From positions 2,287,519 through 2,351,518 of the forward strand of contig NW_006763294.1 in the NCBI RefSeq assembly GCF_000218685.1: DNA of 64,000 bases. Reading direction: 5' to 3'. Below the pieces are notes generated by a model. It was given only the letters and a program-made list of their open reading frames with translations. It searched no databases and was not told the origin of the DNA. Shown piece after piece: positions 1 through 64,000 of the stretch; the first letter of the stretch is position 1; every line of letters begins with the position of its first letter. Source of the stretch: Serpula lacrymans var. lacrymans S7.9. Its lineage: Eukaryota; Basidiomycota; Agaricomycetes; Boletales; Serpulaceae. The translations under genes were made by a program, and so were the position numbers.

Positions 1-575
1 GCCATATACTTGCAAGGAGTTCAAGAATTCCACAGGATAATATTCATGTCCCTCTCCAACCACTTACAGAGCTGCTAACTCTTCTCCAGGGAATTTTGTG
101 AGCATTTCTGAATTAAGGTCACTAATATCATCATTTTGACTAATGAGTCTATGGTGTTTTCTGGCATAAGCATGTTGGCGGGAAGCTCAATAGTTCCATC
201 TCCTGCAATTCTACAACCACCACCAACATCCAGGAGCCAGCTAGCAAAGGCTTCACTTTCTGGAGTACGGTCCAGGCGCATGTTCTGTGTGAGATAGCAG
301 ACATGGATATTTGTCCACAGTTGTGACTTTCTAAGAGAGGCAGAAATAATGTGTTGCCTTGACCCTCTTGGAACAACAGGTATTGTTTGGTCGAAGTCCC
401 CTCCAAAGACCATTATAATGCCTCCAAATGGAAGCTGATTATCCAAAATGCCCCGCAATGTACAATCCAATGCTTCAATCCCATGACAGTGTTGCATTGG
501 TGCTTCATCCCAGACTATAACTCCAGTATGTCTAAAAACCTCATGGAGGTCAGAGTTTTTTGGAATCCTGCGTGT
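1..575 (-). pseudogene. Helitron-type PIF1 helicase fragment
   Basis: Reading leftward from about 575, the minus strand encodes the middle of a PIF1-family helicase of the Helitron type. A Walker B-like WDEAPMQH segment lies near 495-520. The PIF1 hallmark FGGDFDQTIPVVPRGSR follows near 370-405, with ASLRKSQLW and a TQNMRLD motif after it. This helicase forms the C-terminal half of Helitron Rep/Hel proteins and unwinds DNA during rolling-circle transposition. The N-terminal Walker A and Rep parts are absent: the sequence right of about 590 is an unrelated LTR-like repeat. A stop at 75 ends the frame before the C-terminal motifs. I see only a broken internal fragment; the rest may lie left of the window or be lost. 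Confidence 0.8.
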
Positions 576-587
576 GGATGTTTCATG

Positions 588-1087
588 TACAGGAATAGGT
601 TAGTTACTCCGGTGCACACAGGAACACACTATAGAGAAGAGAGAAGGAGGGATCACCCCTCAGGTTTCAGTGAGTTAGTTAGTATACAACAGGAGGACTC
701 GCTGAGGAGTCTCCTGGATCTATTGGGGTATATATACTGAATACATGTTTGTTTGTACATATGTACTGTACAGTTGCTAGAAGCAGTGACTGCTGATGTC
801 ATGGGGTCTAGCCCGTGTGACCAGCTCCACTGTGTGAGATACTTGTATCTAAAATAAGAATGAAGGCAGTGCCGCGCGAGAAAGGTGGAGTTAGAACTAA
901 AAGGGGAAGTGCCACATGGCACAGTGTGAAAACTACCAAGGTTAAAGCGGAGAATGAAAATCAAAGGAAAGGTCCGAAAATGAAAAGTAAGGTAAATGGT
1001 CACATGACTGGTCATGTGACTTGGAAAAAGTAAAAGTAAAGTACGAAAAGTAAAGTGTGAGTAGGTACTGGTATGTCAATTGTAACA
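588..1087. repeat. Diverged LTR-like repeat, copy 1
   Basis: This stretch matches, with gaps, the solo LTR at 3531-3946. Shared blocks include the ACAACAGGAGGACTCGCT segment near 685, GGGGTATATATACT near 725, GATGTCATGGGG near 795, GACCAGCTCCACTGTGTGAG near 820 and AGGTTAAAGCGGAGAATGAAAA near 940. It ends in TTGTAACA at 1087, like the other copy, but carries about 90 extra bases before that end. The left edge is poorly defined and no target duplication is visible, so it is older or rearranged. Confidence 0.7.
999..1020. repeat. Perfect 10-bp inverted repeat
   Basis: GTCACATGAC and GTCATGTGAC are perfect inverted arms separated by two bases. The palindrome sits inside the extra sequence near the right end of LTR-like copy 1 and is absent from copy 2. 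Function unknown. Confidence 0.75.
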
Positions 1088-1418
1088 ACCACTGTCCCCT
1101 TTGTTACTGTTGTTCCCAGTCAGTTCATATTTGAGGTATAATTTGGACACTATCTGAAAACACCATATAGCACTTAGTACTTACTTTAGTTATTTTACCC
1201 AGTGAATTGAAAGACCTTAAAAATCCCTCCCGAAGTTTTTTCAGCTCGAAATATCAAGCCATTCTTCTGTCCCTTCTTTCAAGCCATTTTTCAACCTGTA
1301 ACAGCTATGTAACGCTCAAACAATAGAGCGGAAGCTCCCGAAAGTCAGATTCAGACCCAGGTGTATGTGCGCCACAGGCTGTCGAATAACGTGTTTGACA
1401 CACTTCAAGAGTCCTACA

Positions 1419-2500
1419 ATGGCCCGTCAGCAAAAAATAGCAGCAAAATGTCCCTACTGAGTGTTGAAGGACCTGGAATACGAGAATAGGATACAGGCAG
1501 CGATAGAGGGCTATAAACGGGGGCTCTACAAGTTATATGCAGAGGCTGCAAGGTTAAAAAATGTGAGTGCTTAGATTTCTGATTGATTGATCAGATGAAT
1601 GTGATCTGGAGTTTAGGTTGCCCGTCAAACACTTCATGATCAAGCGAAAGGAGTGCACAAGACATACCAACAAGGTCAAGAAAAGAAACAGCTCCTATCT
1701 GCAGCAGAAGAATCGGTTTTGCTCGATTGGACACAACACTATGACACCATGGCCAACCCCATGTATCCCAAGAAGCTTTGGTCGTGTGTGCATGATATGT
1801 TGGGAAAAATCCCTGGAAAACATTGGCACTACAGGTTGATTAGCCATAATCCATCACTTGTTCTCCGAAAGCCGCAGAAACTGGACCCGAAGAGAGCGAA
1901 GAACTTCAACCAGACAGTAGTGGCTGACTACTTTGCACAGCGAAAACAGTTGAATGATATGTATGGTGGGATTCCTCCGGAACATGACTGGAACATGGAC
2001 GAGAAGGGGATTCAAATGGGAGGAGGCAGGAAAGGAGACGGGACAAAGTACTTTTATAATAGGAAGCAGAAGGGATCATACCGCATCTCAGACAACAATT
2101 TGGAGCTTGTTACGGTGATAGAGTGCATTAGCGCTGCTGGAGTGTTGATGAGGCCTGGTTCCGTGTTGAAGGAGGGGCCACTGCCTGATTTAAGTGCCGT
2201 CGAGGTCATAGGAAGGTCTGTTTTCTCCAATCCTCTGCCCATATCATTTTACTAACCTCCTCTTCCAGTATATCCCATACAAAAACTGGCTGGACAAACC
2301 GTGGAATATGTGAGGAGTGGTTCAACAAGACATTTATCCCTGAGTCCCAAGTTTGCCGCATTGATGACAGGTCGGTTGTTCTTACTTTGTATGGCCATGA
2401 CTCGCATGAGCAACCTGTCCTTCAAGCTCTAGCTTATAAACACAGCATCATTATCTATCGCCTCCCATCAAAAACCACTCATAAATTACAGCCACTGTCA
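1419..2500 (+). pseudogene. pogo/Tigger-type (CENP-B-like) DDE transposase, decayed
   Basis: An ATG at 1419 is followed by an in-frame TGA at 1458 and then by a readable pogo-type N-terminal region (VLKDLEYENRIQAAIEGY). An intron near 1562-1617 leads into a long exon to about 2215. That exon carries the CENPB-type region and the first catalytic aspartate in NMDEKGIQMG near 2000. A further intron near 2215-2267 leads to TGWTNRGICEEWF and a second aspartate in LYGHDSHE near 2400. Homology stops abruptly after THKLQPL at about 2500, where these proteins normally continue for 100 or more residues. The early stop and lost C-terminus make this a dead element. A possible tail-like frame lies near 3340-3494. 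Confidence 0.8.
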
Positions 2501-3511
2501 ATGATGAGAACTGCTGTTAGAAAACCACACACAAAACAAACTAACACACAATCCTCCCAGATTCCACGGAACTTGTGTATGGGCTTTGCCTCCTAGAACA
2601 GTCTGGATTTGAGTTCTTGTTTTTTTACAAGGTAAAAGACAGGGGTTTATATAGTAAAAAAAATGTAGGCTATACACAGTATAGCTGTGCAAAAAGAATG
2701 AGAAAGAACATGAAGGAAGGAATGTACGCTGACAAATCCTGCGTAGGTAGTACAGGATAAGATCGTCAAAGAAAGGAAAAGAAAGGGATAGAACAATGAA
2801 TGCTGTGAGTAATGTCACAGGTTTGTACAGCCATAAAGTAAAGTCCAATAGCAAAAAGAGAGCAGGAGAATCATGATGTCATGGGAAGATGCAGTAAAAA
2901 AAAGGGCAAGGCAAAACACTATCAGTATCAACACAGTTCCTTTATTGTCAGTCAGGCATTCTAAAAAAATATGGGTCCATAAAAATGATTCAAAAATCAA
3001 AAATAATCGCACTGTAAATGAATGTTCTGCTGAAAAAAAAGAAACTGGAGCCACCGGTCCACCACCTAGTCCAAATCTGACGGTTCCATGGCCTTACCAA
3101 TGGACTGGTTGTACTGGACTACCTGGTCAAACGAGGGAGGGAGGGGAGTAGTTCCAATTTGGAACAAGTGAGTCCCAGGCAGTGTGTGGTAGCTGTAGCT
3201 GTAGCGAAGACAATGGATGAAAGATAAGTGTACCCAAGTGAATGGGACAGCAATGAACATGGGCAACGCAAGGGGATGAACCTTCTCCAGCTCAAAAACT
3301 ACCCACCCACACTTCAACCAGGCAAAATGAGTGACCGATGTTTTGATAGTATATGCCGACTGCCCAGTTTCTCACTCATCCTGAATTAAAGGCCGTGTTC
3401 GAACAGCAGGAGATCGAGCGGAAGGAGAAAGCCCACATAGACACAGAAAATGAGGCAAGTAAGCAGCAAGAAAACACCGCTCATAACACATGAATAACAA
3501 TAGAGACTGTG
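2501..3511. other. Unassigned sequence between transposase remnant and SAP gene
   Basis: Purine-rich sequence with no recognisable protein and only short chance frames. Bases about 3340-3494 could encode a charged tail (PELKAVFEQQEIERKEKAHI) resembling C-termini of pogo-type proteins. The first 840 bases may therefore be an insertion into that transposase, but no inverted ends or target duplication were found. Confidence 0.4.
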
Positions 3512-4416
3512 ATGAAAGTCTTTGACAGATTGTAACGACCAAGAGTTAGTTACTCTGGCACACACAAGAACACACTATAAAGAAGATGTTGAGGGAGTGG
3601 CTACCCCTTAAGCTGCAGAGAGTTTGTTGGTATACAACAGGAGGACTCGCTAAGGAGTCTCCTGGATTTCTTGGGGTATATATACTAATACAGAGTGTTT
3701 GTACTTATGTACTGTACAGTTGATAAAGTCAGTGGCTGATGATGTCATGGGGCCTAGCCCGCATGACCAGCTCCACTGTGTGAGAGAGTTGTATCTGAAA
3801 TAAGAAGAAGGCAATGCGGCGCGAGAAAGAGGAGTTTGAACAAAAGGGGAAGTGCCGTGTGGCACCATGTGTGAAAGCTAAAGTGTACAAGGTTAAAGCG
3901 GAGAATGAAAAAGAAGGAAAGGTCCGAAAATTGTGTTATTGTAACACAGATCTCTTGCATCTTACAAGCGCAAGGAGGACCTCATTGTTATAGCCGGTGC
4001 TCTTGGTTTACCAATTGATGGGACAGTCAAAGCCCTCATTGAAAGGATCAAGTCTCACCTTCAAGGACATAAGGAGTTAGCGGATAACCCCCGGTTTGCT
4101 GGCCTTTTTGGCCATCGTGTTCAGGCCCCTGAGGGTTCTAGTCACTCCGGACAATCATCCCAATCACCCTTATATTCTAGTGTCAACTCATCTACTGCGT
4201 TTTCCCCCCAGTCTGTCCAGACTCCATATTTTTTGGCCACACAATCGCAATTTCCTGACCCCACATTTTACAACAGTTTCTCTGGCCCAGGCTGTAGTAC
4301 TCCTGGGCCCTCATATAACTTCAATATCTCTGAGCGTGTTTTACCTCCCCCAACTGATGAAAATGGTGTGACAATTACATATTATAATGAGTTGGGTCAA
4401 CCGTACTATGTTTTGT
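3512..4416 (+). pseudogene. SAP-like domain protein interrupted by a solo LTR
   Basis: The frame opens at ATG 3512 (MKVFD), breaks at the LTR (3531-3946) and resumes on the other side. With the LTR and one target-site copy left out, the frame reads straight through to TAG at 4414. The N-terminal 45 residues (SYKRKEDLIVIAGALGLPID, then a KALIERIKSHL helix) look like a SAP-type helix-extension-helix DNA-binding motif. The rest is a Ser/Pro/Tyr-rich low-complexity tail ending in TYYNELGQPYYVL. Such proteins are common next to agaricomycete transposons, but I do not know the role of this one. It ends about 170 bp left of the RecQ/DUF6589 element and does not look like part of it. The LTR introduces stops, so the gene is disrupted. 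Confidence 0.6.
3531..3946. mobile_element. Solo LTR with 5-bp target duplication
   Basis: The 416-bp unit starts TGTAACGACC and ends ATTGTAACA, giving TG...CA termini. It is flanked by the direct repeat CAGAT at 3526-3530 and 3947-3951. It has a TATATATA box-like stretch near 3675 and resembles the repeat at 588-1087. No PBS, gag or pol is attached, so it is a solo LTR left by LTR-LTR recombination. Orientation cannot be fixed without an internal region. Confidence 0.88.
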
Positions 4417-4582
4417 AGTTAAATATACTTTGAATCTGGTGAAACTGTTGTTTTGATTTTGAGTCAAGCATGAAAGCAATGCCTACTATTCTACTATTAT
4501 TTCTTAGCAGTGGGACTTCGTCATTTTTTGAGGCTTTCCTCTGCCAGATCGGTGCTTCAATCCGGCATATGTGGCCTTAGTG

Positions 4583-4686
4583 TTAGTCTCGAGCCAGCCA
4601 TTTTGGGAAGGCGCGGAATAAACCGTGCTGGAGCCACTTCCCAAACGTCTGGAGACATTTGATGGGCGACAAGTGCATCGTGTCAC
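4583..4686 (+). repeat. Left terminal inverted repeat of the RecQ/DUF6589 element
   Basis: About 104 bp matching the reverse complement of 10315-10418, with scattered differences. It contains an imperfect hairpin: a CCAGCCATTTTGGGAA-like arm at 4594 and a TTCCCAAACGTCTGG-like arm ending at 4652. Confidence 0.8.
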
Positions 4687-4782
4687 ACCGGGACTTATTG
4701 CCTCTATCATTTGATTATCTTATCTTATCTGTCGGTCCTTGTACATACTTATACAGTTTCTCCGAGTTGCATTTTGTGATCA

Positions 4783-7453
4783 ATGCTGGATAACATGAGT
4801 GAAGACCAAACATCCGATGACTCCCTCAGCTTCTCAGATGTCAATGAGGATACTGACTACAATCCTTTCATTGCTGATGGTTTGTTTGAGCCAGATTATG
4901 ATCCACTGGCAGATAGCAACAGCTCGGAGTTCCCTTCATACACATCATCCCCCATTCAACTTGCCAACACTCACCGTTTAAAGGAGAACCTAACAGGAAG
5001 TCCCGCAGCCAAAGTTCGAGCTATCCTGGACTACATGAATTCAGTAGGCCTTGACTTACCATTATTTTTGGATTTACTTAGTTGGGATGATCACGAGTCT
5101 ATCATTGACACAAAAATCTGGTATGCAAGGACTTCGTTGATGGTCAGTGCTGAGCTTCCAGGGATTTTAAAGTGGTGGCACAAACCCCCACACACAAAAG
5201 GGACTCGCAATTCCCTTGCTCATGGAGCACAACTGGTGCTCGAAGAATTTTCCTTGTCATGTGTTGCAGACATACTCGAGGCTGAGCTGGAATCCATCAA
5301 GGACATGTGCTATTGTCCCCCAGAGGATGTTTCGGAAGAAGGCCTGACAAGCCTTTACATTGAAGACATATTGTTGAAACTGTGTAGTCCTGGTTTTGGA
5401 GGCACCCCAAAATTCTGAGCCTTGCTTCAGCGACTCAACAAAACAGCTGCACAAGAGAAACAAAACACTTTGAAGAATCCTGACTTGGTGCGTAGTACAA
5501 TCATCCAAAGCTATTACTAACACTGAATTCCCAATCACCAGGTCAATATTTCTATTACATTTCAGATCATGTTCTCGCGCTCTCATCATCACAGCCACTG
5601 GCCAAAAATGTTGACAACATTCCTTAAGTCTCAAGGCATCTCTGCAAAAAGCCTCGACCTCCTACGGACATTTTGCCTGACCATGAGCCATAAATGGTCT
5701 GTCCGGGCCATCAGTTCTATTTCTAAGAACAAGATGGATGAACTCTGTAAAATAATCCACATCCATCCCTTTGTGATATCTCACAACAACCTTAATATTC
5801 CCTTTCGTGTCTTTTCACAGCGAGTTGACAACAAAAGCCATTTTGATTCGGGAACTGCAGCTACCGTATTTTTACAACCAGGCGCTCCTCCAATTAAACC
5901 ACTCTGCAACCGTACACTACAGGAGTATTGAGCAGCTGGACGGAAGGTTCCACTCACAGTGCAAGGCATCCTACTCCTTGAACAGGCTGCAGCCTCTTCT
6001 CGTTATTCCCGTGATCTCTACCATGTTCTTCAGTGGCTCATTACTTCACCGGAATTTTCTTTTGAAACATATCAACACTGTAATGATTCAGTGTTCAACC
6101 CATCTGCTCCTGTCCAAAGACTACCATCAGGCCAACAATATATCACAAAGCAGTACATGCTGGGAACAGTACATATTGAAGAAGCCAGCTACGAAGGCAA
6201 TGAGATGCTTTTGGGCAAGTGGCTTTCCCAGCTTCGGCTGGACTCTCTTGACAAACAAAAGAAGACTGGTCTTGAACGAGTAATCCCATGGGTTGGTGAC
6301 CAGCTAACAGTGGAGCGGCTACGAGGACTTTTTAGGTTCTGTGCTCAGGATCACAATTCCTTTGACCGTTTGGACTGGCTCGTACCCATCTTTGGGTGGT
6401 TTCATTTACAGATGGCATTTGCTAACTCACGGCACAAGCAGTACTTAGGGACTACAGCTGGCCGGGGCCTTATGCATACTTTCACTTTGCTCGAAAGAAA
6501 AGGACTGGGTTTTGTGCAAACCCGAGGGCCTTTCCATCAGAATCTGCACGATGCAATCACTCAAGTTGCTGAAACACACTTTTGCGCATGTTGGACAGTT
6601 GTGGGTGAAGTAGAGACCCTGGCACATCTCCGTTGCAAATCCCCAGGCCAACTTGTCCATCTTGCAGAAGAAATTTTGAAGACACTCGCATCTAGTACTG
6701 CCTTAGAGGCCATTCACCTGCAAAGCAAAAACACACAGGACGAAGTCTTGCGTCAGAGCATCCTGTGGAATTGTGATGTGTTGAGGTATATAGATTTAGA
6801 GAGGGCCATGGAATGCGGTGATGTGGGAATAATGGAGGAGACTCTGCCCCATCTTTTGTATCGTTTTGCGGGAGGTAATAACAAAAGGTATACTATTGAA
6901 GTGCTAGAGCTACTACAATGTCTGCAGCACAAATGGCCACCAGAACTAAAGTACAGTTCTCTCGCATTTTGTTGGAATTTACTAACTTGTACTTGACAGA
7001 GACTTTGTTCTTCACAGTTGCTGGTTGATGAACACGACCGGCCACCCCCTCGGATTTCTGCCTATAGACAAAGGGCAGGAACATAATATCAAGGACACAA
7101 AGGTTACATTTGGAACTGGTGGCCCAAATGCATCTTGGGCTCTTATGAAGAAAACTTCCCCAGCCATTCCCGCACTCAGAGCTGTGCACAAGCATACAGA
7201 ACTTCAAATTCGGACGCTTTGACGAGGCCTACACCACTCTGACCCACTCAAGGAGAATGATATCGAGATCCTGCATAATGCATACATTGCCTCAAATATT
7301 CACACACAGCAGGATGGACGAGAGGTGAAGACTAAAGCAGATGGGACTATGGATGTTGTGACAAAAGGATCTTTCAACATACTCACAAAAGGGACATTGG
7401 CAAGATGGTGGAATAATAGAAGTTATGTTCGGGCAACACAGGAGATATGGTAG
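4783..7453 (+). pseudogene. DUF6589 domain protein (putative transposase of the element)
   Basis: From ATG 4783 an acidic N-terminus leads into AKVRAILDYMNSVGLDLPLF and a YARTSLMVSAELP stretch. A TGA at 5416 interrupts the frame, which continues as ALLQRLNKTAAQ. After an intron near 5488-5541 comes the DUF6589 core: a SRSHHHSHWP block, MSHKWSVRAI, NLNIPFRVFSQRVDNKSHFD near 5780-5850, a second TGA at 5929, then QYMLGTVHIEE, WVGDQLTVERLRGLF near 6290, FHLQMAFANS and a GRGLMHTF block. An intron near 6950-7018 precedes the C-terminus ending at TAG 7451. Known members are uncharacterised and multicopy in Agaricomycetes. Conserved acidic residues in the order D (VDNKSHFD), D (GDQ) and E (AETHF) would suit an RNase H-like transposase, but that is inference. 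The two stops suggest this copy is dead. Confidence 0.75.
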
Positions 7454-7481
7454 GGTAGTGACAAATGTACTATAACGAATG

Positions 7482-7630
7482 CCAGAACGTATTACCTGAC
7501 CCACGGAGGATGAAGGAAGTCCATGAGTGTATTGTCTGTCAGTAGCATGGGAGGGTGAACAACTCGAGGCTTGAGGTAAGCGGTACTGAGAGATATACCA
7601 GAATGTATTACCTGACCCACGGAGGATAAA
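7482..7630. repeat. 116-bp-spaced direct repeat between the convergent genes
   Basis: GTATTACCTGACCCACGGAG occurs twice with similar flanks, starting near 7489 and 7605, in the gap between the two gene ends. Both copies are kept in the inverted element near 61350 and 61470, so the pair is a conserved internal feature, perhaps a 3'-end or cis signal. Confidence 0.7.
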
Positions 7631-7971
7631 GTGAGTCCTTAGTATATCATCTCAAGGGGAGCAGCACTCTCGAACAAGAGGATAAAAGATAAATATATAT
7701 AATCACTTGTTCTATATACAGTACTATAGTCCAAGGTATTGCACCTCCTGCTAGCCCTTGTAGGTCTCCGTATTGGGCTGAAAAGAACTGGCAAAAAATG
7801 AGGGAGTGAAAGGCGAAAACAACGGCACAGCAGTGGAGGATGAAGGCGTTAAGGTCCAGGTGGCATACAAAGTTTGAGTTGCGTCTAGCGGGACTAAGGG
7901 TGTGTTGACATTTACTTGGAACCTTACAAGAAAGAGTATCAGTGGTATCAGCCGGTAAGTGAAGAAATAAC

Positions 7972-10157
7972 TTACTCTGAGGTACCAGGCAGTGGTACAT
8001 TTTCTTTACCACTTGCGCTGGAATTGCGGACTCGGTGTGAGCTTCGTTTCTGCACTTTCAGCTCCCTTCCTATAGCCTTCTTCTCCTCTTTCACGGCCTC
8101 CCTTGCAAGCTTCTTTGCTTGGCGTTTCTCGACTTTGGCCCCTTCACAAGACTCTCGCACTTTGTCGTCCAACTGCCTCACCAAGTCCAGAACCTCACCA
8201 CCATATACATCAACTAATGGCTATGAGGCCCCGAGAGATCCGCAAAGATTATTGATCGTTTTCCACAAACAATTAGAGGCTATTGATTTTGGAGTGAGAT
8301 CGGGGAGAAGGGCGAGGCCAGTAAATGAGCAGTGGGGATAGTCACGCTGGCGGATCGTCACACGCCAATGGTCCAGAGCATCCTTGATGGTTTGGAGATG
8401 TTGGCCTGTGCGTTGAGTGAGTGGGGAATTCTGATCAGCAGTTTTCATCACACGCTTGCCCATTGCATTCTGTTCATGGGTAGGTGTGTCTTCCTGCTCC
8501 TTGTCGCTAGTTTTGGAGGATGTGTGAGCAGGACTGAGTGGAGGTAAAATAATATTGGAGGGCATAAGGCCCGTCGCAGTTCTGTCGCAGTTGTCACAGC
8601 AGACGCCGGTAGGTGCTAGGTTCAAACATCAGAATCTCACGCTGCCACAGAAAATGTGCAACCTACGTGTACGGCTGGGTGGATTATTGTAAAATGCATC
8701 TGCAATATCACGCCGACAACCTGTGGTTTCAATCCAGGCTCGAAGAGGCTCTTCTATTTTCTTGCAGTACGTTGGATCTTTCTGTATTCCAATCTCGTGG
8801 TCTGAGTCTTCAAGCTCATCTTCTGACTCTAAGTTCTCTTCTCCAGTTCTGCCTTTCTTTTTTTTACTAACGCGTTGAAGCACTGACACTTCAACCATCA
8901 TTATAGCACGTCCTTGAAGACTGAAGTTGCGGACAGCTCGGCCTGCTCTTTGGAGCCATACTGACAGTGATGATGGGACTCCAAATTGGATCACCACCTC
9001 GACATCTGGTATGTCGAGTCCCTGTTTAATTATTAGACAAAGCAAGCTTATTAAATTGCTCCGAATGCTAACCATGCCACCTATTTTGGTCACAAACATA
9101 ACCCTTATTTTTCCTTCACAAAAGTCACGCAAGACAGTTTTCCTGGTGCGTGGCGAGCGCCTGGCATTCAAATAACTGATTTGACTCTTTAGTTGGTCAG
9201 ATACAATTCCATGGAGTCTCCGAAAGCCAGCCTGGGACTGACTAACAGTGTTAACAAAGATGAGTGCCCGTGGTATTTCATTGGCAGCCTGTGCATCTTT
9301 GACAATGAAATCAAGGGCCGAATAGTCTGTGGAGCCAGCGATGATGCAAAGCTCCTGCGTTACATTAGGTCGGTTGTTTCCCAAGTTCAAATGAAAGGAT
9401 TTTGATGTGCTAATGTGCAGTGTTTTTTGAACCTCGGCCAAGACAGCAGGGGACATTGTAGCTGACGTTGCATATATAGGTGTGCCTAGAGGCACAAATG
9501 AACGGAGCCTATCTAATTTAGCATACACTGGCCAAAAGTCACCTCCCCACTGTGAGATACAGTGGGCTTCATCAACTATGTATCCAAGTACACGTTTCTG
9601 AAAAGCAGGTGAGCACAACAATGCATTGAATTGGGGGTTTTCAATTGTCAATTCTGGTGATGCTAACAATATTTGATATTTAAGGTCCTCGAGCTCCTAC
9701 ACATGCCGACGAGTTTAAAGCAACATAGAGACTCAAGAAATAGACTTACATTGTGTAAGTCTTGATTATATGTGTCTCCATTTACTGCAACTGACTGTAT
9801 GCCCCATGCACGAAACTGATCGGCCTGTTCCTCTTCTATAGTTTTCAACGGCGATATAACGACTGTCATGCCATCCTTCTGTATGAAGGATGGCATGGCA
9901 TAAGCCAAAGTCTTTCCAGATCCTGTGCCAGCAATAATGGTGCAGTCGAGTCCCAAAGTAAAGGCCTCAGCAGCGTCCACTTGCCATGAATAGGGGGTGC
10001 GGCCATTGCATTGTTGGCGGACAAAATTTCGAAGTGATTCTTGTAAGTCTGCTTCTTGGCCTGCTGCTTCAGCTTTCTGACAAGCCTCTACAAGGTTGGT
10101 ATAGGATTTCTTTTTGATGGCTTCATGGGATAGATATTCTGTAGGGACAGTGACCAT
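7972..10157 (-). CDS. RecQ-family ATP-dependent DNA helicase of the element
   Basis: Four exons, start ATG at 10157, introns 9697-9749, 9022-9072 and 8616-8666, all GT-AG. Motifs in order: Q-motif region TPYSWQVDAAEAF, Walker A AGTGSGKT, motif Ia VISPLKTIEEEQADQF, DEAH box IVDEAHCISQWGGDF, motif III ATSATMSP, motif IV ALIFVNTV, motif V GLDIPDVEVVIQFG and motif VI LQRAGRAVR. A CxxC zinc-ribbon-like CCDNCDR follows near 8590. The tail is lysine-rich and coiled-coil-like (KVEKRQAKKLAREAVKEEKK). RecQ enzymes unwind 3'-5'; here the gene travels with the transposon and may act on its hairpin ends (inference). A TAG at 8221-8223, where the other copy has TGG, cuts off the last 80 residues. A lysine replaces glutamate in FVT(E/K)IGGM just before motif V. 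Activity is doubtful. Confidence 0.85.
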
Positions 10158-10314
10158 TTAATGAAGCATGGAGAGTGACGAATAATTGAATGATCATTGA
10201 ATATGGGACTCGTCAATATTTTCTGATTTCTGTACTACTAAGCATAATTACATCATGATAATCGTAGTCTAAAAGCGGCAATCGTTGCCTAAAAGAGTCG
10301 AGTGTCTGTGACAC

Positions 10315-10418
10315 TGTGACTCGATGCACTCGTCCTAAGACGAAAGTCTCCAGACGTTTTGGGAACCTCTCAGCGCGGCTTATCCCGCGCCTTCCCAAAA
10401 CGGCTGGCTCGAGACTAA
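10315..10418 (-). repeat. Right terminal inverted repeat of the RecQ/DUF6589 element
   Basis: Inverted partner of 4583-4686. Bases 10350-10407 form a near-perfect hairpin: outer arms of the CCAGACGTTTTGGGAA type (one mismatch) and an inner GCGCGG/CCGCGC stem. The 58557 copy has the same end almost base for base. Confidence 0.85.
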
Positions 10419-10761
10419 TGTCCTGCATAGATGGACGGCCATTTCTTCCGCGATGTAGTCCTGGATTACATATCAACGACCCCCGGATGCATCCATGTCG
10501 CCGAGGCATGTGCTTGGAGCATTGGAAAGTGCTGTAGAAGTACAATGTTAATGATGTAGCATAGTAGCAGCAAGAACGGTGCAACGGTTTGGTTTGGTCA
10601 AGTTTGTTCGAGTTCAACGTGCGAATGTCTTCAATGCGGTTCGTATCTCATTATCACTGACACTAGCTCCAGTGCGTATACTACTTCGGGCACCTTAGAA
10701 GAAGTAAATTCAACCAGTTCACCTAGAAGTACCAGATAGTTCAGTGAATATCGAACCGTGG

Positions 10762-11651
10762 ATGAACAAGCTCAAGAAGCAACAGTCGGTGGCTAGCTCA
10801 GCTCAACCGCTCAGTGGCTCGAGTAGACACCCCAGTTCTCCTACTACGACCGCAATATACAATGGAAACCAAAATGCTTATACATATAGAAGTGGATCGA
10901 CGGCCACAACTCAGCCATCTATTCCAAGCTCTAGTGCTATTGTCATGGATCTCGTGCCTAGCAAAAATATCGCAGAGGTCTGGAATGCTGCAAGTTCCCC
11001 GGCGTCGATGAAGCCACGAACTTACGTCGAGCAATACTGGGCTGCAAGAGCTCTGACAGCGGAAACTATGCTAACCGCACGGGCTTCACACCAACGTGAG
11101 CTAGCAAGTCTCAAATTCTCGGAAGAATCAAAGCGCTCGGTGAGTTCATGTGCTCTACTCACATGCTGTTTCTCTCACCGACAACCAACCTGGGCTTCGT
11201 GCAGCGAGAAATAGCACTTTTGGTGCGGGCTCACGAGACCAGACAAGACAAACTTGAGAAATGTGTAGTAAGTCCAAGTTTAGGTCATATCCATTTGATC
11301 TATATCACGAAGGTACATGTTTAGGTTGCTCTCATAGCGTGCATCATGATACTAGCTGGTCTGGTCACATATATGATGATGAAATCAGCTAGTCACGTTT
11401 CCGCGTCTGCCTCTTGGTGGCCTTCCCCTTCCCACTTCACGATACCAATTTTGTCCCCTTTTACTAACGTGGTAGGTGCCTATCCTTTTGGGATGGGGTA
11501 TTTTTGTTTTACTCACCCCTACAACGTTTACGATGACTCTCAGGTGGAGCAAGAAACCAGTGTTGTGGGTTCGAAAACGGTGGCAACTATTGTCGTTGTC
11601 CTTGGTGGTTTGGCGTATGCGATATTTCGACACTGGTTCGGACAAAGATAA
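10762..11651 (+). CDS. Small two-TM protein of unknown function
   Basis: Starting at ATG 10762, the N-terminal 80 residues are Ser/Thr/Pro-rich and probably disordered. Introns with GT-AG borders lie near 11140-11205, 11267-11325 and 11473-11541. After the first, a charged amphipathic helix (REIALLVRAHETRQDKLEK) leads into a hydrophobic segment (VVALIACIMILAGLVTYMMM). A short luminal-like loop follows, then a second hydrophobic segment (TVATIVVVLGGLAYAIF) directly before the terminal RHWFGQR. The layout is that of a small double-spanning or tail-anchored membrane protein. I do not recognise the family. It lies between the RecQ/DUF6589 element and FKS1, reading toward FKS1. Confidence 0.6.
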
Positions 11652-12325
11652 GGCGTGCGCTGGTTCGTGGTAAAGCCACACGATAAGTGTACTACATCGT
11701 GCCACGGTACGATAACTTCTACTCCTGTACGTTGGCACGTCGATTTGGAGCCTACGATCTATATTTGACATAGGGACTGATGACATTTTGGACATAGGGA
11801 TCGGAACACGGAAGCAAAGCTACCGTGGTGAATATGGTCCGCCGGATTGCCGCTTTTTCGTCGATGAGCTCGGCGTGATGACGGTATATGGGGCAAGCAG
11901 GCTCATGTGGTTTGTCTTGGGTGCTCGCGAGAAGCTTGGAGGTGCTGCGGAGGAAGGAGGGGGGTATAGTGCTGGGGTGTTTGCAGGTATGCATGCGCAG
12001 TGGTGGTGAAGTGATTAATGTACATATCGTGCTAGTATAGTGAGTGGTATATGGATATGAAGTCTGTTTTGCAAGGGCATGAGACTTTTTCGCGGAGTCT
12101 GGGCTTTGTGAACCAAACCGGTTTGCGGTCTGTGAGACCGCGCCCACGAGGTGTGTCCTGGGAAAGCCCGGTGGCAATACACAGCACGGGAGTCGCAGCC
12201 CACGACTCTTTCAAACCTCGCCCCTTCGTCATCTCCGCCAACGACGACCAACCTCGAGGTCTCTTCTTGCTTGTCTTTAGACTTCCACCATTACCTGTTG
12301 GCTCAGGCCAAAGAGAAGAGGCCCC
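11652..12325. promoter_or_regulatory. Intergenic region upstream of FKS1
   Basis: About 670 bp between the small TM gene and the FKS1 start. It presumably holds the FKS1 promoter and 5' UTR. Open frames on both strands here have no recognisable product. CT-rich tracts lie just upstream of the ATG at 12326. No defined regulatory site could be assigned. Confidence 0.4.
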
Positions 12326-15300
12326 ATGTATCCCCATTCCTCGTCCCCAACAGGTGATCCCAATGATCCTTTCAGCTCTGCTGCCGCTGTTCCTCGCAGA
12401 TACGCATATGACAACGATTCAGACAATGTAGACTCGTATGGACGCAGAGACACCTATGCCTCAGACAGTAGTAATAATGGACTAAACGACGACCGCTATT
12501 TCGACAACAGCCCTTACGATCCTTACAGTATGTGGAGCCCACTCTCACTCCCTTTCTCATGCTCATACATCTTCTTCGCAAGCCCATCCAGACACAGATT
12601 CAGATGTCGACGTCTACGGACAGCGTTATCATCCTTCTGCAGAGTCTCTGGGTGCCTCCCGTGTAGGCATGTCGGACTCGGTTGCTACAACGTATGCCGA
12701 ATATAGTGGCCCCCCTGGTGCTCGTGAATCGTACCCAGCTTGGACCGTAGAGCGTCAAATTCCTCTTTCAAAAGAGGAAATCGAAGACATCTTTTTGGAC
12801 CTTACACAAAAATTCGGTTTCCAACGAGACTCCATGCGTAATATGGTAAGGAAGCTTCTCATTTAATCACTGCATAGATACTATCGCTCTAACTCATCTT
12901 TTTCAAGTTCGACTTCCTGATGCAATTGCTTGACAGTCGAGCATCACGTATGTCACCAAATCAGGCATTGCTTACGCTTCATGCAGACTATATCGGTGGC
13001 GAACACGCCAACTACCGTAAATGGTATTTTGCCGCTCAACTGGACCTTGATGATGCTGTAGGCCATGCCCAAAATCCCGGCATCCAGCGATTGAAATCAG
13101 TTAAGCGCAAAGGCGGTCCTCGCACCGCAAACGAAAAGTCGCTTCAGACTGCGATGGAAAGATGGCGTCAAGCAATGAACAACATGAGTCAGTACGACAG
13201 GCTGAGGCAGATTGCGCTTTATCTCCTACTATGGGGTGAGGCAGCCCAAGTTCGCTTCGTCCCTGAGTGCCTATGCTTTATCTTCAAATGCGCCGATGAT
13301 TACTATCGCTCGCCCGAATGCCAAAGTAGGGTTGATTCTGTCCCAGAAGGTCTTTATCTTCGTTCTGTGGTGAAACCTCTTTACCGCTTTATTCGAGATC
13401 AAGGATATGAAGTCATCGATGGTCGGTTCGTGCGGAGAGAAAGAGATCATGCAGAAATCATTGGTTATGATGATGTCAACCAGTTGTTCTGGTATCCCGA
13501 GGGTATTGCTCGCATTGTACTCACTGATAAAGTGAGTAGTTCCTTCGTATTTGGAAAAGCATGCTTGACACTAATAAATTGGTGTTCAGTCGAGACTTGT
13601 GGATCTTCCTCCCTCTCAGCGATTCATGAAGTTTGACCGGGTTGAATGGAATAAAGCTTTCTTCAAAACATATTACGAGAAACGGTCTTTCGGCCATCTT
13701 CTGGTCAACTTCAATCGAATCTGGGTTATCCACGTATCTCTCTACTGGTTTTACACTGCGTATAACTCGCCTTCGGTTTATGAAATTATCAGGCCAGACA
13801 ATACAGTGGTAAATTCGACGGCACTCTCATGGTCTACAACAGCGCTCGGTGGGGCTGTGGCATCTATTATCATGATCCTCGCCACGCTCGTGGAATTTTC
13901 GTACATCCCAACAACCTGGAATAACACGTCCCATCTTTCTCGTCGCCTTCTATTTTTATTCATCACGCTCGCATTGACATGTGGTCCCACATTTTACATT
14001 GCCATCGCCGAGAGTGCATCGCCTGGCGGCTCTTTGGCACTTATTCTTGGCATTGTCCAGTTTTTCATAGCGGTCGTCGCTACATTGTTATTTGCTATAA
14101 TGCCTTCCGGTCGGATGTTCGGAGACCGAGTGGCTGGAAAGTCTAGGAAATACCTGGCCAGCCAAACGTTTACTGCGAGTTACCCTGGTTTACATCGGCA
14201 GGCTCGACTGGCGTCAATTGGTCTTTGGTTCCTCGTGTTCGGCTGCAAGGCGACCGAGTCTTACTTCTTCTTGACTCTGTCTTTCCGTCAACCTATCCAG
14301 GTCATGGTCGGAATGAAGATACAAGGCTGCAATGACAAGTACTTTGGCAATGATCTCTGCACCAATCAAGCCGCTTTCACGCTGACCATCATGTACATCA
14401 TGGATCTTGTTCTGTTCTTCCTGGATACTTTCCTATGGTACATCATCTGGAACACGGTATTCAGTATTATACGGTCATTCATGCTCGGTTTGTCTATATG
14501 GACGCCATGGAAGGACATCTACACTCGTCTCCCTAAGCGGATATTTTCCAAAATGCTGGCAACTCGGGACATGGAAGTCAATTATAAGCCCAAGGTAAGC
14601 AAGTCAGGCGGTAACATGGTACGCAAACTGAACCACTTTGTATCAGGTCTTGGTGTCACAAATTTGGAATGCGATCATCATCTCGATGTATCGAGAGCAT
14701 CTGCTATCTATCGAACACGTGCAAAAGCTGTTGTATCATCAGATTGATGCTGGTCAGGAAGGCAAGCGGAGTCTTAGGGCGCCGCCGTTCTTCATTTCGC
14801 AAAGTGACAAGGGCTTCAAGGGCGAATTCTTCCCTCCTAACAGCGAAGCAGAGCGTCGTATATCTTTCTTCGCTCAGTCACTCACGACTGCCATACCCGA
14901 GCCACTTCCGGTTGATGCTATGCCCACGTTCACGGTCTTGACACCGCATTACAGTGAGAAGGTACTGGAATTTAGTCATGTCTTGTGATGTGTTGGCTGA
15001 TGTTGTTCGCTCTAGATTTTGTTGTCGTTGAGGGAAATTATTCGTGAAGAGGATCAGAACACTCGTGTAACCCTTTTGGAGTACTTGAAACAGCTTCACC
15101 CGGTCGAGTGGGACAACTTCGTCAAGGACACCAAGATTCTCGCAGAGGAATCCGCTATGTTCAATGGTACCAGTCCATTCGGGACAGACGAGAAAGGCCA
15201 GTCGAAGATGGACGATCTTCCATTCTATTGCATTGGTTTCAAGAGTGCTGCACCTGAATTCACCCTTCGAACAAGGATTTGGGCTTCCCTTCGCGCTCAG

Positions 15301-18300
15301 ACTCTTTATCGCACGGTATCTGGTATGATGAATTACTCCAAGGCGATCAAACTACTCTACCGAGTAGAGAACCCCGAAGTCGTGCAACAGTTTGGCGGAA
15401 ACACGGACAAATTGGAGCGTGAGCTCGAGCGCATGGCACGACGCAAGTTCAAGTTTGTTGTATCCATGCAACGTTACTCGAAGTTCAACAAGGAGGAGCA
15501 CGAAAATGCTGAGTTCCTTCTGCGTGCTTACCCGGATCTCCAGATCGCGTACCTTGAAGAGGAAGCTCCACGGAAGGAGGGCGGTGACCCCAGATTGTTC
15601 TCCGCTCTCATTGATGGTCATTCCGAGTTCATCCCAGAAACCGGTCGTCGTCGCCCTAAGTTCCGCATCGAGCTACCCGGAAACCCTATCCTTGGTGACG
15701 GAAAGTCAGACAACCAGAATCACGCTATCATTTTCTACCGTGGCGAATACCTACAGCTCATCGATGCCAACCAGGACAATTACCTCGAGGAGTGTCTGAA
15801 AATTCGTAACATTCTTGGCGAGTTCGAAGAGTATTCGGTGTCGACGCAGAGTCCTTACGCACAATACGGGCACAAAGAGTTCAAGAAAGCTCCCGTCGCT
15901 ATCGTCGGTGCTCGCGAGTACATCTTCTCAGAAAATATTGGTATCCTTGGTGATCTTGCTGCTGGAAAAGAACAGACATTTGGAACCTTGTCTGCCCGTG
16001 CCTGGGCTTGGATTGGTGGGAAACTCCATTACGGCCATCCCGATTTCCTCAATGGCGTATACATGAACACACGAGGAGGCATCTCAAAAGCTCAAAAAGG
16101 TCTTCATCTGAACGAGGATATTTACGCTGGTATGAATGCTTTCGGTCGCGGTGCTCGTATCAAGCATACCGAGTACTATCAGTGTGGAAAGGGTCGTGAT
16201 CTTGGCTTTGGTACGATTTTGAACTTCCAGACGAAGATCGGGACTGGTATGGGTGAACAAATGCTTTCGAGAGAGTACTACTATCTGGGTACTCAATTAC
16301 CAATTGATCGATTCCTGACATTCTACTACGGTCACCCTGGTTTCCACATTAACAACATGCTCATCATCCTTGCCGTTCAGTGCTTCGTAGTTACAAGTAA
16401 GTTTTTCCTTTGTTACTGAGTAGCTTTGCATTAATTGGTCTTCAGTGGTCTTCCTCGGAACGCTCAACTCTTCGCTCACTATATGCCAGTATACCTCAAC
16501 TGGTGGCTTTTTGCCTGATCAAGGAGGATGTTACAACCTTGTGCCTGTGTTCGACTGGATACATCGTTGTATCATTAGTATTTTCTTGGTGTTTATGATA
16601 GCTTTCTTGCCTCTGTTTATCCAAGGTATGGAGCAAGATTGATTTCATTCATCTCTACGATTCTGATTATTAATAACTTTGGCAGAATTGGTGGAGCGTG
16701 GCACGGCTAGAGCTATCATTCGCTTAGGCAAACAGTTCATGTCACTTTCCCCAGTCTTCGAGGTGTTTTCAACTCAGATCTACACGCACTCTATCATCAG
16801 TAACTTGACCTTCGGTGGTGCTCGTTACATTGCGACGGGACGTGGTTTCGCAACGACGCGTATATCTTTCAGCATCCTGTTCTCTCGCTTCGCCGGACCG
16901 AGTATTTATCTTGGTATGAGGACCTTGATTAGCCTGTTATATGTTACAATGGCTCTGTGGACTCCATACTTGATTTACTTCTGGATATCCATTCTTGCGC
17001 TCTGTGTTGCTCCTTTCTTATTCAACCCTCATCAATTTTCGTTTGCTGATTTCATCATTGACTATCGGTAAGTAATCAAGTCATATTTCTTTGGGTTGCT
17101 ACTTATGCAAACATATAATAGGGAATTCTTGCGCTGGATGTCTCGTGGTAATTCGCGATCTCATAACAACTCGTGGATTGGCTACTGCCGTATCTCTCGT
17201 ACTATGATCACTGGATACAAGAAGAAGAGGTTAGGCCTTCCATCCGAAAAACTATCTGGCGATGTTCCTCGTGCAGGATGGCGCGCTGTCATTGTTTCTG
17301 AGGTTATCTTCCCAATTGTGATGGCAATCTTGTTCATCATTGCCTACATGTTCGTGAAATCGTTCCCGGACTCCACAGGAAGATTGCCACCCAGCCCGCT
17401 GATTCGTATCGCTGTTGTTTCACTTGGACCCATCGTGTGGAACGCAGCTGTTCTTCTGATTTTGTTCGTGATATCAATATTCGTCGGGCCTATCGTGGAT
17501 CCGAAATGGCCTATGTTTGGTTCTGTCATGGCATTTATTGCTCATCTCCTCGGAGTCATCGGCATGCTTGGCTTTTTCGAATTCCTGGTTAGTTATTCCA
17601 ATGCCTACTTTATCTTATCGTGTTACTCATCTTCGAATAGTGGTTCCTTGAGACATGGAATGCATCACACGCCGTACTTGGTCTGATAGCCGTGATTGCA
17701 ATACAACGTGCCGTTCACAAGGTACTTATTGCGGTGTTCTTATCGCGTGAGTTCAAGCACGACGAGACGAATCGTGCCTGGTGGACAGGCCGATGGTACG
17801 GTCGTGGCCTTGGCTCCCATGTCATGTCGCAACCTGCCCGAGAATTCATTGTCAAGATCATCGAGCTATCGCTGTGGTGCTCAGACCTTCTGCTGGGTCA
17901 TTTCTTACTTTTCATGCTTACACCCCCGATCTTGCTCCCCTACGTCGACCGCCTACATGCCACTCTCTTATGTAAGTTTTCTCAAAAGATCTGTATTTGC
18001 TGCCATTCAACAGTTTTTAGTCTGGCTGCGTCCCTCCAAACAAATCCGTGCTCCCCTTTACACTCTCAAACAGAAGAAGCTACGTCGTTGGATAGTAAGC
18101 TATTTTCTACCTACATGATGATGCATGCGTTGACAGTATATTACAGATTATCAAATATGGATTCTTCTATGTTCTTGTCATCATCGTTTTCACTGCGCTG
18201 ATAGCCCTTCGTGAGTATCGCCCTTGTACTACTGCATGAGGATGTATGTCCTAACTCATGAATTATTTAGCTGCTGGCTTCCGTAACAGGATTTACGTTG

Positions 18301-18326
18301 AATGCTCGCTTTGCAATAATCTCTAA
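12326..18326 (+). CDS. FKS1: 1,3-beta-glucan synthase catalytic subunit
   Basis: Thirteen exons with canonical borders (exon ends 12527, 12845, 13531, 14594, 14961, 16396, 16625, 17067, 17587, 17971, 18094, 18210; stop 18324-18326). Together they give a full-length FKS protein of about 1,770 residues. It makes linear 1,3-beta-glucan from UDP-glucose at the plasma membrane, with Rho1 as regulatory partner in characterised fungi. The N-terminus is Asp/Ser/Tyr-rich. The FKS1 N-terminal domain follows ([43 protein letters not shown]), then a first TM cluster, the large cytosolic glucan-synthase domain (15016-16396, with [38 protein letters not shown] and [18 protein letters not shown] blocks), and a second TM cluster to the C-terminus. 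Hot-spot 1 reads [10 protein letters not shown] and hot-spot 2 DWIHRCII. The gene looks intact and is the best host anchor of the window. Confidence 0.97.
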
Positions 18327-19012
18327 TGGTATCAATCTCTCCAATTCATATCCACGACATTTTATAGACTATCCACTATTACTTGTACTCTTTTTCGTCT
18401 GGTAAATTCTTGCCACTTTCTGCTCTGGACACTTTCATGGACAGCTTCCCACAAGTCTGGAGATGTTGACATCATAAATCTCTTCGTACTGCATGGACAT
18501 CTACTGTAGTTTACGGATACGAATGAATTTTACGAAGTTCTTTCATGCCAGTGGTTGTGTGCTGAGTTTTGCAGGTTAGTCCTCCGTTAAGTTACTTTCG
18601 CTCGGGCTTGCCGCGGTTCGACTCAGGTTTCAAGTCGCGTCATGATTAGCAACAGTACTAATGGACTGCGGACCTCTATGTTGTCATTTCAACATATTGA
18701 CTTTATCAATATGCATTGTGGCTTAGTCTCCCCTAGGCATACCATTTAGGAGGAAGACAGTCGTTCCTCCTATCAATAATTGTGGCTCGACAAGTTGATC
18801 ATGCATTCCAGGCTGTTGTACCAGGTAATGCAAGAAGTGTGCCATCGTTCCCATTCTCCAGAATCTGACGACTAGAGACATAGAATGTTATTTACAGTTA
18901 CATGGTATTCGCACGGTGGGGTATAATATCATATCATGATATCAAAAATCCCTGTTTGTAGTTGATGATTGCCATACAGAGCAAGCGTTAGATGTCTCGA
19001 AATTCAAGCATA
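18327..19012. other. Intergenic, convergent 3' ends
   Basis: About 690 bp between the 3' ends of FKS1 and the minus-strand reductase gene. AT-rich with no convincing frame or RNA gene; presumably 3' UTRs and terminators of both genes. Confidence 0.6.
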
Positions 19013-22000
19013 CTATGAAAAAGATGCTGGCAGTAAGCCTTTCTTACGCCAGTACGCGAGCCAACCTTTAACATCTTCAGAACCTAGCTGAGGAAGCACA
19101 GGGTCTGCCAATGTTGGTGATAAAGCAACCGCTTCTGCAATATCCAGTGAGTCAAAACCCATTGCTTCTGAGCTGGTTTCCTTCGCAGCAAGTCGCCTGA
19201 ATAAGGGAAGCAATCGCTGAACACGTAGGTGTGTTGGGAGTCCGGCTTCGGCAGGAATTTGCTTATTGTCTACGTTCTCCGATAGTATGACGGCTTTTTG
19301 CTCAAGCGCCGCCAGCCATTCAGCATAGGATACGAGTGACACAGAATATTCTGATGATACGACACTAGCCAGAGAGGACCGATGAACAGGGTGCGGGTGA
19401 ACTAGGTGAACGATATGGTCTGGAGGCAAATTCAGAGACATGCAAAATTCCACAAGCGACGAAGCTGCAATATCGAGTGAAATCCACGACACTGGCTACA
19501 CATGACCATCCTCAAGACTTGGATAGTAATAATTGGGTTACATAGACTTACTTTGTGATCGTCGGGTAAGAGCCCCAGTATACTACCGCTCTGAATGAGT
19601 GCAGGCACCCATTCATTCACATTCCAGGCGCCATTCAACCCCCCAGATAGCTGCCCCACTCACACTACAAGTACTTCTATTGCTGTATGTTCTGCTGCTG
19701 CGCATAATATATTCTCGCATACCCATTTCGACTCGGTATAGCCCGTTCCGATAGCAGCTTCGGGCTCGATAGGTTTTTCTGCAAGGACGCTGTTACCATG
19801 TGCATCCGTGTCTGTCAGCATAGTGAGACACATTAGTGAACTGGCATAACAACATAACGATGGCAAAAACATGGAAAACACACGAACTTTGAAAAACACC
19901 TATTGAGCTGGTGTACAACAATCGAGCTGGCCTTGACAGAGTTGACGACAATGAGAAATCAATTAAATTTCTCAGCCCCTTAATGTTACTCTCGAACGTC
20001 TTCAGAGTGAGGTTGAAGTCAACACTCCAAGCTTGAAAGGAAGGTAATATTAAACTTGGGTACAAATATTAACATAACAATAGTTACCATTGTGAATGAT
20101 ATGGGTCACCGAGCCTTGCATCTAAATAGGGGTGAGTGGTATATTCAATAAGCTGTGCTTAATCCAACCTCTTGATAAGAGGCATGAGGAAGCCCAAAAC
20201 AGTCAGCGGCAAGGTCTGCCTCACATAGTATGATTTTCTTTGATTGCAATATTTCGCTATTGAATCCACCCTCAAGTAACGCCCCTTCTTGTCGTTGGAT
20301 CAGAGTTTTTCCGTTAGGACTTTTCCTGTTGAGAGCATACACGCGCGAAACGTCCAGATGTGAGATGAGTTGAACGAGGAGGTAGCAGCCGAGAGCACCA
20401 GTTGAACCTGTTAATAACACCATGCATCCCCCAGACCTTTCAGCACTGTGGCTCGCTTCATGGCCTTTATGACAGTGATCAAGAAAGTTTTGTGAATACT
20501 TTGATACCATTGTACGCATTTCGTCTACTATCCGGGCATGGGATATATCGCCGCCATCATCGTTTCCAGATAGTAAGTTGGTGATAAACGTGGTCAGAGT
20601 TGCTATAGTGGGATAGCTGTACATAAAGTTCCCAGCAAACTTGCGAGCGTCGAATTGAGTCGTGTCACGTATAGCTCTCAGAAGAGAATTTCGAATCCAG
20701 GTCGCTTGGAGACTGTATATGATCACAGTTAAGCTCTTCTTAGTTAAATCATATTCGCAGTGAGTACCTGTCACAGCCACGCTGGAAGATGTCGTCGTCG
20801 TCGGAAACGTCCGTGGACATCACAGCAATAACGATCTGCCGGATGAACTTGACGACCGTCATGGTGATATCCCATTGAGGTGGTGGAGGGATAGCGGTCT
20901 GCGCACTCTCTTCAACCGTATCATAAAGAGCACTGATCTCTTCATCGTAGTCGGAGATAATGACTTGCCTGCGAGCTGTGCTCTTTGCGGTATAGGTAAA
21001 CGGTTTAGAGAGCTTGGAGACTAATATCATCTTCATATAGGGATAAAATTAGCAGTATCGTGACCAAAAGAGTGGTATAAACGTGCCTCCTTGAAGAGTC
21101 TTGAACGTTGAGGTGCGTATTCGTTCATATGCTCAACTGTTGGCCTATACAGATCGAGGAGTTCGTAAATCCTGTGGTCGCATCGGCTAGATATAATCAC
21201 TCACCAGATTTTGTTCCTGAACTCAGAAAGTTTAAGTTCATCAGTTGGATCAAATCGATAGTCAGGTTTCGGATCCACAATCACACCGACCTGAAATCGT
21301 CCACGACCAAAAATCACCGAAGATAGGACAAGGGGATTTTGATTGAGAATATTCTCTGAATGTTATCTATTTAATTATGCCCGACTGGAGTAACGCGAGG
21401 TGATACCTTACCCAGCGGACCTGGATTAGTCTTCAGACTAATGTTAGATCGACGCACATTAACGTGTTTGTAAAGCTAACCTTCTCCCCTGTAGAATGCA
21501 TGATTTGGTCATCTGTGAGGCCATATACTTTCCAGTATCCACTTTTCGTGGGATGCGATTTGAAAAGATCCGAAGTTGAGTAGGCGTCTATCCCACCGAC
21601 TTTGGTATTGAGTACACTTGGCCGACAAAACTCGTTTGCCTATAATTTCGATAGTACTCCTTCAATGCACAGAAATATCGTATGTTAATGTTTACGACCA
21701 TAACAAGTTCGAATGTGTTGTCATCGTTGGGTATCATTTCGGGTGTAACAAGAGCTGGAAAGCGGAAATAATTCCAGTCGCGGCCGACCTCAGCTGTAGG
21801 GTAGCAGGTTACAGTGACCATGTATTCCTCAAACAGGACTGCTAACCCGGTAACATAGTGCTCATGATTCCACCTTCGGTACTGACAGACTATAATTAGT
21901 GCAAAGCTGCTGTACTCGTGAGGATGAACTTACGATCCATAAAGGTTGAATATGCTGACTCCTGCTGCCGTTAAGCTATCTCCTACTTCCTGATTCAAAG

Positions 22001-23301
22001 GTCCGCCACCAAAGAGCTGCTCGACATTATATCAGCAGTAACTCGGCTGGGTTTAAACTAAGATATGTACCACTCCTCCGCGAGTGGCGAGCCATTTGAC
22101 ATATTCAGGACTACGAGACCAAACCTTGAAATGGGTCGCATCAGCAATCAGAGAAAAGATTAAATAGAAGATATTTGTACCTCGATGAAAGTCAGAACGC
22201 AGAATATGACATCGCTGTCCGTAGCCTTGGCAGCCCTGAACAATCCGTCCGGCGTTGGCATCGGCGTTGGGAATTTGGGCTCGAAAGCACTCACGACAAG
22301 TCCGCATGATGCCTTGAAAAGATGCCATCAGATCCCAACCTAGACGCAGTCATGTGTCAAGTATAATCATACCGTCCAACACAGCTGGAACACCCCCATT
22401 CCATGGTACATGGGCACCATGTAGCGAGAATACTTTATCCGTGAGGTCACGCTCTCCGAACCACGGAATTAGCGACAACTGCGCAAAGCGATGATTAGTC
22501 CAGAATATTGGCTTAGGATGCGCTGTGGAGCCTAGTTAAAAGAAAAGGAAAGAAACAAATGATTCTTGGACATTTTAAAGTGTTTCAACCACTTGTATAC
22601 AAACCTGATGAGTGCAAGATCATAACAATTGCATCAGGTCCTTGGGACTCATAGGGAAATTTCTTCATTGGCAGTTGCTTCAGTCCATAAGAAAAGGTCT
22701 TCGAAAAGTAGCATCGGAGACAGCGCAGGCGCTGGGACAGACGGGTACTGGGATTTCAATATCTCAAGTGTATCCCTGATTAGATCAAGCATCGACTGCT
22801 CGCGCCCAACAAGGATATGTTTGACTCCGACTGCGTTGATGAGGTGGGCTATAGCTGTGGCTGAATTACGGGGAGAGATGGGGAACGCTATGTAGTTAGT
22901 GCACATGATACTCGTAAGCGTAATGAAGTATGGGATCGTATCTGTGATTTAAGATCAGCTGGACAATATTCAACGAAGTGAGAAGGCCATATACCTGAAG
23001 CTGCAAGAATCGCTATTACAGGTCTCTCCGACGTATACGAAATCCACTGTATGCGATTCCCGATGATATGCGCTGCAGTGTAAATGGCTTTTACAGCCTC
23101 AGGCCAGTAAATAGTCTTTACACTGCCATCCTCACGAACGTAGACGAACAGACGGTAATCGGGTGTATGTTCGAGATGCCAAGAATACATTTGCGGGAAC
23201 GTAAGAGACCCATCTAAAGGAGGAGGTCGGAATGTCGTGCTTGAGCGAGCTTGGGTCTGAGGAGGAGGAGGGAGTAGACAGAGACTCGGAGCAGCAACCA
23301 T
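19013..23301 (-). pseudogene. NRPS-like adenylate-forming reductase (A-T-R), apparently frameshifted
   Basis: From ATG 23301 the gene encodes an A-T-R protein that activates a carboxylic acid as adenylate, loads it on a carrier domain and reduces it. Adenylation motifs: MILHSSGSTAHPKP near 22600, MYHGMGVFQLCW near 22390, FNLYGS followed by TEGG near 21870-21960, and GYWKVYGLTDD near 21510. The carrier motif is FQRGCDSLQAT near 20780-20700, its serine codon split by an intron. The reductase domain shows the NAD(P) motif LLTGSTGALG near 20400, YTSSIGVF near 19910 and the YTESK catalytic pair near 19735. Two breaks are visible: a shift between FEDLF and FPYESQGPDAI near 22630-22700, and what looks like a 2-nt loss between DKVFSL and PMYHGMG near 22415. 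Neither fits an intron. Either this is a recent pseudogene or the assembly has indels. Confidence 0.8.
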
Positions 23302-23479
23302 AGCTCGTTTGTTGAGAATTGTTACTATGGCCCTGCAAGTTTATATGCTCCTTGGTACAGAAATAGCACAGATATGAACTTTAAGCCTATGTATACTGAA
23401 CCTTGGGGTTTGATTAATAATAGTAAGTGTTACTATGAGGTATCTCCACATTTTGAACTGGTATTGTAGCATTTTTCAC

Positions 23480-25960
23480 AGCGACATGTACAACGTCTAG
23501 CCTGAGAGCCAATGAACAACAACAGTGGTCATATTAGAGATTTGCATGAAGCGATCTGAGTACTTACGAGATAGACACAGACGTATGTAGAGATAGTGGT
23601 GTGAATCTGGGAAGTATATAGTATGCAACATGGTCAAGGCCCACAGGTGACAGTGTCGCGGAGTTTCCCGATAAAAGTAGGTTTGGTCCCGTGTTCCTAC
23701 CAATTTCCTGCGCAAACCATTCAGCGGACGAAAAAATATTCACCAGAGGCGTTGCAAGAAGGCACATAGCAATACGAAAGGTAGTACAATATCAGCTACC
23801 GAGTCAATTAATTTCCAATTTATATAATTATGACCTCCTATAACTTGCCTTACAGTTCCATCTCACTCTGTATGCAACTCAAGTATTCCATCGCCTCGGC
23901 CCTATAATCATCCAGAGTAATGTTGAAAATACTGAGATCCCAGAATGATAGTAATTGCCCTGAGACGAACTTGAAGGAGTATATTGGGGCCATTTCAATC
24001 TAGAAAGTACGCCCATCGTCGCACCCGCAGGAAGCTCGTTGGAAGAAACATTGGGGTCAACATCGTATGCAAAGTTGACTATTAGAATCAGAATGACGTA
24101 TCAAGGGATAACACATCCAAACTTACTGAGCGCATCAACTCCAACGTAATCCGAGGCGTTAGTCGACTGATAAAATTCACCAAGATCAATTTCATGCAAT
24201 GATCCTATTCCAGGAACGTATATGTAGCGCCCCCAGACTGTAGCAGAGAGCTGTGTGAAGGAATGGTAACGATGCAGTGCATATGCGTGACTGACTGTAA
24301 TTTTGTACTTTCTGTCAAGAAACTCAAAGCGTGACGACAAGGGCCCTGGAAGTAGAAGTCACCCTGGAAGGCAGAGATGCGTCTGTATTGAGGACGGTGG
24401 ATAGAGAACTGATTACCATATTGTACCACTTGAGCCGACAAGAAAGGGAGAGCCCTGAGATGAAACGTTACTCTACCAGTTACGCAGGTTACGAAGAACT
24501 TCTCGAGGGAGTGACATTTCCACGATAGGATTTTCCGGGTACAGTTCTCCGACCCTGTCAATCTGGTCCTGTCCAACGCCGACCAAGAAGCTACAGAATA
24601 AGTAAGACCCAGGCTTTCTGCGAAAGGGAAACAGCATACTTGGAAGATACAGAATCCAAGAACACTTGGTCGGTTCTGTGATATTCATTTAGTTATGATT
24701 TTTCCGTTGACAGAGATATATTCGCGTTACGTTGAAGCTGTACAAGAAGAAAAGCCTTTGAAGGATATGTATCAACGATTGTAGTATACGGGGGGAATTT
24801 ACGTGCCTTCATCGTCTACATCGCCAGTAATGACAGGTATCTGCTTAATGGATTCTAGATTACCCTCCTTGGTATGGTAACTTACCTTGGCATATGTTCC
24901 AGTTGGAAGCGATTGTCAAATTGATCTCCTCAGGAAAAACGCCGCCTACTGTTGGTCCCCAAGTGGTATTCAGAGGTTGGTATGAAAGTAGGAGCGTGCT
25001 TCCAAAAACTCCGTTCAAGAGTGTTTCATACGTGCAGAACGATGGCAGTCCAAGGTATTATCTGAGGAAGTACAAGTTGCTGCAGCAACTAGTTTATCGT
25101 ACCCCTGAATGTATGATACGTCATGGAGAGGTGAAGCGGTTCCAGACTCTTAAGTTGAAGGCAATGAGCTCAAGATTGGTCTGACATAAAATAGAATATA
25201 AATAAGTTCAACTATGCTGACCAAGAGAGAAGCCGAACTTTGGTGGGGTCTCCGCCGAAACTTGAGATATGTCTTTGGACCCACTCCAATGCTAAATGTT
25301 CTAAATAAAGTGGTATTATTCAGAATCAGTAAATGCCCGCTACAAGGAGCCGAATGCGAAATCGACATACGATTGTAGAGTCCAGCATTACCAACGCCAG
25401 CAGCTTTGACCTCTTCACCGGCGAGAAAACCAAAAGCTATAGGGTTAAAATGGTATGACGAAACGTTGGGCGAACCACGTTGATATATGTCTAACAATGA
25501 AACACCGATAATGATAGCAGTTGAGAGCAGTGTAGAAAATGCAATGTTTGTCTCAATTTTGCTGTGTAATCTGAGGGAAAGGTATGAATAGGTTCAAACA
25601 ATGGCACAAACGAAACACTAACAAGTGAAAAAATAGCGATGAGTTGCCATGATTATTGCTCGAACGGATATCGCCCACGCCGGCGCAATAACTTCAAACA
25701 TACAGCTCTGAGAGGGACAAATAAAAAGGAACACACAGGGAGTGAACTAGATGGATGACAATGATATCGTACCGTGACTCACAAACCGGAAATCAGGCAA
25801 GAGATGAAATACGAGATTTATCACAACCAGACAGACAATTGAGGTACCTCAGCATTGGGGTGAATCATTGCTACTTGAGACGTTTGATGAGGGCTTTTCG
25901 GGGTGTGGCATAGAAAGATCCAAAAGACGATGAAAAACAGAATCATGGCATGTCGCCGAC
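23480..25960 (-). CDS. Unrecognised membrane/luminal protein(s), multi-exon
   Basis: Several minus-strand coding-like blocks share one direction and GT-AG borders. A hydrophobic start near 25950 (MILFFIVFWIFLCH) precedes a block near 25700. Near 25560-25200 is a TM helix (STLLSTAIIIGVSLL) followed by a luminal-like domain with NVSS and NNTT glycosylation sequons and a FNPIAFGFLAGEEV stretch. A VITGDVDDEGT block lies near 24820, an FPFRRKPGSYLFCSFLVGVG block near 24600, and blocks near 24300 and 24050 (NELPAGATMGVL). The layout suggests a type II-like protein with a large extracytoplasmic domain. Two adjacent genes cannot be excluded, and exon joins and both ends are uncertain. I do not recognise a family with a known function. 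Confidence 0.4.
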
Positions 25961-26960
25961 CTGAATGCTTGCATTTACTCTGATACTTATCCCTTAAACT
26001 CCGGGCTGATGAGATATTCGGGCCACTGAAGTTATTGGCGATATATCACGGGGAGAAAGAGCTGTCCTACACAGGGGTTTTACATATAGGGCCTTAGTGA
26101 GAGATGCATTAAGATATGGACATGCAAGTGACAATAGTGTAAACCCACAGTGGGTCTCTTCTTTCACCACAATGGAATCCTGCTTACTGTCACGGTGACT
26201 GAGTCGTTCTTAGTCTCCCACAGTCAGACCAGATCGACGAAAGATAATCGTTCCTTCCGCTTGTTCTTTATAGTTCCAATGTGGAAGATTAACCTTATTG
26301 GGTAGACTCGGACGTTGAGCGACGATGTGGGACATTGAAATGCTTTGGGCACTATTGAGTGTACGGAAATGTACAGACCATACAAGGGATTGATCTGACA
26401 GAGTAAAAGGCGCCGGATGCAATCATCAAAAAGCGGAAGCTGATATGGTCGTGGTACTTGCGGCTACGATATACGGCCCGAGCCTGTGACACTGCATCAG
26501 CAATTTTCCCAATGTGCTGAATCATGTATAGACCAACGTTATCCTTGTTGGCGTCGAAATACGAGCGCTATGAGAACTTGAAGGGCTTCTTTATCCCACT
26601 CAAGCCGAATAATGGACCAACCTCGCTAGATCCCCAATGCACCCCATGAGACATGCATGAGACCTCACGCACCTCAAGACAAGGACCACGATATAGCCAT
26701 ATTGGCTGTGCTTGCTTCTATGATTAAAGACCAAGTCAAAATGTTGTCAGATTAGGGAATGGATGGCGTCACAGTGAATTGACGGGGTGTTCCGAGTCCG
26801 CGCTTCATTGAACCAATCGCTTCCCTTGACAGACAAAAAACTTCCGAAAAGAACTCGGAGAAGTTGCAACTCATGATGCAGTCATGTCCCTCTTATTCGC
26901 CTCCCCTCCATATATCAGCCAGCCCCGAATCCCAGGTTGGTCTCTCCCACCCCATCAACC
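25961..26960. other. Intergenic region
   Basis: About 1 kb between the start of the minus-strand unknown gene and the plus-strand peroxygenase gene, so it would hold divergent promoters. A CT-rich tract near 26880-26960 immediately precedes the ATG at 26961. No recognisable gene. Confidence 0.5.
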
Positions 26961-28011
26961 ATGTCGTTCGTGTCAAGGATCCTCTTCAAGATTGCGAACG
27001 CATTTCTCAACGCTGGGATCTTCGTTTGGGATATCATCATTACCCTCTTGAACCTGGTTCTGCCAAAGAGGGCAGTGGGTCATGTCACCCCAGAAAGTCA
27101 CCCAGGATATCATGGGTACTGGCCCGAGTACAAGCCCGCACAAGAGGGCGACAGCAGATGCTCATGCCCTGCTCTCAATGCAATGGCCAACCACGGTACG
27201 TCACTTGAAAAAAAATAATAAAAAATAAGTTCCATTTTTGCTTATCCCCTGCTCCAGGCATTCTTCCTCGCAATGGCCGTGGAATCACATTCAAAGAAAT
27301 GAATGCGAAAATCCGTACCACATATAATTTCGCACCTACCTTCTGCCTATTCGTACCCAACTTCGCTGCAAACATGTTGAACAAGAGCTATCGTACAGAC
27401 ACGTTTGACCTCGAGGAACTCGATCTACACAATGGAATTGAACACGACGCCTCTCTCACTCGTGCGCACTTCTTCGCTTCTACTTATCTGATAGCAAATT
27501 TAAACTCTTCTCTTTAGGTGTCGACACTGCCGCGAACCCAAATCAGTCCGTAATCCACGCTCCATTTGTTGAGGAATTGCTGGGTTCGGCATCAGGAAAG
27601 GCTGCCGATGGGCATCAACTTCTAACTTCTAAGGACTTGTCAAGAATATCCGGAAAGCGCCGCGTTGAAGCACGAGCCAATAACCCCGACTACACATTAA
27701 GCTTATTTCATAAGATGTTTGGCAGCTCCAAGTAAGCATCCGCAGCCGGGTGGTAAATTTCATTAAAGTGGGCGCAATGCTGATCAGTTATGGCTAGCTC
27801 GTCAACTCTTTTGACCATATTCGGTGGTAGGGTGGAAGACCTCAGATCAGTGCTGCTCGAGGAGCGCCTTCCTAGCGGATGGGAGTCGAGAATCAGGCAA
27901 CCGTATGGTTTGACGATGTGCAACTTCAACAAAACCGTGTTGGCAGTGGAGTTCGGAATCAAGGAGAAAGATCACCCTGTGCCAGACAGTAACAAACAGG
28001 ACAACGTATGA
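26961..28011 (+). CDS. Heme-thiolate peroxidase (chloroperoxidase/peroxygenase family)
   Basis: Four exons: 26961-27195, 27258-27461, 27518-27731 and 27798-28011. The last acceptor is set by reading frame, giving SSNSSTLLTIFGG. Family marks: the proximal-cysteine region CPALNAMANHGILPRNG, where the cysteine would ligate heme, and the distal EHDASLTR motif carrying the acid-base glutamate. Family members use peroxide to oxidise or oxygenate small molecules. The N-terminus has a hydrophobic helix (FLNAGIFVWDIIITLLNLVL) with a basic residue after it and no clear cleavage site, so an anchored rather than secreted form is likely. The usual Pro-Cys-Pro appears here as Ser-Cys-Pro. At about 288 residues it is in the range of short family members. 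Confidence 0.85.
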
Positions 28012-28174
28012 TCATGAATCTGATGACTTTCCCCTATTACATTAGTGACAATCCGCTTAAAATAACGATGATTATGATCTGTGTTTCATTCCCGAAAATG
28101 TGCGCAGTGTTTCACATTAAAAGAATGCCTTTGTAAATTGCAATGACATAGTAAGCTGAGTACATGCATATCAA

Positions 28175-29370
28175 CTATGAAAGCATTTTGGCTAGCAAAG
28201 TTGTAGCGTTGGTAGGTACCTCAGCTAGGGGGTCCTTTCCAGGCCCTATCTCTGCCACTACGTAGTAGCTGAAGAACAAGATCTTGAACGTGAGAGCTAC
28301 CCCAGCATGCAGAAGTGCTACAACGATAATGATCAAACGTGTAGCTTTGGCCTCAGCCTGTAATCGGAAGTAAGCAACAACTCTACGAAAATAGGAGAGA
28401 AGCATACAGTTGCTAAGATTGGGTATACGTTTGCCACCAAGAAGTAGCCTGACAACGCGAAGGCTACGCCGACAAGGATCCACCGCACGATTGGAACAGG
28501 GATGACGCACAGTATCTGCGGTATAAGCGCATGAATAAATGTAGCAACATGCACTTTCTCTTACACGTACCGAAACAGGTATCCAAACAAATTGGCCATA
28601 GCCCCACACAGCTACTGCTTCCACCACACTCCACTCACCGACGCCCAAGTAGCGCAACGCAATCCATAGTAATACAGGCAGGCCGATACCGTACGAGTAA
28701 ACGAGGGTGACCGCGATGGACAGGAGTTGGAAATCATAGTCGTATGCTGAGCCTGGAGCAGAAAGGTATGCGGAAATGGAGGACGCAAGGGAAGACGAGA
28801 GATAGAGTGTGAAAATTAACGTGGTAAGTGTCCAGAATGGACCGTATAGATCAACAGAAGGAGTAAGATGCTCGGAGAGGTAATTTTTGGAAGTTGGGAG
28901 GAGTGTGGAATAGCACCGTTTCAAGACCTGTGGTCATGAAATGAGTACACGTTGGGACAAAAGACAATGTAGACTTACGGCGGAGGTATCGATGTCAAAG
29001 TATGTTTGGTAATAATCGATAGTCCAGAAGCCAGACGGGCCTTTGCTCTGAGTCTGATCGCTCAAATAACCTGCGGTAGAGGCGTGCATCAAGCAGGAGT
29101 TAACCGTTACTTGCTTTACCTACCTCGGTTCAAATTTGATGACGCCGAACGAGTCCTGCCATCACTTCCTGCATCTGCCCCGAGGAAAGCTGAGGAATCA
29201 TCAAAGCGAATTAAGATCAAGCGTCACTGATACATTGTAGTATCGCGCTCACATTTGAATTCCAGTCCTTCAGGACCCTCTTCCAATCGCTATAGATGGC
29301 TGAAGTGAAGGCAAGAAACTGAAGAATGTAAGCTACGTACATCGTCGGATTCTACAGAGACATATGCCAT
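28175..29370 (-). CDS. Yip1-domain Golgi membrane protein (YIPF1/YIPF2-like)
   Basis: Start ATG 29370 (MAYVSVESDD). Three early introns join a short acidic N-terminus (EFK, SFLGADAGSDG, SASSNLNRG) to FWTIDYYQTYFDIDTSAVLKR. This is the diagnostic cytosolic segment before the Yip1 domain. The membrane domain follows: DLYGPFWTLTTLIF, then five hydrophobic helices including AVWGYGQFVWIPVS, VRWILVGVAFALSGYFLVAN and an IIIVVALLHAGVALTFKILF helix. The stop is at 28175. YIPF1/2 proteins sit in Golgi/ER membranes and bind Rab GTPases in trafficking. Two further introns in the membrane part, near 28570-28520 and 28415-28360, are needed to keep frame. The gene looks intact. Confidence 0.8.
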
Positions 29371-29978
29371 GGTGATATGACAGTTTTGAAAAGCTTCTGT
29401 ATGACCGGTGAATATTTGCTTTGAAAGGGGAGACTGCGTTTACTGACACGCCCCAACTTGGCAGCAGGGCTTGGAGACCGTCGACGTCCGGAAATAGTAT
29501 ACATATAGCCGCATAGTTCCGTATAGCTACTATTAACATAAATTAATCTCACCACAAGTGCGGACGTTTGAAGTTCAAATTCGCAACTGTGCGCGCCATC
29601 ATAATGCTTCATTATATGATAAACCAACGGGAACCCAATGATATCCAACTCTCTGAGAGTTGTAACACGTCAAATATAGGAGATTCTGTTCCAAAAGGTG
29701 GTATGTCTCAGGCCTCGGAATATTTCATAGCCACGTTCAGCAGGCGGAGGAACAAATCAATTCAGCCTTTGTCCGTGACGAAGAACCTTTGTTTTACAAT
29801 CGGTCTACTCTTTCGAGCTGCACGGGGATTTGAGCTTCTTGCACATGTTCCTGTGTACATCTGGTTGCCTGCTACAGAAAATTTCAGGAAATCGCCGGGA
29901 AAGAGGACCTATTTCTACTTCAAGAATTTCTCGCATCCCACAAGACGTTTCTGCTCTTGATTACCTTGTATTTCAGGA

Positions 29979-32739
29979 ATGGCTGAGGCTTTGAACAACA
30001 CGAACACACCGTGGATTACCATTGGAACCCCACGCAACGCTGGTGCTTTCCGGGAACATCATGATCCTGAAGGTGCGCTGTTTGCTCTGTGACTTGCTTT
30101 TAGGTTTTGTCTTGAGCTGCCTCTCCAGGCCAGTCAAGGGTTATTTCGCAGGTGGAGGCGTCGGACCCTCCTTCGTTTGTAGAATCACAGTTCGATGATA
30201 TTGTTCGACGTCAAAGAAGGAGGCCGAGAGGCGGCGGAGGAATAAAATTGACGGGAATTCCTTCAAGGTTTTTGAATCTTTCCAACCAATTCCTGTTTTC
30301 TGGCTGGGGTTCCATTTCTCATATCACGCTGTCCACCGAAGACCGTGCACAAGGAGACGAAACTCTTCAGCAGTTCCGTCGACAGGCAATTCTGGGTCAG
30401 TTCACTGCCAGTGCCTTGGCCGGTAATGACATTCTTGGTGGAATTTTTTATACACTCCCGGCAATCGTAACTGTCTCGAGTGTCTAGTGAGTTTTTATTT
30501 TTGGAGCATGTCGCGTTAGCTTATCTTAGTGTGCATACTGTTCTCCTATTTCTTTGTTTATCGCTACCCTGATTCCATTCCTCTGGCGCCCGATTATGGA
30601 AGAACTAGGATCCGCATTGCCTGCTAGTGGGGCGCCATATACTTACCTGTGTGTCTTAAAGTAATTTCAATTTATATCCACTCCTTGACGCTAGTATTTC
30701 AGAATCAATGCTTCTACGAAGTCACTGGCCTTGGTAGCTGCTGCTCTCTTAATATTGGATTTTGCATCTACCTCGGTAGTATCAGCAGCTACCGCCGCTT
30801 CTTATCTGGCCGGAGAAGTCACTCTTCCCTTTCCAACGTCTGCTGGGGCAATTCTGCTTCTAGTCTTATTTACCATAATCGGCCTTTGTGGTATGAAGGA
30901 AAGTTCACGCATTGCATTTGGAGTGTTAGCCCTTCATGTAAGGTCTTTTTCCTTTTTTTTGCTATGTGTATGCTCTCATCGAGTGTTTCGTAGCTCGTGA
31001 CAATGGCAGTACTTCTGATTGCATCAGCAGTTCAATGGGGACGGGTTGGAAGTTCACTTCTAAAGGAGAATTGGGCTTCCGGACAGGCCCCCTCTTCTAG
31101 CGCCATCGCACGTGATATCTTTAATGGAATATGCATTGGCATGTTAGGTTTAACAGGGTTCGAATGTACGATTGGAAGTAGAGTATATATATTGAGGTTT
31201 GCTCATCACTTCTTTCTCGTAGGTGCGCCTGCGTACATTGCCAAAATTCGACCCGGGCGTTATCCATATGTGCTCCGTAATTTGCATATATCTAGCATAA
31301 TTCTCAATGCCGGGACAATGCTTTTAGTTTTGGCCCTCGTACCTCTAGACGTTATATTGAACGGGACGAATGTACTCAGCATCCTTGCGCAAACGGTTTG
31401 GACCAGTTTCACCTCCTGATCCCACATCTTACTGACTCACGCGCATCAGGTTTTGGGACGCTGGTTACGTATCTGGGTTGTGGTGGATGCCGTTGTGGTC
31501 CTCTGTGGTGGAGTGCTGACAGGTATAAATCAGCTCTAATCTCATGCATACACCGTATTGAGCTCAATGACAGGCATTCTGAGTGCCTCTGAACTTCTCG
31601 AACAGCTCTCGCGAGATCGAGTCCTTCCACAGATGTTCTTAAAAACGATGCCGTTCACTCATTCGCCTTACCTTGCCGTGCTCTTGTTTTCCGGTTTCAG
31701 TGCTATTATGTACGCTAGTACGGGTGCCCAGCTTTCTATTATATCCAAGATGTAAGTTTTCCCCTTATTTTTGCCTATTGACTTGCGGGTTTTTATATAT
31801 GCCAGGTTTTCTCTCGTCTGGCTTACCGTGATGACGTTGTTTCCTTTGTCCTTGATTCTACTACAGTTTAATCGAGGCAGAATACCGCGTTCATCGAAAA
31901 CATCACTCGCTTTGATTTTGACTACCTTTGCGGTCGCCATCACCGTTATAGGAGGAAACATAGCCATTGATCCTTTAATTGCCGGGTACGTTACTTTCTC
32001 GGTGTTGAGCTGTATGATTTATTGATAGGCGTATTATATATAGTTACTCTGCTGCATATTTTGTAGCTATCATTTCTATCCTACTTGCGACTCAAAACAA
32101 GACACGACTTCTCCACTGGACCTATTGGGCATATGATCAACATCCCATTCTCCACAAAAGCCGCTGGATTCGACAGTGGAGCAATAGCCTTATCAAATAT
32201 ATGATCCATCTACGGCGCCAACCTGTTTGCATCCTGGCGAAAACTGATGAGGTCCGTGCTGCACCTTATGGATATTGCAGATAAGCTTCTCTAACTGGGC
32301 AGAAACACAGATAAATTATTTATTCCAAATGGTCCTCTATGTTTGTCAAAACGAAGAGACTTCTTGTTTGAAAATTGTACACTTTTACAACGAGAAGGAG
32401 AATATACCCTCAGAACTAGAAGCTAATTCTAAAAGTAAACAAAATCCCTATCATCTTCCAAAGAAAAATGTGCTGACAGCTACCTATAGTCCTCGACGAA
32501 GCTTTCCCAGAAATTACCATTGACTTGGTTCGTAGCCGTTTCCTTCATTATTGCCGCGGTGTCCTTTGTTAAGCCTATTGCTCGTGTAGATGCTTGTTGA
32601 AAGTCCGTTTGATCCTTCAACAGTTGCAGCTCTTGCCCATCACCTCAAAATCCCCCAGTCTCTGATGTTCATGAGTTGCCCTGGGGTTAACTTTTCTCAT
32701 TCGGTGGCAGAATTTGGAACACGAATTATTAGCCTATAA
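29979..32739 (+). CDS. APC-family amino acid transporter
   Basis: ATG 29979 (MAEALNNTNTPWITIG), about ten exons, stop TAA at 32737-32739. The N-terminus is cytosolic and basic (DIVRRQRRRPRGGG). The first transporter block QFTASALAGNDILGGIFYTLP is the substrate-contacting broken TM1 region of APC permeases. Later helices include LALVAAALLILDFASTSVVSA, FTIIGLCGMKESSRIAFGVL and LVWLTVMTLFPLSLILLQ, about 12 TM in total. The C-terminal 150 residues are cytosolic, with a NWAETQINYLFQMVLYVCQN block and an ending of PSTVAALAHHLKIPQ then TRIISL. Substrate cannot be predicted. Exon joins near 31170-31230 and 31440-31460 are uncertain; the rest reads well. Confidence 0.8.
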
Positions 32740-32979
32740 GTCTAGTGCCTTTGCCATTATCTATAAATTCTCAACATATGAATGTACTGTATACCAAGGG
32801 ACTTCCAAAAAGTAGTCCCTGACCCCAAAATGTGTAGTACCATCCCCGACTCTTCCGAAGCAAGGGAGGGTTCTGTCGGACAGAAAAGTGCAGCTCTGTA
32901 TATCGCGATATGCACGGTAACTTGCAATTATAAACTGTACAGCTCCATAATCTACATGTACTATTTAACCAGTGTGAAC

Positions 32980-34520
32980 TTCTTTTTCTCTTTGACTGCT
33001 TTTATCAGTCTTGTTAAATTTAGGATGGTGATTGAATAATGAAGTGTTAACTTTAAGCCATATTCTCTAATCTGTGTTTTAACATGGTCCTTTTGATCTG
33101 ATCTAATGTTTATCAATAAGTCCACTAGCTCCAGTGCCCCAAGACTGTGTCTTGTCGGTGTTGTCACAACTGGTGGCTTGTATGGTACTTCTTAAGAAAT
33201 CTTAGTGAAACTCAGCTGCTGCCCGAGAGGCTATAGAAACGACTGAGGTATTCCTATACTAAACCCCCTACTACTTATAGTCGGAGGTGCTACTCACTAC
33301 AGTATAATGACTGTGAGCATTCTCTGGAATGAGTCCCTCCCACTGATCTGTGCTAGTGTCTGTGTTCCAGGGAGCAGTGTCGTCCTTTGTACCTTTCCGG
33401 ATTCATTGAATATGACATGCCGACAGGAAAACACAGTTCGTTTTTCAGTGTCTAGGAGTTTGTAGGCTTGCTTTCCATGTGTGTAGCCAATTATTATGGC
33501 TTTGCGCCCCTTGGAGTAAAACTTCTCCTTTTAAACAGTATTTCATATGGGGTCTTTCCATGGAGTCCTGATGCTGGGCTGCGTGCTGTAATATATGCAG
33601 CTGTTTGCATGGCATCTACCCAAAATGACTTTGGGAGCTTGGAATCATGGAGCATAGTGGTTGCTAATATAGCCAATGTCTGATTCATGCGTTCTGCAAT
33701 GCCATTTTGTTCCAGAGTATCTGCAGCTGTAGTTTCTTGGATGACACCATCTCCTCAGAGTTGATTTTTGAATGCATTGCCAGTATATTCTCCTCTCCCA
33801 TTGTTCCGGAGGAATTTTGTGTACAGTGGAGTGAAGTTTTCTTCTCCCAAATGAGTCCGGAAGAATGTTTGGACATCTTATTTCCATTGCTTGTATCGTT
33901 CCAGTGCCTCACTTTTATGTTTTAGGAAATATATCCATGGAAATTTGGAGAAATCATCTACAATGATAATCCAGTACCGAAAACCCTCCCTGGAAGTTGG
34001 TTTGATTGGTCCTCCAACATCCGTGTGCACAATTTGTATGGGGCACTTGGCTTGGTTTCCTCCAGTGGACTTGAAAGGTAATTTCTTCATCTTTCCTAAA
34101 GCGCAAGGTTCACAAAACTCCGGGGTTCCGGTAAGGGTGTCTATGTCCTGGAGCTGTCCTTTTGTAACCATTCGTTGCAAGCGGTCCATTCCAATGTGTC
34201 CCATTCTCCTGTGCAATAAATTTACATCTACTGCTGCAAAAGCTGACTCTGGGTTGATTTTGGGTTTTGCTTGGATGTGATAAAGTCCTCGCTTGTGTAA
34301 GGCAGTGAGGATAAGTTCCTCCTTTTTCCGAACTTCACAAGTGTTTGACCCTGCTGGAAAAAGTGTTGATAACCCTGTTTTGGACAATTTGTGGACAGAG
34401 ACGAGTGCTAAAGTGAAGTTTGGCACAAGTAAGACATTTGACAGTGCAATATTGTAGTCCTTTTTGCCAACCGAAACGGACGAAATTATGATGTTTGTGC
34501 ATGGATATTGCATGAATCAC
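32980..34520 (-). pseudogene. Ty1/Copia retrotransposon remnant (GAG-pre-integrase and integrase)
   Basis: Reading leftward from 34520: a protease-adjacent segment (LSNVLLVPNFTLALVSVHKL), the GAG-pre-integrase zinc region (LLHRRMGHIGMDRL ... CEPCALGKMKKLPF) and the integrase catalytic core beginning IQIVHTDVGGP. A frame change near 33890 separates this from the rest of the integrase, where the region after the catalytic glutamate reads MNQTLAILATTMLHDSKLPKSF and RSPASGLHGKTPYEILF. Reverse transcriptase and RNase H are missing; only a degraded block (RHSLGALELVDLL) near 33130 follows. No LTR is seen. The remnant ends about 95 bp upstream of the TcdA-type gene start and so occupies its promoter side. 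Confidence 0.85.
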
Positions 34521-34613
34521 CACCCTACCGGCTTGTCTGCTATCCTTCCATGTCTAGCCGCGGGTTGTGGCTGGAGCGCATCCAAGTTTGGGTGGCCAGA
34601 CCACAGCTTAGCT

Positions 34614-37600
34614 ATGAACGTTCTATCTACCTATTCTCACCGCACGCATATTGTTGCAGCTGCTTTAACAGCATCTCTGGTTACATCTGGTATATTCATC
34701 ACCTATAACTCTTATACCAGGCGAGCAAAACGGAAGGCTCTTAATGAGGAGGTCATTAAATCTATAGCGGCGCACAACGATGATAAACGAGAACAAGGCG
34801 CCGTCGAGAAATCTGTTGATTTCGCGGAAGTCGCCCACATAAGGAGTGCTGGATATGACGAGGAGCTCATCAGAGAGCAGTTGGCGAGAAATTACGCGTT
34901 CTTTGGCGAGGAAGGCATGACTCATATTCGGGCTGGCACAGTGGTCATCGTGGGTTGCGGAGGCGTTGGTAGTTGGGTTGCTGTCATGCTCGTTAGATCG
35001 TGCGTTACCAAGATCCTCGTCTCCAACTTTTAATTAGAGTTCCATCCCAGTGGAGTGTCAAAAATACGACTCGTTGACTTTGATTATGTGACGCTATCGT
35101 CGCTGAACCGCCATGCTACTGCAGGGCTTTCTGATGTAGGGACACCGAAGGTGGCATCCATGGAACGAACTTTGAAGGATATTGCACGCTGGGCTGAAGT
35201 GGACTGCCGAATAGATATCTGGAGAAAAGAGGATGGTGGTCGATTATTAGAGGGTGCCGATTGGGTTGTCGGTAAGTTATCCCATTTTAATAACGTGCTC
35301 GAGAGTCAACACAGATGATCTTGATCTTCATTCAGACGCGATTGACAATATAACCACCAAAGTAGATCTGCTCAAGTACTGTCACGACCATGGCATCAAA
35401 GTATGACTTTGTAGAATTCGTGTCACTAATATTTACGGTGGATGATTGGTTACGGCTCAACTTTCGAGCCCGGCCAATGTCCGGCATAATATTTTTCAAA
35501 ATCCGATGTACCTTCAGCTATTATATTTGTATTTAGCAAAATTCGAGCAAGGCCTTTGATGGGCGATCAACGAAAATACATTTTAATTAATTTCTTTGAT
35601 CCAGCGAGTGTGATTTGGGCAAAAGCCAGTGTGATGAGAGATCGAGCGAGCGTGCAATTCAACATGTCAACATAGGATTTCAAGCGATACAGTAAGTACA
35701 TGTCATGTAAAAAAAAATCCCTCTCAGCCACGAACACGACTGGACATGATGTCAATCTCTTGTGATGTTCTCATCTTTGTAGCCGAACTCTGTGAAAAAA
35801 GAGGTGACATGAGATGTAGTAGAAAGGATCCATCAGAAAAAGAAAACATACTGCTGTCTGCAAGGAAGGGAGTCCGAAATATACACAATACTGGTTGCAT
35901 TTGTGCAACAAGGGGAAGTTGTCTAACGTCGCCGTCCAGTTTCCTTCGCCAAAATTATCGGCAAAGTCTCTGGGAAAGGATGAGAACCAACCACATGGAG
36001 GTAATAGAGCCTTACTTGGTAGTGATAACCTGGCAGTCAGTCAATATTCCACCGGACCCTGACAAGTCAAATGTAAGTACGAAAAGGAAAGCAAAAGAGA
36101 CTAGCTTATATTAACTTACCTTGAAAATCTGAGATGAACACAAGGCCTTGCGAGAAATGATATTGAGTGTGTTGTGCGAAGCATAGGAAGGTTGCAATCT
36201 CCAGTTCAGGCGGAGCAAGTTTGTGCCGAGGAGCTGCACTATTGTTATTGATATACTTCACGAAGTTACCGTTTATCTTCTCCTCGAGAAGATAAACGGC
36301 ATTACGCAACTCTCTGCTGTCTTGGGGGATGGCCAAAGCGGCGTGGACGACTCGAAGTCGGGGGATTGCCGGGGGAGGACAGTCAAGGGGCCTTCGAATA
36401 AGCTTGTCGTCGACGAAGTTATAAACTAAAGCCAACAGGCTTGTTGCCCAGTAAAGGCAGTTAGCCTCGTCGAGCATCTTCATTAGCTCATCCTTGATGG
36501 CCAGTCGTTTGCGCCCGCCTGAAGGACTTGATGGTGTACCACTCTTTTCGGCTCCCTGTACTGTTTCTCTGTAAAAGCAACGTTTTGCTACTATAGCCTC
36601 TACCTGTAGAATATTTTCCTCTGCTGGCAGAGCTTCAGTTAGATCATATGACGCTGGGTGGCATGTCTTGAAGCTACCGGCTGGCCCCAGCATTGCTTTT
36701 GAGCTGCAGTCAACTGTTAAAGTGACTAGAGGGCGATTGACCTTGCTCATGACATCGAAAGGGACCCGCTTCTTTAGAAGCTCAGTGAATGGGATCGAAG
36801 GGACGAGGAACAGGACATAGATTCCTATGTCCGTATTTACTTCACTAGCACGTTAATAGATGTTTTAGATAGAAATATAGGTTGACTTACATATCGGCTT
36901 TGCTAGGCGTCGAACATCTCCTTGTGCCTTCATGACACGCTCAAGAACTGCCTTGTCAGGCATGCTGAATGGCGGGATATTGGGATTAGTAGCAGCCTTG
37001 GAGAAAAGTCTTGAGGGCAGTGATTGGCTGCTAGAGCTTGAGGGAGTGAGGGGGCGTAGTTCAGACGTCTTGATGGAGTGTTTGCTGTGGAATAGGCTTG
37101 ACATTGATGCTGTGCTGCGTGTATTGTTACTACGACTGTCATATTCACCCTACATGTGGTAAGTATCGTCTCCAATAATGTGAGGGCCATTGGCATACCT
37201 CCTCTGACACTGGTGCTTTTGAACGCACAGATACCGACTCACGTGCGGGGATGGAAGATTGGCCTGGCGCCTTTCGCACACGAGTCTTTCTAGCTCGTTT
37301 CCCACCACGTGTTGCTGCAAGGAATATCTAGTAAGGCCAGTTGCTGTAAGTATAGCGCAGTAAAAGTAAGTAAAATGTATAACCTTGTCCATCGGACCAC
37401 CAATATCATCATCGTCTGACGATATTCCGGGGCTCTGAACCTCTTCATTGCGTGAGCGTGCTTTGGCATGCCTATCTTCTTCCTTCCATAGCAAGACATC
37501 TTCAAATTCCTCCTTTGACATCAAGAGAATGATGGGAACTTTCACGTTTGGTGAAAACTTGGGCATGTTGTCCTTTGCTGATGTGCGGAAGAAAAAATCG

Positions 37601-40600
37601 TGAAGGACCAGCCGCTCAGAGTATTGATGAGGCTCTTCGGGGTCGTAAATGAGGAGTAATGGAGCCTTCAGCATCTGTAAAGACTCGAGTGCCAGCTGAT
37701 GGTCACAAGACCAGACCACCCACAAACGCTTCAGGTGTTCAATCACTATGTTGCGTAGTTGGCCACATTTAATAGAGAGCGGTACTGTAATGTCTCGTTC
37801 AATATTCTCAAATAATAGTACATGTGAGTATCCTTGAAATATTGAAGTACCCAAAGACTCACCCCAACCAGCTCTGTTCCAGATTTTCCTTCGTCCTTCA
37901 CATGATGGAGAGCTATCCGGATTGTGACTTGACGTTGAGGAGCTACTGTTGATGCTAGCATTTTCGTGCGGTGGTGGGCGTGGAATGCATGGTTCTGAGT
38001 ATATCCTATGGCTTGGGAGACGCTATCAGCACTGACACTAGCAGACGAGGGGATAAGAGGGGGAGGCATAACGCTAGATGTAGCATGTCCCACCCCAATA
38101 TGCTGCCTAGGGAATGACTGTTCTGGGATTTCATAATGTGTGTTTGGTAAGTAACTTGAACACGCACAGGTGAGCTGGAAATTTTACTCACCGCCACGTT
38201 GTGCGGCCGAAGAAGCCTTGACAAGAGCCTGGCGCGAGTCGGCATCAACACCATGTGCCCGGGAAGCCACTTTCGTGAAATCTAGATTTGATCCTTAACA
38301 TATACATTGAATTACAGAAGACAATCAGACATACCGACAATTTCACCAGATATTGCACTGGTACTATGACCATGACGTTCTCCAGTTTCCGCACGCTTGC
38401 GCTGATAATGCTCGACGCAATCTGAACAGCAGTGGCGACCGGTCCCATCCCTACCCTTGATATACAAGAACCGGACAGACTTATCAAATTCTGTACGACA
38501 ACGATGACAACTTTTAGTTGGTGGGCCTTCGATAGTGGGTGTGAAGTCCATGGCGGCTAATTTACTTACTGTTCTCCCCCCATTCCTGGTGTAGTTTATA
38601 TGGATCCTTGAAGATGAGTTGTAGTCCGAATGGATTTGGGTCGAGTCGAGTCAAATTTGAGAACTCCTCGGCACAAAGATAACAATGAGGACTTTGCCAA
38701 TCTGAGTGGCTGGCGACTCACCAATGGGCCATCCTCGAACAACACGCGGACAAGGATCAATATGGATATGTCAAAGCTGGTGATTGCAAATTGACATGAG
38801 GAGATGGGAGATCTTTGCGGAGATAATGTCAGTGAAAACAAATGAGGAAGAGGCAGGCACCGGTTAAATGAATTGCGTGCAAACACGATCTGATTAGCCT
38901 TACGGTTTTGTCTGAAGTGCGTATCCAAGTGTCTATTGAGCGGATCTTCCATATCCTTTCTGCCCATAGGATCACTTGAAGAACTGACTCCACTGCTTAC
39001 ACTGAACAGGCTGTGGATCAAATAGGAAGTGTACTATTGGACTGTGCATCCTATAGGTGAGTGTTCAAATTGCAGTGCCCCACGTGCATCAGCCAAGTGC
39101 TAACGCTATCCAGGACTGTCAACGCCCTGCAGGCCATGCCTAACCCTCAAGGTACCAATGGGTATAAGGTATCCCCTGGTAGGCTTGCATAAACGACACT
39201 CCAAGGGTGTAATGCTCACTTTCTGTCCTTTTCTCACAGCTCCAGACATTTTAATCCGACCATTGGTGGAACAATTCGTCGCAGATGGATACACAAATCC
39301 AGAAATTGTCACTAAACTCAAGGACTACTATGACACGGACCGCTACTCATTTTCGTAAGCCTTCTAGCTGTAATACTACAATACACTGACACATTTGATT
39401 AACTATAGTCTCGCTTTACTGAAGAAAAAACGGATGGTTTGGGGCTTGAAGAGTGCTCGGGGCCAGGCACACTCAGTTGATAGTGTGGGGCCTACCATTG
39501 AACGTGTTCGTGAGCGGTTCCCTCACCAGGGGTCACACGATATGAGAGTGACTTTGCGACAAGAGGAAAGGGTGATGGTGCCTCGGTAAGTTGTTTCACT
39601 TTTCACACAGTGGCAGTCACAAGGACGTTAGTATACTAGGCAGGTAATACTAGACTACATGAATCTACACCATCCAGACGAAGTAAAAGGACGTCGAAAA
39701 CGCCGGCTGAAGCGTAGTTATTTCTGGACAGCAGGTGTCAATGAACTGTGGTGTTTTGACCAGCATGATAAGTGGAGACGCTTTCAGCTTTTTTTTCACG
39801 TTGGACTCGAGCCCTTCTCCGGCTATGTACTCTGGCTCAAAGTCTGGTGGACTAACCATAATCCGCGTCTGATATGTGGATGGTATTGTGATGTCGTGGA
39901 GAGATTGGGTGGTGAGTCTCTTTCTCCGGTGTTTCAACTGCTTGGCTGCCAATTGCTGACTTATACTAGGGATGCCTCTAATCACACAAAGTGACCCCGG
40001 CACTGAAAACAATGGTATCGCAAACGGCCATACATTACTTCGTCATATGCAAGACCCGGCTTTAGACAAGACCCTGCAACATACGTTCAAAGGATCTCAC
40101 CGGAACATTAAGCCTGAGATCTTTTGGGGCCAATTTCGAAGACGTTGGGCGCCGGGATTTGAGGCTCTCCTTGACTGGGGGGTCAACGAGGGCCTTTATG
40201 ATGCTGACGATGCTCTTCAACGGTTGCGTATATCCATTTACCTAAGCAAAGCGGCCACAACTGACACAAACCTGTAGACTAGTCTTCCACTATGTATTTA
40301 TCCCCTGGATACAGCAAGAACTCAACTGCTTCATTGAGAGGTTCAACGGTTCAAAGCCCCGACGAAACTCACACAAGTTACTACCTCATGGACGCCCTGT
40401 AGATATCTTCAAGAACCCGGAGCTTTTTGAGTCACGCAATTTTGCTGTAAGTTCATAGTATCATTTCCACTTTGTCATATACTTATAATACATACATCTA
40501 CAGGTTAAGTGCATCCGCCGTATCTAACAGGAAGTGGCGAGACAAGTATGCACCACCCGATCACCCTGTTTTCATCTGGTCCCGCCGGCCTTTTCGTTAC

Positions 40601-43600
40601 AGGCACGCACATTCTGGGATGCTGCCAACTACCCTCAAGTTGGCCGAGAAAACATATGGGACATCTATTTACACTTACTCCAGCAGTTCCGAGATCAGCC
40701 AAACAACATGGAGTTGCGTACTGTGATGGCCCTTTCAGTGAACTCTAATGAGGAGGATGAGTCCGAATTCATGCCAGTCATGGAGCTTCCACCCCACCGG
40801 CAACGGAGGCGCGTTGTAGGAGATGCACCACAGAACACCGGGGGCTACTCATCTGACGAAGCTGATACAGATTTTGAGTATGAGTGGACAGACGACTCGG
40901 ATTAGCTTAGGCCTTTTAGTATGTGTTCTGGTCTTTCTTGTTTTCTTGAAATGCACTTTGGATATCAAATCATTGTATTGTACATAGAATAGCTAAATAC
41001 AACAATGAATGTTTCTATGGAATCATGCTTTGGGCCCGAGAACTTGAGTTCTGGAATGCACAACTGTGCAGATGCTGTAAGGAGCAACTCACACCGAGTT
41101 TATTTGTAATTTAATATGGGAATTGTACCTTCCAGTCTCTTTGAGATCTCCTTGATCCTCCAAGCATGTGAGTACAATGGGATTCCATTGTGCGTCGGCG
41201 GAGACCATTGTTTTGGCTTTGCGTTGAATCATTTGGTTAGTGCGGGCTAATATGAGACATATGACCACAAGAAAGAGCTGGAACTGACTGTGCATTACTG
41301 TATTGGCGTGAGCATGTGGTTGACGCGAAGCTCTTCAAGAATGTGTCGCCAGAATTGCATGAAAAGATTTACAGTGCTGTCTGAACAGCTGATTATTCCG
41401 AGATCGTGAAGTACACACGTGATGTTGATTTGTTGGACCTTAGCTATTGTTCTCACGCATGAAAATTCTGCAACTCTGTCAGACTGCCGTGTTTGTAGAT
41501 CTCAATAATTGTCAACTATGGGCTGTAAGTCTATGCTGCCTCAAGCAAACAGCTATAAAAGGTACGGGTGAGTTCACAATTATCATCCAGACATACTTAC
41601 CTCCTCCTTCCAAATTGCAATGACTCAATCTCCTCCCCCTGGTCGTTCAAACTCTTCCAAGCAGCCTGAACGCTCCGTGAGTGAAGATTGCCTCAGCGAC
41701 GAGGAAGAAACTATGAGTAAGGCCTTCTCATGTTTCTGATTATTGCACTAACTTACGTGTACCTCCAGACATCCTCCTTTCTCTCCTCTCATCCGTAACC
41801 TTGAGTAGGAGCAACGCTATGCTCATGATGTCCGCTGTTCTTGGCAGTGCCCGCCCTTCAACTCCATCAAGTCCCATATACACCAGCTCTTCCCCATCTT
41901 CCTCAATAGTTCAAGGGTCGCTTGCCGCCAGCTCTACTGTGGTATCTGGTCCTTCAGCTGCTGCTTCTTCACGCACTCCTGCTTTGGGTGCCGCCTCTTC
42001 TCCGCTTACTCCTGCTTTGGGTGCCAGTGCTTATGCGACAGTTTCTCCGATCACCACCAGCTCTCCTCTTTTCACCACAGCACTTGGCTCGCTCGCTACC
42101 CCTGCCGCTCCACCTGGAGGTAATGTGCCAAATGCCTCACAGGCTATCACTCGCACATACCTCGGCCAGGTTTATGAGGTTCCTGATGCTGGGACAGCTG
42201 GTCCCTTCTATTTGGTCACCAGAGGACGTAGAATTGGTATCTTTGCTGCGTGGTAAGTGACCTTTGACTCGTCGACTTCGAAACTGTCTCATCTCTATTT
42301 TCTCAGGCAGTCTACCTCTCCTCTCGTTATCGCTGTCAGCCGCGCCGTTTTTACTCGCTGTCCTTCTATTTCCGCCGGTATCACAGCCATGCAGAACACA
42401 ATCGAAGCGGGTGAGGTGGAGATCTTACCTTGAGGAGAGGGGTTGTCAGTATATGTGTAATACTTGTAATTTCTTGATGTATTTGGACGCTTGAAATCCT
42501 ATGTTGACATATTGAATTGCACGCTCGCTCGATCTCTCATCACACTGGCTTTTGCCCAAATCACACTCGCTGGATCAAAGAAATTAATTAAAATGTATCT
42601 TCGTTGATCGCCCATCAAAGGCCTTGCTCGAATTTTGCTAAATACAAATATAATAGCTGAAGGTACATCGGATTTTGAAAAATATTATGCCGGACATTGG
42701 CCGGGCTCGAAAGTTGAACCGTAACCAATCATCCACCGTAAATATTTGACTGAACATCGTGTATTATAGGTGTTTTCATCAATGGGGGCAAGTGCCAAAT
42801 GCGATCCGACTCGTATACAGATCAGTGACATCTCTTATACGATTTACGATCCATTAGCCCGCTCAGTCCGGCGACGTCTACGTCTGCAAGGGATATCTTC
42901 TGGCATACCTGTTGTTTACTCGACGGAAGTTCCAGGAGACGTCAAATTGCTGCCTTTACCGGAGGAAGAATTTCAAAAAGGTCCAGTGAAAGAACTTGGA
43001 GTTTTTGACGACTTCCGTGTTAGGATACTACCTGTCCTAGGTAAGCGAGTTTGTAGTTTGCATATATTTCGGTTTGATCAGTGTTGAGACTGAGTATGTC
43101 ACTGATAGGACCTCTCCCCTCTATTTTCGGCCTACACATATCGACTTATATTCTATGCGAAATGGCCAAGAAGCCTATCCTGAATCCCTTACCCATAAAA
43201 AATCGTAGGAAGCTCTATGAAAGACTTCTAAGAGACCTCTTGCACCGTGAATCAAAGTTGACAGGTCAAATCATTAAGTGAACTCTACACTCTGTTTACA
43301 TTGTATTTCCTAATGACTTATATTGATATGCACAGCAAACTTCCAATTGACGACGATGACGTTGCGCTGATATTCGAGGACCTCCATCGCGGTCGCTCTG
43401 TTGTTCCTCCTCATCCTGTGCCTTCACGGCCGACTCTTATGCGCTGGGATCCTGCGGAGCCACTCACTCTTGAGAATTGCGTGGTATTCGAATTCGCAGA
43501 AGCAGAAAAACATGCACGAGAGTGTTATGGCATGACTGGGGTATCCCAGGAAGGTGACATTGATATTCGGCACCCTCGGAGTCCAGTGAATGTCTGGGGG

Positions 43601-43669
43601 GAAGCAGTACAACAAGTTGTCGATAGAAGGAGCAAGGAAATTATTGGGTATCGGGAGTGGACGCTTTAG
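34614..43669 (+). CDS. TcdA/Tcd1-type E1-like tRNA threonylcarbamoyladenosine dehydratase, split by a transposon in an intron
   Basis: Exons 34614-34999, 35051-35271, 35336-35400, 42770-43040, 43109-43277 and 43336-43669. An N-terminal TM helix (IVAAALTASLVTSGIFITY) suits the mitochondrial outer-membrane location of yeast Tcd1/Tcd2. The ThiF/E1 fold follows: VVIVGCGGVGSWVAVML (nucleotide-binding glycine loop), KIRLVDFDYVTLSSLNRHA, then VDAIDNITTKVDLL across the third junction. After the long intron come GASAKCDPTRIQISDIS and RLRLQGI, as in TcdA enzymes, which cyclise t6A37 in tRNA to ct6A. Intron 35401-42769 is 7,369 nt because a 7.3-kb element sits in it; without the element and one target copy it is 56 nt. 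All exons keep frame and no stop interrupts them, so the protein is still encoded if that intron is spliced. Confidence 0.88.
35434..35686 (+). repeat. Left 253-bp terminal inverted repeat
   Basis: Matches the reverse complement of 42488-42740 with about three substitutions over the full length, and similarity stops sharply after TTCAAGCG. The stop codon of the alpha-kinase lies about 40 bp inside it. Confidence 0.92.
35724..38551 (-). CDS. Alpha-type protein kinase with N-terminal zinc-finger-like motif
   Basis: Start ATG 38551. The N-terminus has paired cysteines (CHRCRTEF ... HCCSDCVEHY), a likely zinc finger. A long linker, a middle domain (FSPNVKVPIILLMSKEEFED) and an acidic SSDDDD stretch follow. 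The alpha-kinase domain occupies the last third: the nucleotide-binding lysine region IVAKRCFYRET near 36590, YLLEEKINGNFVKYINN near 36270, FISDFQG near 36120, the glycine-rich SGGILTDCQV near 36050, and the zinc-binding core FGEGN ... LLHKCNQYCVYFGL near 35880. The atypical alpha-kinase family phosphorylates Ser/Thr and is greatly expanded in Agaricomycetes. The last exon is short, with stop 35724-35726 only 38 bp from the TIR. All catalytic marks are present. Its role in the element is unknown; cargo or regulation of transposition are both possible. Confidence 0.82.
39136..40905 (+). CDS. rva_4-type integrase-core DDE protein (candidate transposase)
   Basis: Start ATG 39136 (MPNPQ), first exon only 16 nt, then 39240-39354, 39409-39585 and further exons; stop 40903-40905. 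An N-terminal helix-turn-helix-like region (ILIRPLVEQFVADGYTNPEI) precedes an RNase H-like integrase core. Candidate catalytic residues are D in CFDQHDKW near 39755, D in ITQSDPGTEN near 39985, and E in ELNCFIERFN near 40325. The motif KPEIFWGQFRRRWAPGFEAL and the YAPPDHPVF block near 40545 are shared by agaricomycete and fish proteins annotated as integrase core. The C-terminus is acidic. As the only DDE-type protein between the TIRs, it is the likely transposase (inference). Several short introns must be spliced; a few joins near 40225-40315 and 40447-40503 are approximate. Confidence 0.8.
40906..41619. other. Gene-free spacer inside the 7.3-kb element
   Basis: About 710 bp between the integrase gene stop and the next ATG. 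No recognisable frame; presumably the 3' end of the integrase gene and the promoter of the Cauli_VI-domain gene. Confidence 0.5.
41620..42433 (+). CDS. Cauli_VI / RNase H1 N-terminal domain protein
   Basis: Exons 41620-41716, 41769-42252 and 42307-42433. The N-terminal two thirds are Ser/Pro/Ala-rich with repeated SSPSS and PALGA patterns. The C-terminal 60 residues match the small fold shared by eukaryotic RNase H1 N-termini and caulimovirus inclusion protein: YLVTRGRRIGIFAAWQSTSP, then VSRAVFTRCPS and a C-terminal helix ending EAGEVEIL. This domain binds RNA/DNA hybrids or duplexes in RNase H1. There is no RNase H catalytic domain. It is the third gene of the TIR element and may be an accessory nucleic-acid-binding protein (inference). 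Confidence 0.75.
42488..42740 (-). repeat. Right 253-bp terminal inverted repeat
   Basis: Inverted partner of 35434-35686. It begins about 55 bp after the stop codon of the Cauli_VI-domain gene and ends CCACCGTA at 42740. Confidence 0.92.
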
Positions 43670-44192
43670 CACATTCAAGACATTGTGCTACCAGCATCAT
43701 TTAGCTAATTCACCTCCACATTCCCTTACTGCTTCATATACGTTTGGATTATGCGTTAATACTACCATCAGCTTCCACACTCAGCTTATCTCTCTCAAGT
43801 CTCATAAGGGATCTAAAAACAAACACATCTTTAATGACGAGCGTGATGATTCTATGTGGAGGTAAAACCTGATGGATCGATCATGCATATCTTCGCATGC
43901 GGTCTACTGTGGAATCACCTGCCTATCATGATACAGACCTCCCTGCTGAGCCAGATCAATCTTTGGGACTGTTGGGACCATTGCCTGTGTATCCACCAGC
44001 AAGAGCCAGTACCAAACCCAGTGTTAACTGTTGAAAGGCAGACCTGTTAACCTATGGTACCAGGAATAGACTAGATAGAGTAAGGAGTCTCGACAACGTT
44101 GATAGCGCAGTTATAGTTATGTACACTTGGAGCATCATATCGAGAAAGCTAACTTGTTAGATAACGCAAGCGCGTGGTGCAACCAACCCATT
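43670..44192. other. Intergenic region between convergent genes
   Basis: About 520 bp between the stop codons of the TcdA-type gene and the carboxypeptidase. Short chance frames only; presumably 3' UTRs. Confidence 0.5.
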
Positions 44193-46397
44193 CTATACAG
44201 AGTGCAACGGCTCCTTGTTAATGACTTGAGTGAAGATAGCTAGGGCAGCTGCGGGTTGGAAAGCAGCCTTTGTGTGTCCTGTGAGCTAAGTTCGAGTAAA
44301 GAGTAAATATATCACCCACCACTTCGTGTCCAGCCTCGTATACGCGTCTGATAATGAAGATAGGTTAGAGTAGACTTTGATCTGACGCATTAAACGCTTA
44401 CGCGAATGTAAAGTTATCTACATTCTGGACGGCTGCTATTGGCTTTCCGTCCAGTGTCATATTTGTAAACGGCGTGTTATGGAGAGTCTCGTTGCCATAC
44501 CAATCCATAGCGAGAACTGATGCATGACCCTGCCGAAAATATACTGTCAGTTTTACGTTTTAATACCTCTTCACAACTTGACTGACACCTAACCAGTTAC
44601 AGCTAAAAAGCAAGTTGATCAGCAAGTAAAAGATAGCATTGGATTATATATTACTAACTTAATATCTGCGTCACCAGCCTGTAGACAATGTGAAGTAGAT
44701 TAGAAAATATTCGGGGAAGGTAGTAGAGATAGCTTGTAAACCATACCCAGATCAAAATCTTGAGTCCTGAATTTGCTAGTGCAGCGAGCTGAGGCAACCA
44801 TGTCCTGGCATCCTACACATAGCGCGAGTCTGCATTAGATCTATTTACAATTATGTATAAGGAATCCAACTTACATCACCCGTCTTCTCAAATAGGTTGT
44901 ATGGCGGGTTGGGACACTCGGCATACCTAGTTAAAGCGCCAATCTTGTCAACGATGCGTTTCTCGTGAAGGAAGTGCGTGTAGTATTCCGGTGGGAAAAG
45001 GGCAGATGCATTCTGCCTCAGGTCATACGAATCACGGTCACCAACAGCTGGTACAAAGACATAGTCAATCTAAGATCTCACTAATTAGTCTTCGTAGTGT
45101 GAAATTTTGTGACGACGTGCTAACACAGTAGTTGTCAGCCTTCAGGCAAATCTTGTTGGATTCAGTGGAGTTGCCAGCAGCATAACAAGCTTCTTCCTGA
45201 ACCATGCATCCATCAGGTCCATAGAACGCTTCAGATATATTCTTGAGGACCGTGTCATTCTGTAGCTGTCCGTAACCAGGTGCGTACGTCGCAAAATTGA
45301 CATAAGCTTCATTCTGAATGAGAGGGTCATACCATCCACTGTGATATTACAACGTTAGTAGTTGGCCTACGGGCTCAGTCGTGAACTCACTTGTTGATCA
45401 TTAGTGCACTGACTACGACGGGTTCGCCCTCTAATTCACCTTGTGCAATCAGTTCGTTCTGTTGATCGAAATATGTGACGAAGCTAGGTCCATAATGACC
45501 ACCGTAACTTTCCGTTGCAAAGATGAACCTAGACGTGCTTTAGTACCAACGAAGTAAACCATACGACTGTGTGTTCCTACTCTCGGCTTGCATATTTCGA
45601 AAACTGCTTGCTCTCGAACAGTACTTGGAATGCGGTCCAGACGAAAGGTGCAGCTGATTGAGTACTATTGACAGTGTCATTCCCGTAAGAGAACCCCGTT
45701 CCAATTGGTTGGTCGATGTATATGACTTCGAAGCCTGTGAGTTAGCCTTGTCAGTGATTCGCATGGAACGTGGAACGCACTGTTGCTGACATTGTTCCAA
45801 CTGCATATATTTTCTTCAGCGAAGGAATTTCAGTCTAAAAAATTCATTCGTCACCTGTAAGGGTTCAAAAACGTCGCATTTCCATCGGGGGTGACATGGC
45901 AAGGTCCGTTCTCTGTATTTCATCGAGAATTAGTTTACTGTATTTGTAGCATGATTTTAAAGTAACTCACCTTGAAAGAGCCCAATCATGGAGGAGCAAC
46001 CAGGACCACCATTGAGCCTACAGAGGTCATATCACGTCAATAGTCATTATATAGCACGTCAAAAACAAATATCGTACCACAGGGTAAAAGGTGCGGTTTC
46101 AGGTGAATTTCGAGCTTCGAAAAACCAAAACCACTACAAGTACATGAGTGATGAGCGCGACAGGATATATGAGATACATACCATAGACATGTTGGTGCCG
46201 ACATCAATGTATCCTGAAAGCTGCTCTACGCCCGGTGTGGTCTCACATATACCTGAGTTCTTCACATATCGCAATCCAGTTTCATTGTGAATCTTCGAAC
46301 GAACTTCGATATGAGGTGTCTCGGTGAGGAATGTACTTGCGACAGAAGCGCCTGCAAGGACGGTGAGGCCTGTACGGAAGATGGACTGCAGAACCAT
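44193..46397 (-). CDS. Serine carboxypeptidase (peptidase S10)
   Basis: Start ATG 46397 with a hydrophobic N-terminus (MVLQSIFRTGLTVLAGASVA) typical of a signal peptide. Family marks in order: GYIDVGTNMSM, then WLNGGPGCSSM on the minus strand near 46010 (oxyanion hole), YIDQPIGTGFSYGND near 45700, the nucleophile motif ATESYGGHYGP near 45520, YGPDGC, the GDADI aspartate region near 44640-44590, and the catalytic histidine in YEAGHEV near 44330. A C-terminal FQPAAALAIFTQVINKE leads to the stop at 44193. These enzymes remove C-terminal residues from peptides in vacuole or outside the cell. About ten short introns are needed; the catalytic triad is present and the gene looks intact. Confidence 0.88.
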
Positions 46398-47019
46398 GAC
46401 CACGGCCAAACTTGAACTGCAAATGGAGGATACACTGAACCCCCAACTGGAATGCCATTTCGTACTTATAGATCCTCGTTTTCCCAGGAGATGACAACGT
46501 TCCTCCACATGGACGCTGAGAGATAGAGGAAAGGAAGCTTGGTTTGATAGAGCGCGCAGACAGAGACGCGTGGACACAAGCGAACATATTTTTGTCTTTG
46601 TTCCTTTCGTGCAATCTACACTGTTCTAGTCTCTTGCAGCCCTAGGCCAGCCCTCGAAGGAACAGCAACAGCATTGGCTACATAGTCACAGCTGCAGCGT
46701 CGGGGCGTGTCTGGACGGTCTGACATACTACCTCAGACTGTCCTGCTATGTCACCATCACTTCAGGTATAACTCGGACCATGAGCTAGCGCTCACCTGCC
46801 CATCATTCAGGACGCAGTTATTTACGGTCAGAAAGACTTCCATTGCAAGCGTTCTCCAATGTTATGGAACAAATTGGAGTGCAGGCTCATTAATTACTCC
46901 AATGGTCGATCATCCGGAAACCAATACTGTAGCGCCCAAGGCGACTTCAATAGGCAGCCTTCGTTCTTCCAGCTCCTGACTGCGTCGGCTTACGATTCTC
47001 AACTCGTCAAACTGTCAGA
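46398..47019. other. Intergenic region, divergent promoters
   Basis: About 620 bp between divergently read starts of the carboxypeptidase and the PcaB-like lyase. No gene recognised; presumably both promoters. Confidence 0.5.
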
Positions 47020-48431
47020 ATGACCTCAGTAACCGATTCAGTGATATTCAGGAACATTTTCTCCAGTCCTGAATCCTCAGCGATATGGTCAGATACCACT
47101 CGCACATCCTATTACCTTCTTTTCGAATCGTCTCTTGCAATCGCACAAGCCAGACTCCATATTATCTCACAGAAAGCTGCAGATGAGATCGTGAAATTTT
47201 GCCGGGTTCAGAATATTGATTTCGAAGAGCTGAGAATACAGACCGAACAGATAGGATATCCCGTGCTAGGTGTCGTCAAGCAGATTGTGCACAATGTAAA
47301 CGCAATTGAGCCTAGTCTTGGGGAATGGGTTCATTGGGGCGCCACGACACAGGTACGTTCTATAGGCCTCATATCGTTTAGTAAACTACCCCTAGACACT
47401 GGTAATAGGACGTCACAGACACGGCCACAGTTCTGCAGCTTCGTGACACCCTCAACCTAGTATCTGAAGCATTGGACAAAATCTGTGATAGTCTACGCCT
47501 CTTGTGTGAAACACACAAAGCCACCCCGATGGCTGCTCGCAGTAATCTGCAGCAAGCAGTACCCATCACTTTCGGTTTCAAACTCGCACGGTTGTTGTCT
47601 ACGTTCTACCGCCATCGACAGCGTCTTGCAGAAATCCGCACGCGACTGCTCGTGGTCCAGTTTGGTGGAGCAGCTGGAGCATTGGCAACCATTTCAGATG
47701 GTCGTGGTTTGGAATGTCAAGAAGAATTGGCAAAGGAGCTGGGATTGGGAGTACCTGAGATAGCATGGCATACGGAACGTGATCGCATCGCAGAAGTTGG
47801 CGGATACTTCGCGCTGCTCACAGGGACGTGTTCGAAGTTCGCCTTCGATGTCAAGCTCATGATGCAAACGGAGGTAGGAGAGGTCTCTGAACCGTACTAC
47901 CCACACAGGGGTTCATCTTCGACGATGCCCCAGAAGAGAAACCCAATCTCATGCGCCTATATCACGGCCATGTCAGCCACTGTTCGTCAGCTGTCTACCG
48001 CTTTATATGAGGCCATGGTCGAAGACCACGAGAGGTCAACCGGGCCTTGGGAGATCGAATGGATCGCCCTTCCACAAATTTGCACACTGACCCATGCAAC
48101 ACTGGTAAAGACAGCCGAATTGATTGCCGGACTTGAGGTTCATCCTCCAGCTATGAAGAAAAATCTCGAGATCACCAAAGGCGCTATAGTATCTGAAGCT
48201 GTGATGATGGGTCTCGGGCCAAGCCTTGGGAGACAGGTTGCACACGATCTGGTGTACGATATATGCAGGCAAAGCGCACGACGGGACGTACCTCTGATTG
48301 ATCTTCTATTACAAGATGACAAAATCAAGCACAGTGGTTTAACGCGCTCTCTGCTAGAAAGCTTATGTGACCCTGAAAATTACCTGGGATTGTCAACCAA
48401 AATGGTGGAACGCGTATTGAATAGGTCTTGA
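47020..48431 (+). CDS. Fumarase/aspartase-superfamily lyase, PcaB-like
   Basis: Two exons (47020-47352, 47409-48431), about 451 residues. The superfamily signature loop GSSSTMPQKRNP lies near 47910; its serine is the catalytic base region. The first conserved block is WVHWGATTQ joined to DVTDTATVLQLRD, and the second is QFGGAAGALAT. The segment DHERSTGPWEIEWIALPQI resembles bacterial 3-carboxy-cis,cis-muconate cycloisomerase (PcaB) more than adenylosuccinate lyase or argininosuccinate lyase. Fungal beta-ketoadipate pathways normally use an unrelated propeller enzyme for this step, so the substrate is not certain. No disruption is seen. Confidence 0.8.
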
Positions 48432-48636
48432 AGTCCATTCACTTGAAATATTTCACGACAGTCTTCAGTACCCCAAGTTTCAAAGCTTAAATCCATCTAT
48501 ATAGCACCCAAAATATATCATCTCGATCGATGAGTTTCCAGGCCTGTGTTTACGCATAGAGCATCTATCTGGTATCCACAACTTGAACTTGTAACACTAT
48601 TAAGCTGTTCATGAATGTACAATCCGTCCTCTACGA

Positions 48637-51560
48637 TCAACCGTTGTACCGGGTATAGATGAATATTAATATGCCAAGGAAGACGACTGAGCCAGAGCTG
48701 AACATCTCCCCAAAGTCACTCCAGAAGGAATTGACTTGGAAAGCAGGTCTGGGAGGAGGCTTGATTGAAACTGTGACTTTGTGAGTCTTTCCCGGCTTGA
48801 AGTCATGGGGGACGATATACAGCGTTTGTCGGGCCGGGTCATAAAAGTATTTGTCCTCGGGCTCCAGTCCCTCGACCAGAAGTTTCCTTCCGTGAGTGAG
48901 CAGGGAAGGAACATAAATTTCTGTCTCTCGAGCGTTGACAGCAGGGTGATCCGAGAGCGGGGGGCGTGAGACCGATGCATTACTCTGGGAGTTGCCTTTT
49001 GTGCCCTTACTAAAGTTTTGATCGGATGTATCAGGGACAGCCCACTCATATGTGAATACTCCTGTGGTCATCTCGTAACTGAAACCAATTGGTATACCTG
49101 CAGTCTTTGCAGGGTAGGGACGCACTACGGAGGGCAAAATTCGCGCTCCGTTATCCAGCGTGAAAGATGTCTGATCAAAATCCAATAATATCGGAGGCAT
49201 GGCACGGCGACGGCTGAACCACGAGAAGTTTTCGCCATTCCAGTCATCACCCTTCTCATCGTCGTTGTCAGGATTATAATTCCATAGGCTAGAAAAGCAT
49301 CAGCCATGCACGGTGTATTGACATGCAGGTGGTTTAACATACGTAAAGCCCACTAGAGCCTGCTCTAGTCCTGTCATCATCGCGTCCATCATACGTGCTT
49401 GCCACTTGAAGTCGTCATCCATAAATGCCTCTTTGTGACTAAAGAATGTAAGACTTAGTGCACTGGTTTAGAACCATGTAATCAAAAAAGTCCTACTTCA
49501 TATCCATGGGTATGCCACACTCTCCGATTAGGACAGGCTTTTCTCCTAGTGCCTTGTACCCGGCTTCTACTATGTTGCGTAATTGCAATGAAAAGTTGTC
49601 TCGAGCACCTTGCTGGCCCCAATAAAATGCCTTCAAGGGAAACATACCCTATAAAGCGAGGGAAAATCTCAAACAAAACGTTCGATGTAGCTGATAATTC
49701 CATACCCTGGATAAACCTTGAACATTGACCGTAAAGTCCCCGAAGGCTTTTGCAAATAAGGCGTTCAGGTCATACCTATCATATCGACATTAGAATCGGA
49801 ATATCTGATAGCGTGTTTCGCTCACCAATGAGGTGAAAAGACCATGTTCGGTAATTGGCGCTCAGGTGTCCATGAAGAGGGACAAAACTAGACGAAAATC
49901 TTAGAGTGCCTTCCTGAAATTGGAAATCAACTTACTTCGTTTGGTATAGGCTCAACGAACAGTATCTTATCATTAGGAGAAACACTTCTGACACGATCCG
50001 CCCATCTTCTGAGAAACGGGTAGTAGAAATCGGTATACCAATCAACCTGTGGTTGTCAACATGCAATCTCTGTAATCACTAAGAAGTATGTTACCTTGCG
50101 ACCCGTCATTGGATCTTTGACGAAGTAGTTTTCTCGCAGCACCACACCTTCATTCTTGTCGAGGTCCCAGCCCCAAACGGTGTGCATTTCCCAAACACAT
50201 TTGCCTTGTGTAGGGCCATCTGTGCGCCATGCCTTCCTGCTAGCCGAATTCAAGACAGTGTTAGACGTCAGGCGAGTGGGCATAGGAAAGGAGCGCGTCC
50301 AGTGGCCAATCTCTGTAGGATAACCCGACCCGAGCATAAAAGACTGGAATGCAGAAGCTATGGATTGACATGGGCGGGCATATGAGCAACGAGTAGAAAT
50401 AAAGCTGGAGTACTTACGAACGTGGGATAGATGCAAATCTGTATTATAATCGAAAGCATACAGCGAAGGGAGGTCTATGTACCCTCGATGAGGTTCATTC
50501 ATAATCTTTCACAGCGCATATTAGCTATGAAACGAAACGAAAAAAAAGGATTGTAGCACCTCAAACCCAAGTACACCATCTAGATCCCCTAGTCTCTGCG
50601 CAACAACCGTGTACATATCTAGAAATGCATCTTGGAGGTACTGCTGAACAGATTTTAACTGCCCGTCTGGAGCCTGGATTTTCAACTTGGGTGCAAAGGT
50701 ATCACCTGCCCAGAAACAAGTGCTATAATCGTGCATGAGCAAGGTCCATTTCTTCTAAACATTGTGAACCTACGCCATGGTCGCAGCTGCCAATTTCTGG
50801 TATCCACAAGGCCAAATCCCGCGTTCTGCCTCGACGTGTCCACCACCTTTCACCCCCAACAACCACGCAGCACCGGATTCCTCCAAAGCGTGAAGGTCGA
50901 AGCCAATGGATTCAAGAGTCCATGCTGGAGCCCCTGAACCGCCCGAATACCTGGACCATACGTCTTGATGAACAACAATGAAAGCAGACATCCCGTATCG
51001 AGGAAGAAGTGACAAGAGCTCATGAATGTAAGTGAGATATCCGTGATCGTACAATCCCCTGCATATGAACAATTAAAGAGGAGTAGACACGCGTATAAAT
51101 TATCAACGTACGGTCCTGCGTGTTCAACTGCCTCCCAAGTCACGAGAAACCGAACTTACAATGCAAAGATCAGTTTGACAAGTAGAAGCAAGGAAATGCA
51201 TAAGCTTACTAAATGTGAGCCCCCATCTCCTCAGTCGAGAGAAATGCTCGTGTGCTTCTTTGATTGGAAATGGACGTCCCACGAAAGTCACTGTATCGTG
51301 ATTGGCAGGGAATGTACCATTGTCGTGGTTGGCGGGGCTTTTGCGAGGGCATCGTAAGTTTCATATACGAATGACATATGATGATTGATACATACGCTTT
51401 ACTAGAGCCCGACACATTGACACCTCTCAAGCTGCACACTCTACCGTAACTATCCAGGAAATGTCTACCATGTGTCTTTAGCTTCCCTCCCGTGCCAGTT
51501 GCAGACCAATCGTGCGCAAAAGAAGCTGCAGACCCAGGGCAGTACGAGGGTTCGCACGAC
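48637..51560 (-). CDS. GH5 glycosidase of the sterylglucosidase/glucocerebrosidase (EGCrP/Sgl1) type
   Basis: Reading left from about 51560: DSYGRVCSLRGVNVSG, PFPIKEAHEHFSRLRRWG, FIRFLVTWEAVEHAGPG, VHQDVWSRYSGGSGAP (an insert-bearing loop), FEIMNEPHRG near 50500 (acid/base glutamate), VWEMHTVWGWD, VEPIPNEFCPSSW and IGECGIPMD near 49520 (nucleophile glutamate). A C-terminal beta-domain (ETEIYVPSLLTHGRKLLVEG) ends in a hydrophobic helix (GSVVFLGILIFIYTRY) and stop at 48637. In Cryptococcus, related GH5 enzymes hydrolyse glucosylceramide or ergosteryl glucoside. The C-terminal helix suggests membrane anchoring. About a dozen introns are needed. The start codon is not certain; the frame is open up to a probable acceptor near 51568. 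Confidence 0.85.
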
Positions 51561-51599
51561 GGATGAATAACTGGCTAAAAACATTGTGTAGTGTCAAAT

Positions 51600-53127
51600 G
51601 CATGAGCGTAAGGATAAATTCAAGCAACTGAATACACAAACGTGTGAGACCTCGTCACTAACATCACTAGAGGAAGTCTCCGCTTGTAAAGGCCTGTTTA
51701 CCACGTCTCTGGTTGATCCATCTCCAACAAACACGAATGAAGCTTCTGAACCTGAAGGACTGAGCATTCTAGGAACTCGTTGCTCAGACTTCGTTTGGCT
51801 AAAACGTTGGTTATCAGTTGTCGTGTTTACCCAATTTAGTGAGAACGATAAGTACTTGGTGATAATAGGATGCTAGTGGTCACGTTACAGTCTTTTTCAC
51901 TTTGAAAGACGACCTTGATACCTTTAGTGTTATGAAGACAAGCCAGTGGGAGACACGCGCAGTTTCCAGATTCATACTCCGCGGCCTTGAACTTCTAAAT
52001 TTGGTACTTAGGTATAGAGTACTATAGCTATGGGTGTACGACGTACAAAGCGAGAGCGACCTGTGAATGCATCAACTAATCGCTAGTCGTCAACTTCTTA
52101 GAAGAAAGTGTATCGAGGCCTCATCCTGAGTCTCTACAACCTCCTTACTCTATAGTCGCTATATCCAAGCCACGAACTTCAAATACCCCCCCTCCCCCTC
52201 GCGCACACGCACTGAGACTCGGACATACTTTGTGCATGCCCGCTCTGCCTTCCACGGCTCGACTCCTTTACCAACGATTGAGTGTAAGACTTCCTGTGGT
52301 AAACCGATGAGGCATTGTTCCGACCCCACCCGCTCTTCCATATTTTCTTCAAAATCCGATACCTAAAATGTTCCAATGCACCTCTATCTAGTTTCTCATG
52401 GCTACGATTCGCAGAACTGCTCACGTTTCGGGGCGTATAATATCAAGGGCCTGACTTCAGACCCCTCCCAGTCCTACACTATCCCCATCACCCTGGACTG
52501 ACTGACCATTGCGTATCGTTTAATTATACCGTCTAGCCTCTATTCTAGCGTAATTCCAACACTTGTACAAGGACAGGATCTTAATTGTAATATCTACTTA
52601 TACCTCCTTACTCAGAACGCAAAGCACAAAGCACCATGAACGGACTCATCAGAAAGGAGATTTTACGCGGTCGCCACCAGCAAAGTTAAACATTATCTGG
52701 TACCCCGAGTTTGACTGCCTAGCTTTGTTGTGACCGCATCTTTAATCTTGCAATGTTTTTGTACCATGCACGACCATCAAGGTCTAACGATTCAGAATAC
52801 AAAGGCAGCGGTCAACATACGAAAAATCTGGCATGATGAAATACATAGCAAAAGAAGAAACCAAAACACGCCTTAACCCCATCCTCACACCATCTTTCCA
52901 TCTCCCTCTCCCTCTCGCCCTTGAAATCTGCCCATTTATCAATCATTTCACCACCCAACGTCTATCAGCTACGACACGTCCAACAGAAACCCCGAAAAAG
53001 ACCCTAGATCGCTTCTAATACGAAATCGCAAGATGATGATACCTAAAAATCTGAAACCGGGCACACAGGCACCACGAGCCACATCCTGCTCGCCCACCCA
53101 CAATAAGCGGGTACCTTAAAGTGCATT
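51600..53127. other. Gene-poor spacer
   Basis: About 1.5 kb with only short frames on both strands and a C-rich tract near 52183-52205. It lies between the presumed 5' end of the GH5 gene and the 3' end of the NLR gene. It should contain the GH5 promoter, perhaps a short first exon, and the NLR 3' UTR. Nothing else recognised. Confidence 0.5.
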
Positions 53128-55862
53128 TCAGGCATGTCTCTGCCTTTTCCGTAACGGCTCTCCTGGCCCTTCTGTGGTGGAATGGTGATATATGAGAACT
53201 TGCTATGTCACAGCAAAGCTCGGGCTGATATCAGGAACTAACCTTCAAAGACCGGCGGGGTGCGTGAAGCCTTCATCCGTTCCGTCTGTAACTGCTCCTC
53301 GTGACGCGCTTGCTGTAGTGGTAGGGGTTTTAGGGACACGAAAATTAAAGAAGTAAAGTTCACATACTCGCTATCGATCGAGCGTATCACGTGTATGACA
53401 TTGAACCAACGTTCATGAGGTCAGGATGAAACGAGCTACATACCCACTAGAAGTAAAGATGATTAGCAGTTCAAAAGTAGTTCAGATCGGTGTGTGTACT
53501 TACTTTCTGCAAAGAACGTGAAGGATAATGTATATATTAGTGCTGAACGTAGAAAGACTATAAAGCAAGCTGATTTCGTACAATCTACATATTTCCGGTC
53601 GTAGTGCGCAAAATGAATATGTTCGTAACTTTTGACGAAACGTAATGGGAAACAACAAAACATACAATCTGCGGTGCGAGGAAGTTGGTAAAAATGCTTT
53701 CGCACAATGTAAGGAATATTCCTAACCATCTTTAAGTTCAGGTTCACCGTTCACATGTAGTCAGTATTGGCTGTACGGCACGGATACTGTATGCAAGATG
53801 GGAAACTTGTGAATGAAACAGGTCCGCTGACAAGAAAAATATGCACTTACACTAGAAGATAACACACACATTGCGGGTCTTCTGATGACATGAATACAGA
53901 AGTAATGATTAGTATGCAGTCAGGAGACGACCACCAGCTTACATCCTGGAGATCGAGCAAAAATGCGACCTGTGAGTGGAAAGAGAATTTGCTAATATAA
54001 GAAGAAAGCAGCGTACATCCTGAGGTCATCAAAAGAGCAGAAGAATATATAAAAGGCTTTAGGGAGAGCCAAAGCACAACATATAAGGCAACGAAGTGAC
54101 GTACACCCTGAGAATATCAAGGTGGGCACGACAATGAGTGCGAGGTCTGGCTAAATAAGATCGAGGGCGACGTACATACTGTGAATGTCAAGGAAGGCAT
54201 GACAGTCAATGCCAATTCTGGCTAAAATAAGATCGAGAGCGACGCACAGGCTGAGAATGTCAAAGAGGGCATGACAGTCAGTGCCAAGTCTGGCTAAATA
54301 AGATCGAGAGTGACATACTCCCTAGGAACATTAAGGAGGGCATGACAGTCAGTGCCAAATCTGCTGGCTAAATAAAATCGAGAGCGACGTACTCCCTAGG
54401 AACATTAAGGAGGACATGACAGTCAGTGCCAAATCTGCCTGAATAAGATCGAGAGCGACGTACAGGCTGAGAATGTCAAGGAGGGCATAACAGTCAGTGC
54501 CAAATCTAGCTGAATAAGATCGAGAGCGACGGACTTGCTGAGAATGTCAAGGAGGGCATGACAGTCAGTGCCAAGTCTGGCTAAATAAGGTCGAGAGCGA
54601 CGTACAAACTGTGAATGTCAAGGAGGGCATGACAGTCAGTGCCAAATCTGCCTGAATAAGGTCGAGAGCGACGTACAAACTGAGAATGTCAACAAGGGCA
54701 TAGCAGTCAGTGCCAAATCTGCCTGAATAAGATCGAGAGCAACATACTCCCTGAGAATGTCAAGGAGGGCATGATAGTCAGTGCCAAATCTAGCTGAATA
54801 AAATCGAGAGGGACGTACAAACTGAGAATGTCAGGGAGGGCATGGCAGTCAGTGCCAAGTCTGGCTAAATAAGTTTGAGAGCGACGTACTTCCTGAGAAG
54901 GCCACCATGAAATCGTGGAGCGGTTAGCGGACAGTGTTCAAGTGTATTCAACAAAGATCATCACAATGTCAGTGGCAACCCTTGCATAAAGTGGAGAATG
55001 GCTACACACAGGCTATTGATAACGCATAGTAGGGCAGCAATGGTGAGCCACCTGGAAAATTTCCAGTGGAAGAATATTGGGCACATACAAGATTGTGAAA
55101 CTGTCGAAGCATAATGCCATGATCAGAAAATTCAGCAAGAAATCCAGCGTATATAAACACTTACGTTCTAAAGGGTAGAAAGCACATAAAGCCTCAGTAG
55201 AAAGCCTTACAGGAAGAATTCATTTCTTGAGTAACGCACACACTGAAACATGGAATTTCGAAACAGCAATATTTTTGATAACCGTGCAAAAGCAGATCAG
55301 AAGGTAATATGATTAGATGACTGGACAACGCACAAACTGACTCAGTAGACTCATTAGTGTTCCGCCTTTGAGATATTTGCTATGCAGATAGTACTATGTT
55401 ACTTACGTCCTGTTTGCGCAGTCATCTCCTTATAACATGTGTGTATATTGAAAATGACATACTTTCTGTGTATAGTGGATGTACATCAGCTCAGTTTCAA
55501 CGCCCTTGTTTTCAATTGACTCACTATCTGCCGAGCCAATGCACCAATAAAAATGTTGGGTCAATAATCATCTATCGCAAAATATTACCACCCACATACT
55601 AGCCACATGCCGGAGTCAAACAAAGTGGGATATCAGCATCCTCTAATGTAAGGTATAATATACGCACATTCTGAAGTGTTGTGGGTTGGGGAAAAAGATT
55701 CTCAGTGCTTCGTCATCATGAATCAGAAACAATTTCGTACTTTTGCATTCTCAATCATGTTACTGAGACTCCCTAGAGCCAAACATGAATTCTGGCGGCG
55801 TCGCAACAAGTCCTGCACCGGATTTGCGTTAGATGCATTTCACACAAGTGTTCTAACTTACC
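53128..55862 (-). other. Microexon tail: about 28 exons of 3 nt between canonical splice sites
   Basis: On the minus strand, single codons sit between an acceptor (YAG) and a donor (GTRNGT or close). Before the array: AAT 55668, TAT 55596, ATA 55525, AAA 55463, GAC 55407, TTT 55334, TGT 55240, AAC 55165, a 12-nt exon 55089-55100, and tentatively CCT 55010 (leftmost coordinates given). In the array: GAA 54890 to GGT 54105, twelve codons. After it: GAT 54017, GAT 53943, then ATT 53666, ATT 53582, AAA 53504, TGG 53444 and CGA 53368. Introns between them are 53-117 nt, mostly 55-75. Every one keeps phase 0. The stretch 53670-53942 is not resolved; it could hold a 12-nt exon and one or two longer ones. 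Microexons outside the array do not share sequence with it, only the layout. Confidence 0.65.
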
Positions 55863-57645
55863 TCAATCCGTGTCTGTAATTCTGAGCAGCGGGTTGGTAG
55901 CCCATATCGGATGGCAGTATGTATCCAAGAAGTGAATACATTGCTACTTGTGGCGAAGTTGGTTAGAGAAATGCTCAGTAAAACAGAGAAAGATGACTCG
56001 GAATGGTAATTCTCCCAACCATCAACAGCCTTTTGGAGATGGTCCAGACAGTTCTGGAATGCATACCGCAAGGGCGCATTTGTAAACCAAAAGAGGTCCC
56101 CGTTTCTCTGCATGATATTCAGGCAACATATTGCAATGGAAGCATGACAATGAGAGGGGTTAGTGAAATAGACACCCGAGCGTGATTCTGTCATTAGAAA
56201 ATCTCGGAGCGATATGTGGGTTAGGTGCACCGGACTGTCGTCGGCTTCGGGAATAAGGAGAATGGACTGAATTCCGAGAAAGGACCTGACAAGGTTTCGT
56301 GGCGGTACATCCATCAGGAGAGCAAGGTCTTGGATGGACAGCGGGTATTCAAGACATAACAGGAATCCCATTGCCCACATGAGGTCAACCACAGTTCCAG
56401 GTGCAACTTCCGAAAATAAAGCCTTGGAGAAAACTTGCTTATACAGAGGATCCAGGCCATGTGCCTCCAAGGCATCTAGAAGTCGTTGGTTCGCCATCCC
56501 CCCCGCTTGCTGAACAAAGTTGACGAATGTCGATGCATAGATATAGGACCCATTAGCTTTATGGACCAGGGTGTTAAGGACGTCCCAAGAAGGCCAAGGC
56601 TCTGATACACAATCCGCAACCATGAGTAGGCGATTGGCGGCATATATATTGGCAAATTCAGACTCAAAGAACATGTGAATGTCCGCTCCAGTGTTGTAAT
56701 GCTGCAGCTTCAGCTGAAGGGAGACCTCCTTGGCATCTATGGTTTCAAGTTTTAACCGAAGATGTTCTTCGACTCTACTTGTGATGAATAATCGAAACGG
56801 GACCCGGTCTCCCTTGGACCTGCATGCCTCAATGACAGCGTCGATAAACTTATCCATTGATTCTCCGTCCCCAATTTCACACTCGTCGAGGGCATCAATA
56901 ACTATCACCATGGGTTTTTGTACGACACCGTTCTGCGTGGATGTTGAGCGTGCATGGGAAAGCATGGGGGCCATGATCAATTTATCAAATTGATAGCTGA
57001 GTGAAGTATCCCGATGAGTGAGAAAGGGCTCTTCAACGAGGGCATTTTCTATCAGCGGCTTGATGGTTTTGATACAGGTCGACAGCTGAAAAGTCAGAGT
57101 AGGAATTAAATGGGATATATTATCCCGGTTTCCTGTTCCCCGAAAGAAGAAAAAACTGGCGGCAAGCCTCCGTTCCCTAGCACACCACTCTGCTACGCTC
57201 TGCGCTATGGTCGACTTCCCAAAGCCAGCCGGGCCATTAAGCCAGCATATTGGGATAGCACCATCTACCCATGTTTTGATGTCGTTTAAGACACATTCTC
57301 GAGTGCCTACCAAGCATCGAGCCCGTTTACCTGAGCGGTCTTCGTACGAAGCACGAACCGGCTGTAGCAGGTCGTATAAGCGTTGAGGAGCTAATTACGA
57401 AGATTGAACTCGTGGTCATAAACAGATAAATCCCACGCACGGCCAGAAGCAAAACTATTGTTGATATTGAATCTCAGTCCCGAATTTCCAGAAGTATCGA
57501 TGAATGTGCCATATGGAATGTGGGTGTTGTTGGCCCCAGTAAATATGCCTGGACCAATAGTGGGCGGTAGAGAGGCATGGCCATTGGGATGGTTAGGACC
57601 TTCGCCGTCATTGGAAGCTGTAACTGCGGCTTGTGTTGATGACAC
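53128..57645 (-). CDS. NACHT-domain NLR-like protein with a C-terminal microexon tail
   Basis: Proposed model from ATG 57645 (MSSTQAAVTASNDGEG). Exon 1 ends at 57441; a 50-nt intron (57391-57440) joins it in frame to the NACHT exon 55862-57390. That exon carries a CLVGTRECVLNDIKTWVDG linker, Walker A ICWLNGPAGFGKSTIAQ near 57215, Walker B VMVIVIDALDEC-type segment near 56890, a sensor-like LFITSRVEEHL near 56750 and a helical region to TRIE. Fungal NACHT proteins of this kind act in non-self recognition and cell death. The donor GTAAGT at 55861 leads to a 24-codon exon (55741-55812) and then to the microexon tail described separately, ending in exons 53243-53312 and 53128-53171. Total about 675 residues. 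The NACHT part is secure; the start (another ATG lies at 57731) and the tail are model-based. Confidence 0.75.
54105..54892 (-). repeat. Tandem array of 71-bp units (68-nt intron plus one codon)
   Basis: Eleven tandem units of 71-74 bp. On the minus strand each begins GTACGTCGCTCTCGATCTTA (variants GTATGT, GTGCGT, GTCCGT) and ends GACATTCTCAG or GTTCCTAG, followed by one codon. In transcript order the codons are GAA, TTT, GGA, TTT, TTT, CAA, CCT, GGA, GGA, CCT, TAT, GGT. Intron parts are nearly identical to each other. A diverged relative of the unit continues to about 54017. Confidence 0.9.
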
Positions 57646-57731
57646 TTACCAGGAGAGGACATTGGAGCTGAGAGAGGGAGGCAATGAAGCGGGGAGAGAA
57701 GTGTGGGTTGGCTTGGAGTGGACATGGGCAT

Positions 57732-58556
57732 AAATAGTGCATTGATGATGGTAGAAATGGGCGCTCAAAGAAGTCGATGATAGTGCATGCACACACGAAG
57801 GAATAGAATAAGACTGGAAATCGAAGAACGTCAAGTCGAACATGATAAAGGTCACTTTCATATGGACATGTCCGGAGGGTTTCATGGTTTACTTGAAGCG
57901 AAATCATAATAAGTATCAACAAAACGAAATGAGTGTAGTCAATATCCATATTCGTTCCTTACCATATTTAGATATCGACCATTGTGGGGGATTGTGAATC
58001 GAGGCGATCATGGTATCCACTCGCAATGCTCCTGTCATCAATGAACCACGTTCCAAGCCGTTATCATTGCATTACCAAAGTTCGCCACTCATCACTACAA
58101 ATATTGAACCATACTATCGTCGGACACCGGATGCAACCGGTAAGAGACATGCACTCGGGCCTCCAGAGGCTCAACAATCACCGTACAGGTAGCTAGAAAT
58201 TTGTCAGATGTAGAATAGAGTAGAGAGAATATAACTGTGAACGAATTTAGTGAATAGCTTATCTGTAGCAACAACGACAGACCTGACACTACGCTCTTGA
58301 ACCCCAGAAGTGTGAATTTTGAGGGAAAGATGGCCAGATTTGACCAGATCTCGTTCTGGGAATATTGCAATATCTTTCTAGAAAACGTCAATAGGTAGGC
58401 CCCTACAATGCCAGATACTTACTGAGCTGATTGGGGCCTCAAAGCCTCTGGAGAAACAAAAACAATGATGAAGTCATGACTAAGCGACCAAAACAAGCAA
58501 TCACGCACCAAGATAATCAATCAAAGACCGCTAGCTCTGCTTCAGTACGTACCTAA
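57732..58556. other. Intergenic region upstream of the NLR gene
   Basis: About 820 bp between the possible NLR starts and the end of the inverted transposon copy. Several open frames on both strands have no recognisable product. Presumably the NLR promoter. Confidence 0.45.
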
Positions 58557-58563
58557 TCTCGAA

Positions 58564-58621
58564 CCAGACGTTTTGGGAAGGCGCGGGATAAGCCGCGCTG
58601 AGAGGTTCCCAAAACGTCTGG
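58564..58621. repeat. Nested hairpin within the TIR
   Basis: Perfect 16-bp arms CCAGACGTTTTGGGAA (58564-58579) and TTCCCAAAACGTCTGG (58606-58621) enclose a loop that itself has a 6-bp stem GCGCGG (58581) / CCGCGC (58593). The same structure is present, less perfect, at both ends of the first element. Confidence 0.92.
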
Positions 58622-58814
58622 AGACTTTCGTCTTAGGACGAGTGCATCGAGTCACAGTGTCACAGACACTCGACTCTTTCAGGCAACTGATTGCCGCTTT
58701 TAGACTAAGATTATCATGATGTAATTATGCTTAGTAGTACAGAAATCAGAAAATATTGACGAGTCCCATATTCAATGATCATTCAATTATTCGTCACTCT
58801 CCATGCTTCATTAA

Positions 58815-61000
58815 GTGGTCACTGTCCCTACAGAATATCTATCCCATGAAGCCATCAAAAAGAAATCCTATACCAACCTTGTAGAGGCTTGTCAGAAAGC
58901 TGAAGCGGCAGGCCAAGAAGCAGACTTACAAGAATCACTTCGAAATTTTGTCCGCCAACAATGCAATGGCCGCACCCCCTATTCATGGCAAGTGGACACT
59001 GCTGAGGCCTTTACTTTGGGACTCGACTGCACCATTATTGCTGGCACAGGATCTGGAAAGACTTTGGCTTATGCCATGCCATCCTTCATACAGAAGGATG
59101 GCATGACAGTCGTTATATCGCCGTTGAAAACTATAGAAGAGGAACAGGCCGATCAGTTTCGTGCATGGGGCATACAGTCAGTTGCAGTAAATGGAGACAC
59201 ATATAATCAAGACTTACACAAGGTAAGTCTATTTCTCGAGTCTCTATGTTGCTTTAAACTCGTCGGCATCTGTAGGAGCTCGAGGACCTTAAATATCAAA
59301 TATTGTTAGCATCACCAGAATTGACAATTGAAAACCCCCAATTCAATGCATTGTTGTGCTCACCTGCTTTTCAGAAATGTGTACTTGGATACATAGTTGA
59401 CGAAGCCCACTGTATCTCACAGTGGGGAGGTGACTTTCGGCCAGTGTATGTTAAATTCAATAGGCTCCGTTCATTTGTGCCTCTAGGCACACCTATATAT
59501 GCAATGTCAGCTACAATGTCCCCTGCTGTCTTGGCCAAGGTTCGAAAAACACTGCACATTAGCGCATCAAAATCCTTTCATTTAAACTTGGGAAATGACC
59601 GACCTAATGTAACGCAGGAGCTTCGCATCATCGCTGGCTCCACAGACTATTCGGCCCTTGATTTCATTGTCAAAGATGCACAGGCTGCCAATGAAATACC
59701 ACGGGCACTCATCTTTGTTAACACTGTTAGTCAGTCCCAGGCTGGCTTTTGGAGACTCCATGGAATTGTATCTGACCAACTAAAGAGTCAAATCAGTTAT
59801 TTGAATGCCAGGCGCTCGCCACGCACCAGGAAAACTGTCTTGCGTGACTTTCGTGAAGGAAAAATAAGGGTCATGTTTGTGACCGAAATAGGTGGCATGG
59901 TTAGCATTTGAATCAATTTAATAAGCTTGCTTTGTCTAATAATTAAACAGGGACTCGACATACCAGATGTCGAGTTGGTGATCCAATTTGGAGTCCCATC
60001 ATCACTGTCAGTATGGCTCCAAAGAGCAGGCTGAGCTGTCCGCAACTTCAGTCTTCAAGGACGTGCTATAATGATGGTTGAAGTGTCAGTGCTTCAAAGT
60101 GTTAGTAAAAAAAAGAAAGGCAGAACTGGAGAAGAGAACTTAGAGTCAGAAGATGAGCTTGAAGACTCAGACCACGAGATTGGAATAGAGAAAGATCCAA
60201 TGTACCGCAAGAAAATAGAAGAGCCTCTTCGAGCCTGGATTGAAACCACAGGTGGTTGGCGTGATATTGCAGATGCATTTTACAATAATCCACCCAGCCG
60301 TACACGTAGGTTGCACATTTTCTGTGGCAGCGTGAGATTCTGATGTTTGAACCTAGCACCTACCAGCGTCTGCTGTGACAACTGTGACAGAACTGCGACG
60401 GGCCTTATGCCCTCCAATATTATTTTACCTCCACTCAGTCCTGCTCACACATCCTCCAAAACTAGCGACGAGGAGCAGGAAAACACACCTACCCATGAAC
60501 AGAATGCAATGGGCAAGCATGTGATGAAAACTGCTGATCAGAATTCCCCACTCACTCGACGCACAGGCCAACATCTCCAAACCATCAAGGATGCTCTGGA
60601 CCATTGACGTGTGACTATCCGCCAGTGTGACTATCCCCACTGCTCATTTACTGGCCTCGCCCTTCTCCCCAATCTCACTCTAAAATCAATAGCCTCTAAT
60701 TGTTTGTGGAAAACGATCAATGATCTTTGTGGATCTCTCGGGGCCTCATGGCCATTAGTTGATGTATATGGTGGTGAGGTTCTGGACTTGGTGAGGCAGT
60801 TGGATGACAAAGTGCAAGAGTCTTGTGAAGGGGCCAAAGTCGAGAAACGCCAAGCAAAGAAGCTTGCAAGGGAGGCCGTGAAGGAGGAGAAGAAGGCTAT
60901 AGGAAGGGAGCTGAAAGTGCAGAAACGAAGCTCACACCGAGTCCGCAATTCCAGCGCAAGTGGTAAAGAAAATGTACCACTGCCTGGTACCTCAGAGTAA
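58815..61000 (+). pseudogene. RecQ-family helicase, inactivated copy
   Basis: Same gene as 7972-10157, with the same three introns. Inactivating differences: the start is GTG (58815) where the other copy has ATG; motif VI reads LQRAG-stop-AVR because CGA became TGA near 60033, removing the arginine of the motif; and a further TGA replaces a TGG tryptophan codon near 60605. It keeps glutamate in VTEIGGM before motif V and tryptophan at the site where the left copy has a late stop, so a combined consensus would be intact. Walker A AGTGSGKT and DEAH are unchanged. Confidence 0.85.
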
Positions 61001-61518
61001 GTTATTTCTTTACTTACCGGCTGATACCACTGATACTCTTTCTTGTAAGGTTCCAAATAAATGTCAACACACCCTCAGTCCCGCTAGACGCAACTCAAAC
61101 TTTGTATGCCACCTGGACCTTAACACCATCATCCTCCACTGCTGTGCCGTCGTTTTCACCTTTCACTCCCTCATTTTTTGCCAGTTCTTTTCAGCCCAAT
61201 ACGGAGACCTACAAGGGCTAGCAGGAGGTGCAATACCTTGGACTATAGTACTGTATATAGAACAAGTGAATATATATATTTATCTTTTATCCTCTTGTTC
61301 GAGAGTGCCGCTCCCCTTGAGATGATATACTAAGGACTCGCTTTATCCTCCGTGGGTCAGGTAATACATTCTGGTATATCTCTCAGTACCGCTTACCTCA
61401 AGCCTCGAGTTGTTCACCCTCCCATGCTACTGACAGACGATACACTCATGGACTTCCTCCATCCTCCGTGGGTCAGGTAATACGTTCTGGCATTCGTTAT
61501 AGTACATTTGTCACTACC

Positions 61519-62815
61519 CTACCATATCTCCTGTGTTGCCCGAACATAACTTCTATTATTCCACCATCTTGCCAATGTCCCTTTTGTGAGTATGTTGAAA
61601 GATCCTTTCGTCACAACATCCATAGTCCCATCTGCTTTAGTCTTCACCTCTCGTCCATCCTGCTGTGTGTGAATATTTGAGGCAATGTATGCATTATGCA
61701 GGATCTTGATATCCTTCTCCTTGAGTGGGTCAGAGTGGTGTAGGCCTCGTTGAAGCGTCCAAATTTGAAGTTCTGTATGCTTGCGCACAGCTCTGAGTGT
61801 GGGAATGGCTGGGGAAGTTTTCTTCATAAGAGCCCAAGATACATTTGGGCCACGAGTTCCAAATGTAACCTTTGTGTCCTTGATATTATGTTCCTGCCCT
61901 TTGTCTATAGGCAGAAATCCGAGGGGGTGGCCGGTCGTGTTCATCAACCAGCAACTGTGAAGAACAAAGTCTCTGTCAAGTACAAGTTAGTAAATTCCAA
62001 CAAAATGCGAGAGAACTGTACTTTAGTTCTGGTGGCCATTCGTGCTGCAGACATTGTAGTAGCTCTAGCACTTCAATAGTATACCTTTTGTTATTACCTC
62101 CCGCAAAACGATACAAAAGATGGGGCAGAGTCTCCTCCATTATTCCCACATCACCGCATTCCATGGCCCTCTCTAAATCTATATACCTCAACACATCACG
62201 ATTCCACAAGATGCTCTGACGCAAGACTTTGTCCTGTGTGTTTTTGCTTTGCAGGTGAATGGCCTCTAAGGCAGTACTAGATGCGAGTGTCTTCAAAATT
62301 TCTTCTGCAAGATGGAAAAATTGGCCTGGGGATTTGCAACGGAGATGTGCCAGGGTCTCTACTTCACCCACAACTGTCCAACATGCGCAAAAGTGTGCTT
62401 CAGCAACTTGAGTGATTGCATCATGCAGATTCTGATGGAAAGGCCCTTGGGTTTGCACAAAACCCAGTCCTTTTCTTTCGAGCAAAGTGAAAGCATGCAT
62501 AAGGCCCCGGCCAGCTGTAGTCCCTAAGTACTGCTTGTGCAGTGAGTTAGCAAATGCCATCTGTAAATGAAACCACCCAAAGATGGGTACGAGCCAGTCC
62601 AAACGGTCAAAGGAATTGTGATCCTGAGCACGGAACCTAAAAAGTCCTCGTAGCCGCTCCACTGTTAGCTGGTCACCAACCCATGGGATTACTCGTTCAA
62701 GACCAGTCTTCTTATGTTCGTCAAGAGAGTCCAGCCGAAGCTGGGAAAACCACTTGCCCAAAAGCATCTCATTGCCTTCATAGCTGCCTTCTTCAATATG
62801 TACTGTTCCCAGCAT
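61519..62815 (-). pseudogene. DUF6589 gene, 5'-truncated copy
   Basis: Carries the C-terminal part of the DUF6589 protein from QYMLGTVHIEE-equivalent sequence to the stop at 61519. The N-terminal half is gone, cut at about 62819 by unrelated sequence. The part present is cleaner than the left copy: RFRAQDHNSFDRLDW and NSLHKQYLGTTAG agree better with the family. The last exon (NTTGHPLGFLPIDKGQEHNI) reads through to the stop without interruption after an intron near 61953-62020. Confidence 0.8.
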
Positions 62816-63050
62816 GTACTGTGAGGCAACGATAAACTATAACAAAAACGAAACCTGTCTCCTTCTGCACTTGCAGGGAGCAAGGGGTTCAATGAGCTTG
62901 AGGTCGACAGACGCTAGTAAATATAGCGAGTAGAGGACTTTGAGAGGTAAGCTTCAAAGGTTTTCATTGAGGAGTAAAGCGGGTAAATTCAGTAATAGAA
63001 AACTAAGAAGCCATACATAAATAAGTAAGGCTTTATATAGTGAACTGTTT

Positions 63051-63096
63051 GTTCCTCAGACCGAAAGGAGAATATACGAAAAGTGGTCTGAGGAAT
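63051..63096. repeat. Inverted repeat / hairpin
   Basis: TTCCTCAGACC near 63052 pairs with GGTCTGAGGAA near 63085 across a purine-rich loop of about 22 nt. Located just after the TATATAG-like box of the unidentified element. Confidence 0.7.
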
Positions 63097-63199
63097 CAAT
63101 CGACCAATAAGAAAAAGAGAAAACAACTATTATATGACTTTTAACTTGATTAATCAGCAGGTGAGAGATTTGTACTAATAATAGAGGTTTGTCACGCGT

Positions 63200-63240
63200 G
63201 TTCAGGAACCGTATCCTCATGATGAGGTACAATCCTGAAC
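63200..63240. repeat. Two-stage hairpin
   Basis: Outer arms GTTCAGGA and TCCTGAAC enclose an inner stem formed by TCCTCAT/ATGAGG, nearly the whole 41-bp stretch being self-complementary. Could form a cruciform or an RNA stem. Confidence 0.7.
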
Positions 63241-64000
63241 AAGGCGTTATTAGTATACCCAGGCTTTACTGGGGCTTGGAGCTGGTTGGCGAGATGCCTA
63301 CTACCAGTCCCTACCCAGTGTGCTGGCTGGCTGGGAGCGATGCCCAGTCTCTGATCTGTGATATAAAATGGTAGCGATGGTTAAGAAAGCCTGTGAGGGC
63401 TATGAGAAGTAAAACGGCAAACGATACCTCTAGCCCTAGAGCCAGAGGCGTAATGGGAAAAGTGTTCGAGAGCCAAGACATAGCAAAGATAAGGAAATAA
63501 GAAAACGGTCCTTACAAGGATGGGTGAAGACCCGAAGGGTCTTTCGGTTTGAAACATGTCCTAGATCCTAGAGTCTCGAGGTGAGCTGGGGGCAGGCTGG
63601 GTACCAATCAGCTTCACTGTTTTGAGAGATTTTTGGAGTCTGGGAACAGTGCGTCAGACAAAATTTGAGTGAATTCAAAATTTGACTAAGTACAGGCTGG
63701 AATGAATGATAATCTTTGTCTGACAGCCTGAGAGAGGGAGAGGGGGGTGGGTGCAAAAGAAACAAGCTAGCTAGCTATTATGGAGGCTATGACAATAGCG
63801 ATGATGTGGCAGCGAGGGAAGGAGAAACGCGTGCCACATCACTGTCTCCTCCATAGACTAACTTCTACGCGTGCCTTGCTTCTCGGCATTGCTTAGAATA
63901 TCATCTATGATTTTTGACGTCTGTTTCTAGTAGTAGAGGAAATAAATTAGTGATTATTGGTTTTGAGAAAAGGATGGGTTAAGACCCAAAGGGTCTTTCA

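What the first reader, a model, noticed from the sequence alone, without database searches (positions are those of the whole stretch)
53128..55862. An NLR gene whose C-terminus is assembled from about 28 three-nucleotide exons
Downstream of the NACHT exon the minus strand repeats one layout about 28 times: YAG, three bases, then GTRNGT, with 53-117 nt in between. All exons are multiples of 3 and phase 0. Units outside the tandem array (for example AAA at 53504, TGG at 53444, CGA at 53368, GAC at 55407) share no sequence with the array or each other, yet keep donor, acceptor and spacing. Random drift would not preserve that. The chain ends in two ordinary exons (53243-53312, 53128-53171) coding for a charged tail and a stop. 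Single-codon exons are known as rarities; a serial run of them in an immune-type gene is not something I know to be described.
Basis: partly seen in the sequence, partly recalled or inferred. Interest (0 to 1): 0.95.

Follow-up and report, generated by a model that had tools for sequence, protein, structure and literature searches.

The report
Receptor gene with single-codon exons
A dry-rot-fungus immune-type receptor gene appears to build its tail from about 28 exons of one codon each, and the codons in its repeated stretch change much faster than the introns around them; a similar arrangement was already reported in a truffle, but here it turns up in a mushroom-group fungus where the gene models had missed it.

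Summary
On the minus strand 28 three-base exons (29 with one weak candidate) and two 12-base exons lie between a 72-nt exon and two ordinary tail exons. A splice parser with no exon-length preference picks 3 nt for 205 of 243 exons over nine loci (shuffles: 31 of 1367). Ten loci of one NACHT family in this Serpula genome carry such chains. End codons are conserved across paralogues, partly through synonymous changes. Array codons are hypervariable: in 42 disjoint closest unit pairs the triplets differ at 70 sites against 21.8 for random intron triplets, and none of 32 codon differences is synonymous. None of 205 triplets is a stop; 7.5 are expected. One paralogue keeps 16 sites in introns hardly more alike than shuffles. 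Seven of eight Serpula gene models end at or just inside the chain. Joined codons in relatives' proteins are suggestive only; no Serpula RNA was available. The kind is known: reviews report dozens of alternatively spliced 3-bp exons in Tuber melanosporum NACHT-ANK genes (Iotti 2012). New, as far as I could search: a basidiomycete, no ANK found, hypervariable codons inside homogenised introns.

The parts
55862..57390 (-). NACHT/STAND exon (509 codons after a 2-nt split codon), donor GTAAGT
   Evidence: Pfam NPHP3_N 3.2e-25 and NACHT 6.2e-07; open frame; P0001 = SERLA73DRAFT_105666 matches 100%
55741..55812 (-). 72-nt exon, phase 0: DLLRRRQNSCLALGSLSNMIENAK
   Evidence: translation; homologous stretch in the paralogues
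55165..55670 (-). eight single-copy 3-nt exons: AAT 55670, TAT 55598, ATA 55527, AAA 55465, GAC 55409, TTT 55336, TGT 55242, AAC 55167 (first base, reading down)
   Evidence: parser; aligned sites in paralogues
55089..55100 (-). 12-nt exon TTTCACAATCTT (FHNL); FYDI, FHHI, FHSL, FHNF in L009, L011, L012, L010
   Evidence: parser
55010..55012 (-). 3-nt exon CCT
54098..54899 (-). 71-bp tandem array; each unit = one intron plus one 3-nt exon: GAA 54892, TTT, GGA, TTT, TTT, CAA, CCT, GGA, GGA, CCT, TAT, GGT 54107
   Evidence: TRF; parser
53943..54019 (-). 3-nt exons GAT 54019 and GAT 53945
53870..53881 (-). 12-nt exon AAGACCCGCAAT (KTRN)
   Evidence: read from sequence; homologous 12-mers picked by the parser in L009 (KLRE), L015 (EIRK), L016 (VLRE); in the window, L010 and L011 the parser picked longer exons here
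53727..53729 (-). tentative 3-nt exon ATG (weak acceptor AAG and donor GTTAGG)
   Evidence: aligns by eye with a CTT or ATG site in L013-L015; weak
53368..53668 (-). 3-nt exons ATT 53668, ATT 53584, AAA 53506, TGG 53446, CGA 53370
   Evidence: AAA/GAA, TGG and CGN conserved across paralogues. The parser skipped ATT 53668, which is a strict match
53243..53312 (-). 70-nt exon coding for a charged tail
   Evidence: starts after CAG in 9 of 9 loci; open with the same phase in 6 of 9 (window, L009, L010, L013, L014, L016); other phase in L011, L012 and L015, the last with a stop
53128..53171 (-). last exon with TGA stop

Best explanation
This is a NACHT-type STAND receptor gene whose C-terminal segment is encoded one residue at a time. 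Each intron (mostly 53-117 nt) has its own donor and acceptor, many with a branch-site motif, and is followed by a 3-nt phase-0 exon. After one intron is removed, the next donor lies three bases downstream, so the spliceosome adds one codon per step; this stepwise order is inferred. The product is a NACHT protein with a short peptide (NYIKDFCNFHNL-PEFGFFQPGGPYG-DDKTRNMIIKWR in the window if every candidate exon is used) and a charged tail. The ends of the peptide are conserved; the middle, encoded by the tandem array, is hypervariable. The array gains and loses units, presumably by unequal exchange; whatever the unit length, each unit changes the protein by exactly one residue and can be skipped without a frameshift. 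I think the variable peptide is the ligand-facing part of the receptor, in the place that WD40, ANK or TPR repeats take in other fungal NLRs. Shown: layout, coding signature, opposite evolutionary regimes at ends and middle, paralogue conservation. Inferred: splicing in vivo, alternative inclusion, ligand recognition.
For: Parser with recalled generic splice matrices and exon length 1-30 equally likely: 205 of 243 exons are 3 nt and 8 are 12 nt; shuffled controls 31 of 1367; path scores +9.1 to +63.8 against -4.1 to -119.2. With lengths to 100: 118 of 185 are 3 nt. Stops: 0 of 205 triplets against 7.5 expected, and 26 of 321 at YAG-NNN-GT places lacking the donor consensus. Array hypervariability: 42 disjoint closest pairs, mean intron difference 0.174, positions 1+2 differ 50 of 84 and position 3 20 of 42; 0 of 5000 random draws reach the sum; 0 of 32 codon differences synonymous. 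Ends, by eye in nine aligned loci: K/E 9, W 8, R 8 (CGA, CGC, CGG), D 7 (GAC or GAT), F 7. L018: 16 sites in introns hardly more alike than shuffles (0.504 against 0.490). Six distant NACHT loci have no chain. Stops in all frames exclude direct coding. Of eight Serpula gene models, three end by reading into the first intron (P0001, P0003, P0004), one into the next (P0002), and two (P0005, P0006) splice exactly onto the first microexon's acceptor in L017 and then read through its donor. In relatives, P0144 continues LEKKDF after exon 2 (P 0.0008) and P0010 ends its tail in VTKNHIHTWR (44 of 100000 random decapeptides score as high).
Against: No RNA. Splice matrices were recalled. P0010's first residues (P 0.37) and P0076 (P 0.44) give no support. 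24 of 85610 windows in the other proteins score as high as P0010's decapeptide, which was chosen after looking. Several paralogues are damaged: stops in the NACHT pieces of L012 and L014, L010 apart from its NACHT part, the TGG site of L010 changed and its donor lost. The tail exon changes phase in L011, L012 and L015, with a stop in L015. L017 has an intact NACHT frame with almost no chain. Ten of the 42 closest pairs have identical codons, six of them in L015. Position 3 is also faster than the introns, so part of the hypervariability may be mutational or due to exchange; and in random pairs from the pool only 2.7% of different codons are synonymous, so finding none in 32 is expected under any strong codon turnover.
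Confidence: 0.85

Rival explanations
1. The working gene ends after the NACHT exon, as most gene models have it, and the chain downstream is a relic or untranslated region whose splice sites persist because the units were copied recently.
For: Gene models end there; several paralogues are damaged; L017 has lost the chain and keeps an intact NACHT frame.
Against: L018 keeps 16 sites in mutually dissimilar introns; end triplets and splice sites are more conserved than the rest (0.83-0.88 against 0.70); no stops in 205 triplets.
Confidence: 0.08
2. One long intron removed by recursive splicing: the paired acceptor and donor are ratchet points, and the triplets are mostly not retained.
For: Most acceptors in the chain have a donor 3 nt downstream; the layout resembles ratchet sites.
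Against: Known ratchet points have acceptor and donor abutting (recalled). A spacer that is nearly always 3 nt, stop-free, with conserved or fast-changing codons, points to coding. Ratcheting through 3-nt exons would in any case add the triplets.
Confidence: 0.05
3. Intron-driven origin: the units are a local intron proliferation (introner-like or by tandem duplication), and the codons are incidental.
For: Array introns are much alike within a locus; fungal introner-like elements exist (PMC4457414, search listing with start of abstract).
Against: DNA searches found these introns only in this NACHT family (only best candidates are scored). Triplets differ about three times as often as intron triplets. 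It could still explain how the array arose.
Confidence: 0.05
4. The array directly encodes a 24-residue protein repeat.
For: 72-bp units in L013 give a 151-aa open frame; one public gene model (P0007) reads array sequence as coding.
Against: Unit lengths vary (71-74 bp in the window's array); each frame of all nine chains holds 17-64 stops.
Confidence: 0.01

Closest known systems
Tuber melanosporum nank (NACHT-ANK) family with 3-bp microexons (Iotti et al. 2012, Fungal Biol 116:261; not held)
   Same: NACHT receptor family; tens or dozens of codon-sized exons; proposed to diversify the recognition region (passages in PMC3689799, PMC4986451, PMC10197012, PMC9815663)
   Different: Ascomycete; ANK repeats; alternative splicing reported. 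Here a basidiomycete, no ANK found in the 511-aa query, no transcripts; a tandem array with hypervariable codons. The original paper was not seen, so gene layouts were not compared.
Fungal NLRs with highly conserved WD40/ANK/TPR repeats
   Same: Tandem repeats kept alike and shuffled by recombination to vary the sensor (passages in PMC4986451 and PMC10197012)
   Different: There the repeat is protein; here it is an intron, and only one codon per unit would reach the protein.
Microexons in Phanerochaete chrysosporium P450 genes (PMC1184071, passages)
   Same: Small exons in a basidiomycete
   Different: Shortest is 6 bp (2-10 aa); no serial single-codon run described in the passages seen.
Schistosoma micro-exon genes and aphid BICYCLE genes (recalled)
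   Same: Runs of small symmetric exons that can be skipped in frame
   Different: Mostly longer exons, secreted proteins, animals.
Introner-like elements
   Same: Near-identical introns multiplied
   Different: Scattered over many genes (recalled); here local and, in my searches, confined to one family.
Recursive (ratchet) splice sites (recalled)
   Same: Acceptor closely followed by donor
   Different: Abutting in the known cases; here a fixed codon between.

Membership tests
Fungal NACHT/STAND receptor | NACHT nucleotide-binding domain | tested here: met
   Pfam NPHP3_N 89.7 bits and NACHT 29.8 bits, both above cut-off; GPAGFGKST stretch in P0001
Fungal NACHT/STAND receptor | C-terminal WD40, ANK or TPR repeats (common, not universal) | tested here: not met
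   none in the 511-aa query; the predicted remainder is a 24-residue exon, a 36- or 37-residue peptide and a 37-residue tail; the model of relative P0010 is confident to about residue 515 and low after 518
Fungal NACHT/STAND receptor | N-terminal effector domain | not tested
   the upstream exons were not scanned
Tuber nank-type microexon NLR | serial 3-bp exons in a NACHT gene | tested here: met
   at sequence level only:
Tuber nank-type microexon NLR | ANK repeats | tested here: not met
Tuber nank-type microexon NLR | alternative splicing seen in cDNA | not testable with these tools
   no RNA data held
Tuber nank-type microexon NLR | common descent of the array | not testable with these tools
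   no Tuber genome is among the collections; original paper not held
Introner-like element | same intron in many unrelated genes | tested here: not met
   DNA queries matched only this NACHT family, with the stated limit that only best candidates are scored
Recursive splice site | abutting acceptor and donor, no retained sequence | tested here: not met

The most novel reading that the evidence does not exclude
A receptor diversification system in which the tandem repeat needed for DNA recombination is spliced away and only one hypervariable codon per cassette is kept. Recombination among near-identical introns, plus in-frame skipping of any subset, would make large peptide repertoires without frame cost. 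It would be widespread in Agaricomycetes, where many NACHT proteins that seem to lack a tail would then be annotation errors. The triplets may be exchanged or diversified as whole codons: pairs such as TTT/CAA and TTT/GGA lie in flanking introns only 7-8% different.
Probability: 0.45. Interest if true: 0.9.

Novelty: new variant of a known kind. Interest (0 to 1): 0.75.

Why it matters
If these exons are spliced, the recognition end of a fungal NLR family has been missing from the public gene models, which in Serpula end at or just inside the chain. It would put codon-sized exon arrays in both ascomycetes and basidiomycetes, either old or invented twice. And it offers a natural test bed for how a spliceosome handles dozens of consecutive 3-nt exons, and for selection acting on one codon per repeat.

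Tried and rejected
Direct coding by the repeat: rejected, stops in all frames. A 10-nt exon near 53.8 kb (TATCCGTGCC) was considered and dropped because it would put a stop in the following codons; this was read by eye. The parser mis-parsed 53.7-53.9 kb of the window (28-nt and 16-nt picks in place of the 12-nt exon and of ATT 53668), so those exons rest on strict matches and paralogues. Scans of bacterial/archaeal and viral collections found no relative, as expected for a fungal gene. A protein search with the C-terminal 103 residues of P0010 found only itself. Rfam: no match in the window at gathering threshold. Splice-site invariance is partly by construction, since units were chosen by the consensus; only the triplet result there counts. 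The branch-site count (122 of 219 introns with CTRAY against 26.3 in shuffles) is inflated, because the parser rewards branch sites. Not all 46 NACHT matches were fetched: 19 regions were taken in all. One search timed out with no output and was redone more simply. In one search the hand-made list doubles ATT 53584 in place of ATT 53668; the peptide is the same.

Full report
What was checked. The window lies at G000:C5:2287519-2351518. The NACHT exon matches SERLA73DRAFT_105666 of Serpula lacrymans at 100%, so the genome is that species or a very near strain. YAG-NNN-GTRNGY occurs 40 times in the window against 12.3 expected, 26 of them on the minus strand in 53362-55673. Parser and reading by eye give 28 three-nt exons, one further weak candidate, and two 12-nt exons. 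The flanking ordinary exons (55812-55741; 53312-53243; 53171-53128) are in frame with a phase-0 chain and end in a stop. Chain introns are 53-117 nt except one of 201 nt, which the weak ATG exon would divide.

Is it more than repeat copying? The 71-bp array explains 12 of the exons by duplication, so the other evidence matters more. A DNA search found paralogous loci in the same genome. All eight regions fetched from it carry 16-39 consensus sites on the matching strand and 0-2 on the other. A further NACHT relative, L018, carries 15 strict chained sites and one weaker one, which makes ten loci with the window. L017 keeps two sites and then runs into the last exon, as if the array were deleted. 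L010 lacks a NACHT frame, and a broken NACHT piece lies about 13 kb upstream on the same strand (L019), which suggests one split gene. Six NACHT loci of 29-38% identity (L021, L022, L024-L027) have no chained site; L019 and L020 have none, L023 two on each strand. In L018 the introns are hardly more alike than shuffled sequence (mean 0.504 against 0.490, maximum 0.600 against 0.565), yet donor, acceptor and a 3-nt spacer persist 16 times. Recent copying cannot explain that.

Unbiased exon length. A dynamic-programming parser with recalled generic donor, acceptor and branch matrices, and all exon lengths from 1 to 30 equally likely, chose 243 exons over nine loci (L018 not included): 205 of exactly 3 nt, 8 of 12 nt, no other length more than four times. 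Markov-resampled versions (75 of 90 gave a path) chose 31 of 1367 exons of 3 nt; real scores were +9.1 to +63.8 against -4.1 to -119.2. With lengths up to 100, 118 of 185 were 3 nt; most of the rest there were stretches that swallowed one intron.

Coding signature. None of the 205 triplets is a stop; 7.5 are expected from position-specific base use. YAG-NNN-GT places in the fetched loci without the donor consensus have 26 stops in 321. A looser pool of 214 triplets also had none. Triplets share ancestry, so these counts are not independent. Single-copy codons at the two ends are conserved across paralogues and vary synonymously or conservatively. By eye in nine loci: K or E in 9, W in 8 (L010 has CGG), R in 8 with CGA, CGC or CGG (L014 has CTG), D in 7 as GAC or GAT, F as TTT in 7. 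L018, outside that alignment, has CCT and TTT in the last two places. In a 330-nt alignment of nine loci, mean column conservation is 0.852 for triplets, 0.880 for YAG, 0.828 for GTRNG and 0.703 for the rest. The charged tail exon follows a CAG acceptor in 9 of 9 loci; it is open and in the window's phase in 6 of 9, and in another phase in L011, L012 and L015, the last with a stop.

The array evolves the other way. In six of eight arrays, codon positions 1-2 are the most variable adjacent pair of 55 in the unit; in L010 and L014 five pairs are as variable or more; L016 had too few units. Among 72 nearest-neighbour pairs, positions 1+2 differ 88 times against 23.9 expected at the intron rate, and position 3 differs 35 times against 12.0; 2 of 58 codon differences are synonymous. 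In 42 disjoint pairs the sum is 70 against 21.8 for random intron triplets (maximum 41 in 5000 draws), with 32 codon differences, none synonymous, and 10 pairs with identical codons, six of them in L015. Position 3 is raised too, and random codon pairs from the pool are synonymous only 2.7% of the time. So the data show rapid codon turnover, and do not by themselves separate selection from a mutational or exchange process. Pairs such as TTT/CAA with 7% intron difference and TTT/GGA with 8% suggest whole codons that are older than the homogenised introns around them.

Gene models and relatives. Of the eight Serpula models listed, P0001, P0003 and P0004 end by reading into the first intron and P0002 into the intron after exon 2. 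P0005 and P0006 splice onto the first microexon's TAG acceptor in L017 (TTT = F) and then read through its donor (VRIVLVSCINH, stop). P0008 ends inside the NACHT frame of L018, and P0007 continues into array sequence. Whether any of these rests on transcripts is not known. Many environmental and Piloderma relatives end in what looks like an intron, by eye; I did not count them, and only the best 120 of 658 and of 687 hits were listed. A few proteins have exon 1 joined to exon 2 and then continue: P0010 LDTVGWST...VTKNHIHTWRNNQHK, P0144 LEKKDF..., P0156 LDIN then VC, P0076 LD then VR. VC and VR are what GTATGT and GTGCGT donors would read. Tested against Serpula columns: P0144 P 0.0008, P0156 P 0.0097, P0010 end 44 of 100000, but P0010 front P 0.37 and P0076 P 0.44; 24 of 85610 windows of the other proteins score as high as the P0010 end. 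These segments were chosen after looking, the Serpula rows were typed by hand and include weak sites, and that the sequences are cDNA is my inference. I count this as suggestive. A model of P0010 (30-row alignment, mean pLDDT 84.4) is confident up to the exon 2 helix and below 50 from residue 518, which fits a flexible peptide with no repeat domain.

Compared with what is known. Passages in PMC3689799, PMC4986451, PMC10197012 and PMC9815663 describe tens or dozens of codon-sized or 3-bp microexons, alternatively spliced, in the NACHT-ANK family of Tuber melanosporum, citing Iotti et al. 2012. That paper is not held, so I saw only how others describe it. This removes the claim that the kind is undescribed. 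PMC11121469 (passages, one from the abstract) says functional microexons had not been described in filamentous fungi. Microexons of 2-10 residues are reported in P450 genes of the basidiomycete Phanerochaete chrysosporium (PMC1184071, passages). Seven searches aimed at such exons listed no basidiomycete case of serial single-codon exons, and a search for Serpula with NACHT and gene structure listed none either; I saw listings, and the library lacks most subscription papers.

Conclusion. The layout is real, looks coding by comparative criteria, and persists in a way that copying alone does not explain. The most likely working is stepwise splicing of one codon per intron into a short, variable receptor tail. 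Splicing in vivo, alternative inclusion and ligand binding remain to be shown.

Noticed in passing
L010 and L019 (C6, about 2524.8-2542.0 kb): A microexon array without NACHT lies about 13 kb downstream of a broken NACHT copy on the same strand, as if one gene were split by an insertion; the stretch between was not read through.
   Followed up: partly
L017 3127-3420: A paralogue with an intact NACHT frame but only two microexons before the last exon: apparently a natural array deletion. Public models P0005 and P0006 of this locus use the first microexon's acceptor.
   Followed up: partly
window 5959-6996 (+) and 61976-62815 (-): Two DUF6589 open frames (Pfam PF20231), on opposite strands near the two ends of the window.
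   Followed up: no
window 12920-16419 (+): 1,3-beta-glucan synthase gene (FKS1 domains and Glucan_synthase).
   Followed up: no
window 47472-48431 (+): Adenylosuccinate-lyase-like gene (Lyase_1, ADSL_C).
   Followed up: no
P0144 (protein, last 42 residues): After LEKKDF the tail is a long charged stretch ending CCTPPEFCC without the WR end; unclear whether microexons are skipped or the family differs.
   Followed up: no
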